Shown one piece after another: positions 1-64,000 of a stretch of 64,000 nucleotides of DNA (positions are counted from its first letter, which is position 1; the number at the start of each line of letters is the position of its first letter). The notes under the pieces are model-generated. The model had not been told where the DNA came from. It was given only the letters and a program-made list of their open reading frames with translations, and searched no databases. Made by a program: the position numbers and the translations under genes. Source of the stretch: an uncultured Pelagibacteraceae bacterium (lineage in GTDB: Bacteria > Pseudomonadota > Alphaproteobacteria > Pelagibacterales > Pelagibacteraceae); NCBI GenBank assembly GCA_902595635.1, contig CACJQT010000003.1:1-64000 (forward strand). Reading direction: 5' to 3'.

Positions 1-2
1 AT

Positions 3-149
3 TTATATTTAGAGAAAGAGGGGGATCCTCTTGTTGTACAAACAGATGGAGACACAAATATTAAAGTAGGAGACACCGTTAAAATAGGTTTTGATCCATT
101 TCGTTGCCATTTATTTGATAATAAAGGTATTTCTTTTAAAAATTCCTAA
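3..149 (+). CDS. C-terminal fragment of ABC transporter ATP-binding protein (TOBE-like tail)
   Basis: Open frame from the window edge reading LYLEKEGDPLVVQTDGDTNIKVGDTVKIGFDPFRCHLFDNKGISFKNS*; resembles a MalK/UgpC tail and sits upstream of an SBP gene. Confidence 0.6.
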   Translation, partial: LYLEKEGDPLVVQTDGDTNIKVGDTVKIGFDPFRCHLFDNKGISFKNS

Positions 150-261
150 ATCAATCTCAGGTAGTATTGTGTAATTTACATACTTGTTATTCTTCCTTTA
201 AATGTTCATTATGTGTTAATTTTTAAATAACTTTAGAAAACAAGAAAAAAGAGGGGAATAT

Positions 262-1590
262 ATGTTTAAAAATATATTAATAACAATCTCTGCAATAGCT
301 TTTGTTTTTAATTCAATTGCATTTGCAGATATTAAATTCTGGACGACAGAAACTCAACCAGCAAGGATGGCTAAACAAGAAGAGATGGCTAAAGCTTTCG
401 AAGCTAAAACTGGAATTGGAGTTGAAGTTATCCCGATTGATGAAAAAGATTTAGGAACAAGAGCTACTGCAGCTGCTGCAGCAGGGGATCTTCCTGATGT
501 AATTTATCATACACTTCAATATGTATTGCCATGGGCTGAAGCTGGAATTTTAGACGTTGATGCAAATAATGATGTGGTTAAATCACTTGGAAAGAAAACC
601 TTTGCACCAGGTGCTTTGAAAATGGCTAGTGCTGGAGGTAAAATTGCAGCGGTGCCAGTTGATGGTTGGACACAAATGGTTGTTTATAGAAAAGATCTAT
701 TTGAACAAGCTGGATTGGAACCACCAACAACATATGCAAACATTGAAAAAGCTATAGATGCTTTATCTAGCAATGAAATGTTCGGATTTGTTGCAGCAAC
801 TAAAACTGATGAAAACTTTATGAGTCAGGTTTTAGAGCATGTTCTACTTGCGAATGGAGTTAACATTGTAAAAAAGGGTGGAACAAAAAAACAAGGAAGA
901 GCTTTAAAAAATTCTTTACAGTTTTATAAAAAATTAGCTAAAGCTAGTCCTCCAGGTGAACTTTATTGGAAACAATCAAGAGAACTTTATTTTGCTGGCA
1001 AAACTCCAATGATAATATGGTCTCCATTTATTATGGATGAATTAGCTGGTTTAAGAGACTCAGCTCCACCAACAATTAACAGTGATCCTACATCACCAGA
1101 ATTGGCATCTAAAACTGGTTTTATAACTAATTTTAGTGGACCAAATAATGTAAAAGGTGCAGCTTGGGCAGATGTTAGATACTTTGGTATAACAGCAGAT
1201 GCAGATACTGATGAAGCTAAGCAGTTTATTCTTTATTCAATGGATGAAGGATACACAAGTACTTTATCTATAGCACCAGAAGGTAAGTTCCCTGTAAGAA
1301 GAGGAAATGCAAGTGATCCAAATGCATTTACAACAGCTTGGAGTAAACTACCTGTTGGAGTTGATAGGAAAGCTCCTTTAACAGATCTATATTCAGCAGA
1401 TGTAATAAATAATATTGTTGCTGGTTTAGATACCGCTAATAGATGGGGTGTTAAAGAAGGTGAATTATCGAGAGCATCTAAAATTATTAACAATAAATTT
1501 ATAAATAGAATCACTAGACAATACATAGACGATCAATTGACGCTAGATGAAGCAGTAGATGAAATTAATACTGTGCTAGCTAGTTTCTAG
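262..1590 (+). CDS. Sugar-type ABC transporter extracellular solute-binding protein
   Basis: Signal peptide, MalE/UgpB-like family features, followed by two permeases. Confidence 0.88.
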   Translation: MFKNILITISAIAFVFNSIAFADIKFWTTETQPARMAKQEEMAKAFEAKTGIGVEVIPIDEKDLGTRATAAAAAGDLPDVIYHTLQYVLPWAEAGILDVDANNDVVKSLGKKTFAPGALKMASAGGKIAAVPVDGWTQMVVYRKDLFEQAGLEPPTTYANIEKAIDALSSNEMFGFVAATKTDENFMSQVLEHVLLANGVNIVKKGGTKKQGRALKNSLQFYKKLAKASPPGELYWKQSRELYFAGKTPMIIWSPFIMDELAGLRDSAPPTINSDPTSPELASKTGFITNFSGPNNVKGAAWADVRYFGITADADTDEAKQFILYSMDEGYTSTLSIAPEGKFPVRRGNASDPNAFTTAWSKLPVGVDRKAPLTDLYSADVINNIVAGLDTANRWGVKEGELSRASKIINNKFINRITRQYIDDQLTLDEAVDEINTVLASF

Positions 1591-1604
1591 TAATTTAAAA
1601 AATT

Positions 1605-1641
1605 AAAAAAAGCGGGTAATATTAATTATCCGCTTTTTTTT
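1605..1641 (+). terminator. Intrinsic-type hairpin between SBP and permease genes
   Basis: AAAAAAAGCGGGTAAT-ATTA-ATTATCCGCTTTTTTTT: GC-containing stem followed by a T-run. Confidence 0.8.
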
Positions 1642-2901
1642 ATGAGTACAAAACTTGCAAAAATTGAAAAAAGAACAGCTTATCTTTTAATACTACCATC
1701 GGTTTTTTTGGTATTTTCTATAATATTATTTCCAATATTCTCAAATATTTGGATTAGTTTTAAAAATGTAGAACTTAAAGATTTAAGAATTCCTGAACCA
1801 AGAGCAAAAAAATTAGTAAAATCAATTAAAGATAATCCAACTGAAATAAAAATAATTTATAAATTAAGAAATAGTTCTCTTACACAAGAAATTACTAATG
1901 TAAAATTTAAAGATAAATATCCAGATAATATTGAACCAACAAATTTAGATAATAGATGTCAATATAAATCAAATCTACTTAAGTGTGACCTAGGTAATTG
2001 GCCAAAAAAATATCGAGAAAATTTAGAAATAGTTTTTCAAAATACTAATAATCAAGAAATTTCTAAGAAGGAAATAAAATCTTATAAACCTAAACTATCA
2101 GGTAAATCAAAAAATATATTATTAACTTATGAATTTACATTAAATAATTTCAAAAAAGTAATTAAAGACAGAGCGTTTATAGATCTATTATCAACAACTT
2201 TTTATTACACTTTTTTTGGAACCATCGGTGCAATAGTTTTTGGAATTTTGGCTGCACAAATGGTAAATCAAAAATTTTTTGGAAGAACATTTATGAGAAG
2301 CGTTTTGTTGTTTCCTTATGTTGCACCAGTAGTTGCTCTTGCTTATACCTGGGAACTTTTACTTGATCCAACAAGTGGAACTTTAAATAATTTATTAATT
2401 AATTATCAAATTATTGATGGACCAATAAATTTACTAGGACAAAAATATTTAACTTTAAATATACTTGGTTTTGATTTTAAATTAAGGTTAGCATTAACAA
2501 CTGTAATTATTTTTGAAATTTGGAGATATTTTCCTCTAGCATTTTTATTTATTCTCGCTCGTCTTCAAGCAGTTCCAAAAGAGCTATATGAAGCAGCTGA
2601 TGTTGATGGTGCAAATCCTTTACAAAAATTTCTTAATATTACTTTACCCCAGATATTAGCAGTGATTTCAATTCTATTTATGATCAGATTTATTTGGAAT
2701 TTTAATAAATTTGAAGACATCTTCTTACTTACTGGGGGAGCATCAGGCACAAGAACATTGCCAATCAATGTATATCAACAAGGTTTTTCAATCGGGGATA
2801 TTGGTATGGGTTCTGCAGTCTCTATTGTGATTGTAGTGTTTCTGTTAATCTTTATGTTTATCTATTTTAAACTTTTAGGAAAAAGAGCTGATGAAAATTA
2901 A
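1642..2901 (+). CDS. ABC transporter permease (MalF/UgpA-like) with an approx. 100-aa insert after TM1
   Basis: EAA-loop region 'ELYEAADVDGANPLQKFLNITLP'; insert resembling DUF11 between TM1 and TM2. Confidence 0.88.
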   Translation: MSTKLAKIEKRTAYLLILPSVFLVFSIILFPIFSNIWISFKNVELKDLRIPEPRAKKLVKSIKDNPTEIKIIYKLRNSSLTQEITNVKFKDKYPDNIEPTNLDNRCQYKSNLLKCDLGNWPKKYRENLEIVFQNTNNQEISKKEIKSYKPKLSGKSKNILLTYEFTLNNFKKVIKDRAFIDLLSTTFYYTFFGTIGAIVFGILAAQMVNQKFFGRTFMRSVLLFPYVAPVVALAYTWELLLDPTSGTLNNLLINYQIIDGPINLLGQKYLTLNILGFDFKLRLALTTVIIFEIWRYFPLAFLFILARLQAVPKELYEAADVDGANPLQKFLNITLPQILAVISILFMIRFIWNFNKFEDIFLLTGGASGTRTLPINVYQQGFSIGDIGMGSAVSIVIVVFLLIFMFIYFKLLGKRADEN

Positions 2902-4084
2902 AAACATATTTACTTATTGTTTTATCTCATCATTATTTTTGTTTTCATTAGTTTGTATTTGGAAAATCCTAGTTACATTGCAAGGAATTGAATTAACAAA
3001 TTTTAACTTTAATAAATTATTTATATTTGGAATAACTCTTTGTGCAATAAATCTTCTTATTGGGAAAAAATTAAATTTAAATATTAAAATTACTATACTT
3101 GCACTTTTATTTTCTATCTTTGATTATTTCATCTCAATAAATTTACCTATTTGGTATAGTTTTGGCATATTTTTAATTTCGTTATTTTTTTTCAATAATA
3201 TAAAAGATTACGACAAAAACTTTTTGTCAAAAAATCATTCTTCTCAAAAATTATTCTTTAATTTTTTAACATTATTCGGAATTACTCTGTTCTCTTTTGT
3301 AATTCTTTTCCCTTTTTATATGATGTTAGTTACAAGCTTTAAAACCCAAGCATTATTATTATTAAACCCCTTAGACTTTAGTATTAACTTTGCACAAGGA
3401 TTGCCAGAGTTGTTCAAATCTTATTTTATAGTATTTAAAGATTACAATTTTGGAAGATATATGCTAACGAGTACAATAGTCTCCTTAGGAACAGTCATTA
3501 TAACATTAATTTTTGCAATACCGGCTGCTTATGCAGTTGCAAGACTTAATTTCTTTGGAAAAAATTTTTTATCAACATCCATATTGATAATTTATTTATT
3601 TCCAGCGATAGTTTTAGTGATACCTTTGTACACAATTTTTAGTCAACTTGGTTTAAGAAATTCTATTGAGGGTTTACTAATAGTTTATACAGCTACGACT
3701 TTACCTGTAGCTATATATATGTTGCAAGGTTACTTTAAAAGTATACCAAAAGAATTAGAAGAAGCAGGGATAATAGATGGTCAAAATTGGCTTGGTATAA
3801 TTTTTAAAATTATACTTCCGCTAAGTTTACCTGCAATATCATCAGTAGCTTTATATGTATTTATGATAGCTTGGAATGAGTTTTTATTTTCACTAATGTT
3901 TTTAGACCGCCCAAATACTTTCACATTATCAAGAGCTATTCAGTTTCTAAATGTTGGGGCTGAAACACCTAGACAATATTTGATGGCAGGATCTGTAGTA
4001 GTAACTTTGCCTATTTTAATAATTTTTGTTTATTTTGAAAAATATTTAGTAAGTGGTCTTACCGCAGGAAGTGTTAAAGGATAA
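2891..4084 (+). CDS. ABC transporter permease (MalG-like) with extra N-terminal hydrophobic segments
   Basis: EAA-loop region 'ELEEAGIIDGQNWLGIIFKIILPLSLP'; overlaps the upstream permease. Confidence 0.87.
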   Translation: MKIKNIFTYCFISSLFLFSLVCIWKILVTLQGIELTNFNFNKLFIFGITLCAINLLIGKKLNLNIKITILALLFSIFDYFISINLPIWYSFGIFLISLFFFNNIKDYDKNFLSKNHSSQKLFFNFLTLFGITLFSFVILFPFYMMLVTSFKTQALLLLNPLDFSINFAQGLPELFKSYFIVFKDYNFGRYMLTSTIVSLGTVIITLIFAIPAAYAVARLNFFGKNFLSTSILIIYLFPAIVLVIPLYTIFSQLGLRNSIEGLLIVYTATTLPVAIYMLQGYFKSIPKELEEAGIIDGQNWLGIIFKIILPLSLPAISSVALYVFMIAWNEFLFSLMFLDRPNTFTLSRAIQFLNVGAETPRQYLMAGSVVVTLPILIIFVYFEKYLVSGLTAGSVKG

Positions 4085-5343
4085 TGCAAAATAAAGTAGA
4101 AGAGGCAAAAAAAATATTATTAGGTAATAGAAAAAACGGTTACACACTTCCTACTAATAACAAATTATATCCTGCTCAATGGAATTGGGACTCAGCATTT
4201 ATAGCGCTCGGTTATTCTTACTTTAATTTAGATTTTTCAATTACAGAAATTGAAACTTTACTTAATGGTCAGTGGGATGATGGTATGGTACCCCACATTC
4301 TTTTTCATGATAAAGATACATCTTATTTTCCAAATCATACGACTTGGAAATGTGGAAAAAATATTCCATCATCAGGTATTACTCAGCCACCAGTTTTAGC
4401 CAGTATTTTGACGAAAATTGTTGAAAAAAATCAACTTAGTAATGAACAACATTCAAGAATTGTAAATATAATAAAAAAAATTAAAAATTATCATGATTGG
4501 TTCATAAAATTCAGAGATCCTAATAAAACCGGCCTTGTATCCATATTACATCCTTGGGAGAGCGGGTATGATAATTCACCAATTTGGGATCAGCCAATGA
4601 GCAATATCAAAGTCGATAAAGACCTTAATTATAAAAGAAGAGACCTTGAAGTTTCAAACTCTGATGAGAGACCTTTAAAAACTGATTATGATAGATATGT
4701 AACTTTAAGGGATCAATTTAGGAATAATCAGTATGATCCACATAAATTGTATGAGATTTCTGATTTTAATGTAGTAGATGTTGGATTTAATGCTTTATTT
4801 TTGAGAGCAAATAAAGATCTACTTAGCTTAGCTAAAAATTTTGATTTAAATTTTGATGATTTAAATAATTTTGTATCCAAAACTGAAAATGAAATATTAA
4901 AATTATATGATGATAATATTAATGATTTTGTCTCAAAAGATTTAAAAACTAACTTGAATATCGTTGTTCCATCAATAACAAATTATTTTACTCTCTATGC
5001 AAATTTACAAGATGATGAATTAAATAAAAAAATTATTAATAATTTAAAAAATCATAATATTAATGACAATTACTATTTCTCAACAATAAAACCAAATCAT
5101 CCTTCATTTGAAGAAAAAAGATATTGGAGAGGTCCAATATGGATAAATTGTAATTGGTTGATTTATCAAGGACTTATCAAAAAAGAGCCAGAATATGCAA
5201 ATGAAATCAAAAAAAAAACTTTAGAATTAATTGAAGAAAAAGGTTTCCATGAATATTACAGTTATAAAGATGGATCAGTTATGGGCGCGAATAATTTCTC
5301 ATGGAGCGCAGCTTTATATTTAGACCTGGTTCTAGAAAATTAG
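4084..5343 (+). CDS. MGH1-type/GH63-like glycoside hydrolase (candidate glucosyl-/mannosylglycerate hydrolase)
   Basis: 'PAQWNWDSAF', 'GMVPHILF', 'HPWESGYDNSPIWD' motifs; start overlaps upstream permease stop. Confidence 0.75.
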   Translation: MQNKVEEAKKILLGNRKNGYTLPTNNKLYPAQWNWDSAFIALGYSYFNLDFSITEIETLLNGQWDDGMVPHILFHDKDTSYFPNHTTWKCGKNIPSSGITQPPVLASILTKIVEKNQLSNEQHSRIVNIIKKIKNYHDWFIKFRDPNKTGLVSILHPWESGYDNSPIWDQPMSNIKVDKDLNYKRRDLEVSNSDERPLKTDYDRYVTLRDQFRNNQYDPHKLYEISDFNVVDVGFNALFLRANKDLLSLAKNFDLNFDDLNNFVSKTENEILKLYDDNINDFVSKDLKTNLNIVVPSITNYFTLYANLQDDELNKKIINNLKNHNINDNYYFSTIKPNHPSFEEKRYWRGPIWINCNWLIYQGLIKKEPEYANEIKKKTLELIEEKGFHEYYSYKDGSVMGANNFSWSAALYLDLVLEN

Positions 5344-5352
5344 ATTAGATTT

Positions 5353-6687
5353 TTAGTTTTTATTTAGAAAAGTTTCAGATGAATCATCCATTGCTTTTGC
5401 CCAAGCTGTGTGATGAACAGGAGCTACTGACCCTGTAACTGGAGATGAAAAAGATTTATTTCTATACGTTGATATATCTTCAACTTTATGATGTTCCCAT
5501 TCTTTAAAATGTTTTCGGATTAGTTCAAAATCTATTTTTGGATAATCCGACATCTCATGTAATTCTTTTGTGTATTCAGTCTGAAAATCAATCATCTGAT
5601 CAGGATTTTCTAGTTTTTCTTCTAAATCAACCCATTTATTAATATCTTTTTCAATATCCCCACCACTTGGCATATTTATTTTCCCCATTATAACATCTCT
5701 TGCATACCAAGCTTGGCAATCGAACATATTAAATGTGTGAAACTGGTCTTGCATTCCTAGATACAAAAGTTTGTGATTATCTTGCCAAACAATACCTTTG
5801 TATAATTTTGGGGGATAGAGTCTATTTCTTGTTTTAAGTTTTAAATTTTCTTCCAAGAAAGGAAAATGATGCAGGTAACCAGTACATAGAATTATTACAT
5901 CTGCATCTTGTTCGGTTCCATCTTTAAAAATTGCTTTTTTTCCCTCTAATCTATCTAAATAGAATACTTCCTTCATTCCGTCAGGCCATTTAAAACCCAT
6001 AGGATTATGCCTGTAGCCAATTGTTACACTTTTTGCTCCATATTTATTGCATTGAAGTGCAATATCCTCAGCGGAATAACTGCTTCCTAAAACTATAATA
6101 TTTTTTCCTCTAAATTCTTCGGCATCTCTAAAATCATGTGAGTGCATTATTCTTCCAGGAAATGAACTCATACCTTTATATTCCGGTATAAAAGGAACTG
6201 AAAAATGACCAGTAGACACCACAACATAATCAAAATGATCTGTTAAAATTTTATCATTTTCTTTATCTTGGTAGCTAACCTCAAACTTATCTGATTTAAA
6301 AACTGTATTAACTACTCTTGTATTAAATTTAATTTTATTTCTTAAATTTCCTTTACTTACTCTACTCGTGATATAATCATAAAGTACTTCTCTAGGTGGA
6401 AAAGATGGAATTGGCTTACCAAAGTGTTCATCAAAAGAATAATCTGCAAATTCAAGACACTCTTTAGGTCCGTTCGACCAAAGATATCTATACATGCTAT
6501 TATGAACTGGATCTCCATATTGGTCAGATCCTGTTCTCCAGCTATAATTCCAAAGTCCGCCCCAATCACTTTGTTTTTCAAAGCAAACTATTTCAGGGAT
6601 CTTATCTCCTTTTTTTTCGGCATGTTCAAAAGCCCTCAGTATTGATAAACCACAAGGTCCAGCACCAATTATAGCGACTTTAGTCAT
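5353..6687 (-). CDS. tmm: Flavin-containing monooxygenase, probable trimethylamine monooxygenase
   Basis: GAGPCGLS FAD motif, 'SSMYRYLWSNGPKECLEFADYSFDEHFGKPI'-type block and FMO motif region closely match remembered bacterial Tmm sequences. Confidence 0.85.
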   Translation of the reverse strand: MTKVAIIGAGPCGLSILRAFEHAEKKGDKIPEIVCFEKQSDWGGLWNYSWRTGSDQYGDPVHNSMYRYLWSNGPKECLEFADYSFDEHFGKPIPSFPPREVLYDYITSRVSKGNLRNKIKFNTRVVNTVFKSDKFEVSYQDKENDKILTDHFDYVVVSTGHFSVPFIPEYKGMSSFPGRIMHSHDFRDAEEFRGKNIIVLGSSYSAEDIALQCNKYGAKSVTIGYRHNPMGFKWPDGMKEVFYLDRLEGKKAIFKDGTEQDADVIILCTGYLHHFPFLEENLKLKTRNRLYPPKLYKGIVWQDNHKLLYLGMQDQFHTFNMFDCQAWYARDVIMGKINMPSGGDIEKDINKWVDLEEKLENPDQMIDFQTEYTKELHEMSDYPKIDFELIRKHFKEWEHHKVEDISTYRNKSFSSPVTGSVAPVHHTAWAKAMDDSSETFLNKN

Positions 6688-6763
6688 GATAATTTTTCCT
6701 CTACAATTAAAATTATAAATATATTGTACTAAGAAAAATAGAAAAATTAAATATTATTTTAAT

Positions 6764-7921
6764 ATGAAAACTAATTGGAATTATCCTACTACAATTTGGG
6801 TTGGAGAGAATAGGATTCAAGATTTAAGCATAGCCTGTAAAAATTTGAAAATTGATAAACCACTATTTGTCACAGATAGGGATTTAATTAATCTAAAAAT
6901 GGTTCAAGATATAATTAAAGATTTAAAAAAAACCCATAATCATCTTCAAGTTTTTTCAAATTTTTCAGGTAATCCTGTGGGTGAGAATGTGGAAGAGGGT
7001 GTAGGTGAGTTTAAGAAATTAGGTTGTGATGGAGTTATTGCATTTGGTGGTGGCAGCGGTCTTGATGTAGGAAAAGCTATTGCTTTTATGTCAGGACAGT
7101 CTAGACCAATATGGGATTTTGAAGATATAGGTGATTATTGGAAAAGAGCAGATGAAACTAACATTGCACCTATCATTGCTGTACCCACTACAGCAGGGAC
7201 AGGATCAGAAACTGGAAGAGCATCAGCTATAATCAATAAACAAACAGGTATAAAAAAAATTATTTTCCACCCGAAATTTTTACCTTCAATAGTAATTTTA
7301 GATCCTAATTTAACTTTAGATCTTTCTCCAAGATTGACTGCAGCGACAGGTATGGATGCTTTGGCACACAATTTAGAAGCTTTTTGTGCACCAGGATTTC
7401 ACCCGATGGCTGATGGAATTGCGATTGAGGGAATGAAGTTAATTAAAAACTCATTAATTAAAGCTGTTAAGAACGGTAAAGATTTAAATGCTAGAGCAGA
7501 ATTATTAGCTTCAGCTAGTATGGGCTCTACCGCTTTTCAAAAAGGGCTTGGTGCTATTCATTCTTTAAGCCACCCTATTAATGCGCAATTTAATGTTCAC
7601 CACGGTTTATCAAATGCAATCTTTATGCCTTATGTATTAACTTTTAACAAAGAAATGATTGAAATTAGGATAATTTCTATATGTGATTATCTCGAACTCG
7701 ATAAAAGTTTTGATAGTTTTTTACACTGGATTTTAGAACTAAGAAAAGAATTAAATATACCACATAAATTATCAGAAATTGTTGATGTAAATAAAATAAA
7801 TTTAGAGCAGTTATCAGTTATGGCATTAGAAGATCCTTCAACTTCTACCAATCCAAGGACAATGAGTAAGGATGACATGAAAGCACTTTATGAACACAGT
7901 ATTTCGGGTAAATTATTTTAA
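6764..7921 (+). CDS. Iron-containing alcohol dehydrogenase
   Basis: 'GVIAFGGGSGLDVGKAIA', 'PTTAGTGSE', 'GLGAIHSLSHPI...HHG' motifs. Confidence 0.92.
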   Translation: MKTNWNYPTTIWVGENRIQDLSIACKNLKIDKPLFVTDRDLINLKMVQDIIKDLKKTHNHLQVFSNFSGNPVGENVEEGVGEFKKLGCDGVIAFGGGSGLDVGKAIAFMSGQSRPIWDFEDIGDYWKRADETNIAPIIAVPTTAGTGSETGRASAIINKQTGIKKIIFHPKFLPSIVILDPNLTLDLSPRLTAATGMDALAHNLEAFCAPGFHPMADGIAIEGMKLIKNSLIKAVKNGKDLNARAELLASASMGSTAFQKGLGAIHSLSHPINAQFNVHHGLSNAIFMPYVLTFNKEMIEIRIISICDYLELDKSFDSFLHWILELRKELNIPHKLSEIVDVNKINLEQLSVMALEDPSTSTNPRTMSKDDMKALYEHSISGKLF

Positions 7922-8703
7922 TGAAAAGAATTCTTATAGTTGAAGGTAACCTTAGAGAAGAAAATCAAAGCTTTACAGATGGTGGAATTAAAACTCATAC
8001 TGAAAGTTTAAAAGATAGTATTAGTTATTTTACAGATCAATTAGAAATTGATGTTGTTAATCCATCATCAGATGAAAATATTAATGAAGTAGCTAAAGAT
8101 TTAACTAAATATCATGGAATGATATGGGGTGGTAGTAGTTTAAATATTTACAATGATACTCCAGAAATAAGAAGACAAATAAACTTTATGAGGGAATGTC
8201 AAAAGAATATAAAAAACATATTCGCAATATGTTGGGGAATGCAAGTTGCTGTGACCGTTGCTGGCGGTGAAGTAAAGAAATGCCCTAATGGTGCTCACAG
8301 GGGAATAGCTCATGATATAGAAATAAATGAAAACGGACTTAAACACCCACTTTATAAAAATAAAAATAAAAAATTTAATACTCCTGCGTTTAATTTTGAT
8401 GAAGTTGTAAAATTACCTGAGGGCTCTACATTACTTTCATCAAATCCTATAAATAAAGTCATGGGTATAAATTTTAATGTTGGTTCAACGAATGTATGGG
8501 GAATACAATATCACCCAGAGATAACTTATGCCAAAATGATAAGCTTAATTCATTTTAGGAGAGATCGACTTTTAGAAAAAAAAGCATTTATTGACCAAAT
8601 GGAAATAGACTCTCATGTAAAAATTATAGAAGATGAAAATAAAATTTCAAATAAAGATGCAAGGATGAGAGAATTAGAAAATTGGCTAAATAATTTAAAT
8701 TAG
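7921..8703 (+). CDS. Class I glutamine amidotransferase (GMP synthase-like domain)
   Basis: '[11 protein letters not shown]' nucleophile region and 'GIQYHPE'; start overlaps the ADH stop. Confidence 0.82.
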
Positions 8704-10379
8704 AACAAGCCTTCTATTTCACCTTTTTCATTAAGCTTAATAGAGTCTGCTGCAGGAACTCGAGGAAGTCCTGGCATTGTCATGATGGCTCCACATATAA
8801 CAACAATAAATTCTGCACCTGAAGATAATCTTACTTCTCTAATTGGTAATGAATGGCCTGTTGGAGCACCTTTTGCGTTTGGATCAGTAGAAAAACTATA
8901 TTGTGTTTTCGCTACACATATAGGTAAATTTCCATAACCCGCTTCTTCAAAAGATTTTAATTGATCTTTTATTTTACTGTCAGCAACAACTTCGTTTGCT
9001 CGATAAATTTCTTTTGCAACAGTTTCAACTTTCTTTAACAAAGGTGTTTTTTCATCATATAAAAATTTAAAATTTGCTTGTTTTTGATCAATCAAATCTA
9101 CAACATGTGAAGCAAGTTCTTTTGTTCCTTCTCCACCATTTGACCAATGAGTGCATAAAGTAGCTTTAACTCCCATATTATCACAAGCATTTATTAACTC
9201 TTTTACCTCATTATCAGTATCAGCAATAAAATGATTAACAGCAACTGCTACTGGTAAACCAAATTTTTTTACGTTTTCAATGTGTCTTTCTAAATTTACT
9301 AAACCTTTTTTTAGCGCTTCTACATTTTCATTTTTTAAATCATCTTTAGCTACACCGCCGTGCATTTTTAATGCTCTGATTGTTGCAACAATAACTACAC
9401 ACTCAGGTTTTAAATTTGATTTTCTACATTTAATATCTAAAAATTTTTCTGCTCCTAGGTCTGCTCCAAATCCAGCTTCAGTTACAACATAATCAGCTAG
9501 TTTTAAACCTGCTTTAGTTGCTATTACAGAGTTACAACCGTGCGCAATGTTTGCAAAAGGACCACCATGAATAATTGCTGGATTATTTTCTAACGTTTGA
9601 GTTACGTTAGGCCTAATTGCTTCTTTTAACAAAACAGTCATTGGTCCGTGGGCATTTAAATCTTTCGCAAAAATAGGCTTTCTATCTCTAGTATAAGCAA
9701 CTGTAATATTACCGATTCTCTTTTCCAAATCTTCAAGATCATTTGCTAAACAAAAGATAGCCATTATCTCAGATGCTACTGTAATATCAAAACCATCTTC
9801 TCTTGGAAAACCATTCGCAACTCCACCCAAATTAATATTGATAGATCTTAAAGATCTATCATTCATATCCATAACTCTTCTCCAGACTACTCGTCTTACA
9901 TCTATGTTTAATTTATTTCCCCAATAAATATGATTATCAATTAACGCTGACAATAAATTGTGAGCAGATGTAATTGCATGGAAGTCTCCTGTGAAATGTA
10001 AATTGATTTGTTCCATTGGAACAACTTGAGCATATCCACCACCTGCTGCTCCGCCTTTCATTCCAAACGAAGGACCTAAACTAGGTTCACGTAAACACAC
10101 TATAGAATTTTTACCAATTTTATTTAATCCATCATTTAAACCAACTGACGTAGTGGTTTTTCCCTCACCTGCAGGAGTTGGCGTAATAGCAGTAACTAAA
10201 ATTAATTTTCCATTTTGTTTATCTTTTAAACTATCTAAATATTCTAAATTTATTTTAGCAATATGACGTCCCATAGGGCTAAAAGCACTTGGTTCATCTG
10301 GAACATTAATTTTACCCAAAATCTCATTTATGGGTTTCATTTTTGCTTCTCTTGCAATTTGGATATCTGATTTTGACAT
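8700..10379 (-). CDS. fhs: Formate--tetrahydrofolate ligase
   Basis: '[16 protein letters not shown]', '[35 protein letters not shown]' signatures. Confidence 0.97.
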
Positions 10380-10500
10380 AAATCTAATTACTTATTAATG
10401 AGCAGAATTACTATCCTTTTTTGTCACGTATTTAAACATCTAAAAAATATATATAAAAAAAATTAGCAAAAACTTATATTTAATTTTATAAAACTTACTA

Positions 10501-11757
10501 ATGCAGAAATATTCAGTATTTAGTCTAATCAAAAATGCTTTTTCCAATCATCAAAATTGGGAAGTTGCTTGGAAAGATCCAACTCCAAAAAGTGAATATG
10601 ATGTAGTCATCATTGGAGGCGGAGGACACGGTCTTGCTACTGCATATTATTTAGCAAAAGAACATAACATTAGAAATGTAGCTATCATTGAGAAAGGCTG
10701 GATTGGTGGTGGAAATGTTGGTCGAAATACAACTATCATAAGATCAAATTTTATGTACGATGCTAATGCAAGATTCAATGAATTTGGAATGGATTTATGG
10801 AGAAACTTAAGTCAAGAACTGAACTTTAATGTGATGTTTTCTCCAAGGGGAATAATAAACTTAGCCCACTCAGATGCTCAAATGAACGCATATGCTCGTA
10901 GAGGAAATTCTATGAGATTAAATGGAATAGATGCAAAGTTATTGGATAGAGACGAAGTTAAAAAATTAATTCCAATGGCTGACTTTAGTGATGAAGTACG
11001 TTTCCCAATTTTTGGAGGATTAATGCAACCAAGCGCTGGTACCGCAAGACATGACGCTGTTGCTTGGGGTTATGCACGTCAAGCAGATGATATGGGAGTA
11101 GATATAATACAACATTGTGAGGTCACTGGTTTTGATGTTGTTAATGGAAAGATAAAAGGAATTAGAACTTCAAGAGGAGATATTAAAGCAAAAAAAGTTG
11201 GATTATGTGTTGCAGGTAGCACAAATATATTAGCTGAAAAATTAAATATGACACTACCAATAGAAACTCATGTACTGCAAGCTTGTGTTTCAGAACCTGT
11301 AAAACCATTATTAGACGGAGTAGTAACTTTTGGTGCAGGTCACTTTTATATAAGTCAATCAGATAAAGGTGAGATGGTAATGGGTGGTGATCTTGATGGA
11401 TATAATAGTTATGCTCAAAGAGGTAACTTGCCAACTATACAACATGTATTGACAGGTGGCTTAGCTTTGTTTCCATTTTTAAGTAGATTAAAAATGTTAA
11501 GGACATGGGGAGGTATCATGGATATGTCCATGGATGGTTCTCCAATAATTGATAAAACTCATATTGAAGGTTTATATTTAAACTGCGGATGGTGTTATGG
11601 AGGTTTTAAATCAACTCCTGTCTCAGGTTGGACATTTGCTCATACAATTGCACAAGATCAAGTTCATGAATTAAATTCAGAATTAAGATTAAATAGATTT
11701 TCTACAGGCCATCTTTTAGATGAAAAAGGTTTAGGAACTAAAACCTGGATTGGTTAA
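10501..11757 (+). CDS. soxB: Sarcosine oxidase subunit beta
   Basis: FAD-binding GGGGHG motif; soxBDAG gene order. Confidence 0.94.
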   Translation: MQKYSVFSLIKNAFSNHQNWEVAWKDPTPKSEYDVVIIGGGGHGLATAYYLAKEHNIRNVAIIEKGWIGGGNVGRNTTIIRSNFMYDANARFNEFGMDLWRNLSQELNFNVMFSPRGIINLAHSDAQMNAYARRGNSMRLNGIDAKLLDRDEVKKLIPMADFSDEVRFPIFGGLMQPSAGTARHDAVAWGYARQADDMGVDIIQHCEVTGFDVVNGKIKGIRTSRGDIKAKKVGLCVAGSTNILAEKLNMTLPIETHVLQACVSEPVKPLLDGVVTFGAGHFYISQSDKGEMVMGGDLDGYNSYAQRGNLPTIQHVLTGGLALFPFLSRLKMLRTWGGIMDMSMDGSPIIDKTHIEGLYLNCGWCYGGFKSTPVSGWTFAHTIAQDQVHELNSELRLNRFSTGHLLDEKGLGTKTWIG

Positions 11758-11759
11758 AA

Positions 11760-12029
11760 ATGTTATACATCAAATGTCCTTATTGCGGTTTAAGAGCACA
11801 AAAAGAATTTTCATATGGAGGTGATGCAACTGTAAAAAGACCTAATATAAATGAAGAAGTATCAAGTGAAGATTGGGATAATTTTGTTTATATGAGAAAA
11901 AGTCCAAGAGGGAAACATATAGAGTTATGGCAACATATAGCTGGATGTAGACAATGGATTAAGGTGCAAAGAGACACTGCTACACACGAAATTTTCCAAA
12001 CAGCAAAAGTCACAGAAGAAATAAGATGA
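11760..12029 (+). CDS. soxD: Sarcosine oxidase subunit delta
   Basis: Short protein with 'CPYCG' and 'HIAGCRQW', positioned between soxB and soxA. Confidence 0.94.
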   Translation: MLYIKCPYCGLRAQKEFSYGGDATVKRPNINEEVSSEDWDNFVYMRKSPRGKHIELWQHIAGCRQWIKVQRDTATHEIFQTAKVTEEIR

Positions 12030-15022
12030 GCCAACCATTTAGATTAAATAAAGAGGGATTAATTAATCGAAACAAAAAAATATCTTTTACTTTTAATGGT
12101 AAAAAATTATTTGGATATGAAGGTGATACAATTGCATCTGCTTTAATAGCAAATGGAATACACTTGGTCGGTAGAAGTTTTAAATATCATAGACCGAGAG
12201 GTTTTTTTGGTGCAGGAGTAGAGGAGCCAAACGCAAAACTACAAGTAGAATTCAATGGTCATTCAGAACCTAATGTTAATGCAACAGAAATGGAACTCGT
12301 TGAAGGTTTATCAGCTACTAGCCAGAATTGTTGGCCATCAGTTAATTTTGATATTGGTGCAATTAATAATTTTTTAAAAATGTTTTTCCCTGCAGGGTTT
12401 TATTACAAAACATTTATGTGGCCTAAAAGTTTCTGGTATAAAATTTACGAACCTTTCATAAGAAAAGCTGCAGGTTTAGGGGTTGCTTCAATAGAAAAAG
12501 ATAAAGAAAGATATGAACATAAATTTGAGTATTGTGATTTGTTAGTTACTGGATCTGGACCATCTGGATTAGCAAGCGCTTATGCTGCTGCAAAAAATGG
12601 AGCAAAAGTAATTTTAGCTGAAGATAAACCAAGATTTGGAGGAACACTTTTAACCGACGATGTAAGCATCGATAATTTATCAGGAAAAGATTGGGCAGAA
12701 AAAATAATTACTGAATTAAAATCTATGCCTAATGTAACTGTAAAAAATAGATCTCAAGTTTTTGGTTACTATGATCATAATATGCTGGTTATGTTTGAGA
12801 GAGTTAGTGATCATTTAGAGAAAAAATCAAAATTCACTCCAAGACAAAGACTTTGGTATATTAGAGCCAAAGAAACAATTTTATCAACGGGATCAATTGA
12901 AAGACCAATTGTATTTGGAAACAATGATACTCCTGGAATTTTTTTATCAGCAGCTGCAAAAGAATATATGAAAGTCTACGGAGTTTTAGTAGGAAAAAAA
13001 CCTTTAATATTTACAAATAACGATAGTGCATATGAAACAGCTTTAGAGTTTAAAAAAAATAATGTTGAACCAATTATATTAGATACAAGAGAAGAACATT
13101 CATCAGAATTAATCGATGAAGCTAAATCAAAAGGAATTGACATAAGATTTTCTCACGGTGTTATTGTTGCTAATGGATACAAAAAAGTTAAATCTGCAAA
13201 AATTGGTAAACTGAATAAAGATAAAAATTCTTTTGAGAAAATAGAAACGGTAGATTGTGATTGCATTTGCGTGTCTGGATTTTGGACACCATCTGTACAT
13301 TTAGCATCACAATCAGGAAATAAACTTAAGTATGAAGAAAAAATTGATGCATTTATTCCAGATAAGAAAAAACAACACGAGACCTCAGTTGGTGCAGCAA
13401 ATGGATCTTTTACTTTAGAAGAAAGTTTAAAAAATGGTTTTGAAAATGGTTCAAATCTTTCTGCTAAAATTACAGATACTAAAACAGAAATTGCAATTCC
13501 AAATGTAAATGAAAAAAAATATGGTGTTCATGATAAGTTTTGGTGCATGCCATTACCTAAAAATGAAAATCCAAAAAGATTTGTTGATTTTCAAAATGAT
13601 GTATCTGTTTCAGATATAGAAATTGCACTAAGAGAAGGTTACAGATCAATAGAGCATGTCAAAAGATATACAACTCTTGGAATGGCAACAGATCAAGGGC
13701 GTACAAGTAATTTAAATGGTCTTCAGTTGGTATCTAATATAGAAAATAAAATAGTTCCTGAAGTAGGACACACAACATTTAGACCACCTTTCACTCCAAT
13801 TACTATCGGGACAATAGTTGGTCGTGAAGTAGGTATGGAATATATGCCGACTAGAAAAACTCCAATGCATGAATGGCATGAGAAAAATAATGCTGTTTTT
13901 GTTGATGCAGGTGCTTGGAAGAGGCCTCGATATTACAAACAAGGTAATGAAACTTTATTTGAAGCTTCAAAGAGAGAGGCAAAAAATGTTAGAGAGAACG
14001 TCGGTATCTGCGATGTAACAACATTAGGAAAAATTGATATCAAAGGTCCAGACGCAGCAGAATTTTTAAATAGAGTTTATACTAATGCTTGGATGAAATT
14101 ACCTGTTGGAAAAGCAAGATATGGATTAATGCTTAGAGAAGATGGAATTGTCATGGACGATGGAACAACAACAAGAATTTCAGAAAATCATTATCATATG
14201 ACTACTACAACAGCACAAGCTGCGAATGTTTTATCTCACTTAGAATATTATCTTCAAATTGTTTGGCCTGAATTAAATGTAAACGTCGTTTCTACAACTG
14301 AGCAATGGGCAGGAGCCGCAATTGCAGGACCTAAATCAAGAGACATATTATCAAAATTATATCCAGACCTAGACGTATCAAATAATGCTTTGCCTTTTAT
14401 GGGCTATAAAGAAGCAGAATTTTTTGGTGTTCCGTCAAGAATTTTTAGAATTTCATTTTCTGGTGAGCTTGCATATGAGATTAATGTCAAATCAGATCAT
14501 GGCATGTTCATGTGGGAGAAAATGATGGAAGTAGGAAAAGAATTTGGAAATCAGCCTTACGGAACTGAAGCTTTATCAACATTAAGAATTGAAATGGGAC
14601 ACGTTGCAGGACCAGAATTAGATGGCCGAACAATCCCATCAGATGTTTCATTAAATGGATTAGTTTCAAAGAAAAAAGATTTTATTGGCAAAAATTCTTT
14701 AGGAAGAGAAGCATTTAATGTTGAGAGCAGACAAAAAATTGTTGGACTTATTCCAATTGATAGAAAGTCTAGTATTCCTGAAGGATCTCATATCGTCCAA
14801 GATCAGAATGCAAAATTACCAAACCCTAAACTTGGCCATGTTTCTTCTTCTTGTTGGAGTGTAGAAAATAATAATCCATTTTCACTAGCAATTATGAAAG
14901 ATGGAAAAAATATGATAGGTAAAAAGTTTTTTGCGGTATCACCATTAAAAAATAAATCAATTGAAGTAGAAGTTATTTCTTCTCATTATGTTGATCCTGA
15001 AGGAAAAAGAGTTAGATCATGA
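12026..15022 (+). CDS. soxA: Sarcosine oxidase subunit alpha
   Basis: 998 aa; N-terminal Fer2-like region, FAD domain 'GSGPSGLASA', C-terminal GcvT domain. Confidence 0.95.
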   Translation: MSQPFRLNKEGLINRNKKISFTFNGKKLFGYEGDTIASALIANGIHLVGRSFKYHRPRGFFGAGVEEPNAKLQVEFNGHSEPNVNATEMELVEGLSATSQNCWPSVNFDIGAINNFLKMFFPAGFYYKTFMWPKSFWYKIYEPFIRKAAGLGVASIEKDKERYEHKFEYCDLLVTGSGPSGLASAYAAAKNGAKVILAEDKPRFGGTLLTDDVSIDNLSGKDWAEKIITELKSMPNVTVKNRSQVFGYYDHNMLVMFERVSDHLEKKSKFTPRQRLWYIRAKETILSTGSIERPIVFGNNDTPGIFLSAAAKEYMKVYGVLVGKKPLIFTNNDSAYETALEFKKNNVEPIILDTREEHSSELIDEAKSKGIDIRFSHGVIVANGYKKVKSAKIGKLNKDKNSFEKIETVDCDCICVSGFWTPSVHLASQSGNKLKYEEKIDAFIPDKKKQHETSVGAANGSFTLEESLKNGFENGSNLSAKITDTKTEIAIPNVNEKKYGVHDKFWCMPLPKNENPKRFVDFQNDVSVSDIEIALREGYRSIEHVKRYTTLGMATDQGRTSNLNGLQLVSNIENKIVPEVGHTTFRPPFTPITIGTIVGREVGMEYMPTRKTPMHEWHEKNNAVFVDAGAWKRPRYYKQGNETLFEASKREAKNVRENVGICDVTTLGKIDIKGPDAAEFLNRVYTNAWMKLPVGKARYGLMLREDGIVMDDGTTTRISENHYHMTTTTAQAANVLSHLEYYLQIVWPELNVNVVSTTEQWAGAAIAGPKSRDILSKLYPDLDVSNNALPFMGYKEAEFFGVPSRIFRISFSGELAYEINVKSDHGMFMWEKMMEVGKEFGNQPYGTEALSTLRIEMGHVAGPELDGRTIPSDVSLNGLVSKKKDFIGKNSLGREAFNVESRQKIVGLIPIDRKSSIPEGSHIVQDQNAKLPNPKLGHVSSSCWSVENNNPFSLAIMKDGKNMIGKKFFAVSPLKNKSIEVEVISSHYVDPEGKRVRS

Positions 15023-15597
15023 AAAATGTTTCTGCACTAGAAAATATTCATAAACATGGATTGTTTGGCAATCACGATAGTAAAGATGAGCTAATAAATA
15101 TTAGAGAAATCAAAGATATTTTGATTTATCAGATTGTTAAATATAAAAAATCTTTAATTAGTATTGATAAAATAAAAATAGATAATTTAAATTTACCCCA
15201 GACTCTTTTGGTATCTTCAAATCTTAATACAAGAATTTTATGGATGGGACCTGATAATTGGTTAGTCGTTTCAAAGAATAAAGAAATAGAAAAATCTATT
15301 TTAGAAAACCTAAGTCATGATGATTTTGCATTAACTGATCTATCTCATTCAAGAACAATACTTGAATTAGAAGGTTCTTTGGTAGATGAAGTATTGAAAA
15401 AAGGTTGTCCATTAAATTTAGATGGCCTTGATGAAGGGAAATGTTCTAATTCTGCTTTTCATGCAATTACAATAACTATTGATTTTATTAGTTCAAATCC
15501 AAGAAAAGTAAGAATATTCGCTTTAAGAAGTTTTGGTGAATCTCTTTATCATTCAATAACTGATGCTTGTTTAGAATTTGGCTATAAAGCTGAATAA
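15019..15597 (+). CDS. soxG: Sarcosine oxidase subunit gamma
   Basis: Position after soxA, size, 'LTDLSHSRTILELEG'. Confidence 0.88.
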   Translation: MKNVSALENIHKHGLFGNHDSKDELINIREIKDILIYQIVKYKKSLISIDKIKIDNLNLPQTLLVSSNLNTRILWMGPDNWLVVSKNKEIEKSILENLSHDDFALTDLSHSRTILELEGSLVDEVLKKGCPLNLDGLDEGKCSNSAFHAITITIDFISSNPRKVRIFALRSFGESLYHSITDACLEFGYKAE

Positions 15598-15600
15598 AAA

Positions 15601-17217
15601 TTATTCTGAAGTTTTAAATTTAGTTTTTTGAATAATAACCACAAACACAATTGGAATTATTAAAGTTATTAGTGTTACTGTTATCAACAAAATACCTAGA
15701 TCTGAATAATCGGCAGTGGTAAGAATAGCGTTTGTTACCTTATCCTTTACCTCTCTAGTAATAACATAAATTTCATTTAAATATTTAGTTCCTAAAGCAC
15801 TTGCTGATAAAGCAAGATTTGTAAAAGATGCGAATACTGCAAAGAAAGTTGCTTTTAAGTGCGACGGAGCATTTTTAGCAATCCACGCGAGCAAAGGTAT
15901 CATTGAGACTTGTCCCAAAGGTGACTCAAGTGCAGTATTTAATATTGCAATAAACTTGGCATCAACAACTCCATTAGTAATTGATGATGTCCAATTGTGA
16001 AATCCATAATACATACCAACACTTGGTAAAAATAAAATTGCGCCTGCAACAGATAAAATTACTATTATTCTAGCTATAGAGTTGTTTGCCATAAATGGTC
16101 TTAATAAAATAATACCAACAAGCGTTAAAACAGAGGCTATAAGAGATAATACAGAAAAAAATTGTTCATTGAATTCAAGTACATCAATTTCAAACCAAGA
16201 TAAACTCGGACCAGGTCCTGGCATTGCTCTAAAAATAAAAATTATTATTGCTGTCCCTACAACAGTAAGTCTTAAATCCTGAGGAAGTTCTTTAACTAAT
16301 TTATTCATTAAAAATAGAATAATTGCCATTGAACCTACAAAAACAATTTCTTGAGCAAATGGCACTTTGAATGATCCAATACCTAAAGTGAAAATAACAA
16401 AAACTAAACTTCCACCTAATATCCACCAGTTTACTTCAGTTTTTTCTGAAGGAGCATAATCTTGATCACCCTCAAGACCTTGTTCAATAAGTTTTCTTTT
16501 CTTTTGATTTTTTAAATATGAAGCGAGAAATATTCCAAGAACGGATACAATTGGTATAATTAAAGCATATATATAGATTGAACCGTATAAACTTATCTTA
16601 TCTGCTTGTTCAAGATCGTCTACTCCTTTAAAGAGGATAACGTTAGCTAAAGCAACTAAAACAGTTCCACCAATTATTGCAAATCTTCCAAGAGTTTGCA
16701 TTGTTGTATGCATAAGCTTGATTTCATCTCTTGAAAATTTATTTCCATTGTCATCAACTAAAGGAACAGCCTCTACAGTCATAGCATCAGCCACAACATC
16801 TTGAACAACATAACCAATCGGAGCAAGTAAAACACTGATCACAAACCATGTTTCTACTGAAAGAATTGATGACATCCACTCAGTATGAATTATTAAACCG
16901 TACATTATAATTAAACTTAATGAGATTAACGATGCTCCAACAAAAACCATGTAATTTTTTTTATTCCAGATTAGATCAACAAGATGACCTAAAGGCATCT
17001 TCAATGCCCATGGAATTCCAGCCCAAAAACCCAGTCCAGCAAGAAAAGCAGCAGATAAGTTCAGATAGTCTTTAACAAAAAAAGTTCCAACAATACCTGT
17101 TAGTCCTGAAATACCAGCAGCAAGATAAATCATCAATGGTGGTAGATAGGTCCACTTAAACTGTCTTCCTAAATCTATTAAAGTACTATCTATAAATCTC
17201 AAAATTTTATTACTCAT
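15601..17217 (-). CDS. MFS transporter, BT1 (folate/biopterin)-like
   Basis: About 12 hydrophobic segments; 'GFWAGIPWALKMPLGHLVD' resembles the BT1 signature region. Confidence 0.6.
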   Translation of the reverse strand: MSNKILRFIDSTLIDLGRQFKWTYLPPLMIYLAAGISGLTGIVGTFFVKDYLNLSAAFLAGLGFWAGIPWALKMPLGHLVDLIWNKKNYMVFVGASLISLSLIIMYGLIIHTEWMSSILSVETWFVISVLLAPIGYVVQDVVADAMTVEAVPLVDDNGNKFSRDEIKLMHTTMQTLGRFAIIGGTVLVALANVILFKGVDDLEQADKISLYGSIYIYALIIPIVSVLGIFLASYLKNQKKRKLIEQGLEGDQDYAPSEKTEVNWWILGGSLVFVIFTLGIGSFKVPFAQEIVFVGSMAIILFLMNKLVKELPQDLRLTVVGTAIIIFIFRAMPGPGPSLSWFEIDVLEFNEQFFSVLSLIASVLTLVGIILLRPFMANNSIARIIVILSVAGAILFLPSVGMYYGFHNWTSSITNGVVDAKFIAILNTALESPLGQVSMIPLLAWIAKNAPSHLKATFFAVFASFTNLALSASALGTKYLNEIYVITREVKDKVTNAILTTADYSDLGILLITVTLITLIIPIVFVVIIQKTKFKTSE

Positions 17218-17220
17218 AAA

Positions 17221-17661
17221 TTATTCTGTTAAATTTAATAATATTAATCCATTTTGTTTAGTTTCTTTACACCAAAGTTCATAACTTTCACAAACTCTCC
17301 ACAAATGATCAAATGCTCTTTGAGATAATTCCAAAGGAAAGTGACTTTTTGCATAATATAATTTTGGGATTTTCATTAATTGTTTAATCATAGTATCTTT
17401 TTGTATTTGTAAAAGTCTTATAGTTTCTTGATTAATCTTTTTTTTTGTAGATTTATCTACGTAGTCATTGCTCTCAAGTTCTTTAAACCATTTATCATGA
17501 AAATTTCCTGAACTAATTTCATTATAATCATCTGATGCAATAAATATTTCAAAAGCTTGAATATTAGTTAAATTAGGGTTCTTAATTTTGATTTCATATA
17601 TCTTTTGATAAATGATTTCGGCAACATATAATACAAATGGTCTCGATTTATCAGTTTCCAA
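17221..17661 (-). CDS. Hypothetical protein
   Basis: 146-aa ORF fitting tightly between neighbours. Confidence 0.65.
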   Translation of the reverse strand: METDKSRPFVLYVAEIIYQKIYEIKIKNPNLTNIQAFEIFIASDDYNEISSGNFHDKWFKELESNDYVDKSTKKKINQETIRLLQIQKDTMIKQLMKIPKLYYAKSHFPLELSQRAFDHLWRVCESYELWCKETKQNGLILLNLTE

Positions 17662-17671
17662 ACTAAACTCC

Positions 17672-18142
17672 TCAAATATCTACTGAATAATAGCATGAAT
17701 TAGGATCATCTTTATAGTGCGCAAAAGGCCCACACTCTTTAAAACCAAAACTTTTAAAAAGTTTTCTAGCGGGTGCAAAAAAATCACCTGCACCAGTTTC
17801 GACACTTAGTTTAGTAATTCCTATTTGTTTAGATTTTTCAATAAGATGTGAAATTATTTTTTCACCATATTTTTTATTTCTAAATTTATCTGAAACTCTT
17901 ATAGATTTAAATTCTCCATGCGTTTCATCAAATAATTTTAAAGCTCCACAACCAATTAATTCATTATTTTCCCATAAACTCCAGAATTTTATACTTGGAT
18001 CCTTTAATCCAGGAATATCTAATACATGAGAACTCCCCTCAGGAGAAACTGATCTCAATTCAATAAAATGCTTAGTTAGCAACTCATTTACCTGCGGATC
18101 ATCAAAATTATTTTCTATTGATTTCATAGTTTTGAAAAACAT
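17672..18142 (-). CDS. GNAT family N-acetyltransferase
   Basis: 'FKSIRVSDKFRNKKYGEKIISHLIEKSK' acetyl-CoA binding motif. Confidence 0.85.
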   Translation of the reverse strand: MFFKTMKSIENNFDDPQVNELLTKHFIELRSVSPEGSSHVLDIPGLKDPSIKFWSLWENNELIGCGALKLFDETHGEFKSIRVSDKFRNKKYGEKIISHLIEKSKQIGITKLSVETGAGDFFAPARKLFKSFGFKECGPFAHYKDDPNSCYYSVDI

Positions 18143-18178
18143 ATAATCTAAATTTAGATTAAACCAAGAAAATTAAAT

Positions 18179-18802
18179 ATGTGTGGAAGATACGTAATAA
18201 CTAGCCCTGTTACAAAAACAAAAAAACTTGTTAAGTCAGCTATACAAGTTGAAGATACTGAAAATTATAATGCACATCCTTTTCAAAAATTACCTGTAAT
18301 TAAAAAATATAATAATGGAAATACTCTAGAAAATTTAAAGTGGGGAGTAGTACCTAGCTGGGCTAAGCAAAAAGATTTTAAACCTTTAATAAATGCAAGA
18401 CTAGAAACTATAGATGAAAAAGTTTCTTTCAAAAAATTAATTCGACTACATAGATGTGTAGCTGTAGCAGATGGTTTTTATGAGTGGAAAAGAGAAAAAG
18501 AAAATAAAACACCTTATTATTTTTTAAGAGAGGATAAAAAGCTTATGTATTTAGCGGCTATTTATGACAATGATCAATTTTGTTTAATAACCGAGGACGC
18601 AGATGAAAATATTAAAGAAATACATCATAGACAACCTGTTATAATTAATGAAAATGATGTTAATAGATATTTAAATCTTGAATTAACAGGATCGAGTTTT
18701 CTTAAAGAGTGTAAAAAAACAAAATTAAACTTTCATGAAGTTTCAAAGGAAGTTAATAAACCTACAAACAATAATATTTCTTTGATACAAACTATATCTT
18801 AA
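18179..18802 (+). CDS. SOS response-associated peptidase (YedK/HMCES family)
   Basis: N-terminal 'MCGRYV', 'NARLETI', 'CVAVADGFYEW'. Confidence 0.95.
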   Translation: MCGRYVITSPVTKTKKLVKSAIQVEDTENYNAHPFQKLPVIKKYNNGNTLENLKWGVVPSWAKQKDFKPLINARLETIDEKVSFKKLIRLHRCVAVADGFYEWKREKENKTPYYFLREDKKLMYLAAIYDNDQFCLITEDADENIKEIHHRQPVIINENDVNRYLNLELTGSSFLKECKKTKLNFHEVSKEVNKPTNNNISLIQTIS

Positions 18803-18804
18803 AA

Positions 18805-19848
18805 CTATTTTTCTATAGTTGTTAAATGTCCCATTTTTCTTTTAGCTTTAACTTCTTTTTTTAAATAATCATAAAAAAATTCATTTTCTTTAAATTTTTT
18901 ATTTTTATATTCTAATATATCCTCACCAATCAAATTAAGCATTTTTGCATTATAAATTTTTTTTGTTTCTAATTTTTCAAGTCCACATACAGCTCTTATA
19001 TGATTTTCAAATTGGCTAATGTTGTGTGAATTTATAGTTAGGTGTCCAGAATTATGCACTCTTGGCGCAACTTCATTAGCATATAAATTATTATTTTTAT
19101 CTATAAAGAATTCAACGCACATAGTACCAATATAATCAAGCTCTTCAGCTACTTTTTTTGCCCAGTCCAATGCTTTATTTTTAATTTCATCACTTATATC
19201 AGCAGGAATTTTGGAGTGTTTTAAAATCTGGTCTTCATGATAATTTTCAATTGGATCATAAATTTCATATTTTTGGTGACCAAATCTTGTAACCACAACT
19301 GAAATTTCTTTTTTTAAATTTACTATCTTTTCTAAGATGTAGCCTTTTGAAAAATCGAAATCATTGTTTAAATCATTTGCATTATTTATTTTATATTGGC
19401 CCTTTCCATCGTAACCTAGTGTACAAGTTTTCAATAAACCAGGTATAAATTTATCATTTATTTTTATATCATCTAAATCATTTATACTTACATACTGAGT
19501 TGTAGTTATATTATTTTTATTTAAAAATTCTTTTTCAGTTAGTCTATTTTGGATTAATTTATTTATTTCAGGGCTAGGTAATACAGACTTTATTTCATTA
19601 ATTTTTTTCAATATTTCATATGGAATATTTTCAAACTCATATGTTACAAGATCGACTTTTTCTAAAAAGTTATTGATAATATTTATGTCTTGGTAATCTC
19701 CATAAATAAATTCATCAGCAAAATTGATTGCAGGTGCATCTTTATCGTCAGATAAAATAACCGTTTTAATATTTAGTTTTTTTGCTGCGGATGCTAATAG
19801 ACTTCCTAATTGTCCACCGCCTATTATTCCTAGATCAGGTTTAGACAT
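18805..19848 (-). CDS. purK: 5-(carboxyamino)imidazole ribonucleotide synthase
   Basis: 'GIIGGGQLGSLLA', ATP-grasp domain, adjacent purE. Confidence 0.94.
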   Translation of the reverse strand: MSKPDLGIIGGGQLGSLLASAAKKLNIKTVILSDDKDAPAINFADEFIYGDYQDINIINNFLEKVDLVTYEFENIPYEILKKINEIKSVLPSPEINKLIQNRLTEKEFLNKNNITTTQYVSINDLDDIKINDKFIPGLLKTCTLGYDGKGQYKINNANDLNNDFDFSKGYILEKIVNLKKEISVVVTRFGHQKYEIYDPIENYHEDQILKHSKIPADISDEIKNKALDWAKKVAEELDYIGTMCVEFFIDKNNNLYANEVAPRVHNSGHLTINSHNISQFENHIRAVCGLEKLETKKIYNAKMLNLIGEDILEYKNKKFKENEFFYDYLKKEVKAKRKMGHLTTIEK

Positions 19849-19851
19849 TAA

Positions 19852-20346
19852 TTACTTTGGTCTTTTTTTTACTTTTGATGTTTGTTTTTTTCGCCAATTT
19901 AAAAGTGTTTTTTTTACATTGTTATCATACGTAGCTATAATTGAAGCAGCATATAAACCAGCATTGATTGCACCATCTTCTCCAATAGCAACTGTACCAA
20001 CAGGAATTCCTTTTGGCATTTGAGCAATTGATAGTAGGCTATCTAAACCTTTTAACTTTTTACTTTCGATGGGAACACCTATGACTGGAATTCTAGTTAT
20101 TGCGGCAATCATACCAGGTAAATGCGCTGATCCTCCGGCCCCAGCAATAATAATAGAAATATTATTATTTTCTGCTTTCTTTGCATAGGTATAAAGTCTA
20201 TCAGGAGTTCTGTGTGCAGAAACGATATTTGTCTCATAATTTACTTTTAAAATCTTTAGAACTTTTTCACAATTCTTCATGGTTTTGTAATCAGACTGAC
20301 TACCCATTACAATTGATACTTTATGTGATTTTTTTTTGTATATCAT
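19852..20346 (-). CDS. purE: 5-(carboxyamino)imidazole ribonucleotide mutase
   Basis: 'VSIVMGSQSDYKTM', 'SAHRTPDR', 'AGAGGSAHLPGM'. Confidence 0.95.
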   Translation of the reverse strand: MIYKKKSHKVSIVMGSQSDYKTMKNCEKVLKILKVNYETNIVSAHRTPDRLYTYAKKAENNNISIIIAGAGGSAHLPGMIAAITRIPVIGVPIESKKLKGLDSLLSIAQMPKGIPVGTVAIGEDGAINAGLYAASIIATYDNNVKKTLLNWRKKQTSKVKKRPK

Positions 20347-20450
20347 GAAACTAATATCAATTTACAGATATTTCCTTTAAATTGCAATTTTTAGCTAAGG
20401 ACAGTTTAAGTTAGTGACAATCATAATAATAATAATAGTGTATATCAAAT

Positions 20451-21419
20451 ATGAATTATCGAATTGATAATCTTCAGTATTGTAAATGGTCTAGAGAAAT
20501 CTTTGAAATAAATAATAAAGCTGGATTGAATGCAGTTCACGTAACGTTAGTTTATCATGAAGACTATGATGAATTTCAACAAAGAATAAAAGAGTGGAAT
20601 AAACATTTCGAAGAAAATAAAGATCTTATATTTCTAGGCAATAACTACAATGATATTACAAAAGCAAAAGAAGAAAACAAAACTGCAATTTTTTTTGGAT
20701 TTCAAAATTGTTCACCAATTGAAGACGACATAGCTCTTATAGAAAAAGTACACTCACAAGGTTGTCGATTTATGCAATTAACTTATAACAACCAATCATT
20801 ATTAGCCACTGGATGTTATGAAAAAAATGATAGCGGAGTTACAAATTTTGGAAAAGAGGCTATTAAAGAAATGAATAGAGTAGGTATCGTTGTTGACATG
20901 TCTCATTCAGCAGAGAAAAGTACACTTGATGCAATTGCAATTAGTCAAAAACCAATTGCGATCACTCATGCAAATCCAACTTTTTGGTTTGAAGCAAAAA
21001 GAAATAAATCTACAGAATTATTAAAAGTTTTATCCGATAGTGGAGGAATGTTAGGATTGTCATTGTATGCTCATCACTTAAAAGATGGAACGAATTGTAA
21101 AATAGAAAGTTTTTGTGAAATGGTTGCAAGAACAGTTGAAATTATGGGTATTGATAATGTTGGAATAGGATCAGACTTATGTTTAAACCAGCCAGACAGT
21201 GTAGTTGAATGGATGAGAAATGGAACTTGGTCAAAATCAAAAAATTTTGGCGAAGGTAGTAAAGATAAACCTGGTTTTCCAAAACAACCAGATTGGTTTT
21301 TGGATGCAAGAGGATTTAATAATATAAACACAGAACTAAAAAATAAAGGTTTTCACGAAGAAGAGATAAATAAGATACTTGGCAATAACTGGTTTAATTT
21401 TTATAAAGGAATTAATTAA
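20451..21419 (+). CDS. Membrane dipeptidase-like protein (peptidase M19)
   Basis: 'VVDMSHSAEKSTLDAI', 'PIAITHANP', 'VGIGSDLC' renal-dipeptidase-like motifs. Confidence 0.85.
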   Translation: MNYRIDNLQYCKWSREIFEINNKAGLNAVHVTLVYHEDYDEFQQRIKEWNKHFEENKDLIFLGNNYNDITKAKEENKTAIFFGFQNCSPIEDDIALIEKVHSQGCRFMQLTYNNQSLLATGCYEKNDSGVTNFGKEAIKEMNRVGIVVDMSHSAEKSTLDAIAISQKPIAITHANPTFWFEAKRNKSTELLKVLSDSGGMLGLSLYAHHLKDGTNCKIESFCEMVARTVEIMGIDNVGIGSDLCLNQPDSVVEWMRNGTWSKSKNFGEGSKDKPGFPKQPDWFLDARGFNNINTELKNKGFHEEEINKILGNNWFNFYKGIN

Positions 21420-23071
21420 TGCAAGTTCCACTAAGAGATCCTAAAATTGTAATGAAACTTTCTAGGCTTGGATCTTTTCATCAATCTAAATTATCTTTTC
21501 TAAGATCATTTTTAAATGAGTTCAAAGATTGGAAATATAACAGAGATTTTTTTGATTTGAATGATAGGGGATATGGAGTAGCTGTTTATTCATTTTCAAA
21601 AGATAAAAAAACATATTCTTTAGTTTGTTTTGCTAATGAGCTTAAAGATGAGGAAAGATCTGATAGAGTAATAGCAACTAAATGGGATGCTGCATTTGCT
21701 TTGTATGATGGCATTCCTTCAAAAATTGATATTGATAGACTTTCACAAAATGTCCCTAAACAAGAAGTAGGGAGACTTTCTTATAAAGAACTAACTCTCT
21801 CAAGAGCAAATAGATCAGTTAGAGCATTTAATTATGTGGTCGAGTGTTTATCAAAAGGTATCCAGCCCAATACTAATGAGCTTTCAAAAGTTGGATACTT
21901 GTACAGAACAACTGCAGTATATGGCTCAGGAAAATTTGGATTAGCAGACAGGTTTAGAATTAAAAATAGAGATGAAATTAATGGTCCTTTTAGATTGGAA
22001 ATGATGTTAGTTTACCTTGTAAGACAATTTACTTTCGATCAAGTCAATCATATAGCAAAACATAAAAATCCTAAAGATGCTGTAGAACTGGACTTGGATA
22101 TTTGCAGAAATTTAGGAATTGGTAATTCAACTGGATTGGGAATGGCACCATTTATTGTAAACCACCCTTCATTGTTAAATAATTGGATTCTAGCTAAAGA
22201 AACAGCTTTAAAAAAAATAAGAGAAATAGAAAAAGTATCAGAAGAAGAGTTTAAAATTTTTTACAACTGTTTAACAAAATCTTTAAAAAATGTAACTTCA
22301 TGGAATACTGATAGTGAATATCAAAAGAAGAAAATTGAGAATTTAATTAATGATTTACAAAATTTAATCAATTATTTGAAAGACAATATTCATAAATCAA
22401 ATTTTTATATATTCGACAAATTATACAATTGGGCGGAGGAAAATTTATCCGAAGAAGGAGTTGAGTATTTGGTTTCTATAATGATGGAGCCATATAATAA
22501 AATAACTGATCCTTTAATTTCTCAAATGAGTTCAGACGAGGATAGTAGTTTTAATATACCTGTAGACAGAACTATAAATGACCTAAGAGAAATAATTGAA
22601 AAAAATTATTCAGATATTTTAAAAATTGATTTTTCAAAAAATGAAAATAATAAAAAATTTTGGTTCATTTCAAAAAATAAAGAAGAACCTAGGATTGGAG
22701 ATCGGTTTGAAGATAATGGCTCAGAACTTGAGCAGCCTACAGCTATTGCTAGAGATATTAAAAAACTTTATGAAACTATTTTTACATTAAAAAACAGCTT
22801 AAAGATTGGCAATTTTCTAGTACAGAACAATGATTTAAGACATATTGTAAGAAGAGTGTTTATAACAGAGAAATATCCATATTCTGAAATTCAAGATAAC
22901 ACCATTGGCTCAAAATTAGTTCCTATTGATATGTTAAGACTTAAACTATCTTTTTTTGGGGCGGTAAAGTTTGATCCAAGATCTGACAAATGGTTAAGGA
23001 TTTGTATGTTTCAAGGAGCTCCATTACCAAATGAACTAAATTCATTTAATCAATATTGGATATATAACTAA
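21419..23071 (+). CDS. Conserved hypothetical protein (550 aa)
   Basis: Long ORF with start overlapping the M19 stop; family not recognised. Confidence 0.8.
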   Translation: MQVPLRDPKIVMKLSRLGSFHQSKLSFLRSFLNEFKDWKYNRDFFDLNDRGYGVAVYSFSKDKKTYSLVCFANELKDEERSDRVIATKWDAAFALYDGIPSKIDIDRLSQNVPKQEVGRLSYKELTLSRANRSVRAFNYVVECLSKGIQPNTNELSKVGYLYRTTAVYGSGKFGLADRFRIKNRDEINGPFRLEMMLVYLVRQFTFDQVNHIAKHKNPKDAVELDLDICRNLGIGNSTGLGMAPFIVNHPSLLNNWILAKETALKKIREIEKVSEEEFKIFYNCLTKSLKNVTSWNTDSEYQKKKIENLINDLQNLINYLKDNIHKSNFYIFDKLYNWAEENLSEEGVEYLVSIMMEPYNKITDPLISQMSSDEDSSFNIPVDRTINDLREIIEKNYSDILKIDFSKNENNKKFWFISKNKEEPRIGDRFEDNGSELEQPTAIARDIKKLYETIFTLKNSLKIGNFLVQNNDLRHIVRRVFITEKYPYSEIQDNTIGSKLVPIDMLRLKLSFFGAVKFDPRSDKWLRICMFQGAPLPNELNSFNQYWIYN

Positions 23072-23079
23072 AGTAATTA

Positions 23080-23688
23080 ATGAGAAGTTATAGTGAAATT
23101 GACACGATTGTTAAACGTTCAACAAAAGCGAAAGGTTTCTCTTGGGGAGTTGCAGAAGAAATAGGAAAGAACATCAAGCAACTCGAGTTATTTGGTTTAC
23201 CAGGAATAAAACATATAAACCAATATTTTAAGATTTTTAATAATGAGAAGTTTGAAAATTGCCAATCTTTTAACAAAAGCAACAGACCTCAAAACTTTTA
23301 CTGTCCAATTAAACTTGGATTAAGTTTTTTTGATCAATCTATCTCTATCCAAGAACTAAATGATATAGAAATTGAAAAAATGGCTTACCCATTGATATTT
23401 TTGCCGTTTGTCAGCAGATCTTCGGAAATAACAGGAAAGAGAATTTTTTTAAAGATAGATCAAAAAGAATTTTTATTAAATTTCAATCAATCAATTTATT
23501 CAAATTATTTAAGTAGTGAGGTTGTAGAAAAAGCTGATGTAATTAAAATCCAATTCTTAGAAAACAAGAATAATTTTTCCGAAGAAGATTGGAAAGAATT
23601 AACAAAATTATCTGAAAACACATTTGTTGAAGAAACAGATGAGTTAAAACAAAAAACCGCAGGAGCAGGATTAACAGATAATGACTGA
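23080..23688 (+). CDS. DUF3726-like hypothetical protein
   Basis: N-terminus 'SYSEIDTIVKRSTKAKGFSWGVAEEIGK' resembles DUF3726. Confidence 0.65.
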   Translation: MRSYSEIDTIVKRSTKAKGFSWGVAEEIGKNIKQLELFGLPGIKHINQYFKIFNNEKFENCQSFNKSNRPQNFYCPIKLGLSFFDQSISIQELNDIEIEKMAYPLIFLPFVSRSSEITGKRIFLKIDQKEFLLNFNQSIYSNYLSSEVVEKADVIKIQFLENKNNFSEEDWKELTKLSENTFVEETDELKQKTAGAGLTDND

Positions 23689-23848
23689 TAACTTTGAATA
23701 TAAATCGGACAAATCAGATAAAAATGAATTAAATGATATTTGTGATGAATGTAAAAAAGAAGATGAGACAGTAACTCAAAATTTAATACTCACAGGATAT
23801 AAACTTTGTAACTCCTGCAGAACATCTAAAACTTTATTTCCGCTTTAA
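23681..23848 (+). CDS. Small zinc-ribbon-like protein (55 aa), not in ORF track
   Basis: MTDNFEYKSDKSDKNELNDICDECKKEDETVTQNLILTGYKLCNSCRTSKTLFPL; two CxxC pairs; overlaps upstream stop by 8 nt. Confidence 0.7.
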   Translation: MTDNFEYKSDKSDKNELNDICDECKKEDETVTQNLILTGYKLCNSCRTSKTLFPL

Positions 23849-24390
23849 ATATTTGTACTTATAGGTAATGAATTAATTTTTGTCATTACAAATGAAATTG
23901 TCAAAAAAGAAATAATTAAAAAAGACAAAAATACAATTCCAAATGCTTTTAAATTTGATTTTAAATTTAAAATATGTCGTGTTGCAATGATTAATGAAGC
24001 AAAAATCCAAAATTGAGTAAGAAAAATAATTAAAAGAACTAGTTCTGGTGTGACAGCAAAAAATCTTATAAGGCCTGGAGCGTGTGCGTACCCAACAGCT
24101 ATAAGAACTCTTTTAAATGGAATTTTTCTATCTTTATCAGGAAAAATTTTAACTCCAATTACAAATATAAAAATTGCCCACACCAGCCAAGTTAATAATG
24201 CTGTTAAACCAGATATACCAACAGACGTTTTAACAATTGTGTTCGCTGCGATAGCACCAGCAACCCCATCTAAAATCATGATAAGAATTGCAAAATAAAT
24301 TCCAGCTTCCCCATAATATCTTGGAGTTCTATAAAGAGTTTTATCAAGCTTTAACGATTTAAAAACAATATCTAAAAACTGAGCAAACAT
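23845..24390 (-). CDS. YIP1 family membrane protein
   Basis: About five TM helices; YIP1-like 'YGEAGIYFAILI' N-terminus. Confidence 0.7.
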   Translation of the reverse strand: MFAQFLDIVFKSLKLDKTLYRTPRYYGEAGIYFAILIMILDGVAGAIAANTIVKTSVGISGLTALLTWLVWAIFIFVIGVKIFPDKDRKIPFKRVLIAVGYAHAPGLIRFFAVTPELVLLIIFLTQFWIFASLIIATRHILNLKSNLKAFGIVFLSFLIISFLTISFVMTKINSLPISTNI

Positions 24391-24497
24391 TAATTATCTT
24401 TATTTTTTTTTTGCGCCTTATATGAAACGATTAATGGGAATATTATTAGAGCAATAGCGATTATAATGCAAACAACTATGAAAAAGGTTTTCGTCAT
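24390..24497 (-). CDS. Small single-TM protein (35 aa), not in ORF track
   Basis: MTKTFFIVVCIIIAIALIIFPLIVSYKAQKKNKDN; stop overlaps the YIP1 start (TAATG). Confidence 0.55.
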   Translation of the reverse strand: MTKTFFIVVCIIIAIALIIFPLIVSYKAQKKNKDN

Positions 24498-24499
24498 AT

Positions 24500-24524
24500 T
24501 TAGGGGGAATTAAATTCCCCCTAA
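24500..24524. repeat. Perfect inverted repeat TTAGGGGGAATT-A-AATTCCCCCTAA
   Basis: 12-nt arms read directly; lies between the demethylase-like gene and the small TM ORF. Confidence 0.85.
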
Positions 24525-24535
24525 AAAAATTTTTA

Positions 24536-25891
24536 TCACTTACTGACTACTTCTCTTGTATTTGCGTTGTAAGACTCTGTAAATGGAATATCAACTACAA
24601 CTGCATCAACTGGCTCCCCAGGTTTATCAGAATATTTTTCTGGTAGGTGGACTTTAAATTTCGATCCAACTTTACCTCTTGGAAAACCATTTGCATTCAG
24701 CGTGCCATCAAAAGGTACATATCCCATAGCAATATTTTTCCCTTTTTCTGGGTGATACCAAGGAGAAGTTACAAATCCTACAGGCTCACTGCCATTTTCT
24801 GAAATTAACCAAAAATCTGGAGCGTATTCTTCAATAGGTTTTCCTCCTAATTCAAGTCCAACTAATTGAAGCTTGTAAGGTTTATGACCTGCTTTTAAAT
24901 CAGCTTTCATTTTCTCGAGGGCTTTTTTACCAACATAATCACCTTTTTTGTTCCATTCACCTTTTCCAGATAAAGAAACTTGATATCCAAGATTACATTG
25001 AAAAGGATTATGCTCATGATCCATATCTTGTCCCCATGAAAGAATTCCAGCCTGAATTCTTCTATGGTGAGCAGGAGCAATCACCATTAAGTTATGTTTT
25101 TTACCTGCTTCAAGAACAGCATTCCACATATCTTCGGCATATAAAGTTGCTTCTCTTAAATATATTTCAAATCCAGACTCGCCTGAAAAACCTGTTTGAG
25201 AAATAATACAACTTCTTCCACCAACTTTTGCAGACGCCAAACCGTAAAAAGGCATGTTGTCTATGTCAACTTCACTTCCACAAAGATCTTTCATTAAAGC
25301 TTTTGCTTTAGGACCTTGAATTTGTACAGGACAAGCATCTATTTCATTAATTTGAACATTAAACCTTTCATCTGCATTTACTCCTTGCAGATATAATCCA
25401 ATATCACTATCTGATAAACTAAACCAAAATTCATCTTTAGATATTCTTAAAAGAATAGGATCATTTAATACTCCTCCGTATGCATTACACAGAATTACAT
25501 ATCTTCCTCTCATTGGAGAAATTTTTGTAGCATCTCTTGTAATTACATAATCAACAAATTTTTCTGCATCTGGTCCTTTAACTTGTATTTGTCTTTCAAC
25601 AGCAACATTCCACATTGTTACATGATTTTTAATTGCCTCGTACTCAACCATTGCACCACCATCTTCAGGTTTTACATAACCTCTTGGATGATAAATTCTG
25701 TTATAAACAGTTGCTCTCCAACATCCTGCTTTCATAGATAAATGCCAGTATGGAGATTTCCTTACTCTTGTTGATATTAGCATCTCAACTTTAGTAGGTC
25801 CGCTTTGTCTTAAATTGTATGGTACTTTTCTATCAGACTGATCTACTGATGTTGTATGTCTTAGTTTACTATAGTCAAATTCATTAGACAT
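24536..25891 (-). CDS. GcvT/DmdA-family tetrahydrofolate-dependent methyltransferase (demethylase-like)
   Basis: GcvT fold motifs 'WNVAVERQIQVKGPDAEKFVDYVITRD', 'GFSGESGFEIYL'; related to but not canonical DmdA. Confidence 0.83.
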   Translation of the reverse strand: MSNEFDYSKLRHTTSVDQSDRKVPYNLRQSGPTKVEMLISTRVRKSPYWHLSMKAGCWRATVYNRIYHPRGYVKPEDGGAMVEYEAIKNHVTMWNVAVERQIQVKGPDAEKFVDYVITRDATKISPMRGRYVILCNAYGGVLNDPILLRISKDEFWFSLSDSDIGLYLQGVNADERFNVQINEIDACPVQIQGPKAKALMKDLCGSEVDIDNMPFYGLASAKVGGRSCIISQTGFSGESGFEIYLREATLYAEDMWNAVLEAGKKHNLMVIAPAHHRRIQAGILSWGQDMDHEHNPFQCNLGYQVSLSGKGEWNKKGDYVGKKALEKMKADLKAGHKPYKLQLVGLELGGKPIEEYAPDFWLISENGSEPVGFVTSPWYHPEKGKNIAMGYVPFDGTLNANGFPRGKVGSKFKVHLPEKYSDKPGEPVDAVVVDIPFTESYNANTREVVSK

Positions 25892-26612
25892 AGTTATTCT
25901 CCTTCAACCACTTGTTAGTTTCCTTCAAGCCGCCGAATGTATAAATGTGGAAATAATCAGTATGCGATTTAACTTTCCCAATTAAATCATTAGGGTCTTT
26001 AGGTTTCAATAAATCTAACGCCTTACTAAAATTAGATTTAAGAAAGTTAATGGAATTTTTTGCCCCTACAATATTAGCAAATTTAATTAAGCTAGATATT
26101 TTCATTGGCCCAGTTATTCCAACATGAACTGGTATTGTTTGTTTTGAAATAAAATCTATAATAGGCTGAGTATCCATTAGCCACTGTGTAACTATATAAT
26201 CAGCATAAGGCTTTTTATCTATCATAGCTTTTTCTAAATCAGAGTCGGATATATCAGGACTCCCCTCGGGATGTCCAGCAATTCCAATCTTGATACCATC
26301 AAAAAACCCTGTCTCTAGCATTTGATATGAGCTATCAAATTTTCCGATCGGGTCACGACTTCCACCTATCACCAAGACCTGCTTAACACCCAAATCTTTA
26401 CATCTAGAAACATAATCTTTCAGCTGATTTTCGTCATTTATTGACCTTGCTGGGAAGTGAGGAACTGGATTAAATCCCTCTTTAACTAACTCTCCAGACT
26501 GTTGAGCGGTCTCTTTATAATCACCCCCAGGTAGCATTGTTACATAAACATCTTTTACCTTTGGCAAGGTGCTTAAATCAGTTTTAGGACCTATTTCTAA
26601 AGAAAAATTCAT
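25884..26612 (-). CDS. MetF-like methylenetetrahydrofolate reductase family protein
   Basis: 'FSLEIGPK', 'VPHFPARSI', 'GGSRDPIG', 'IGIAGHPEGSPD'; internal ATG at 26612 is the likely start. Confidence 0.82.
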   Translation of the reverse strand: MNFSLEIGPKTDLSTLPKVKDVYVTMLPGGDYKETAQQSGELVKEGFNPVPHFPARSINDENQLKDYVSRCKDLGVKQVLVIGGSRDPIGKFDSSYQMLETGFFDGIKIGIAGHPEGSPDISDSDLEKAMIDKKPYADYIVTQWLMDTQPIIDFISKQTIPVHVGITGPMKISSLIKFANIVGAKNSINFLKSNFSKALDLLKPKDPNDLIGKVKSHTDYFHIYTFGGLKETNKWLKENNYV

Positions 26613-26716
26613 AAGTAAATTCTTAATTATTTTATATTCCGTGTCTATAAAAATATTAAACAACTGAACACATTGTAACCCATTGTCATGATCTGAAAAT
26701 TTAATTAAGTTTAGAC

Positions 26717-27934
26717 ATGGAAAATAAATTATCTCAAATTACAGAATTATTCTCCAAAACAAGACAACAAACTCTATCCCTGTGCGAGAACTTAGAGGCT
26801 GAGGATATGGTAATACAGCCCAGCAAAAATGTTAGTCCTCTTAAGTGGCATCTTGGTCACACCACATGGTTCTTCGAAAAATTCATCTTGTCAGAATTGG
26901 ATGAAAGTTACAAACCTTTTAACAAAGATTATAACTACATATTTAATTCGTATTATAATTCTGTAGGTGAGTACAATCCTCGAAATAAGAGAGGTTCACT
27001 AAATAGACCCATCTTAAAAGATGTTGTAAAATATAGACATTATGTAACTGAAAATATTATTGATTTTTTAAAAAGGACAAAAAATAACAGGACATCATTT
27101 TTAGTTGAACTAGGTTCAAATCACGAACAACAGCATCAAGAATTAATGTTAATGGATATTAAAAATATTTTTTACAACAATCCATTGATGCCGACTTATA
27201 ATTCTAACGATGATAAACCAACCGCTAAAGAAGAAAATGAATTGACATTAAAAACTAGTAAAAAATTTAAATATGGAAACAACGAGGATATTTTTTGTTA
27301 CGATAACGAATTACCAGTATCAGAAACACAATTAGATCCTTTTAAAATTTATTCATTTATTACTAATGGAGAATGGAAAGAATTTATTAATGATGGAGGA
27401 TATAAAAATCATGAGTATTGGTTATCTGATGGATGGGATTTTGTAAATAATAACAAATTAGAAAAACCAATGTATTGGATAGATAATAATAATTATTTTA
27501 CATTAAACGGTGTAAAAAAAATTGATAATGAAAAGCCAGTTTCTCATATAAGTTTCTATGAAGCGGATGCTTTTGCAAGATACAAAAACAAAAGATTACC
27601 AACTGAATTTGAACTAGAGTATTTTTTAAAACAATCTGAAAAAAAAGGTAATTTTTTAGAGAATAAAATTTTTCATGAAGTAGAAGAAAAAGCAGACGAT
27701 GTTTATGGAAATTTATGGGCTTGGACCTGTAGTAATTACACACCTTACAAAAAATACAAACCATATGAAGGAAATCTAGGAGAATATAATAATAAGTTCA
27801 TGTGTAATCAGTTTGTCCTAAAAGGTGGCTCACATTCTACATCTATTAATCATGTCAGAGCATCTTATAGAAATTTCTTTTACCCAAGTGATACTTGGCA
27901 GTTTTGTGGTGTCAGACTAGCTGATGACATCTAG
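26717..27934 (+). CDS. egtB: Ergothioneine biosynthesis protein EgtB (sulfoxide synthase)
   Basis: DinB-like 'WHLGHTTWFFE', 'NHEQQHQELMLMD' iron ligands, C-terminal FGE-sulfatase domain 'VRASYRNFFYPSDTWQFCGVRLA'. Confidence 0.9.
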   Translation: MENKLSQITELFSKTRQQTLSLCENLEAEDMVIQPSKNVSPLKWHLGHTTWFFEKFILSELDESYKPFNKDYNYIFNSYYNSVGEYNPRNKRGSLNRPILKDVVKYRHYVTENIIDFLKRTKNNRTSFLVELGSNHEQQHQELMLMDIKNIFYNNPLMPTYNSNDDKPTAKEENELTLKTSKKFKYGNNEDIFCYDNELPVSETQLDPFKIYSFITNGEWKEFINDGGYKNHEYWLSDGWDFVNNNKLEKPMYWIDNNNYFTLNGVKKIDNEKPVSHISFYEADAFARYKNKRLPTEFELEYFLKQSEKKGNFLENKIFHEVEEKADDVYGNLWAWTCSNYTPYKKYKPYEGNLGEYNNKFMCNQFVLKGGSHSTSINHVRASYRNFFYPSDTWQFCGVRLADDI

Positions 27935-28896
27935 TGACTAATTTAAAATTAATAAACATAAACAATCAAATTCAAGATGATAAAAAATTAATCTTACAAG
28001 GATTATTAAATAAAAAACAAAAATATTTACTACCTAAATATTTTTATGATGAAAAAGGTTCGAGGTTATTTAATAAAATTACAAACCTCAAAGAATATTA
28101 CCCAACAAATAAAGAGTTAGGAATACTAGGTAACTTACAAAAAGAAATAAGAAAGAAATTACCAATTAATTCAACAATTGTAGAATTTGGTAGTGGCTCA
28201 AATAAAAAAATTAATAAATTTATAAAATCATTAAGTGAGCCCAAAGAATACATTCCTATAGATATTAGCAAGGAATATTTGTTTGAAAATGCATCAATAA
28301 TTGCAAAAAAATTCTCAGATTTAAAAGTAACTGCAATATGTGCAGACTTTAGTCAGACAAATAAATTAAATAAAATTTTAAAAAATAAAAAAAAAATTGT
28401 CAGTTTTTTTCCAGGATCGACCATAGGAAATTATTTACCTAAAAATGCAACAAAAATACTTAAAAATTTTTCAAAAATTATAGGCAAAAATTCTTATTTA
28501 GTAATTGGGGTAGATTTAATCAAAAATAAGAAGACTCTTGAAAATGCTTACAATGATAAATTGGGAGTTACAGCTAAATTTAATAAAAATATATTAAATG
28601 TAGTAAACAAAATTTGTAATTCTAATTTTCAAACTAAGAATTTTGATCATAAAGCATTCTACAATTTAAAAAAAAATAGAATTGAAATGCATCTTATTTC
28701 AAAAAAAAATTTCACGTTAAAAATTAATAAAAAGAATATAAAATTTAATAAAAACGAAACTATTCATACTGAAAATTCTCACAAATATTCAAAAAATAAC
28801 TTTGTTAAATTAGTTAACAAATCAGGCTTTAAAGTTTTAAAACATTTTACAGATAAAAGAAATTATTTTGGAGTTTTTTTATTAAAAGTGAAGTAA
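27934..28896 (+). CDS. egtD: L-histidine N-alpha-methyltransferase EgtD (GTG start)
   Basis: 'PKYFYDEKGSRLFNKIT...EYYPTNKE', 'VEFGSGSNKK', 'FFPGSTIGNY'; adjacent egtB. Confidence 0.92.
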   Translation: MTNLKLININNQIQDDKKLILQGLLNKKQKYLLPKYFYDEKGSRLFNKITNLKEYYPTNKELGILGNLQKEIRKKLPINSTIVEFGSGSNKKINKFIKSLSEPKEYIPIDISKEYLFENASIIAKKFSDLKVTAICADFSQTNKLNKILKNKKKIVSFFPGSTIGNYLPKNATKILKNFSKIIGKNSYLVIGVDLIKNKKTLENAYNDKLGVTAKFNKNILNVVNKICNSNFQTKNFDHKAFYNLKKNRIEMHLISKKNFTLKINKKNIKFNKNETIHTENSHKYSKNNFVKLVNKSGFKVLKHFTDKRNYFGVFLLKVK

Positions 28897-28904
28897 GTTT
28901 TATT

Positions 28905-29534
28905 ATGGCTCAAAAAGACGTAGGTAACAAAATTCCCATCTATAAGCTAAAAGAAACTGATGAAGTAATGAAATATTATGATGAGTGGGGAGATGGTAAT
29001 AAATATGATAAGGATATGGTCGATTGGAACTACACAGGACCAAAAGAAACAACAAAAGTATTTTCAGAATTCCAAAAAAACAAAGATGCAAAAATTTATG
29101 ATGCTGGTTGTGGAACTGGATTGGTGGGTATTGAATTAAAAAAATATGGTTTTAAAAATTTTCATGGGGCAGATCTTTCAAAAAAGTTATTAGAATTAGT
29201 ACCAAATGATCTTTATGAAAAGCTTGAACAAGTAGACTTGAATAAACCCATTAATAAAAAAGATGACGTATATGACTCTGTTATGTGTGTTGGTACATTT
29301 ACTTTTGGACATGTAAAGCCACCAGCTTTGGAGGAATTTATCAGGATTACAAAGAACGATGGATTTATCTGTTTTACTATTAATGAGGGAATACATGAAG
29401 AATATGGTTTTGATAAAAAAATTGAACAACTTAAAGAGCAAAATAAGTGGAAAGAAATAAAATTTTTTAAATCAGATTACATTGCAAGCAAAGACGTAAA
29501 TGCTTGGTTAGGGTTATATCAAGTGATAAAATAA
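28905..29534 (+). CDS. Class I SAM-dependent methyltransferase
   Basis: 'IYDAGCGTGLVGIEL' motif I. Confidence 0.85.
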   Translation: MAQKDVGNKIPIYKLKETDEVMKYYDEWGDGNKYDKDMVDWNYTGPKETTKVFSEFQKNKDAKIYDAGCGTGLVGIELKKYGFKNFHGADLSKKLLELVPNDLYEKLEQVDLNKPINKKDDVYDSVMCVGTFTFGHVKPPALEEFIRITKNDGFICFTINEGIHEEYGFDKKIEQLKEQNKWKEIKFFKSDYIASKDVNAWLGLYQVIK

Positions 29535-29537
29535 ACC

Positions 29538-30713
29538 ATGTCAGAAATTTACAATATTATAGATAAACAAAAGTTAGATATTGTATCTAAACCAATTAGT
29601 GAAGCTCATGGTTTACCAAATGAATGTTACATCAGTAAAGAATATACTTTAATTGAAAGAAAAAAATTATTTGAAGATAAGTGGATTGTAATTGGAGTTG
29701 GAAGTTCTATTCCAGATGAAGGTGATGTGAAACCAATTGATTTACTTGGAATACCCTTACTTATTGTTAGAACAAAAAATAAAGAAATAAAAGTTTTTCA
29801 CAATATTTGTAGTCATAGAGGAGTAAAATTAGTTAAAGAAGCTGGCAAAATTAGAAATGTTATGAGGTGCTCATATCATTCATGGTCTTATGACTTAGAA
29901 GGAAAGTTAATTGCTACACCTCATATAGGAGGCATGAATATTCATCAAACACCTGAATTTGATAAATCAAAAAGTAATTTAAAAGAGATAAGATCATATA
30001 TTTGGTTGGATCTGATTATGATTAATATTAACAACAATGAAATTTCATTTGAGGATTACATTAGTCCTTTAAGTAAAAGATGGGAAAAATTTTGGCCATT
30101 GAAAGATAGAGAATTAATTCATCATGCAAATGATTATGGTTATTTTAAATTAGATGCAAAATGTAATTGGAAATTTGCAATTGAAAATTATTGTGAGAGC
30201 TATCATTTGCCTTGGGTTCATCCAGGATTAAATTCTTATTCAAAATTAGAAGATCATTATCATATACAAGGTCTTCCAAATCGTTTCGCTGGACAAGGAA
30301 CAGTAGTTTACAATCCAAGGTTCGAAGGAAATGAAAAGTTCCCATGCTTTCCTAATTGGCCGAAAGATAAAGAAAATATAGCTGAGTACGTAGCACTATT
30401 TCCAAATGTAATGTTAGGAGTTCACAAAGATCATTATTATGCTTATTGGTTAGAGCCAATCAATCATAAGTTTACTATAGAACATATGGAAATTTATTAT
30501 GTAGGTGATGAAGCGGCAAATTCAACAAAATATAAATCTCTAAGACAAAAAAATCACAAACAATGGGAAGATATTCAAAAAGAAGATGTAGATATAATTC
30601 AAAGTATGCAAATAGGTAGAAACTCTCCAGCTTATAATGGTGGTAATTTTTCTCCGAAGATGGACAATCCAACACATCATTTTCATAAGTGGGTTGCTGG
30701 TAATTTAATTTAA
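29538..30713 (+). CDS. Rieske non-heme iron oxygenase alpha subunit (GbcA/choline monooxygenase-like)
   Basis: Rieske 'CSHRG...CSYHSW', mononuclear Fe 'ENYCESYHLPWVH'. Confidence 0.9.
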   Translation: MSEIYNIIDKQKLDIVSKPISEAHGLPNECYISKEYTLIERKKLFEDKWIVIGVGSSIPDEGDVKPIDLLGIPLLIVRTKNKEIKVFHNICSHRGVKLVKEAGKIRNVMRCSYHSWSYDLEGKLIATPHIGGMNIHQTPEFDKSKSNLKEIRSYIWLDLIMININNNEISFEDYISPLSKRWEKFWPLKDRELIHHANDYGYFKLDAKCNWKFAIENYCESYHLPWVHPGLNSYSKLEDHYHIQGLPNRFAGQGTVVYNPRFEGNEKFPCFPNWPKDKENIAEYVALFPNVMLGVHKDHYYAYWLEPINHKFTIEHMEIYYVGDEAANSTKYKSLRQKNHKQWEDIQKEDVDIIQSMQIGRNSPAYNGGNFSPKMDNPTHHFHKWVAGNLI

Positions 30714-30728
30714 AGTTAAAACCTAAAA

Positions 30729-31133
30729 ATGAAAATTATATTAATCATGGGACTTCCAGGCGCAGGAAAAACTACATTAGCTGATGAACTTGCTCCTTTA
30801 TTAAATGCAAAAAGATTAAATGCAGACGAAGTAAGAAAAGCTGCAAACGATTGGGATTTTTCAGAAGAGGGAAGAACAAGGCAAGCAAAAAGAATGGCAG
30901 AATTTGCATTAAAATTAAAAGACGAAGGAAATTATGTGATTGCAGATTTTATTTGCCCAACTCCAAAGGCTAGAAGTCTATTTCCTGCGGATTATGTAGT
31001 TTGGGTAGATACAATAAAAGAAGGTAGATTTGATGACACTAATAAAATGTTTGTTAAACCAGAAAAATATAATTTTCATGTTACCACACAAGATGCTAAG
31101 TCTTGGGCACCAAAGATTTTAAAGGAGATATAA
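30729..31133 (+). CDS. Adenylylsulfate kinase-like P-loop kinase
   Basis: Walker A 'GLPGAGKTT', 'LNADEVR'. Confidence 0.75.
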   Translation: MKIILIMGLPGAGKTTLADELAPLLNAKRLNADEVRKAANDWDFSEEGRTRQAKRMAEFALKLKDEGNYVIADFICPTPKARSLFPADYVVWVDTIKEGRFDDTNKMFVKPEKYNFHVTTQDAKSWAPKILKEI

Positions 31134-31135
31134 AA

Positions 31136-31510
31136 ATGACGTATCAATGGGATAACAAAAAACCAACAGCTCAAATGTTAGGAAGATGGCAACCGTTTCA
31201 TGATGGTCACTATACTCTATTTAAGGAAATTATAAAAAAAACAGGACAAGTATGTATTCAAATTAGAGATGTACAAGGTGTTGACGATAACCCATTTGAT
31301 TTTGAAACTGTCAAAAAAAATATTGAGGAAAAACTTAATCCAGAGTTTAAGGGCAGGTTCAAAATTATGCTTGTCCCTAATATTACAAATATTTGTTATG
31401 GAAGAGGTGTTGGATATAAAATTGAAGAAATAGTTTTGCCTGAAGAAATTCAAAAAATTTCAGCAACTAAAATTAGAGCTAAGATGAGAGAAGAAGGTAA
31501 ATTAAAATAA
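31136..31510 (+). CDS. Cytidylyltransferase-like/NMNAT-like nucleotidyltransferase
   Basis: 'LGRWQPFHDGHYTLF' and 'ISATKIRAKM'; ATG at 31136 more plausible than 31103. Confidence 0.75.
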   Translation: MTYQWDNKKPTAQMLGRWQPFHDGHYTLFKEIIKKTGQVCIQIRDVQGVDDNPFDFETVKKNIEEKLNPEFKGRFKIMLVPNITNICYGRGVGYKIEEIVLPEEIQKISATKIRAKMREEGKLK

Positions 31511-32284
31511 GTGACTGTAAAAATAAATAAATTATCACCAGGCGTTAAAAGAATTTTAATTAATGATCCAAAAACTTATAATTCATTATCCTACAAAACT
31601 CTTTCATCTTTATTAAAGGCATTCAAAAAATTAAATAATGATAAAGAAACAAGGGTCATTATTTTAGAAGGAGCTGGAAAAGGATTTAGTGCAGGCCATA
31701 ACTTAAAAGAGGTAAGAGGTATAAAAAATAGATCTAATCATCTAAAACTTTTTAAACTTTGTTCAAAACTTATGATGCAAATTGTGGAGGGAAACAAACC
31801 AGTCATAGCAAAAGTTCATGGTGCTGCTTATGCAGCAGGATGTCAATTAGCTGCCAGTTGTGATCTTGCATATAGTACGAACTCAGCAACGTTTGCTACA
31901 CCTGGAGTAAAAATTGGATTATTTTGTAGTACACCAATGGTTGCTGTCAGTCGAAAAATTAGCAGAAAAAGAATGATGGAAATGCTACTTACCGGTGATC
32001 CAATTAGTGCAAAATATGCAAAGGAAATTGGATTAATTAATGATCATTACAGTCCAAAAACTTTGAATAAAAAAGTTTTAGATATTGCAAAAAAAATATC
32101 TTCAAAATCAAATTTAACTATCAAAATAGGTAAAAAAGGTTTTTATAAACAATTAGAAATGCCCCTTAACAAAGCTTATGATTATACAAGTAAGATGATG
32201 ACACTTAATATGTCATCTTATGATGCCAAAGAGGGTATAAGTGCATTTATCGAAAAAAGAAATCCAAGTTGGAAAAACAAATAA
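31511..32284 (+). CDS. Enoyl-CoA hydratase/isomerase family protein (GTG start)
   Basis: Crotonase motifs 'GAGKGFSAGHNLKE', 'KVHGAAYAAGCQLAASCDLAYS'. Confidence 0.88.
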   Translation: MTVKINKLSPGVKRILINDPKTYNSLSYKTLSSLLKAFKKLNNDKETRVIILEGAGKGFSAGHNLKEVRGIKNRSNHLKLFKLCSKLMMQIVEGNKPVIAKVHGAAYAAGCQLAASCDLAYSTNSATFATPGVKIGLFCSTPMVAVSRKISRKRMMEMLLTGDPISAKYAKEIGLINDHYSPKTLNKKVLDIAKKISSKSNLTIKIGKKGFYKQLEMPLNKAYDYTSKMMTLNMSSYDAKEGISAFIEKRNPSWKNK

Positions 32285-32344
32285 CCATTAAGTTGAAGTC
32301 ACTTAAAAAAAAGATTAAGTTGTAATTAAAGGAGAAAATCAATC

Positions 32345-33697
32345 ATGGATGGATGTTGTGGTCCTGGATATGCTAGTCCTGCAGAAGCAATAAAAGCACC
32401 AAAAGAAAAGCTTTTATATACTATAGCTATTTACACAGGGACAGGAATACAAAAACCAGATTACTTAGCAACAGTCGATGTTGATCCTCAAAGTCCTACT
32501 TATTCTAAAGTAATTCATAGACTTGAAATGCCAGGTATTGGTGATGAATTGCATCATATGGGATGGAATGCATGTTCTTCTTGTCATGGCGACTCAAAAA
32601 TGAGCAGAAAATATTTATTAGTTCCAGGTGTTAGATCAAATAATATTTATGTTGTTGATACTGCATCCGATCCTAGAGCTCCAAAAATACATAAAGTAGT
32701 AGATGGATCTGAAATAAAGAAAAAAACTAATTTATCAGGACCACACACAGTTCATTGCTTAGGTTCTGAAATTATCATTTCTTTTCTTGGAGACGCTCGA
32801 GGAGAAGCACCAGGAGGATATTTACATTTAAATAAAGATTTTGAAATTGTAGGTAGGTGGGAAAATTCAATGGGAGACATACCTTTTAGTTATGACTTCT
32901 GGTACCAGCCAAGACATAATGTAATGGTTAGTTCTGAGTGGGCTGCCCCAAATACTTTCATGCCTGGATTTGATTTAGAGGAAGTTGGTCATTTGAAATA
33001 TGGTAGACGACTTCATGTTTGGGATTTTAAAAAAAAAGAGCCAGTTCAAACAATGTATTTAGGTGAAGACGGTTTAATACCTTTAGAAGTAAAATTTATG
33101 CATAATCCTGACAGTAGTCATGGATTTTGTGGTGCAGCGCTAAGTGCAAATGTAATTCATTTTTGGAAATCAAAAGAGGGAAAATGGGAATGGGAAAAAA
33201 TAATTGATGTTGAAAATGAACCACATCCTGATTGGCCAATCCCTGTACCTGGAGTTATGTCAGCGATATTAGTTTCAATGAATGATAAATATCTCTATAT
33301 AAATAATTGGCTTCATGGAGATATGAGGCAATACGATATTTCAGATCCGCACAAACCTAAATTAACTGGTCAAGTTTGGATGGGTGGATTGTTAGGAAAG
33401 GCTCCAGAAGTAAATGGTGTTAAAATTGCTGGTGGACCTCAAATGTATCAATTATCTTTAGATGGCAAAAGGATGTATGTAACAACATCATTATTTTCTA
33501 CTTGGGATAATCAATTTTATCCTGAAATTAGAAAACAAGGTGGAGCAATGATTATGATTGATTGTGATGTTGAAAATGGAGGAATGAAAATTAATAAAGA
33601 TTTTATTGTTGATTTTGGTAAAGAACCAAATGGACCTAGTAGGTGCCATGAAAGTAGATATCCAGGTGGAGATTGCACAAGCGACATCTGGCTATGA
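32345..33697 (+). CDS. SBP56-family protein / methanethiol oxidase
   Basis: 'CGPGYASPAEA', 'PDYLATVDVDPQSPTYSKVIHRL', 'DELHHMGWNACSSCHGD' closely resemble SELENBP1/MtoX. Confidence 0.9.
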   Translation: MDGCCGPGYASPAEAIKAPKEKLLYTIAIYTGTGIQKPDYLATVDVDPQSPTYSKVIHRLEMPGIGDELHHMGWNACSSCHGDSKMSRKYLLVPGVRSNNIYVVDTASDPRAPKIHKVVDGSEIKKKTNLSGPHTVHCLGSEIIISFLGDARGEAPGGYLHLNKDFEIVGRWENSMGDIPFSYDFWYQPRHNVMVSSEWAAPNTFMPGFDLEEVGHLKYGRRLHVWDFKKKEPVQTMYLGEDGLIPLEVKFMHNPDSSHGFCGAALSANVIHFWKSKEGKWEWEKIIDVENEPHPDWPIPVPGVMSAILVSMNDKYLYINNWLHGDMRQYDISDPHKPKLTGQVWMGGLLGKAPEVNGVKIAGGPQMYQLSLDGKRMYVTTSLFSTWDNQFYPEIRKQGGAMIMIDCDVENGGMKINKDFIVDFGKEPNGPSRCHESRYPGGDCTSDIWL

Positions 33698-34059
33698 CAA
33701 AGATTACAATCTCAAACAGAAATAACAGTGCATTTGAAGTCAGTGGAAAAAAACCTTTATTAAACGAATTAAGAGATCAAGGTGTCGATCTTCCTTATGG
33801 ATGTCAGTATGGAGGATGTATTACATGTGCAGCTAAACTAATTAATGGAGAAGTAGATCAACGTTCTCAAGTTGCTTTGAATAACAGACAAATAAATGAT
33901 GGATATATTATTTTATGTGTTGCTAAAGCAAAAACAGATTGCACAATTGAGATAGGAGTTGAAAGTCATGATAAATTGTATCGAAATCCTTTCCTAGACC
34001 CTTTAGAACCTCATGAATTAAAAGCAGATATCGCGAGCAAAAAGGAAGAAAAAAAATAA
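33694..34059 (+). CDS. 2Fe-2S ferredoxin
   Basis: 'LPYGCQYGGCITCAAKL...CVAKA' plant-type cluster motif; ATGA overlap with upstream gene. Confidence 0.9.
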   Translation: MTKITISNRNNSAFEVSGKKPLLNELRDQGVDLPYGCQYGGCITCAAKLINGEVDQRSQVALNNRQINDGYIILCVAKAKTDCTIEIGVESHDKLYRNPFLDPLEPHELKADIASKKEEKK

Positions 34060-34061
34060 AC

Positions 34062-34511
34062 ATGAACCACAACGAACCTTATAGTGCTGAATATTTAAAA
34101 GATATTTTAAGCTCAGTTAAGACAATTGCTATGGTTGGTGCTAGCCCAGATAAAACTAAATTTAGTTATGGTGTACTAAGAGTTTTGCATGAAACTGGTT
34201 ATGACATGATACCTGTAAATCCTAAACCAGGTATAAAGGAAATTAGAAATTTAAAAGTTTATCCAAATTTATCTGCTATCGATAGACCTGTTGATATGGT
34301 TGAAGTATTTAGAAAATCTGAGGATCTTTATGGAATTGCTGAAGAGGCAATATCAATTGGAGCAAAAGTATTATGGGGACAAATAGGTGTAATTAATCAT
34401 GATGCAGCAAAAATTGCTGAAGATGCAGGTTTAAAAGTAGTTATGAATAGATGTCCAAAAATTGAACTCTTCAGACCATTTTGGAAACCTCGACTAGATC
34501 TTAAAATTTAA
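34062..34511 (+). CDS. CoA-binding domain protein (YccU-like)
   Basis: 'TIAMVGASPDKTKFSYGVLRVL'. Confidence 0.88.
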   Translation: MNHNEPYSAEYLKDILSSVKTIAMVGASPDKTKFSYGVLRVLHETGYDMIPVNPKPGIKEIRNLKVYPNLSAIDRPVDMVEVFRKSEDLYGIAEEAISIGAKVLWGQIGVINHDAAKIAEDAGLKVVMNRCPKIELFRPFWKPRLDLKI

Positions 34512-34519
34512 ATTAAATT

Positions 34520-34945
34520 ATGGATACAACACTTGTAGATGAAAAAATAAAAGAACTATATTTAAGTTATAGGACGATAGCAATTGTTGGAGCAAGCCCA
34601 GACTCAAAAAAAACTTCCAATATAATAATGAAATATTTAAGAAATACAGGGTACAAAGTTTTTCCCGTTAATCCAGTAACAGATAATAAAATTATACATG
34701 GTGAACCAGTTTATAAAAAGCTAACGGATATAAAAGATCATGTTGGAATTGTTAATGTTTTTAGACCTAGTGAAGAGGCTGAGGAAATAGCAAAACAAAC
34801 AATAAAAATTGGTGCAAATGTATTATGGTTGCAATTAGGAATTCATAACGAAAATGCAGCAAAATTAGTCTCTCAAAATAAAATTTATTATATCTCTAAT
34901 AAATGTATTAAAAACGAATACGACAGATTATTCAAAACTATATAA
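34520..34945 (+). CDS. CoA-binding domain protein (tandem paralog)
   Basis: 'TIAIVGASPDSKKTSNIIMKYL'. Confidence 0.87.
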   Translation: MDTTLVDEKIKELYLSYRTIAIVGASPDSKKTSNIIMKYLRNTGYKVFPVNPVTDNKIIHGEPVYKKLTDIKDHVGIVNVFRPSEEAEEIAKQTIKIGANVLWLQLGIHNENAAKLVSQNKIYYISNKCIKNEYDRLFKTI

Positions 34946-35011
34946 TTACAAATTATTGAGTGTGATATTAAGACCTTTTATTTCATTTTAAATTTAAGAT
35001 AAATTTAAAAT

Positions 35012-35473
35012 ATGAAATCTAAAATTTTATTTATTTTAATTACTTTTTTTTATTTTAATTCTTTATTTGCCGATGTTTTAAAACCAAGTGTGAATATAGA
35101 TCCGAAACAAGTTGTTTTAATTCAATTAAAGGCGTTAATGAAAAATGACAGTCCATATAAAGATAGAGGAATTGAGCAAACGTGGGAATTTGCACATCCA
35201 AATAATCAAAGGATGACAGGTCCATTAGATAGATTTAAAAGAATGTTAAAAGGGGCTTCATACTCGATGCTGATTGATCACAAAGAAAATACAGTAACTG
35301 AAATTTACAAATCAAGTACCATGGCAACTTATGAAGTTGTTGTCTTGGATAAGGACAAACAATATTTTAAATTTAAATGGAAAGTTGAAAAGAATAATAA
35401 AGAAGGCAATCTTTTAGATTGTTGGCTAACAACAGCAGTTTCACAACCAATACCGATGGGATCATCAATATAA
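35012..35473 (+). CDS. DUF4864-like secreted protein
   Basis: Signal peptide; 'QTWEFAHPNNQRMTGPLDRF'. Confidence 0.75.
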   Translation: MKSKILFILITFFYFNSLFADVLKPSVNIDPKQVVLIQLKALMKNDSPYKDRGIEQTWEFAHPNNQRMTGPLDRFKRMLKGASYSMLIDHKENTVTEIYKSSTMATYEVVVLDKDKQYFKFKWKVEKNNKEGNLLDCWLTTAVSQPIPMGSSI

Positions 35474-35676
35474 TGAAAAAGCCTCCAATGTATATTAGGT
35501 ACGCAATTCTAATGTTTATTTTATGCTTTCCAACAATTTCATCCACTCAACTTGGATGGTATTTTTGGGGAAGTGAAGTTGGGATTAATATTGGTATGGT
35601 AGTAGGTACAATTTCGGTTGTAGTTGCCGCTTATTTAATGTTCAGAATGGGCTGGCGTGACGCAGATGATGAATAA
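35473..35676 (+). CDS. Small two-TM membrane protein
   Basis: Start ATG overlaps the upstream stop by 1 nt. Confidence 0.65.
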   Translation: MKKPPMYIRYAILMFILCFPTISSTQLGWYFWGSEVGINIGMVVGTISVVVAAYLMFRMGWRDADDE

Positions 35677-35722
35677 TAGAATTTTGTTTCGTAAGTAATT
35701 AAAATTTAGTAGGAATCTGATA

Positions 35723-38155
35723 ATGAAATCCAAAGCAAAAGTAGTTGTAGTTGGTGGTGGAGTAGTAGGGGTAAGTGCTCTTTATCATTTAGCAAAAAAA
35801 GGTTGGTCAGATGTAGTTTTAATTGAAAGAAAAGAACTAACATCAGGCTCAACTTGGCATGCGGCTGGCTTATTACCATTATTTAATATGAGTTATTCTG
35901 TGGGACAACTCCATAAGTATGCTGTTAATTTATATAAAACTTTAGAAGAAGAGACAGGTAAGAACGTAGGTTTCAGTGTTGTATCAAATATTAGATTAGC
36001 AAGCACTAAAGATAGAATGGATGAATATTTTCAATACGCTGGTGTTGCTCAAACAATTGGTGTTGATGTAAAATTTTTAACTCCAGATCAAGTTAAAGAA
36101 ATCTGGCCATTATGTAATACATCAGATTTAGTTGGTGCAATACAACATCCTGAAGATGGATATATTCAACCAGCTGATTTAACTCAAGCACTTGCAACAG
36201 GTGCAAGAAATAGAGGAGCAGAAATATATAGAAATACAAATGTTGTTGGAATGAAACAAACCAAAGATGGTTGGGTTGTAGAAACAGATAAAGGATCAAT
36301 AGAATGTGAACATATTATTTCTTGTTCAGGAAATTTTGCAAGACAAACTGGAAAGATGGTTGGTTTAGATATTCCAGTCATTCCAGTTGAACATCAATAC
36401 ATTGTTACTGAACCTCATCCAGAAATTCAAAAAAGAAAAAAAGATGGATTACCAGAGATGGGAGTTTTAAGAGATAGTGATAGTAGATGGTATATGAGAG
36501 AAGAAGCAGGTGGATTAATTTTAGGACCATATGAAGATGGTGCACCAGCTTGTTATGTAGATGGACCATCAAAAGATTCTGAATATGAATTATTTCAGGA
36601 AGATTTGGATAGATTAGCACCTCATATTGAAGGTGCAATACATAGAGTCCCTGCGTTTGGAGAAGTGGGAGTTAAGAAAGTTTATAATGGAGCAATTTGT
36701 TACACTCCAGATGGTAACCCAATTGTTGGTCCTGCTTGGGGATTGAAAAATTTTTGGATAAATGAAGGTCATAGTTTTGGTATCACTGCAGCAGGTGGAG
36801 CAGGATGGCAACTTGCTGAATGGATCGTAGATGGTGAACCAACAATTGATATGCTTGGTGTTGAACCAAGAAGGTATGGAGATTATTGCTCTAAGTCATA
36901 TTTAAAAGCTAAAAATGAAGAAGCTTACAGTCACGTTTTCATAACTCACTTTCCTGATGAAGAAAGACCAGCAGCAAGACCATTAAGAACAGCGCCATGT
37001 TATGACAGAATGAAAAATTTAGGAGCAGTATTTGGTCAAAAATTTGGATGGGAAAGACCTAATTTTTTTGCAACCGATGGAATGGAGCAAAAAGACGATT
37101 GGTCATTTAGAAGATCTAAATGGTTCAATGCAATGGAAAAAGAATGCAAAAACGTAAAAGAAAACGTTGGTCTTTTAGATATGACTGCATTTGCAAAATG
37201 TAGAATTAAAGGACCTGGTGCGGAGGAATTTTTAGATAATTTAGTTGCAAACAAATTACCAAAAAAAGTTGGAAGAATTAATTTATGTCACGCTTTAAAT
37301 ACTAAAGGTGGAGTTCATTCTGAATTTACTATTATGAGAGAATCACATGATAGCTTTTATTTAGTATCAGCAGGAGCTTTCCAAAGATTAGATCATGATT
37401 GGATTTTAAAATGGATGCCTTCAGATGGTTCAGTGCAGTTTGAAAATTTAACTAATAGTAATGGAGTTTTGGTTGTTTCAGGTCCAAAAGCAAGAGAATT
37501 AATGCAAAGAGTTTCAAAAGATGATTTTTCAAATGAAAACTTTAAATGGCTAAGTGCAAAAATGGTTGATGTAGGGTACGCACCAGTAAATGCTATGAGA
37601 GTTAATTTTGTTGGTGAATTAGGATGGGAACTTCATCATCCAATTGAATATCAAAATCACATTTTTGATAAACTTATGGAAGCAGGGCAAGATCTTGAAT
37701 TAAAGCCATATGGTATTAGAGCAATGAATAGTTTGAGAGTAGAAAAATCGTATAAATTGGTTGGAACAGAACTATCAATAGAATACTCACCTTATGAAAG
37801 TGGTCTTGATAGATTTATTCATCCTAATAAAGGAAGTTTTATTGGACTTGAAGCATTGAATAAGTGGAGAGAAAAAGGTTTTGATAATAAGCTTGTTACT
37901 TTAGAGGTTCATAATCCAAAAGATGCAGATGTATTAGGCAACAACCCAATTTATGAAAATGGAAGTGTTATAGGAAGAGCTACAGGAGGAGATTTTGGTT
38001 TTAGAATTGGAAAATCATTAGCATTAGGAATGGTTAAACCAGAATTAGCAAATGTTGGACAAAAACTTAAAATTGAAATATTAGGTGAGAAATATGATGC
38101 TACAATTTTAGATGAAAGTCCTTACGATCCAGAAAACAATTTATTAAGAGCTTAA
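35723..38155 (+). CDS. FAD-dependent dimethylglycine/sarcosine dehydrogenase-family protein with GcvT domain
   Basis: '[20 protein letters not shown]', '[12 protein letters not shown]', C-terminal GcvT region; etfBA follows. Confidence 0.88.
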
Positions 38156-38904
38156 TGAAAATATTAGTCGCAGTTAAAAGAGTTATTGATTACAACGTTC
38201 AAATAAGAGTTAAAGAAGATGGTTCTGGTGTTGTTACTGACAACGTTAAAATGTCAACAAATCCACCAGATGATAATGCAATAGAAGAAGCAGTAAAAAT
38301 CAAAGAGGCTGGCAAAGCTAAAGAAATAGTTGCAATTACAATCGGTGAAGAAAAAGCTCAAGAAACCGTTAGAAAAGCATTAGCTGTTGGAGCGGATAGA
38401 GGAATACATGTCAAAGTTGATAATGTGATTGAGCCATTAGCAGTTTCAAAAATTTTGAAAAAAATTGTAGAAAAAGAAAATCCTGATTTGGTGTTTATGG
38501 GAAAACAAGCAATTGACGATGATTGCAATCAAACTGGTCAGATGCTTGCAGCTTTATTAAATTGGCCTCAAGCAACTTTTGCATCGAAAATTGAAGTTAA
38601 AGATAATGCATTAGAAGTAACTCGTGAAATTGATGAAGGTTTAGAAACTATTGAAGTAAATGTTCCAGCTATTGTTACATGTGATTTAAGACTAAATGAA
38701 CCAAGATATGCTTCGCTTCCAAATATTATGAAAGCTAAAAAAAAACCAATAGAACAGTTAAATGCTTCAGATTTAGGAGTTGATATTAATCCTAGAATCG
38801 AACAAATTAAAGTTGAAGAACCACCAAAAAGAAAAGCTGGAATAAAAGTCGCTAGTGTAGAAGAATTAGTGCAAAAATTAAAAAATGAGGCTAAGGTAAT
38901 TTAA
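38155..38904 (+). CDS. etfB: Electron transfer flavoprotein subunit beta
   Basis: '[18 protein letters not shown]'; '[21 protein letters not shown]'. Confidence 0.96.
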
Positions 38905-39858
38905 ATGTCAGTATTATTAATTGCAGAACATAATAATAAAGAGGTTAGACCATTTACCTATAATGCTATAACTGCAGCTTCTCAAATAAATGAGGATCTT
39001 CATGTTTTGGTTTTAGGTCATCAAGCTGATGATGTTGCAAAATCTTTATCTGAAGTTCCAAATGTAAAAAAAGTTATTCACGTTGATAATGAAATTTATG
39101 AAAACTACATTGCTGAAAATTATACAGCAGCAATAATTAAGCATGCAGAAAGTTATTCACATATTGTAAGCTCAGCAAATACATTTGGTAAAAATCTAAT
39201 GCCAAGAATTGCGGCATTACTAGATACTTCTCAAGTAAGCGATATAATTAAAGTTATTTCTGAGGATACTTTTTTAAGACCAATTTATGCAGGAAATGCT
39301 TTTGCTACGGTTAAAAGTAATGACAAAAAAAAATGTGTTACTATTAGACCGACGTCGTTTGACCCTGCTGATAAGAGTGGTGGATCTGCTGAAATTACAA
39401 AATCTGATCCAGCAGAAGCTAGTTCATCAACTAAATTTCTAAAGAAAGAAGAAGTTAAGTCAGACAGACCAGAGCTTGGAACAGCTAGAATAGTTATTTC
39501 TGGTGGCAGAGGAATGCAAAATGGCGAAAATTTTAAATTAATCAGCGATATTGCTGATAAACTTAATGCAGCAATTGGAGCATCAAGAGCAGCAGTTGAT
39601 GCAGGTTATATTACGAATGATCATCAAGTAGGACAAACGGGTAAAGTAGTAGTCCCAGATTTATATATTGCAGTTGGAATTTCAGGTGCGATACAGCACT
39701 TAGCAGGAATGAAAGAAAGTAAAGTTATTGTAGCTATAAATAAAGACGGTGAAGCTCCAATTTTTAGTGTCGCAGATTACGGATTAGAAGCAGATCTTTT
39801 TGAGGCGCTTCCTCAGTTTTTGTCAGAATTGAACAAATTAAACACTATACAAAAATAG
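38905..39858 (+). CDS. etfA: Electron transfer flavoprotein subunit alpha
   Basis: '[15 protein letters not shown]', '[25 protein letters not shown]'. Confidence 0.96.
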
Positions 39859-39882
39859 CAAATACTGTAAGAAATTATCATT

Positions 39883-41502
39883 ATGTCCAGAGAAGTGATG
39901 GAATACGATGTTGTTATCGTAGGTGGCGGACCATCAGGAATTTCAACTGCAATTAAATTAAAGCAGTTAAATCCAGATATTAATGTCTGCCTTTTAGAAA
40001 AAGCATCTGAGATAGGTGCACATATTTTGTCAGGTAACGTGTTTGAAACACGTGCTTTAGATGAATTGATACCTAATTGGAAAGAATTAAATGCTCCAAT
40101 TAAAACAAAAGTTACAAAAGAAAAATTTTTATTTTTAGGAAAACAAAAATCAGTAAGTTGGCCAACTTGGTTACTTCCTAAGGTTCAACAAAATCATAAC
40201 AATTATATTATAAGTCTTGCAAATCTTTGTAGATGGTTAGCAGAGCAGGCTGAGGGATTAGGAGTTGAAATATTCCCAGGATTTCCAGCAAGTGAAGTTT
40301 TATATAATGACGATGGATCAGTTAAAGGTATTGCAACCCAAGATATGGGTATCGACAAAGAGGGAAATAAAAAAGATACTTATGAACCAGGAATGGAATT
40401 GCATGCAAAAGTTACAGTATTTGCAGAAGGATGCAGAGGTCACTTAGGAAAAGAATTAATAAAGAAGTTTGAATTGGATAAAGGTAAAAATCCTCAACAA
40501 TATGGAATTGGTTTTAAAGAAATTTGGGAGATAGATGAAAAAAATCATACAGAAGGTTTAGTAATGCATACTGCTGGATGGCCTTTAGACAATAACACCT
40601 ATGGTGGAAGTTTTATGTATCATGCAGAAAATAAACAAGTTTTTCTAGGTTACGTAATTGGATTAGATTACCAAAATCCTCATCTCTCACCTTTCGATGA
40701 ATTCCAAAGATTTAAAACTCATCCAGATATAAAAAAAATAATTGAAGGTGGAAAAAGAATTTCTTATGGCGCTAGAGCTTTAATTGAGGGTGGTATACAG
40801 AGTTTACCTCAGATGTTTATGCCAGGTGCTTTGTTAGTTGGGTGTGATGCAGGAACATTAAATATGCCTAAAATAAAAGGGTCACATACTGCAATGAAGA
40901 GTGGAATGATCGCTGCTGAAACAATTTATGAGCATCTTACAAAAAATTTAAATTTATCTACATATGAACAAAAATTTAAAGAAAGTTGGGTTTATAAAGA
41001 ATTACATGAGGCAAGAAATGTAAAACCAAGTTTCTCCTGGGGATTAATTTTGGGTATATTATTTACTGGAATTGACCAGATTTTATTTAGAGGAAAGCTT
41101 CCTTTCACATTAAAGCATAAGCATGCTGATCATGAAGCTTTAAAACCAGCAGATAAAATGCCAAAAATTGAATATCCTAAACCTGATAACGTTATTACTT
41201 TTGACAAAACTAGTTCGGTTTATTTAACGGGCACAATTCATGATGATAATCAACCAGTCCACTTAAAGCTTAAAGATCCAGATTTACCTATAAAATATAC
41301 TTTAGAAAAATTTGATGAGCCTGCACAAAGATATTGTCCAGCAGGAGTTTATGAAGTTCAAGAAGTAAATTCTGCTCAAAAATTTGTAATAAATGCACAA
41401 AATTGCATACATTGTAAAACTTGTGATATTAAAGAGCCATCTCAAAATATTACTTGGGTCACTCCAGAAGGTGGGGGTGGACCTAAATATGGAAATATGT
41501 AG
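39883..41502 (+). CDS. Electron transfer flavoprotein-ubiquinone oxidoreductase
   Basis: FAD motif; C-terminal 'CPAGVYE...NCIHCKTCDIKEPSQNI' 4Fe-4S. Confidence 0.96.
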   Translation: MSREVMEYDVVIVGGGPSGISTAIKLKQLNPDINVCLLEKASEIGAHILSGNVFETRALDELIPNWKELNAPIKTKVTKEKFLFLGKQKSVSWPTWLLPKVQQNHNNYIISLANLCRWLAEQAEGLGVEIFPGFPASEVLYNDDGSVKGIATQDMGIDKEGNKKDTYEPGMELHAKVTVFAEGCRGHLGKELIKKFELDKGKNPQQYGIGFKEIWEIDEKNHTEGLVMHTAGWPLDNNTYGGSFMYHAENKQVFLGYVIGLDYQNPHLSPFDEFQRFKTHPDIKKIIEGGKRISYGARALIEGGIQSLPQMFMPGALLVGCDAGTLNMPKIKGSHTAMKSGMIAAETIYEHLTKNLNLSTYEQKFKESWVYKELHEARNVKPSFSWGLILGILFTGIDQILFRGKLPFTLKHKHADHEALKPADKMPKIEYPKPDNVITFDKTSSVYLTGTIHDDNQPVHLKLKDPDLPIKYTLEKFDEPAQRYCPAGVYEVQEVNSAQKFVINAQNCIHCKTCDIKEPSQNITWVTPEGGGGPKYGNM

Positions 41503-41886
41503 TTAGGATAAATCGATTGCGAACTTTTTTAAAGTTTCAATTGGAATAAGTTTTAAAGTATTTTTATGAGTTTTCTTTAAATAAATAGGACATCCTTTTC
41601 CAGCTTCTAAAGCTCTAGCATACCATCCTGCACATACACACCAACTATCACCATCTTTCAACCCTGGAAAACCAAACTCAGGATGAGGTGTAATTAGATC
41701 ATTCCCTGCTTCTTTGCACCATTCTAAAAATTCAGTATTTACTTTTGCACATACAGTGTGAATACCATGGTCATTTTCATCTGTATTACAACATCCATCT
41801 CTATACCAACCTGTTAATGGTTCATTAGAACAAAGTTCTAAATTTTCATCCAAAACATTTTTTTGAAATTTATCCTTCATATACAT
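41503..41886 (-). CDS. DUF2237 family protein
   Basis: 'GWYRDGCCNT', 'HTVCAKV', 'GDSWCVCAGWYARALEAGKGCP'. Confidence 0.88.
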   Translation of the reverse strand: MYMKDKFQKNVLDENLELCSNEPLTGWYRDGCCNTDENDHGIHTVCAKVNTEFLEWCKEAGNDLITPHPEFGFPGLKDGDSWCVCAGWYARALEAGKGCPIYLKKTHKNTLKLIPIETLKKFAIDLS

Positions 41887-42508
41887 TATAAATACTATTA
41901 TCTATCTTAGCATTAAATGATATCGATCTTCTTTCCTCATTTGAATTTTTAAATGGATAAACTGTGTGCATTAAATAGTTCGGGAAAAAATAAAAATCTC
42001 CTACTTTAGGTACAATTTCAAATTTTGATTTAGAAGTAAATTGTAAAGATCCATGCACTAATTCTAAATTTCCTCCAGCATAATTATGATTTTCTTTTTT
42101 TTGTTTCCAGTCCCCCAAAGTCTCAGGAACTTTTAAAAAACCAGCTCCAGATATATGTCCTCCATGCCAATGTATTGGATTATATTCATTTTCGAATTGT
42201 CTAACAATCCAACTTTCTAAAATTTTAAATTGAGTTATTTTTTTTTCAGTTTCTAATTCAATCCATTTAGATGCACAAACCTCTAAAAATTTATTCCAAC
42301 CACTAGATTTTACAAATTCACTATCTAATTTAAACTCCTGTGTCACATCACCAACTAAACTATTTCCATAATCTAAATCTGAGGATTTTTTTTTATTTGC
42401 AATTACATCATCTACATAATCATTTAATACTTTTAACAAAGCAGTCGGTATTGATACTTTAAAAATTGATGGGCCAAATGGTTTAATTCTTGAACCTTTT
42501 ATTTCCAT
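41870..42508 (-). CDS. Putative 2OG-Fe(II) oxygenase
   Basis: 'PIHWHGGHISGAGFLKVP', 'HTVYPF...RRSISFNA'. Confidence 0.8.
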   Translation of the reverse strand: MEIKGSRIKPFGPSIFKVSIPTALLKVLNDYVDDVIANKKKSSDLDYGNSLVGDVTQEFKLDSEFVKSSGWNKFLEVCASKWIELETEKKITQFKILESWIVRQFENEYNPIHWHGGHISGAGFLKVPETLGDWKQKKENHNYAGGNLELVHGSLQFTSKSKFEIVPKVGDFYFFPNYLMHTVYPFKNSNEERRSISFNAKIDNSIYNVYEG

Positions 42509-42509
42509 A

Positions 42510-42998
42510 TTAAACCTTTGTTGGATTTGGTTGCCCTTTATAAACTACTTCTGGATCAAATTTTTTTTCTTCTTCTTCAAATTTCATTTCAATTTGTCTG
42601 GCATTATCAATCTTACCTAAAGGGATAGATCTGTAAAAGCAAGATCTGTAGCCTACATGGCAACTTGCACCTTTGCCAATATCTACAGTCATCCAAACAG
42701 CATCTTGATCATCATCAATTCGAATTTCTTTTACTTTTTGAACAAAGCCACTTGTTTTTCCTTTATGCCAAATTGATTGTCTTGATCTGCTCCAGTAATG
42801 AGCTTCTTTGGTTTCAATAGTTAACTTGAAGGCTTCGACATTCATATACCCATGCATTAATATTTCTTTTGTTTTTGAGCATGTTGTAATGACTGGAATC
42901 AATCCATCATTATCGAATCTAGGAGATAAAAGCTTGCCTTCTTCTATTTCTGCTACATTTTCTCTTTTTTTAAACATATATGTGGAATTATCTAACAT
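42510..42998 (-). CDS. hisI: Phosphoribosyl-AMP cyclohydrolase
   Basis: 'MHGYMNVEAFKLTIETKEAHYWSRSRQSIWHKGKTSG', 'CHVGYRSCFYR'. Confidence 0.94.
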   Translation of the reverse strand: MLDNSTYMFKKRENVAEIEEGKLLSPRFDNDGLIPVITTCSKTKEILMHGYMNVEAFKLTIETKEAHYWSRSRQSIWHKGKTSGFVQKVKEIRIDDDQDAVWMTVDIGKGASCHVGYRSCFYRSIPLGKIDNARQIEMKFEEEEKKFDPEVVYKGQPNPTKV

Positions 42999-43055
42999 AA
43001 TAATAAATATATTAAATATTTTAAAATTAAGGTTTTATATATATAAAAGCACGTC

Positions 43056-43658
43056 ATGAAATTAGTAAAAAACGAAAACGAAAAAAAAATTAATGAAGTA
43101 ACTGATAAAGAAGCTGAAGAAGCTTTTGTCAAAATTCTTAAATGGCTAGGTGAAGATCCTAGTAGAGAAGGTTTATTGGAAACTCCAAAAAGAGTTACAA
43201 AAGCATTTAAAGAATATTTCAAAGGCTACAAAGAAGATCCCAAAGCAGTTTTAGATAAAACATTTGGTGATGTTGAAGGCTATAGCGATATGGTTGTTCA
43301 AAAAAATATTTCAGTCCAAAGTCATTGCGAACATCACATGGCACCAATTATAGGAATTGCTCATGTAGCATATATTCCAAATCAAAGAGTTGTAGGATTA
43401 AGTAAAATAGCAAGAGTGGTAGAAGTATTTTCTAAAAGATTGCAAACACAAGAAAGATTAACTGTTCAGATTGCTAATACTTTAATGGAGTCGTTAGATG
43501 CAAAAGGTGTTGCGGTAACAATAGATTCAACTCATCAGTGTATGACTATGAGAGGTATAAAAAAAGAACAAGCAACTACAGTTACAAATTTTTATCTTGG
43601 ACAGTTTAAAGACGATTTAAGTTATCAAAATAGATATTTGCGATTTATTGCAAAATAA
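43056..43658 (+). CDS. folE: GTP cyclohydrolase I
   Basis: 'SHCEHHMAPIIGIAHVAYIP', 'GLSKIARVVE'. Confidence 0.97.
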   Translation: MKLVKNENEKKINEVTDKEAEEAFVKILKWLGEDPSREGLLETPKRVTKAFKEYFKGYKEDPKAVLDKTFGDVEGYSDMVVQKNISVQSHCEHHMAPIIGIAHVAYIPNQRVVGLSKIARVVEVFSKRLQTQERLTVQIANTLMESLDAKGVAVTIDSTHQCMTMRGIKKEQATTVTNFYLGQFKDDLSYQNRYLRFIAK

Positions 43659-43673
43659 TATTTACTGATAAAC

Positions 43674-44675
43674 ATGGCGGACTCATTTAAAGCAGTTGTA
43701 ATAAACAATCAGAACGAAAATTTTACAAGAGAAGTTAAAGAATTAAGTTTAGATCATTTTAAAGATGGTGAAGTACTAGTTAAGATAGATTATTCCGATC
43801 TTAATTGGAAAGATGCAATGATATTAAAAGATGGTGGTAAATTAGTTAAAGAGTATCCAAGAATACCAGGTATTGATTTTTCAGGGACAGTTGCACAAGG
43901 CGATGGTGAAGAATTTAAAGAAGGGGACAGAGTTATATTAACAGGTTGTAGAGCAGGTGAACTCTTTGATGGTGGATATTCTCAATACGCAAAAGTTAAA
44001 AAGGATCATATTACAAAAACACCTGAGGGAATGACAAACAAACAAGCTATGATTTTAGGAACTGCTGGTCTTACAGCTTTATTATGCGCTTTTGCAGTTA
44101 AAGCAAGAGAGGAACTATTGATGCAGTCAAAAGTTAATGATGTATTAGTAACTGGTTCCACAGGAGGTGTTGGAATGGTGGCAGTAATGGTTCTTGCTAA
44201 AATGGGTATTAACGTTACAGCGATAACTGGTAAACCAGATAAAGCAGATTATCTAAAAGAACTTGGTGCTAAAAACGTTATAGATCGTAAAGAATTTGAA
44301 GGTGAAGCAAGATTAATTGATAAAGGAACATGGGATGGTGTTGTAGATACCGTGGGTGGTAACATTTTATCTAATGCAATAGCTCAAACTAAACCAAAAG
44401 GAATTGTTGCCATATGCGGAAATGCTAGTGGCAATAAATTAAATACATCAGTAATTCCATTTATATTAAGAGCAGTCAAATTATGGGGTGTAGACTCAGT
44501 TAATATAAGTAAAAAAAGAAAAGAGTTTGTATGGGGAGAATTTCCCACTTTGCTAGATTTTAATATTTTAGAAAAATCAGTAAATACTGTTGGGTTAGAC
44601 GAATTATTGAATATCTATCCTGATATATTAAAAGGAAATTTAAAAAATAAAATAGTAGTGGATGTAAATAAATAA
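43674..44675 (+). CDS. acuI: AcuI/YhdH-family acrylyl-CoA reductase (MDR)
   Basis: 'YPRIPGIDFSGTV', 'LTGCRAGELFDGGYSQYAKV', 'TGSTGGVGMVAV', 'GVDSVNISKKR'. Confidence 0.8.
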   Translation: MADSFKAVVINNQNENFTREVKELSLDHFKDGEVLVKIDYSDLNWKDAMILKDGGKLVKEYPRIPGIDFSGTVAQGDGEEFKEGDRVILTGCRAGELFDGGYSQYAKVKKDHITKTPEGMTNKQAMILGTAGLTALLCAFAVKAREELLMQSKVNDVLVTGSTGGVGMVAVMVLAKMGINVTAITGKPDKADYLKELGAKNVIDRKEFEGEARLIDKGTWDGVVDTVGGNILSNAIAQTKPKGIVAICGNASGNKLNTSVIPFILRAVKLWGVDSVNISKKRKEFVWGEFPTLLDFNILEKSVNTVGLDELLNIYPDILKGNLKNKIVVDVNK

Positions 44676-45565
44676 TGGATTGGGACAAATTAAAAATATT
44701 TCATGCAGTTGCTGAGGCAGGTAGTTTTACAAGTGCGACTGTCATTCTAAACCTTAGCCAATCTGCAATTAGTAGACAAATTCAATCTTTAGAAGAAGAT
44801 TTAAAAGTTAAATTATTTGAACGTCATGCAAGAGGCTTAACACTAACTGAAAATGGTGAATATGTATTTAAAACAGCACATGAAGTTATCTCTAAATTAA
44901 AAGAGGTAGAAACAACTTTAGGAGATAAAAAACACAAACCTTCCGGAAAACTGTCAGTAACAACAGTAGTTAGTTTTGGAACAACTTGGCTGACACCAAG
45001 AATACAAGAATTTATGCAATTAAATCCAGAAATTGAAGTTGAACTCATATTTGATGATAGAGAGCTAGATTTAAGCACAAGACAAGCGGATATTGGAATA
45101 TTTATGAGAAGACCAAAACAACTTAATTATATCCAAAAAAAGCTGATTGATATCAACTATCATATATATGGATCACCAAAATACCTAGAAAAACATGGAT
45201 ATCCTAAGACAATTAATGATTTAAATAAGCACAACTTTATTTCATTTGGTAGAGGAGCTCCATCTCCAGTTTATAATCCAGATTGGGCATTAAAACTTGG
45301 AATGAAAGATAATAAAAAAAGAAAAACTGTGATGAGAGTTAATAGTGTTTATGGTTTACTATTAGCCGTTCAAAGCGGTGTAGGATTGGCCGCAATTCCA
45401 GATTACTTAACTGTCAAACAACCAAACATAGTAAAAGTTTTACCTAGCGTTCAAGGTCCAACCACAGAGGCACACTTTGTATACCCTCAATCACTTAAAA
45501 ATGTTGCTAGAGTTCAAGCTTTTAGGAACTTCCTATACAGTAAAATTTCTGAGTGGGAATTTTAA
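44675..45565 (+). CDS. LysR family transcriptional regulator
   Basis: N-terminal HTH 'FHAVAEAGSFTSATVILNLSQSAISRQIQSLEEDL'. Confidence 0.95.
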   Translation: MDWDKLKIFHAVAEAGSFTSATVILNLSQSAISRQIQSLEEDLKVKLFERHARGLTLTENGEYVFKTAHEVISKLKEVETTLGDKKHKPSGKLSVTTVVSFGTTWLTPRIQEFMQLNPEIEVELIFDDRELDLSTRQADIGIFMRRPKQLNYIQKKLIDINYHIYGSPKYLEKHGYPKTINDLNKHNFISFGRGAPSPVYNPDWALKLGMKDNKKRKTVMRVNSVYGLLLAVQSGVGLAAIPDYLTVKQPNIVKVLPSVQGPTTEAHFVYPQSLKNVARVQAFRNFLYSKISEWEF

Positions 45566-45598
45566 ATAAATCATCAAAAAAATAGTACTAATTGCGAT

Positions 45599-45657
45599 TG
45601 ATTATCAATTGCGACAATATTGCAATTGATAATCATTTTCATTGAGAATAGTTATCA
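45599..45657. promoter_or_regulatory. Putative Fur-type operator region upstream of iron ABC SBP
   Basis: Perfect 14-bp inverted repeat TGATTATCAATTGC-N9-GCAATTGATAATCA, plus two 7-1-7 Fur-like boxes: TGATAATCATTTTCA (45627-45641) and TGAGAATAGTTATCA (45643-45657). Confidence 0.78.
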
Positions 45658-45710
45658 TCCGCATTGCAGGACAAATTACGTTTAATATAAATTTAAATTT
45701 AAGGAGTAGA

Positions 45711-46733
45711 ATGAGAAAATTAACAATAATTTCATTGTTTTTTGCTTTAATTTCAAGTTTTACGATAGCAGCTGAGGTCAATATTTTTAGTGCAAGACAC
45801 TATGATTCTGACATTCAATTATATGAAAAGTTCACAGCAGCAACAGGAATTAAAGTAAACGTAGTATCGGGTAAAGATAAAGCCCTGCAGAAAAGAATTA
45901 CTGAAGAGGGAGCAGACTGTGTTGGAGATTTATACATCACAGCTGATGCTGGAAGATTAGGTGCATTTGCAGCTAAAGGTATGATGCAAAATGCAGGTTG
46001 GTCAAAAGCAATTAAGGACGCAGTTCCTGCACAATTTAGATCTGCTAAATGGACTGGAATAGCTAAAAGAGCAAGAATAATTTATTATTCACCTGAAAGA
46101 GTAAATGCAAACGAACTTAATGGCATGACTTACGAAGGTCTAGCTGATCCAAAATGGAAAGGTAGATTAGTAATAAGAAAATCTAACAACATTTATAACC
46201 AATCTCTAGTTGCTTCACTAGTTAAAAATAATGGTAAAGCAAAAACTGCAGAATGGTCTAAAGCTGTTGTAGCAAATATGGCCAGAACTCCTAAAGGTAA
46301 CGACCGTGCTCAAATCATGGCCGTTGCGGCTGGAGAAGCTGATATTGCTGTTGCAAACACTTATTATCATGCGTTGATGTTATCTGGAAAAAAAGGTGCC
46401 GAACAACAAGAAGCGGCAAAAAAAGTAATGCCTTTTTTCCCTAATCAACAAGACAGAGGAACACATATTAATATTAGTGGAGCTGGTATGCTTAAACACG
46501 CACCAAACAAAGCTAATGCAGTAAAATTAGTTGAGTTTTTATTATCAGAAGAGGCTCAAAATCATATTGTAAATAATACTTTTGAGTATCCAATGATCGG
46601 TGGTGTAACACCTAATGATTTAGTTCCAGGCAAAGAGATGAACTTTGTAATGGATACTAAAACAAGTGTTAAGTCATACGGTGCAAAACAAGCAGATGCA
46701 TTGGAAGTAATGTTGGCTGCCGGATGGAAGTAA
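45711..46733 (+). CDS. Fe(3+) ABC transporter substrate-binding protein
   Basis: 'EVNIFSARHYDSDIQLYEKFTAATGIKVNVVSG' typical of FutA/IdiA-like proteins; ATG at 45711 is followed by a signal peptide. Confidence 0.93.
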   Translation: MRKLTIISLFFALISSFTIAAEVNIFSARHYDSDIQLYEKFTAATGIKVNVVSGKDKALQKRITEEGADCVGDLYITADAGRLGAFAAKGMMQNAGWSKAIKDAVPAQFRSAKWTGIAKRARIIYYSPERVNANELNGMTYEGLADPKWKGRLVIRKSNNIYNQSLVASLVKNNGKAKTAEWSKAVVANMARTPKGNDRAQIMAVAAGEADIAVANTYYHALMLSGKKGAEQQEAAKKVMPFFPNQQDRGTHINISGAGMLKHAPNKANAVKLVEFLLSEEAQNHIVNNTFEYPMIGGVTPNDLVPGKEMNFVMDTKTSVKSYGAKQADALEVMLAAGWK

Positions 46734-46907
46734 ATGATAGCTGTTAAAAAAAAATTTACTACGGAAGTTGATTATAATAAATCTTCCAAAGCCTGTCCTG
46801 CATGTGCTTCGGAGGGTGAAAAAATCAATAAACGTGTAAATAATAGAAAATTATCTGAAATTAAAACTAAGGAGGTTCCGCATATCCTAAAAGTATTTAA
46901 TTTTTGA
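46734..46907 (+). CDS. Small ORF (57 aa) with CPAC motif, not in ORF track
   Basis: MIAVKKKFTTEVDYNKSSKACPACASEGEKINKRVNNRKLSEIKTKEVPHILKVFNF; ATG immediately follows the SBP stop. Confidence 0.5.
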   Translation: MIAVKKKFTTEVDYNKSSKACPACASEGEKINKRVNNRKLSEIKTKEVPHILKVFNF

Positions 46908-46920
46908 TTTTCTAAAGTTT

Positions 46921-46966
46921 GTGCCTATGGTTTGGTCTCCTAAGCCATAGGCACTTTTGATTTTCA
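46921..46966 (+). terminator. Strong hairpin between iron SBP and permease genes
   Basis: GTGCCTATGG-TTTGGTCTCCTAAG-CCATAGGCAC followed by TTTTGATTTT. Confidence 0.8.
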
Positions 46967-46990
46967 TGATTATAAGGCGGATTATAATAT

Positions 46991-48601
46991 ATGAAATTTA
47001 ATTCCTGGTACCTTTCTTCATTTTTAGTTTCATTTGTTGTTGCAATTCCAATTTTAACTGTATTTGCAAGTTTCTTCCAAGAAACAACTAATTACTTTGA
47101 TATTTTAAAAAATACATTTCTAATTGAATATATTTATAATTCATTAATATTACTTTTAGGAGTTTTAGTTTTTACATTATTCCTAGGTGTTGGCTGTGCA
47201 TATGTAGTTTCATTTTATGATTTTCTAGGCGTTAAATTTTTTAAATGGGCCTTAATATTATCTTTTGCAGTACCTGCTTATATTTATGCTTATTCATTAA
47301 CTGCTTTCTTTGAAAACTTTGGAACACTATACTCAATATTGAAATCTTTATTTGGACCTGGTGAATATAATCAATCCATCCCAAAATTTGATGGTATGCT
47401 TGGTGCTATTTTATCAGTTTCTTTTTCACTATTTGGATATGTTTACGTTCTAACTAGAGCATCTTTTCATTATCAGTCTCAAAATTTAATTGAATTAGGT
47501 CAAAACCTAGGTTTTTCAAAATATAAGTCTTTCTTTACAATCATTTTACCATCTGCAAGACCAGCGATAGTTGCGGGTTTGGCATTAGTTGCTATGGAAA
47601 CATTATCAGATTTTGGAGCAGTATCATTTTTTGGAATAGCAACTCTTACTACTGGAATATATGACTCATGGATATCTTTTGATGATTTAGCTTTTGCAAA
47701 TCAACTCTCATTTTTTTTACTATTATTTATTCTAGGACTTTTTTTTATTGAGAATATCTCAAGAAAAAAAGCTCAATATCACTCTCCAGTTAAGGGAGGA
47801 ATTAAAGAAAAGAAGAAAATTAAATTAAATTTTTCAAAAGGGTTTTTAGCATTCGGATTTTGTTTTTTAGTTTTTTTAGTCAGCTTTTTATTCCCTGTTT
47901 TACAAATGTTGTATTGGACAATAATTTTTCCAAAAAATTTATTTGATTTAAATACTTTTCAATTATTTATAAACACAATTTACCTGGTTTTTTTATCAAG
48001 TGTTGTTCTAGTAATTTTTTCATTTATTTCAAATTATGGAAACAGAGTAACTAAAAGTAAATTCTTAAATTATCTTACAACATTTTCTATTACTGGTTAT
48101 GCAATCCCTGGTGTAATTTTAGCTGTAGCATTCATCACTTTTATTGCTTGGTTTGATAATACTTTTATAAAAGCTTTTGAATTTAATTCTATAAAGAGAG
48201 TATTTATAGGATCTATTTTTGGTTTAGTAATAGTTTATTTTATCAGATTTTATTCATTAGCTTATAACGGTTTGAAAACTGGTTATGAAAGAATAAATAG
48301 GTCAATTGATGAAAGTTCTTATCTTCTTGGTTACTCGAAAATAAAAACTTTTTTAGGAATTCATGTTCCTTATTTAAAAAATTCTGTTTTTCTTATAGGG
48401 ATATTGATTACTATAGAAGTAATAAAAGAATTACCTATAACTTTAATATTGAGACCATTTAACTTTGAAACATTCGCTACAACAGCATATATTTTTGCAT
48501 CTCAAGATCTCTTAGAGGCTGCAGCAGTTCCATCATTATTCTTGATATTAATTGCAAGTACATTTATTTTGATTACGTCTAAATTTATTTTGAAAGACTA
48601 A
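46991..48601 (+). CDS. Fe(3+) ABC transporter permease
   Basis: Two fused permease halves with EAA-like loops; between iron SBP and ATPase genes. Confidence 0.92.
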   Translation: MKFNSWYLSSFLVSFVVAIPILTVFASFFQETTNYFDILKNTFLIEYIYNSLILLLGVLVFTLFLGVGCAYVVSFYDFLGVKFFKWALILSFAVPAYIYAYSLTAFFENFGTLYSILKSLFGPGEYNQSIPKFDGMLGAILSVSFSLFGYVYVLTRASFHYQSQNLIELGQNLGFSKYKSFFTIILPSARPAIVAGLALVAMETLSDFGAVSFFGIATLTTGIYDSWISFDDLAFANQLSFFLLLFILGLFFIENISRKKAQYHSPVKGGIKEKKKIKLNFSKGFLAFGFCFLVFLVSFLFPVLQMLYWTIIFPKNLFDLNTFQLFINTIYLVFLSSVVLVIFSFISNYGNRVTKSKFLNYLTTFSITGYAIPGVILAVAFITFIAWFDNTFIKAFEFNSIKRVFIGSIFGLVIVYFIRFYSLAYNGLKTGYERINRSIDESSYLLGYSKIKTFLGIHVPYLKNSVFLIGILITIEVIKELPITLILRPFNFETFATTAYIFASQDLLEAAAVPSLFLILIASTFILITSKFILKD

Positions 48602-49656
48602 TGGCTAATAATTTTTTTGAAATTGAAAATGTATCTTTTGCTGCTGGTGGGAAAAATAAAGTTAATAATGTTTCTTTAAAAATTGAAAATGAAGGTGAAA
48701 TTGTATGTTTACTTGGCCCCTCTGGCATAGGTAAAACTACAATATTAAGAACTATTGCAGGTTTAGAAAAAATTAATAAAGGTAAAATTAATCTAAAAGG
48801 CAGAACAATTTCTTCTGAAAATATTCATATCGAACCAGAAAATCGTAATATTGCTCTATCATTTCAAGAGAATAGCTTATTTCCTCATTACAATATAGAA
48901 AAGAATATTAATCTTGGTTCAGATAGAGTGAAAGATGATAAAAAAATACAAACTAAAGAAGTAATTAATTTTTTAAACTTAAACAAAATATTAAATAAAT
49001 TTCCACATGAGATTAGTGCCGGTGAAGCCCAAAGAGCCTCTTTAGCAAGGTCATTGGTCTCTCAACCAGATTTACTAATGCTTGATGAGCCTTTATCTAA
49101 TGTAGATCAAAGTTTTAAGGAGGAAATTCAAGTTGAATTAAAGCAAATTTTAACAAATTCTAAAATAACAACAATAATTGTAACACACGATTCTTATGAA
49201 GCTTTTTATCTAGGCAGTAAATGTGGAATAATATTAAATGGTGAATTAAAGCAATATGATGATCCATATAACGTTTATCATTTACCAAATTCAGTAGAAG
49301 TAGTTAATTTTTTAAATAGAGGTACATTAATACCAGCAGAAGTTACCAGTCCGAAAAGTCTTGAAAATGAAGATTTAGGTACAATAACTGGGAATTTCGC
49401 TAGACCGTTTCCAATAGGTTCTAAAGTAAAACTATTAATACAACCAGAGGACTTACAGCATGATGATGCGAGTAATCTCAAACTTGAAGTAGTAGATAGA
49501 AAGTTTAGAGGATCAAATTTTATTTATACATTAAAAACATTAAGTAATAAATTAATACCAGTTTTTGTGCATTCTCATCATATTCATCAACATGAAGTTG
49601 ATGAAAAATTTGGTATAAAAAGACCCATCCATATCGATCATATTGTTTGCTTTTAA
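48601..49656 (+). CDS. Fe(3+) ABC transporter ATP-binding protein
   Basis: Walker A 'GPSGIGKTT', signature 'ISAGEAQRASLARSL', 'LLMLDEPLSNVD'. Confidence 0.94.
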   Translation: MANNFFEIENVSFAAGGKNKVNNVSLKIENEGEIVCLLGPSGIGKTTILRTIAGLEKINKGKINLKGRTISSENIHIEPENRNIALSFQENSLFPHYNIEKNINLGSDRVKDDKKIQTKEVINFLNLNKILNKFPHEISAGEAQRASLARSLVSQPDLLMLDEPLSNVDQSFKEEIQVELKQILTNSKITTIIVTHDSYEAFYLGSKCGIILNGELKQYDDPYNVYHLPNSVEVVNFLNRGTLIPAEVTSPKSLENEDLGTITGNFARPFPIGSKVKLLIQPEDLQHDDASNLKLEVVDRKFRGSNFIYTLKTLSNKLIPVFVHSHHIHQHEVDEKFGIKRPIHIDHIVCF

Positions 49657-49682
49657 ATTTAATTGTATACATTACATTAAGT

Positions 49683-52121
49683 ATGAAGGAGTTACCAAAA
49701 AGTACTAAAGTAGTAGTTATTGGCGGAGGTGTTGCAGGAACATCTTGCGCTTATCATTTAGCTAAATTTGGATGGAAAGATGTAATATTGCTTGAGAGAG
49801 ATCAATTAACATCAGGAACTACTTGGCACGCCGCAGGTCTTCTAGGTCAATTAGGTGCATCATCTACAATTACCAAAATTAGAAAATATTCTTTAGATCT
49901 TTATAAAGAATTAGAAAAGACTACAGGATTATCAACCGGGATGAAGCAAAATGGAGCAATTACAGTTGCATCTACTAAAGATAGAATGCAAGAATTGCTA
50001 AGACAAGCAACCACGGCTCAATTGTCTGACGTTGAAGTAGAAGTTTTAGATCATAAAAGACTAAAAGAATTATATCCAGTAATCCATAGTGAAGATCTTG
50101 TAGGTGGTGTTTACATGCCAAAAGATGGACAAGCAGATCCTGTTGGAGTTACTAACGTTCTTGCAAAAGCTGCAAGAATGGAAGGTGCTCAAATTTTTGA
50201 AAAAACCCCTGTAAAAAAAATACTTACAAAGAATTCAAGAATAAGTGGAGTAGAAACAGAAAAAGGAATTATAGATTGTGAGTATGTAGTTATGGCTACA
50301 GGAATGTGGTCTAGACAACTAGGTGAAGAAATTAATGTTAGCGTTCCTTTATACCCAAATGAACATTTTTATATAATCACCGAGCCAATGAAAGATTTAC
50401 CCCAAAATCTTCCTGTTTTAAGAGATTATAATGCTTGTTTATATTTGAAAGAAGATGCAGGGAAAATGCTTGTTGGAATTTTTGAACCAAATGCAAAACC
50501 AGCATTTAAGGAGACGGGAAGAGTGCCCGATGACTTTTCTTTCGGCGAACTTCCTGATGATTTTGACCATTTTGAACCATATTTAGAAAAATCATTTCAT
50601 AGATTACCAATGTTAGAGAGTGCAGGAATTAGAAAATTTTTCTCAGGCCCAGAATCTTTTACTCCAGATACGCAATACTTATTAGGAGAAACTCCTGAAG
50701 TTAAAAACCTTTACACGTGTTGTGGCTTTAATAGCATCGGAATTGCTAGCTCAGGAGGAGCGGGCAGAGTAACAGCTGAATGGATGATGAACGGACATAT
50801 AAATGAGGATTTATTTTCATTAGATATTAAAAGATTTCAGAAATTTCACTCTTCAAAAAATTTTATTATGGAAAGAGTTACAGAAACACTCGGTGATTTG
50901 TATGGAATGCATTGGCCATTTAAACAGCACAATACATCAAGAAATCAAAAGCTTTTACCTTATCACGAGGAATTAAAAAATGCTGGAGCTTGTTTTGGAG
51001 TTGCGGGAGGTTTTGAAAGACCAATGTGGTATTCATTAAATGGTAAAGAACCTAAGTATGAATATAGTTTTAATTATCAAAATTGGTACCCATCAGCAAA
51101 GCATGAAACTTTGAATGCAAGAAAAAATGTTGGACTTTTTGATTTTTCAACTTTTTCAAAGTTTGATTTAAAAGGGGAAAAAACTCATCAAGAACTTCAA
51201 AAGTTATGTACCGCTAACATTAAAAACGAAATTGGTAAAACAACATATACACATATGCTGAATGAAGATGGTGGAATAGAAACAGATTTAACTGTTGTAT
51301 GTATGGATAAAAACTTTTTTAGAGTTGTAAGCTCTGCAGCTACAAGAGAACACGATAAATACCATATCTTAAAATATTTAGATGAAGACGTATCTTTTAA
51401 AGATGTAACAGAGGATATTTGTTGTCTAGGACTATTTGGTCCAAAGAGTAGGGAGATGATCTCGAAAATAAGCAATGATGATTTTAGTAACGATAAATTT
51501 AAATTTGGAACTGGAAAGTTCATAATGATAAATGGTGTTAAAGTTTGGGCTCAACGACTTTCTTACGTTGGTGAATTAGGATTTGAGCTTTATGTTGACT
51601 CAAGTTTAGCTAAGGATTTATATGAAATTCTAATTGAAGAGGGAAAAAACTTCGAACTATCTCATTGTGGAATGCATGCAATGGATATTATGAGAATGGA
51701 AAGTGGATTTGTTCATTGGGGACATGATATTTCACCTGAAGAAAATCAGTATCAAGCAGGTCTAAAATTTGCAATTAGTTATAAAAAAAATGTCAACTTT
51801 ATTGGAAAAGATGCTTTATTGAAAATTAAAGACCAAAAATTAGATAAGAGGATGATGATGTTTACTCTTAAAGACAGCAAACCTGGTGAGCCACTTTTAC
51901 TACATGAAGAACCTATTTATATGGATGACAAAATAATTGGTAGAACAACTTCAGGAAATTATTCTTTTTGTTATGATAAAAATCTTTCTTTTGGATATGT
52001 CAATTCTGGAAATACAGTTGAAACATTAAAAGACAAAAATATATATATTGAAATTGAAAAACAAAAGTATCCAGTTGAAGTATTAGAAAAGCCTTTAAAC
52101 AATAAAGATTTTAAGAACTAA
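49683..52121 (+). CDS. FAD-dependent dimethylglycine/sarcosine dehydrogenase-family protein with GcvT domain (second paralog)
   Basis: 'VVIGGGVAGTSCAYHLAKFGW', '[16 protein letters not shown]', GcvT C-terminus; start likely 49683 rather than 49647. Confidence 0.88.
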   Translation: MKELPKSTKVVVIGGGVAGTSCAYHLAKFGWKDVILLERDQLTSGTTWHAAGLLGQLGASSTITKIRKYSLDLYKELEKTTGLSTGMKQNGAITVASTKDRMQELLRQATTAQLSDVEVEVLDHKRLKELYPVIHSEDLVGGVYMPKDGQADPVGVTNVLAKAARMEGAQIFEKTPVKKILTKNSRISGVETEKGIIDCEYVVMATGMWSRQLGEEINVSVPLYPNEHFYIITEPMKDLPQNLPVLRDYNACLYLKEDAGKMLVGIFEPNAKPAFKETGRVPDDFSFGELPDDFDHFEPYLEKSFHRLPMLESAGIRKFFSGPESFTPDTQYLLGETPEVKNLYTCCGFNSIGIASSGGAGRVTAEWMMNGHINEDLFSLDIKRFQKFHSSKNFIMERVTETLGDLYGMHWPFKQHNTSRNQKLLPYHEELKNAGACFGVAGGFERPMWYSLNGKEPKYEYSFNYQNWYPSAKHETLNARKNVGLFDFSTFSKFDLKGEKTHQELQKLCTANIKNEIGKTTYTHMLNEDGGIETDLTVVCMDKNFFRVVSSAATREHDKYHILKYLDEDVSFKDVTEDICCLGLFGPKSREMISKISNDDFSNDKFKFGTGKFIMINGVKVWAQRLSYVGELGFELYVDSSLAKDLYEILIEEGKNFELSHCGMHAMDIMRMESGFVHWGHDISPEENQYQAGLKFAISYKKNVNFIGKDALLKIKDQKLDKRMMMFTLKDSKPGEPLLLHEEPIYMDDKIIGRTTSGNYSFCYDKNLSFGYVNSGNTVETLKDKNIYIEIEKQKYPVEVLEKPLNNKDFKN

Positions 52122-52992
52122 TTTTCTTCTTCCTACTTTCGGCCTGAATAAATAAAACTCCAAAAACTATTATTCCAATTACTCCAAAAGTTTTATTAAA
52201 ATCAAAAGGCACTCCAAATATATAAAAATTGATTAATGTTGACCAAATTAATTGTGAATATTGAAAATTAGTTACAAAAGATAAATTTGATAATTGAATT
52301 GCAAATATAATTAAAAGATGACTAGTAAAACCTAATACACCTAAAAATATCAACCAAACCCACAAACTTTTATTTGCAATAGGAGTCCAGTCTAATATTA
52401 CATAAATAGAGAAAACAATAGCCCCTACAACAGCAGCATAAAATAACGCCACTAAAGGATCATTATTACCAGAAATAAATTTTGTAAAAAATTGATATAA
52501 AGCCCAACATACTGGTGGTACCAAAGGAAAAATTAAGTCTAAACTTAAAACTTTCATACTTGGACTCATTGAATAAATTATACACCCAAAGCTTAACAAC
52601 ATTAAAATTATACCTTTAGGTGAAAGAATATCTTTTAAAAATAATGCTGTTAAAATTGATACTATTAATGGAGCTGAGAAAAACACTACATAGATATCTA
52701 CAAGGTCAAATTTTTGTAAAGAATGAATGAAAAAAAAAGTAGCAAAAACCATTAATATAGATCTAATAATATTAATTTTAAAATTGCTTTTTAAGTTTAA
52801 CTTAGGTTTTAATATTGCGAATAAAATTAAAATAATGACAAAGTGAAAAAAAAATCTACCCCAAATTACTTGATTTAATGGCATTAATGTTCCCAGATAT
52901 TTTGCAGTAGAATCTTGGCAAACTAAAATAAAAAATCCAGATATAGATAAAATTATAACTTTGGTAATAGATTTATTTTTTAATAAATTCAT
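52111..52992 (-). CDS. EamA/DMT family transporter
   Basis: About 10 TM helices, DMT-like N-terminus. Confidence 0.86.
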   Translation of the reverse strand: MNLLKNKSITKVIILSISGFFILVCQDSTAKYLGTLMPLNQVIWGRFFFHFVIILILFAILKPKLNLKSNFKINIIRSILMVFATFFFIHSLQKFDLVDIYVVFFSAPLIVSILTALFLKDILSPKGIILMLLSFGCIIYSMSPSMKVLSLDLIFPLVPPVCWALYQFFTKFISGNNDPLVALFYAAVVGAIVFSIYVILDWTPIANKSLWVWLIFLGVLGFTSHLLIIFAIQLSNLSFVTNFQYSQLIWSTLINFYIFGVPFDFNKTFGVIGIIVFGVLFIQAESRKKKISS

Positions 52993-53007
52993 AATTTTGA
53001 TTAAATT

Positions 53008-54081
53008 TTAGACTGAACTAAGATTATCTAAAATTTTTTTTGAACACTGTTCTGTATTACTAGAGCCTTGAAGATCTTTTGTTCGACTGTTTTTATCTTT
53101 AAGAGTTAATTCAATTGATTTTACTATTCTATCAGAAGCTTCTTTTTCACCTAAGTAATCCAACATCATTGCAGCTGACCAAATTTGACCCACTGGATTT
53201 GCTATCCCTTGGCCCGCAATATCTGGCGCAGATCCATGTACAGGTTCAAATAATGATGGATACTTATTAGTTGGATTTATATTTCCAGACGGTGCAATTC
53301 CAATTGTTCCAGTACATGCCGGTCCTAGATCTGATAAAATATCACCAAAAAGGTTTGATGCGACTATCACATCAAATCGTTCAGGACTTAAAACAAATCT
53401 AGCAGCTAATATATCAATGTGATACTGATCAGTTTCCACATCAGAATAATTCTTTTTATTCTCATTAAATCTTTCGTCCCAATAAGGCATTGTAATTGAT
53501 ATTCCATTTGATTTCGTTGCACTTGTTATTTTTTTTCTTTTTCTTTTTTTAGCTAATTCAAATGCAAATTGTTGAACTCTATCTATCCCATATTTTGACA
53601 TTACTGTTTCTTGAATAACAACTTCTCTATCAGTTCCTTGATACATTCTCCCACCAACTGATGAATATTCTCCTTCAGTATTTTCTCTAACAATTATCAT
53701 GTCAATATCACCAGGTTTTTTATTAGCTAATGGAGCATTTACACCCTCAAAAAGTTTTACAGGTCTTAAATTAATAAATTGATCAAATTCTCTTCGAAAT
53801 TTTAACAATGATCCCCAAAGGGTTATGTGGTCAGGATATTTATCTGGCATACCAACTGCACCAAAGAAAATTGCATCGTGTTTAATTAATTTATCTTTCC
53901 AATCATCAGGCATCATTTTTCCATGTTTTTCATAATAATCACATGATGCAAAATCATAATCCTCTATATTTAATTTGAATTGATGTTGTTGAGAAATTTC
54001 TTTTAATATTTTTTGTGCTTCAGGTATAACTTCTTTGCCAATGCCGTCACCAGCTATAGAAGCTATAGAATATTCTTTCAT
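53008..54081 (-). CDS. Tartrate/D-malate dehydrogenase-like isocitrate/isopropylmalate dehydrogenase family protein
   Basis: 'AGDGIGKEVIPEA', 'IVRENTEGEYSSVGGR', 'NLFGDILSDLG'. Confidence 0.88.
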   Translation of the reverse strand: MKEYSIASIAGDGIGKEVIPEAQKILKEISQQHQFKLNIEDYDFASCDYYEKHGKMMPDDWKDKLIKHDAIFFGAVGMPDKYPDHITLWGSLLKFRREFDQFINLRPVKLFEGVNAPLANKKPGDIDMIIVRENTEGEYSSVGGRMYQGTDREVVIQETVMSKYGIDRVQQFAFELAKKRKRKKITSATKSNGISITMPYWDERFNENKKNYSDVETDQYHIDILAARFVLSPERFDVIVASNLFGDILSDLGPACTGTIGIAPSGNINPTNKYPSLFEPVHGSAPDIAGQGIANPVGQIWSAAMMLDYLGEKEASDRIVKSIELTLKDKNSRTKDLQGSSNTEQCSKKILDNLSSV

Positions 54082-55116
54082 CTATTTAGCGAATGTGTCG
54101 TTAAATTGCTTAGTAACTCTGACAAAAGTTGTGCACTTGCTTAATTGTTTTAAAGAGGGTGCCCCAACATATGTACAACTACTTCTTACACCACCTAAAA
54201 TATTTAAAATGGTATCATTAATTTTACCACGGTACTTAACTCTTACTGTTCTGCCTTCGCTACTTCTGTAGTCTGATAGTCCACCATAATGTTTGTTATT
54301 TGCGGTTTCAGAACTTGATCCGTAAAATTCGACATATTTAGAACCATTAGATTTTACTAATTTTCCTTTACCTTCATCATGACCTGCAAACATTCCTCCA
54401 AGCATAACAAAATCAGCTCCTCCACCAAATGCTTTAGCAACATCACCTGGACATGTGCATCCGCCATCTGCAATGATATGTGCACCTAATCCATGAGCAG
54501 CATCAGCGCATTCTATTACTGCACTTAACTGTGGATATCCAACTCCAGTTTGTATTCGTGTCGTACAAACACTACCTGGTCCAATTCCAACTTTAACAAT
54601 ATCTGCACCTGATAAAATTAATTCTTGAGTCATATCAGCAGTAACAACGTTACCTGCTATGATTGTTTTAGTTGGATATTTATCTCTAACAGATTTTAAA
54701 AATTTACTAAAATGCTCTGAGTAACCGTTTGCAACATCAATACAAATAAATTTAATGAAACTAAATTCTTTTAAAACTTTATCTAAATTTTGAAAGTCTT
54801 CTTTTTTTGTTCCAATACTTAAAGCTACATTTGGATATATTGATTTTATTTTTTTAAATTGTTTAATTTTCTTTACATCATGTTGTTTTGTTAAACATGT
54901 AATCATTCCATAATCAGATAATTTTTCAGCAACACCAAGGACGCCTACACCATCCATGTTAGCTGCCATTATAGGAATTCCAGACCATTCGTTTTTACTG
55001 TATTTAAAACGATAGGTTCTCTTTAAATTAACATCTTTTCTACTTTTAAGAGTGCTTCTTTTAGGTCTAAAAAGTACGTCGGAATAATCTAGTTTTAGCT
55101 CTTCTTCAATTCTCAC
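54082..55116 (-). CDS. guaC: GMP reductase (GTG start likely)
   Basis: '[25 protein letters not shown]', '[23 protein letters not shown]'; GTG at 55116 matches the family N-terminus. Confidence 0.9.
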
Positions 55117-55238
55117 AAAAATGAAGATATACATCCAATGAATGATAATTCAATTTAATAATTGACCTTATTAACGTTGTATTTGAACAATTTTAAAATT
55201 ACTGATTGAATTATAAAAATATATATTAAAGTAAATAA

Positions 55239-56114
55239 ATGTTTGAAGGTTTTAAGAGCAGATACATAAAAGTTAAAAAAGGGAAAGTCTTTTGCAAAGT
55301 TAAAGGAGAAGGACCACCTTTATTATTACTCCATGGTTATCCTCAAACTCATTTAATGTGGCACAAAACAGCTCCAGAGTTATCTAAAAGTTTTACAGTG
55401 GTTGCAGCAGACCTAAGAGGTTATGGAGACAGTTTAGCTCCACCATCTGATAATAAACATTTTAATTATTCAAAAAGAGAAATGGCTAATGACATGAAAC
55501 AAATGATGGTAAAATTGGGATATCCTAAATTTTTTGTTGCAGGTCATGATAGAGGTGGAAGAGTTGCTCATAGATTAGCAAGAGACCACAGAAAAAACGT
55601 GCTTGCTCTCAGCGTTTTAGATATTTGTCCAACTTTAGATATGTACGAACTAACTACTAGAGATTTTGCAAAAGCTTACTTTCATTGGTTTTTCTTAATT
55701 CAACCAAAATGGTTACCAGAAAGAATGATAATGAGTGATCCAAGGAAATGGATGAAGTATTGCTTAGATAAATGGTCTGGCAATCATAAATTTGGAAAAG
55801 TTGAAGAGGGTTATCTAAAGTGCTTTAAGCAACCAAAAAGAATACACGGATCATGTGAGGATTATAGAGCATCTGCTACAATTGATCTTGATCATGACAG
55901 GAACGATCGTAAGAAAAAATTAAATATTCCTGTTCAAGTTTTATGGGGAAAAAATGGAGTTATAAACAAACAATTTAAACCTATTAAAATTTGGCAAAAA
56001 TATTCAAATAAAAAAGTTGTCGGAGTTGCTGTTAAATCTGGACATTTTATACCAGAGCAAAATCCCAAAGAAACAATTAAACAATTAAAAAGTTTCTTTT
56101 TAAAAAATGTTTAA
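55239..56114 (+). CDS. Alpha/beta hydrolase, haloacetate (fluoroacetate) dehalogenase-like
   Basis: 'GHDRGGR', 'VLDICPT', 'YFHWFF', 'IHGSCEDYRASATID', 'SGHFIPEQNP' match remembered haloacetate dehalogenases. Confidence 0.82.
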   Translation: MFEGFKSRYIKVKKGKVFCKVKGEGPPLLLLHGYPQTHLMWHKTAPELSKSFTVVAADLRGYGDSLAPPSDNKHFNYSKREMANDMKQMMVKLGYPKFFVAGHDRGGRVAHRLARDHRKNVLALSVLDICPTLDMYELTTRDFAKAYFHWFFLIQPKWLPERMIMSDPRKWMKYCLDKWSGNHKFGKVEEGYLKCFKQPKRIHGSCEDYRASATIDLDHDRNDRKKKLNIPVQVLWGKNGVINKQFKPIKIWQKYSNKKVVGVAVKSGHFIPEQNPKETIKQLKSFFLKNV

Positions 56115-56895
56115 AATTATTCCTAATAAAAAAAATATAGGTGCAGAATTAGTCTGCGATTTAAATAAAATTAACAATTCGTCGTTAAAAAAAATAAAAT
56201 CTGCTCTTTCAAAATATGGGATGATTTATTTTAGAAACCAAAAATTAAGCTCTGATCATTATGTAAAATTTGCAAAAAAATTTGGAAAACTTGCAAACTA
56301 TCCAAGACTTAAAGGATTGAATAAAAAATATCCTCAAATAACTGTTGTTCAAAGAAAATCTACTGATAAAGGACCTAGTTTTGGGGAGCAATTTCATACT
56401 GATTCAATTTATACTAAAAAGCCACCTAGATTTACTATGTTACTATCTAAGTTAGTTCCAAAAAAAGGGCAGGCAAACACTGATTTCTGTTCTCAATATT
56501 TAGCTTATGAAAAATTACCAGCTAGTTTCAAAAGAAAGTTTAAAAATGAAAAATGTATATTTTCATCAGAAGGACCTATTTCTGTAACTAGATTGGAAAG
56601 AGAGAAAGAAAAGGGGAAAAAAACGAAAGAACTTATCTCAAAGCATAAATTAATAAAAAAAATAAATAGTAAATATACTTTATATTGTAGTCCAGGACAC
56701 TTTATACGTTTTAATAATAGTAAAATTGACAAAAAATTTAAAACTTATTTATTTAAACACCAATTAAAAAAAAGTTTTCAATATTCTTTAGAGTGGGAAA
56801 AGAACCAATTAGCCATTTGGGATAATAGATCTATGCTTCATCAAGCTACAGCTTTTAAAGGTAATAGAATTATGCATAGAATTACTGTCCAATAA
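56107..56895 (+). CDS. TauD/TfdA-family 2-oxoglutarate dioxygenase
   Basis: 'FGEQFHTDSIY' HxD motif, 'AIWDNRSMLHQAT' distal His. Confidence 0.87.
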   Translation: MFKIIPNKKNIGAELVCDLNKINNSSLKKIKSALSKYGMIYFRNQKLSSDHYVKFAKKFGKLANYPRLKGLNKKYPQITVVQRKSTDKGPSFGEQFHTDSIYTKKPPRFTMLLSKLVPKKGQANTDFCSQYLAYEKLPASFKRKFKNEKCIFSSEGPISVTRLEREKEKGKKTKELISKHKLIKKINSKYTLYCSPGHFIRFNNSKIDKKFKTYLFKHQLKKSFQYSLEWEKNQLAIWDNRSMLHQATAFKGNRIMHRITVQ

Positions 56896-57818
56896 TGTTT
56901 CAGGTATTTCTAGGTTTAACTCCATTTATAGGTATTACTCTTATTGGTTATCTTTTAGGATATATTAAAATATTTGATTTACAGAAGGCTAGAATATTTA
57001 ATTTATTTTCATTTTATATAGCGGTACCAGCTTTAATCATAAAACTTGTTGCACAAAGTGATGTTGGTGAAATAGATGTGTCTCAAATTTCATCATATTT
57101 TTTAATGCAATTAACCAGTGGAATATTTGCTTTCTTATTAACAAAAAATACTTTCAAAAGATCAATACAAGAATCTATCATTTGGGCTCTAACAGTTGCT
57201 TTATCCAATCACGTAATATTAGTTTTACCTATTGCAGAAATATTTTTTGCAGGAAGTACGATAACTCAAATATCAGGTATTATTTTAATGGATAGTGTAG
57301 TTTTATTATCCATAGTTAGTTTCTTTTTAGAGCTTACTGTGAAAAAAAGAATTAAATTATTTCAGTTTCTAAGAAATCTAATATTAAATCCTATGATATT
57401 AGCAATCTTAATTGGATTGATAATAAGAATTTTAAAGATAAATATAGACGAAACCCCATTTGAGTATATTCTTCAAAGACTAGCAGCATGCGTGATGCCA
57501 GTTGGGCTATTTGCAATTGGTATTATTCTATCTTTTTACTCAAAAAAAGTTTTCAATAAATTAACAATTACTATTTCAATATTAAAACTTATTATATCAC
57601 CACTGATTTTGCTAATTTTAGGGTACACATTCTTTAGCTTGTCAAATCCAATTAATTTTGCTGGAGCTTTGTTGGTTAGTGTTGGCCCATGTGGAGCTAC
57701 CTCAATTGTTATGTGTTCTGCATATAATGTAAGTCCAGAAAATATTATTAAGGCAATATTTATTTCAACATTTGCTTCAATATTTACCTTTTTATTTACA
57801 ATAAATTTATTAAATTAA
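56895..57818 (+). CDS. AEC family transporter
   Basis: About 10 TM helices, auxin-efflux-carrier-like organisation. Confidence 0.82.
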   Translation: MFQVFLGLTPFIGITLIGYLLGYIKIFDLQKARIFNLFSFYIAVPALIIKLVAQSDVGEIDVSQISSYFLMQLTSGIFAFLLTKNTFKRSIQESIIWALTVALSNHVILVLPIAEIFFAGSTITQISGIILMDSVVLLSIVSFFLELTVKKRIKLFQFLRNLILNPMILAILIGLIIRILKINIDETPFEYILQRLAACVMPVGLFAIGIILSFYSKKVFNKLTITISILKLIISPLILLILGYTFFSLSNPINFAGALLVSVGPCGATSIVMCSAYNVSPENIIKAIFISTFASIFTFLFTINLLN

Positions 57819-57824
57819 ATAATT

Positions 57825-58274
57825 ATGTTTAAAAAAATATTTAGCATTCTTTTCATTTTTCTTTTTTTATCATCGATCTCGATAGCCAAAGATAAAATAG
57901 ATGAAACTATTGACAAAACTACTGATTTTTTAAAATCTATAACTAAGAAAAGTTTGAATAAGTCTCAAACGGCAGAATTTTTAAATAATTATGCAATAAC
58001 TCTTGAAGATGAGAGAAATCAAGGTGTTGTAACATATATATTTGATGAAAAAAATTACAAAAGATACCAAGATGGAAAAGTTATTTCAGAAGATGGATGG
58101 AGATTTACAAACTTAGGCAAGTTAAGAGTGTTTTCAGGAGACATCAAATTAACATGGAAATTTAAACTTGATAAGCAAAACGTAATAGTAATTAAGACTA
58201 AATTCCAACCACTTGGAAAAGAATATCCTTTTACCTATCAATTAAAAGATAAGTTCTTTGAACAATTAAATTAA
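57825..58274 (+). CDS. Hypothetical secreted protein
   Basis: Signal peptide 'MFKKIFSILFIFLFLSSISIAK'. Confidence 0.7.
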   Translation: MFKKIFSILFIFLFLSSISIAKDKIDETIDKTTDFLKSITKKSLNKSQTAEFLNNYAITLEDERNQGVVTYIFDEKNYKRYQDGKVISEDGWRFTNLGKLRVFSGDIKLTWKFKLDKQNVIVIKTKFQPLGKEYPFTYQLKDKFFEQLN

Positions 58275-58388
58275 ATGTCAAAAAGATATAGTGGAAAATC
58301 ATTTAAAGACTCTAGTGTGATGAAAAAAGCTAAACTTTCTCTAAAAGAAAAACGAAAAATTAAAAAAGATAAGAAAAAGAACAAGTGA
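58275..58388 (+). CDS. Small Lys-rich ORF (37 aa), not in ORF track
   Basis: MSKRYSGKSFKDSSVMKKAKLSLKEKRKIKKDKKKNK; ATG immediately follows upstream stop. Confidence 0.45.
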   Translation: MSKRYSGKSFKDSSVMKKAKLSLKEKRKIKKDKKKNK

Positions 58389-58439
58389 AATCTTGTTTGC
58401 ATCAAAAAATAAAAGTAGTATAAACCAACAATTATTTAA

Positions 58440-58516
58440 GGCGGGGTAGCTCAGTTGGTTAGAGCGCGGGACTCATAAGCCCGAGGTCAGTGGTTCGATC
58501 CCACTTCCCGCTACCA
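58440..58516 (+). tRNA. tRNA-Met (anticodon CAT)
   Basis: Cloverleaf with GCTC/GAGC D-stem, CTCATAA loop, GTTCGATC T-loop, encoded CCA end. Confidence 0.93.
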
Positions 58517-59044
58517 TCAGTGACCAGGAAAATCTAATAAATTTTCAACTTTATATCCTTTTTTTAGCAAACTATCAGTTCCACCTAAATCAAAAAGATT
58601 AATTACAAATATAAATCCAGCTACATTACTTTCTGAAATTTCAATTAATTTAGCCGCAGCTTCTGCTGTGCCTCCAGTTGCTATTAAATCATCAATAATT
58701 AATACATTATCGTTCTTGTCAAAAGAGTCTTTATGAACCTCAATAGTAGCTGTTCCATATTCCAATTCAAAATCAATAGAATGAACTTCTGCAGGGAGCT
58801 TATTTTTTTTTCTGAGCATTATAAATGGTTTATCCAAAATATATGAAATAGCTGAAGCAAAAACAAAACCTCTTGATTCAACAGCAGCTATTTTATCAAA
58901 TTTAAATTTTTTTGATCTTTCAACAATTTGGTTAATACATTCTTTGAATGCCTTTTCATTTTTAATAAGTGTTGTGATGTCTCTAAATAAAATTCCCTTT
59001 TTAGGATAGTCTTGAATTGATCTAATATGTTCTTTTAAATCCAT
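58517..59044 (-). CDS. apt: Adenine phosphoribosyltransferase
   Basis: 'VLIIDDLIATGGTAEAA', 'AVESRGFVFASAI'. Confidence 0.95.
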   Translation of the reverse strand: MDLKEHIRSIQDYPKKGILFRDITTLIKNEKAFKECINQIVERSKKFKFDKIAAVESRGFVFASAISYILDKPFIMLRKKNKLPAEVHSIDFELEYGTATIEVHKDSFDKNDNVLIIDDLIATGGTAEAAAKLIEISESNVAGFIFVINLFDLGGTDSLLKKGYKVENLLDFPGH

Positions 59045-59072
59045 AAAACTTAAATATAATCTAAATAAATAT

Positions 59073-59945
59073 ATGGCAAATAATAAATTAGCAATTATTG
59101 GTGGAAGTGGACTATATGATGTTGAAGAATTTAAAGATAGAGAAACATTAGATTTAAATACCCCATGGGGAAAACCCTCAGATCTAATTTTAAAGGCAAA
59201 CTACAATAATAAAGAAATTTATTTTCTACCAAGACATGGAAAAGGTCATTTTATTTCTCCATCAAAAATAAATTTTAGAGCAAATATTGATGCACTTAAA
59301 CAACTTGGTATTACTGACATAGTCTCCGTTTCAGCTGTTGGATCTCTAAAAGAAGATTTACCTCCAGGTAAATTTGTAATTGTTGATCAGTTTATCGATA
59401 GGACTTTTGCTCGGAATAAAACCTTTTTTGATGACGAGATTGTTGCACATGTATCAATGGCACATCCAACTTCAAGTGGGCTAATGAATGCTTGCGAAGA
59501 TGCGATTAAAAAAGAAAATATACCTTATCAAAGAGGTGGAACTTACGTTGTAATGGAAGGTCCACAATTTTCTACATTAGCAGAGTCAAACCTCTATAGA
59601 TCATGGAAAGCAGATGTTATTGGAATGACAAATATGCCAGAAGCTAAGCTAGCAAGAGAAGCAGAAATTAGATATGCTTCAGTTTCTATGGTAACAGATT
59701 ATGATTGCTGGCATCCAGATCACGAGAACGTTGATGTTCAACAAGTTATAAAAGTACTCTTAAATAATGCCGCGAAGGCAAAAAATATGATTAAAAACTT
59801 AATAGAGAACTTTGAAAATCACATTGATCCTAATGATCCAACTAATAATTGCTTAGATGTGGCAATAATTACAGCTCCAGAAAAAAGAACACAAAAAACT
59901 AAAGATAAATTAAAAACAGTAGCAGGAAGGGTTTTAAATATATGA
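59073..59945 (+). CDS. mtnP: S-methyl-5'-thioadenosine phosphorylase
   Basis: 'AIIGGSGLYD', 'RHGKGHFISPSKINFRANIDALK', 'GPQFSTLAESNLYR'. Confidence 0.95.
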   Translation: MANNKLAIIGGSGLYDVEEFKDRETLDLNTPWGKPSDLILKANYNNKEIYFLPRHGKGHFISPSKINFRANIDALKQLGITDIVSVSAVGSLKEDLPPGKFVIVDQFIDRTFARNKTFFDDEIVAHVSMAHPTSSGLMNACEDAIKKENIPYQRGGTYVVMEGPQFSTLAESNLYRSWKADVIGMTNMPEAKLAREAEIRYASVSMVTDYDCWHPDHENVDVQQVIKVLLNNAAKAKNMIKNLIENFENHIDPNDPTNNCLDVAIITAPEKRTQKTKDKLKTVAGRVLNI

Positions 59946-60871
59946 AGAAACTATTTTTAATTGTACTATTTTTTATTATTTCTACTTACGCTTATGCTAA
60001 CGGTAAAATTTTAAAAAGTGGATTTATTACAAAAACAGCTTCAGTAGAAGAGGGTATGAAAGTTAATGACCCAAAAAATAAGATTATAATTATTTACAAT
60101 CATGGACAAAACAGAAATGACAAAGCAATAAAGAAAGAATGTATTTGGATAAATCAGATAATGAACCAAGCTTCACTAGTAGATGAGGAAATTAATGGTA
60201 AGAAAATTATGGTTTATAACTTTTGCTCCAATGATTTTGCAGGAGATATGTCACTTGAAAAAGGTTGGAATTTTAAAACTACTTATGAGGGCAAACATAA
60301 GTTAGACAAAAGGATTGAAAAAAATTTAGAGTTAGTAGAAAAATTTGTAGAAATAGGTGTGCCTAGAAAACAGATTATAATATCAGGCCACTCTTGCGGT
60401 GGTCTATTAACTTTGATGTTATTAGCTGCTCATCCTGATAAAGTAGGTGGAGGTATATCGTACATGCAGGCTTGTTTTGGCAAACTATCCTCTAAATACA
60501 AAGTTAAAAAAGTTGGCCCTGTTGAAGCCATAGCTAAATATACAAAAAAAAGACCTGGAGGAGCTGAACTTAGACAAAGACAGATTGATAACATTAAAAA
60601 GTTAAATAAAGTTCCAGTTCTAGCATTTACACATCCAAAAGATAAGTATGAAGGACTATTATCTGATTGGTTAGAGGAAGTTCCTGGTGTTAAAAGAATT
60701 ATCATTTCAGAAGATTTTAAAATAAATGGAAAAACTTGTGTAATGAAAGGAAAAGATTGGGAAGAAAAGCTTTCAGAAAGAAAAAGCGGAGGTCATGAAA
60801 TGAATATGGGGATTTGTTTTCAGTATTATAATCCTACAATTAAAGATTACATAGCTTCAAGAATAAAATAA
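59942..60871 (+). CDS. Secreted alpha/beta-hydrolase-fold protein
   Basis: Signal peptide; nucleophile elbow 'SGHSCGG'; overlaps mtnP and mtnA ends. Confidence 0.78.
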   Translation: MKKLFLIVLFFIISTYAYANGKILKSGFITKTASVEEGMKVNDPKNKIIIIYNHGQNRNDKAIKKECIWINQIMNQASLVDEEINGKKIMVYNFCSNDFAGDMSLEKGWNFKTTYEGKHKLDKRIEKNLELVEKFVEIGVPRKQIIISGHSCGGLLTLMLLAAHPDKVGGGISYMQACFGKLSSKYKVKKVGPVEAIAKYTKKRPGGAELRQRQIDNIKKLNKVPVLAFTHPKDKYEGLLSDWLEEVPGVKRIIISEDFKINGKTCVMKGKDWEEKLSERKSGGHEMNMGICFQYYNPTIKDYIASRIK

Positions 60872-61947
60872 TGAAAATTAATGGCCTTGAATATAAAACA
60901 ATTTGGTTTGATGAAGAAAAACAAGTTGTAAAAATAATAGATCAAACGAAGCTACCACATAAATTTATAATAAAAGAATTAAGTTCAGTTAAAGACGCTA
61001 TAAATGCTATCAAAACAATGGAAGTTCGAGGTGCTCCATTAATCGGAGGCACAGCTGCATTTGGATTAGTTCTAGCTATAAAAGAAAACAACAGTTTAGA
61101 TTTTATAAAAAAAAGTTCGAAAGAATTAGTTGCTTCTAGACCGACGGCTATAAATCTTCAGTGGGCAGTTCATAGAATGAATAACAAGTTGTCATTTGTT
61201 GAACCTGGAGATTTATTTAATGTTGCACTCAATGAAGCTAAAGAAATTTGTAAAGAAGATGAGGAATTTTGTGAAAGTATTGGTAAAAATGGATTAAATA
61301 TTATTAAGGAAATATATAATAAAAAAAAAGATACCGTAAATATTCTCACACATTGTAATGCGGGTTGGTTAGCTACAATAGATTGGGGAACGGCAACTTC
61401 TCCTATTTATCATGCACATAAAAAAGGAATACCAATACATGTTTGGGTAGATGAAACTAGACCAAGAAATCAAGGAGCAAACCTTACATCCTATGAGCTT
61501 AATGAAGAAGAAATTCCAAATACAATTATAGCAGATAATACCGGTGGAATATTAATGCAGAGAGGACAGGTCGATATGTGTATTGTTGGGACAGATAGAA
61601 CATTATCTAACGGAGATGTGTGCAATAAAATTGGTACGTATTTAAAAGCTCTTGCAGCTCATGATAATAAGGTACCTTTTTATGTTGCTTTACCAAGTTC
61701 AACGATAGATTGGAATTTAAAAAACTCTAAAGATATTCCAATAGAAGAAAGAGATCCAAAAGAACTCTCTCATGTGGATGGAATTAACAAAGATAATAAA
61801 GTTGATAAAGTTTTAATATATCCTGAAAAAAGTAAATCATTAAATTTAGCTTTTGATGTAACACCTGCTAAATATGTTACTGCATTAATAACAGAAAAGG
61901 GAGTCTGTGATGCCTCTTCTGAGGGCTTAAAAAAGTTATTTAATTAA
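60871..61947 (+). CDS. mtnA: S-methyl-5-thioribose-1-phosphate isomerase
   Basis: 'TMEVRGAPLIGGTAAFGL', 'ILTHCNAGWLAT', 'VDETRPRNQGANLT', 'GTDRTLSNGDVCNKIGT'. Confidence 0.96.
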   Translation: MKINGLEYKTIWFDEEKQVVKIIDQTKLPHKFIIKELSSVKDAINAIKTMEVRGAPLIGGTAAFGLVLAIKENNSLDFIKKSSKELVASRPTAINLQWAVHRMNNKLSFVEPGDLFNVALNEAKEICKEDEEFCESIGKNGLNIIKEIYNKKKDTVNILTHCNAGWLATIDWGTATSPIYHAHKKGIPIHVWVDETRPRNQGANLTSYELNEEEIPNTIIADNTGGILMQRGQVDMCIVGTDRTLSNGDVCNKIGTYLKALAAHDNKVPFYVALPSSTIDWNLKNSKDIPIEERDPKELSHVDGINKDNKVDKVLIYPEKSKSLNLAFDVTPAKYVTALITEKGVCDASSEGLKKLFN

Positions 61948-63981
61948 TTATCTTAAAGAAGCTGCAATATTTCCACCGTCTACAGTTAGCACTGCTCCAG
62001 TTGATTTTTTTGATATCGCAAGATGATAAAAAGCTTTGGCCACATCATCTGCTTTAACTTCGCTTAAAAGTAGATTGCCACTCATATATTGATCCGTGGT
62101 TACTTCTCTTGCTTTTGCTCTTTGTTTAATCATTTTATCATTTAATAAACCGCTTCTAATTCTATCAGCGTTTATACCGTTTGATCTAATACCCAGGTGT
62201 CCATAATCAACTGCATATTGTTTACACAAATTTAAAAGCGCAGACTTGGGCAAACCATATGGTCCAAAATTTTTACCAGGATTAACTGATTGCTTAGATA
62301 TATTAAATAACAAACATCCATTTATATTTTGTTTTTTCATAATTTTTACAGCCTCTGATGCACAATTTTGATGTGAGAAAAAATTATCTTCAAAACTTTT
62401 TCGAAGTATTTCATCATTAACTTCTGCAATTGATCCACCAATAGCAGTACCAGCATTAGATATTAAAATATCTACACCCCCGTATATCCCCAAAATTTTA
62501 TTAAATGCTTTTTTTACACTTTGTTTATTGGTTACATCACAATGAATACAAAGATCACTTATTTTTGTCTGTAAATCATTTATCTTACTTTTATTAATAT
62601 CAAGCAAAACAACTTCTGCTCCGTATTTTTTAAATAATTTATAGGTTGCTTTACCAATTTCACCAGTGCTACCAGTGATAACTACAACGTTGCCTTGCAA
62701 CTCTTTTTTTGCTTTATTTAATTTTGCTTGTTCCAAGGACCAATACTCGACATCAAATAAGTCTTTTTTTGATAAGAATTTATATCTAGACGTCTCTTCA
62801 ACACTTGAAATTACATTGGCATTAGTTTGAGTTAAATCTCCTGCAATTTTTGCAGCTTTTAAGGTATCTCCTACTGTAAATAAACCAAAATTCTGAATTA
62901 GAATTACTCTTGGAGATGTATCAAGCATTACTTTTTTTTCTTTAGTTTTTTTCTTATTAGCTTCAAAATAATTTTTATATTTTCGCCGGTATTCCTTGAA
63001 TTTTTTTTCAGCTAAATTTTTAAATTCATCTAAAGCACAGTTCGGTTTTGGTGATATTATTAATGGAAATGGTTTAACTCTTATAACATGATCAGGAGTA
63101 GCTGTTCCCTCATTTGAATACCTATTTATATCTTTACCATTAATAAAATAATCTAACTTACTATTTTTTTTAAAATTTAATATAAATTTATTATCATTTT
63201 TTTCTGATAAAAGACCTCTCAATATAGGAGCTATATCCGCAATTGAGAAATTAAATTTACTTTTCTTTATCTGTTTTATTTTTTTCTTTTTTAGTTTGGT
63301 TAAAGTTTTTTCAGCATCAGATATATACTTAATCATTAAACTATAAGCATCTTTTGCATTATCAGCAAATGTAAAAATACCGTGGTTTAATAAAATTAAA
63401 CAGTTTATATTTGGGTTTTTAGAATAAATTTCATTTATTTTTTGCGCTAATTTAAATCCTGGCATTACATAGGGTACTATTGCAGTTTTTTTACCAAATA
63501 TTTTTTTTGATAACATTTCTCCATTTGGTCTATTAGTAATTTTCATAATTGCATCTGAATGAGTGTGATCGACAAATTTAAATGGTAAAAATGCATGTAA
63601 AAAAGTTTCAACTGATGGATTGGGCGACTTTGTATCTATCAAATTTTTTTTTTGAAAAGCAACCATGTCATCATCAGAGAGCGTTTTCTTTTTTTTCATA
63701 GTAAGCAATGGATTTAATTTAACAGCTGGCAAACCTGCTGGTTCAATTTCAGCCATATCCCATCCACTGCCTTTTACGCAAAGAACATCATAATATTTAC
63801 CATCTATATCTTTGATTTTTGTCTTAACTGATGTATTGCCACCACCATGCAATACCAATTCTGGATTTCTTCCTAGAAGCCTGGTTGTATAAACTCTTAA
63901 AGCCATATCTTCAGAATGACCTAATTTCTTATACTTTTTAATATATTTTTTAGCTTCGCTTTCTGACCAATTGTTTTTCAA
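61948..63981 (-). CDS. Bifunctional class II aldolase / short-chain dehydrogenase fusion
   Basis: N-terminal 'LHGGGNTSVK', 'DHTHSDAI', 'LLNHGIFTF'; C-terminal 'VVVITGSTGEIGKATY', 'YGLPKSAL'. Confidence 0.92.
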   Translation of the reverse strand: MKNNWSESEAKKYIKKYKKLGHSEDMALRVYTTRLLGRNPELVLHGGGNTSVKTKIKDIDGKYYDVLCVKGSGWDMAEIEPAGLPAVKLNPLLTMKKKKTLSDDDMVAFQKKNLIDTKSPNPSVETFLHAFLPFKFVDHTHSDAIMKITNRPNGEMLSKKIFGKKTAIVPYVMPGFKLAQKINEIYSKNPNINCLILLNHGIFTFADNAKDAYSLMIKYISDAEKTLTKLKKKKIKQIKKSKFNFSIADIAPILRGLLSEKNDNKFILNFKKNSKLDYFINGKDINRYSNEGTATPDHVIRVKPFPLIISPKPNCALDEFKNLAEKKFKEYRRKYKNYFEANKKKTKEKKVMLDTSPRVILIQNFGLFTVGDTLKAAKIAGDLTQTNANVISSVEETSRYKFLSKKDLFDVEYWSLEQAKLNKAKKELQGNVVVITGSTGEIGKATYKLFKKYGAEVVLLDINKSKINDLQTKISDLCIHCDVTNKQSVKKAFNKILGIYGGVDILISNAGTAIGGSIAEVNDEILRKSFEDNFFSHQNCASEAVKIMKKQNINGCLLFNISKQSVNPGKNFGPYGLPKSALLNLCKQYAVDYGHLGIRSNGINADRIRSGLLNDKMIKQRAKAREVTTDQYMSGNLLLSEVKADDVAKAFYHLAISKKSTGAVLTVDGGNIAASLR

Positions 63982-64000
63982 TGTTTATCCTCGATAAATT

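Follow-up and report, generated by a model that had tools for sequence, protein, structure and literature searches.

Two overlapping genes of the SAR11 bacterioplankton probably encode a cobalamin-independent, tetrahydrofolate (THF)-dependent glycine betaine (GB) demethylase, here termed DmdL, and an oxidative homologue of methylene-THF reductase (MetF). The pair was identified in a 64,000-nucleotide stretch of an uncultured Pelagibacteraceae genome (hereafter the window). In the proposed pathway, DmdL would bind GB in a DmdA-like cavity and transfer one of its N-methyl groups to N5 of THF, yielding dimethylglycine (DMG) and 5-methyl-THF. MetF, translated together with DmdL, would oxidise 5-methyl-THF to 5,10-methylene-THF, from which FolD and formate-THF ligase would carry the C1 unit on to formate and ATP, and DMG would pass to dimethylglycine dehydrogenase (DMGDH) and then sarcosine oxidase, ending as glycine. 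We infer from the evidence below that GB is the donor, that transfer to THF is direct, and that this is the chemistry of DmdL. What is new is the substrate assignment, since the pair and its probable role in C1 metabolism were already published in 2011 (PMC3160333). Our search covered the open-licence PMC literature, in which no paper described a GB demethylase of DmdL's family that depends on THF; the novelty is therefore provisional.

The DmdL-MetF pair and its genomic neighbourhoods

Inspection of the sequence confirmed the positions given in the initial annotation: DmdL occupies 24536..25891 on the minus strand (451 aa, ATG start) and MetF occupies 25884..26612 on the same strand (242 aa), with the MetF stop and the DmdL start overlapping by 8 nt (25884..25891, minus strand). 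The overlap points to translational coupling, and a GGAG-like ribosome site lies inside the 3' end of MetF, directly 5' of the DmdL ATG. The MetF ATG is at 26612, and an alternative TTG start would give a protein of 259 aa. The counterparts of DmdL and MetF in Ca. P. ubique HTCC1062 are SAR11_1265 and SAR11_1264, respectively, whose mRNA levels in stationary phase are jointly reduced by a factor of approximately 5 to 10 (PMC5069961), an expression pattern that fits co-regulation. Rfam models returned no riboswitch match upstream of metF, either in the window or in a second SAR11 locus (L208). Conservation of the pairing, on which the initial reading of the genes as a functional unit depended, was evident: MetF lies immediately 5' of DmdL in 28/28 relatives' loci examined, and half of the dereplicated DmdL loci, 19 of 38 across several phyla, include MetF; the pairing is not due to chance. 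The genome that contains the window (1.12 Mb, 45 contigs) encodes seven GcvT-fold proteins besides DmdL, and the MetF of the pair was the only MetF match found in this SAR11 MAG. Gene content and the published SAR11_1264/1265 pair are the grounds on which we assign the genome to SAR11.

DmdL orthologues, mostly 62-88% identical, were identified in Alpha- and Gammaproteobacteria, Actinobacteria, Gemmatimonadota, Nitrospinae and Latescibacterota. Of 385 genomes sampled evenly from the window's class, 20 gave matches at E <= 1e-70: a DmdL-group member in 19 (with at least 65% identity in 18 and 53% in the other) and only a 40% relative in the last. A scan of GTDB contigs that used a non-SAR11 alignment yielded 80 named loci with 70-81% identity to the query, spread over all the taxa just listed and from genera including Halomonas, Litchfieldella and Marinobacter (Gammaproteobacteria) and Arthrobacter, Brevibacterium and Nocardioides (Actinobacteria). 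Such conservation across phyla suggests one fixed substrate. Two very long DmdL reading frames (861 and 956 aa), from genomes of high GC content, were considered as fusions and rejected, their upstream parts resembling out-of-frame translation of GC-rich DNA.

DmdL loci are coupled to DMG and sarcosine catabolism and to GB uptake or regulation. Across 101 loci, we found genes for DMG dehydrogenase/oxidase in 69, MetF in 61, SoxA in 37, formate-THF ligase in 23, a GbdR-type regulator in 17 and a BCCT transporter in 7; dereplication at 85% left 38 loci, with corresponding counts of 20, 19, 9, 8, 5 and 2. At least one associated gene was present in 28 of these 38 loci and none in 10, partly owing to contig ends, and for the window the counts err on the low side, since its DMGDH, 10 kb away, is only partly covered by the stretch counted. 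SoxBDAG genes occur in DmdL loci alongside DMG genes, runs of DmdL, MetF and formate-THF ligase were identified in Marinobacter, Halomonas and others, and Arthrobacter loci also include FolD, PurU and GlyA-like genes. PDB matches identified the flavoprotein neighbours as DMG enzymes, with 1209 bits to the A. globiformis DMG oxidase for the Arthrobacter protein, 730 bits for the HIMB59-like one and a weaker match of 369 bits for that of Marinobacter. The Marinobacter regulator beside DmdL exceeds the GbdR equivalog cut-off (501 vs 480); GbdR, annotated as a regulator of choline metabolism, responds to GB and DMG. The BCCT transporter adjoins DmdL in Gemmatimonadota.

Genes for the proposed later steps are also present in the window. 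DMGDH (35723..38155, plus strand; 810 aa, with FAD and GcvT domains) matches mammalian DMGDH (PDB 4p9s) over its full length at 1e-193 and lies approximately 10 kb from DmdL, to which it is adjacent in other taxa. SoxB (10501..11757, plus strand; sarcosine oxidase beta subunit family, TIGR01373, 666 bits, cut-off 529) and SoxA (12026..15022, plus strand; alpha subunit family, TIGR01372, 1316 bits, cut-off 1164) were assigned from their model scores. In two other SAR11 genomes (G500, locus L208; G004, locus L206), genes for an OpuAC-type binding protein and a ProW/ChoW-like permease, metF and dmdL are co-oriented with short gaps, so that some SAR11 genomes apparently have them in one operon; this run is adjoined by BHMT and a DMGDH-like gene in divergent orientation. 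Where BHMT and DmdL share a contig, they are at most 6 kb apart in 24 of 27 pairs.

Further genes were found near DmdL. Divergent from metF in the window are EgtB and EgtD (26717-28896), both above NCBIfam cut-offs; a link to ergothioneine synthesis was rejected because relatives carry BHMT, Rieske or transporter genes in their place. Window positions 28905-30713 encode a small SAM methyltransferase and a GbcA-like Rieske oxygenase (119 bits, cut-off 670), homologues of which adjoin BHMT and the DMGDH-like gene in BHMT-bearing SAR11 (L208, L206), so that the substrate of the window protein, too, may be a betaine. Also in the window is an SBP56-family, methanethiol-oxidase-like protein (32345-33697; MtoX 160 bits vs a cut-off of 650). 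A 369-aa protein beside BHMT and DMGDH-like genes in SAR11 (L206:952-2061), with a weak arginine-deiminase-fold match, appears to resemble glycine amidinotransferase. Gemmatimonadota loci include a gamma-butyrobetaine-dioxygenase/TmpA-like protein near DmdL (L150:12333-13553, 231 bits, below cut-offs; also L145, L147 and L154), part of these loci also possessing a BCCT transporter or DMGDH. Finally, a gene of approximately 280 aa (cluster 25; L099, L117, L119, L132, L066) recurs within a few genes of DmdL, and adjacent to it in several loci; the two members scanned gave no Pfam match.

Phyletic co-occurrence and the methyl donor

We surveyed 118 SAR11-family genomes, all at least 90% complete except the window's own, and identified DmdL in 88, BHMT in 35 and a DMGDH orthologue (80% identity or more) in 92. 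DmdL and DMGDH were found together in 87 genomes, DmdL alone in 1, DMGDH alone in 5 and neither in 25 (Fisher 1e-19, a value that ignores phylogeny), such that DMGDH occurs in 87/88 DmdL-positive vs 5/30 DmdL-negative genomes. DmdL and BHMT show no association (p 0.10, with phylogeny likewise ignored), and DmdL occurs without BHMT in 58 of the 118 genomes, two of them complete and single-contig. Since DMGDH is linked to DmdL in the main genus, gaps in MAGs or assemblies can remove both; outside that genus, where the two genes mostly sit on separate contigs, the six genomes with DmdL are precisely the six with DMGDH, and the seven with BHMT form another set. Only an MmuM-like homocysteine methyltransferase was found in the complete SAR11 genomes G247 and G337, and a true BHMT in G012.

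Known GB demethylases were also sought in 24 DmdL carriers. The MtgB family was present in one (G341) and absent from 23, and GbcA scored over its cut-off in four, with Halomonas and Litchfieldella among them; Rieske proteins of Arthrobacter sp. C2 and Brevibacterium, at approximately 410 bits, are under the GbcA cut-off and so were left uncounted. Six carriers (Rhodospira trueperi, Tamilnaduibacter salinus, Arthrobacter sp. H14, A. castelli, G115 and G160) yielded neither a protein of BHMT length nor MtgB nor a GbcA above its cut-off, and their S-methyltransferase matches were absent or MetH-sized only. The presence of GbcA (Halomonas, Litchfieldella) or MtgB (G341) in some carriers, and of DMGDH in five DmdL-negative SAR11 MAGs, are counterpoints to GB as the substrate. 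HTCC1062 oxidises GB methyl groups (PMC3160333); as this strain also has BHMT, the observation is non-discriminating.

From these data the donor can be narrowed to GB or a very close analogue. There is a small but real chance that it is another trimethylammonium compound feeding into the DMG/sarcosine machinery, such as beta-alanine betaine, carnitine or choline: the DmdL neighbourhood indicates N-methyl catabolism generally, BCCT, OpuAC and DMGDH-like proteins could serve analogues, and the TauD protein of the Gemmatimonadota loci is gamma-butyrobetaine-dioxygenase-like. Favouring GB over these compounds, the enzyme found again and again beside DmdL in different phyla is a genuine DMG dehydrogenase/oxidase, which acts on what GB demethylation yields, and the regulator beside DmdL is GbdR, with its annotation in choline metabolism. 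The donor for SAR11_1265 was earlier speculated to be methylmercaptopropionate (MMPA), in a second demethylation of DMSP, on the strength of kinship to DmdA and the MetF neighbour (Sun et al. 2011, PMC3160333). We consider this very improbable, and the distribution and neighbours of DmdL led us to disfavour it: orthologues sit beside DMG and sarcosine genes in Arthrobacter, Nocardioides and Gemmatimonadota, MMPA is routed to methanethiol in Ca. P. ubique (PMC5069961), and a neutral thioether would be a poor methyl donor.

Family membership and direction of the reaction

Pfam identified GCV_T (4.8e-41) and GCV_T_C (9e-7) domains in DmdL, in agreement with the GcvT-family signatures first noticed in the translation, and maximum-likelihood phylogeny placed it in the DmdA superclade, as a member of neither DmdA, GcvT nor LigM. 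DmdL proteins of several phyla form one clade (support 100/100; 97/95 when a 50-53% relative is included) apart from DmdA, GcvT and LigM; DmdL and DmdA both fall inside the DmdA superclade (100/99). Some branches are long, and only well supported splits were relied on. DmdL also scored under the cut-offs of the gcvT models (138.9 vs 235.85; 159.3 vs 300). The protein had initially been described as uncharacterised and distinct from canonical DmdA. The distinction holds, and DmdL falls within neither the characterised DmdA nor the characterised GcvT clade; the pair itself had been noted in 2011 as SAR11_1264/1265, with MMPA guessed as the donor. The DmdA superclade also has uncharacterised groups approximately 40% identical to DmdL (L057-L061), several of them in one genome (G056).

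The closest solved relative of DmdL is DmdA (3tfh, 2.7e-44), which was also the best match of its AlphaFold2 model, at a TM score of 0.90 normalised to target length, followed by GcvT. The model has a mean pLDDT of 80 and leaves residues 1-41 and 441-451 unresolved. The kinship to DmdA in sequence and fold could indicate a second DMSP demethylase, which we nevertheless regard as a slim prospect. DmdL scored 237.1 bits against the NCBIfam DmdA model PRK12486, under its equivalog cut-off of 410, and this score and the tree exclude DmdA membership; two other proteins of the same genome already exceed that cut-off. Moreover, the position of DmdA W197 is F in DmdL and DmdA S-K-Q is S-G-E across 100 aligned sequences. 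The two DmdA-scoring proteins (L002:1471-2634 and L003:1249-2358) are 49% identical to one another, and the 387-aa protein of this pair may represent a second DmdA clade or a mis-scored relative.

In line with a place in the DmdA superclade, N143-D144-P145 and the folate-site residues E242 and Y244 are kept in 100/100 aligned DmdL sequences. Aromatic residues W49, W58, Y67, W286 and W378 are invariant and specific to the DmdL clade, and, judged from the alignment, could cage a quaternary ammonium group. The extended N-terminus remarked on in the initial annotation is a conserved feature, with residues 16-33 nearly invariant among 100 homologues and missing from DmdA.

Pfam matched MetF to MTHFR only weakly (1.5e-5). 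Its nearest solved structure is 7xg9 (3.2e-32), which we take to be the S6MTHFR of SYK-6, canonical MTHFRs matching at approximately 0.01 (best 0.009), and we assign it to the S6MTHFR type. S6MTHFR of SYK-6 is reported to oxidise 5-methyl-THF and is paired with LigM (PMC12585457). MetE, MetH and MtgBCDE are absent from SAR11, for which no user of 5-methyl-THF has been published (PMC12478193), and Sun et al. placed SAR11_1264 in a THF-linked oxidation pathway (PMC3160333). Given the affinity to S6MTHFR and these published absences, we infer that MetF would run in the oxidative direction in this organism. Methyl transfer to form 5-methyl-THF followed by oxidation by MetF, as originally suggested from the coupling of the two genes, is well supported by the S6MTHFR-type MetF, by formate-THF ligase in operons of other phyla and by the published lack of MetE and MetH in SAR11.

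The GcvT fold and the flavoproteins nearby could alternatively mean that DmdL forms 5,10-methylene-THF as GcvT does, from a flavoprotein-made imine or formaldehyde, with MetF acting reductively. This appears hardly likely: DmdL has the N-D-P motif of DmdA where GcvT has D-D, DMGDH and SoxA each carry a GcvT domain of their own, and the product of a reductive MetF would have no published user in SAR11 (PMC12478193). An O-demethylase for methoxylated aromatics like LigM/DesA, prompted by the S6MTHFR-like MetF and the LigM-S6MTHFR pairing in SYK-6, is exceedingly improbable and was rejected on HMM score (LigM 35 bits, cut-off 580; a second LigM/DesA score of 42, cut-off 800), tree (a separate, distant long branch) and fold (TM 0.58), and no aromatic-ring catabolism genes were found among annotated neighbours. 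Nor was the LigM-like C-terminal region of the initial annotation borne out, the LigM match being weak (1e-6) and covering residues ~75-272 only.

Known systems and implications for SAR11

DmdL shares with DmdA of P. ubique (3tfh) the GcvT fold, the N-D-P motif, equivalents of folate-site E204/Y206 and, in our proposal, THF as methyl acceptor. It differs in its 27% identity, separate clade, ~40-residue N-terminal extension and residues at DMSP-site positions, and its genes sit with DMG catabolism and MetF. The LigM-S6MTHFR system of Sphingobium SYK-6 follows the same logic of a THF demethylase with an oxidative MTHFR homologue, to which the window MetF is 34% identical, whereas LigM belongs to a distant GcvT-family branch and acts on aromatic methyl ethers. 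The net reaction proposed here would be that of MtgBCD/MetF2 of Ruegeria pomeroyi (Mausz 2025), in which the GB methyl group is passed to THF and oxidised through MetF; that system uses three proteins and cobalamin, and DmdL would need neither. BHMT and the GbcAB Rieske monooxygenase likewise convert GB to DMG, as proposed for DmdL, but BHMT has homocysteine as acceptor, an unrelated fold and a patchy distribution in SAR11 (35/118 vs 88/118 for DmdL), and GbcAB is an oxygenase that releases formaldehyde.

Known methyl donors in the wider family are a sulfonium for DmdA and aryl ethers for LigM. We know of no precedent in the DmdA/GcvT family for attack by N5 of THF on a quaternary ammonium, and demethylation of such a compound by THF would, to our knowledge, be a chemical first. 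The 2011 guess of MMPA for SAR11_1265 is replaced by a directly testable substrate, GB.

GB is among the most abundant osmolytes of the ocean, and SAR11 its most abundant heterotroph. The first step of GB use in SAR11 is currently ascribed to BHMT, found in less than half as many of the surveyed genomes as DmdL. It is likely that a further aerobic route of GB demethylation exists, in which one enzyme of the DmdA/GcvT family, requiring neither cobalamin nor oxygen, passes the methyl group directly to THF, and that this route belongs to the core of most SAR11 and occurs in several phyla; the view that SAR11 depends on BHMT alone would then be overturned. If so, GB catabolism would be uncoupled from methionine synthesis, vitamin B12 and oxygen, and metagenomic surveys of GB turnover would gain DmdL as a new marker gene.
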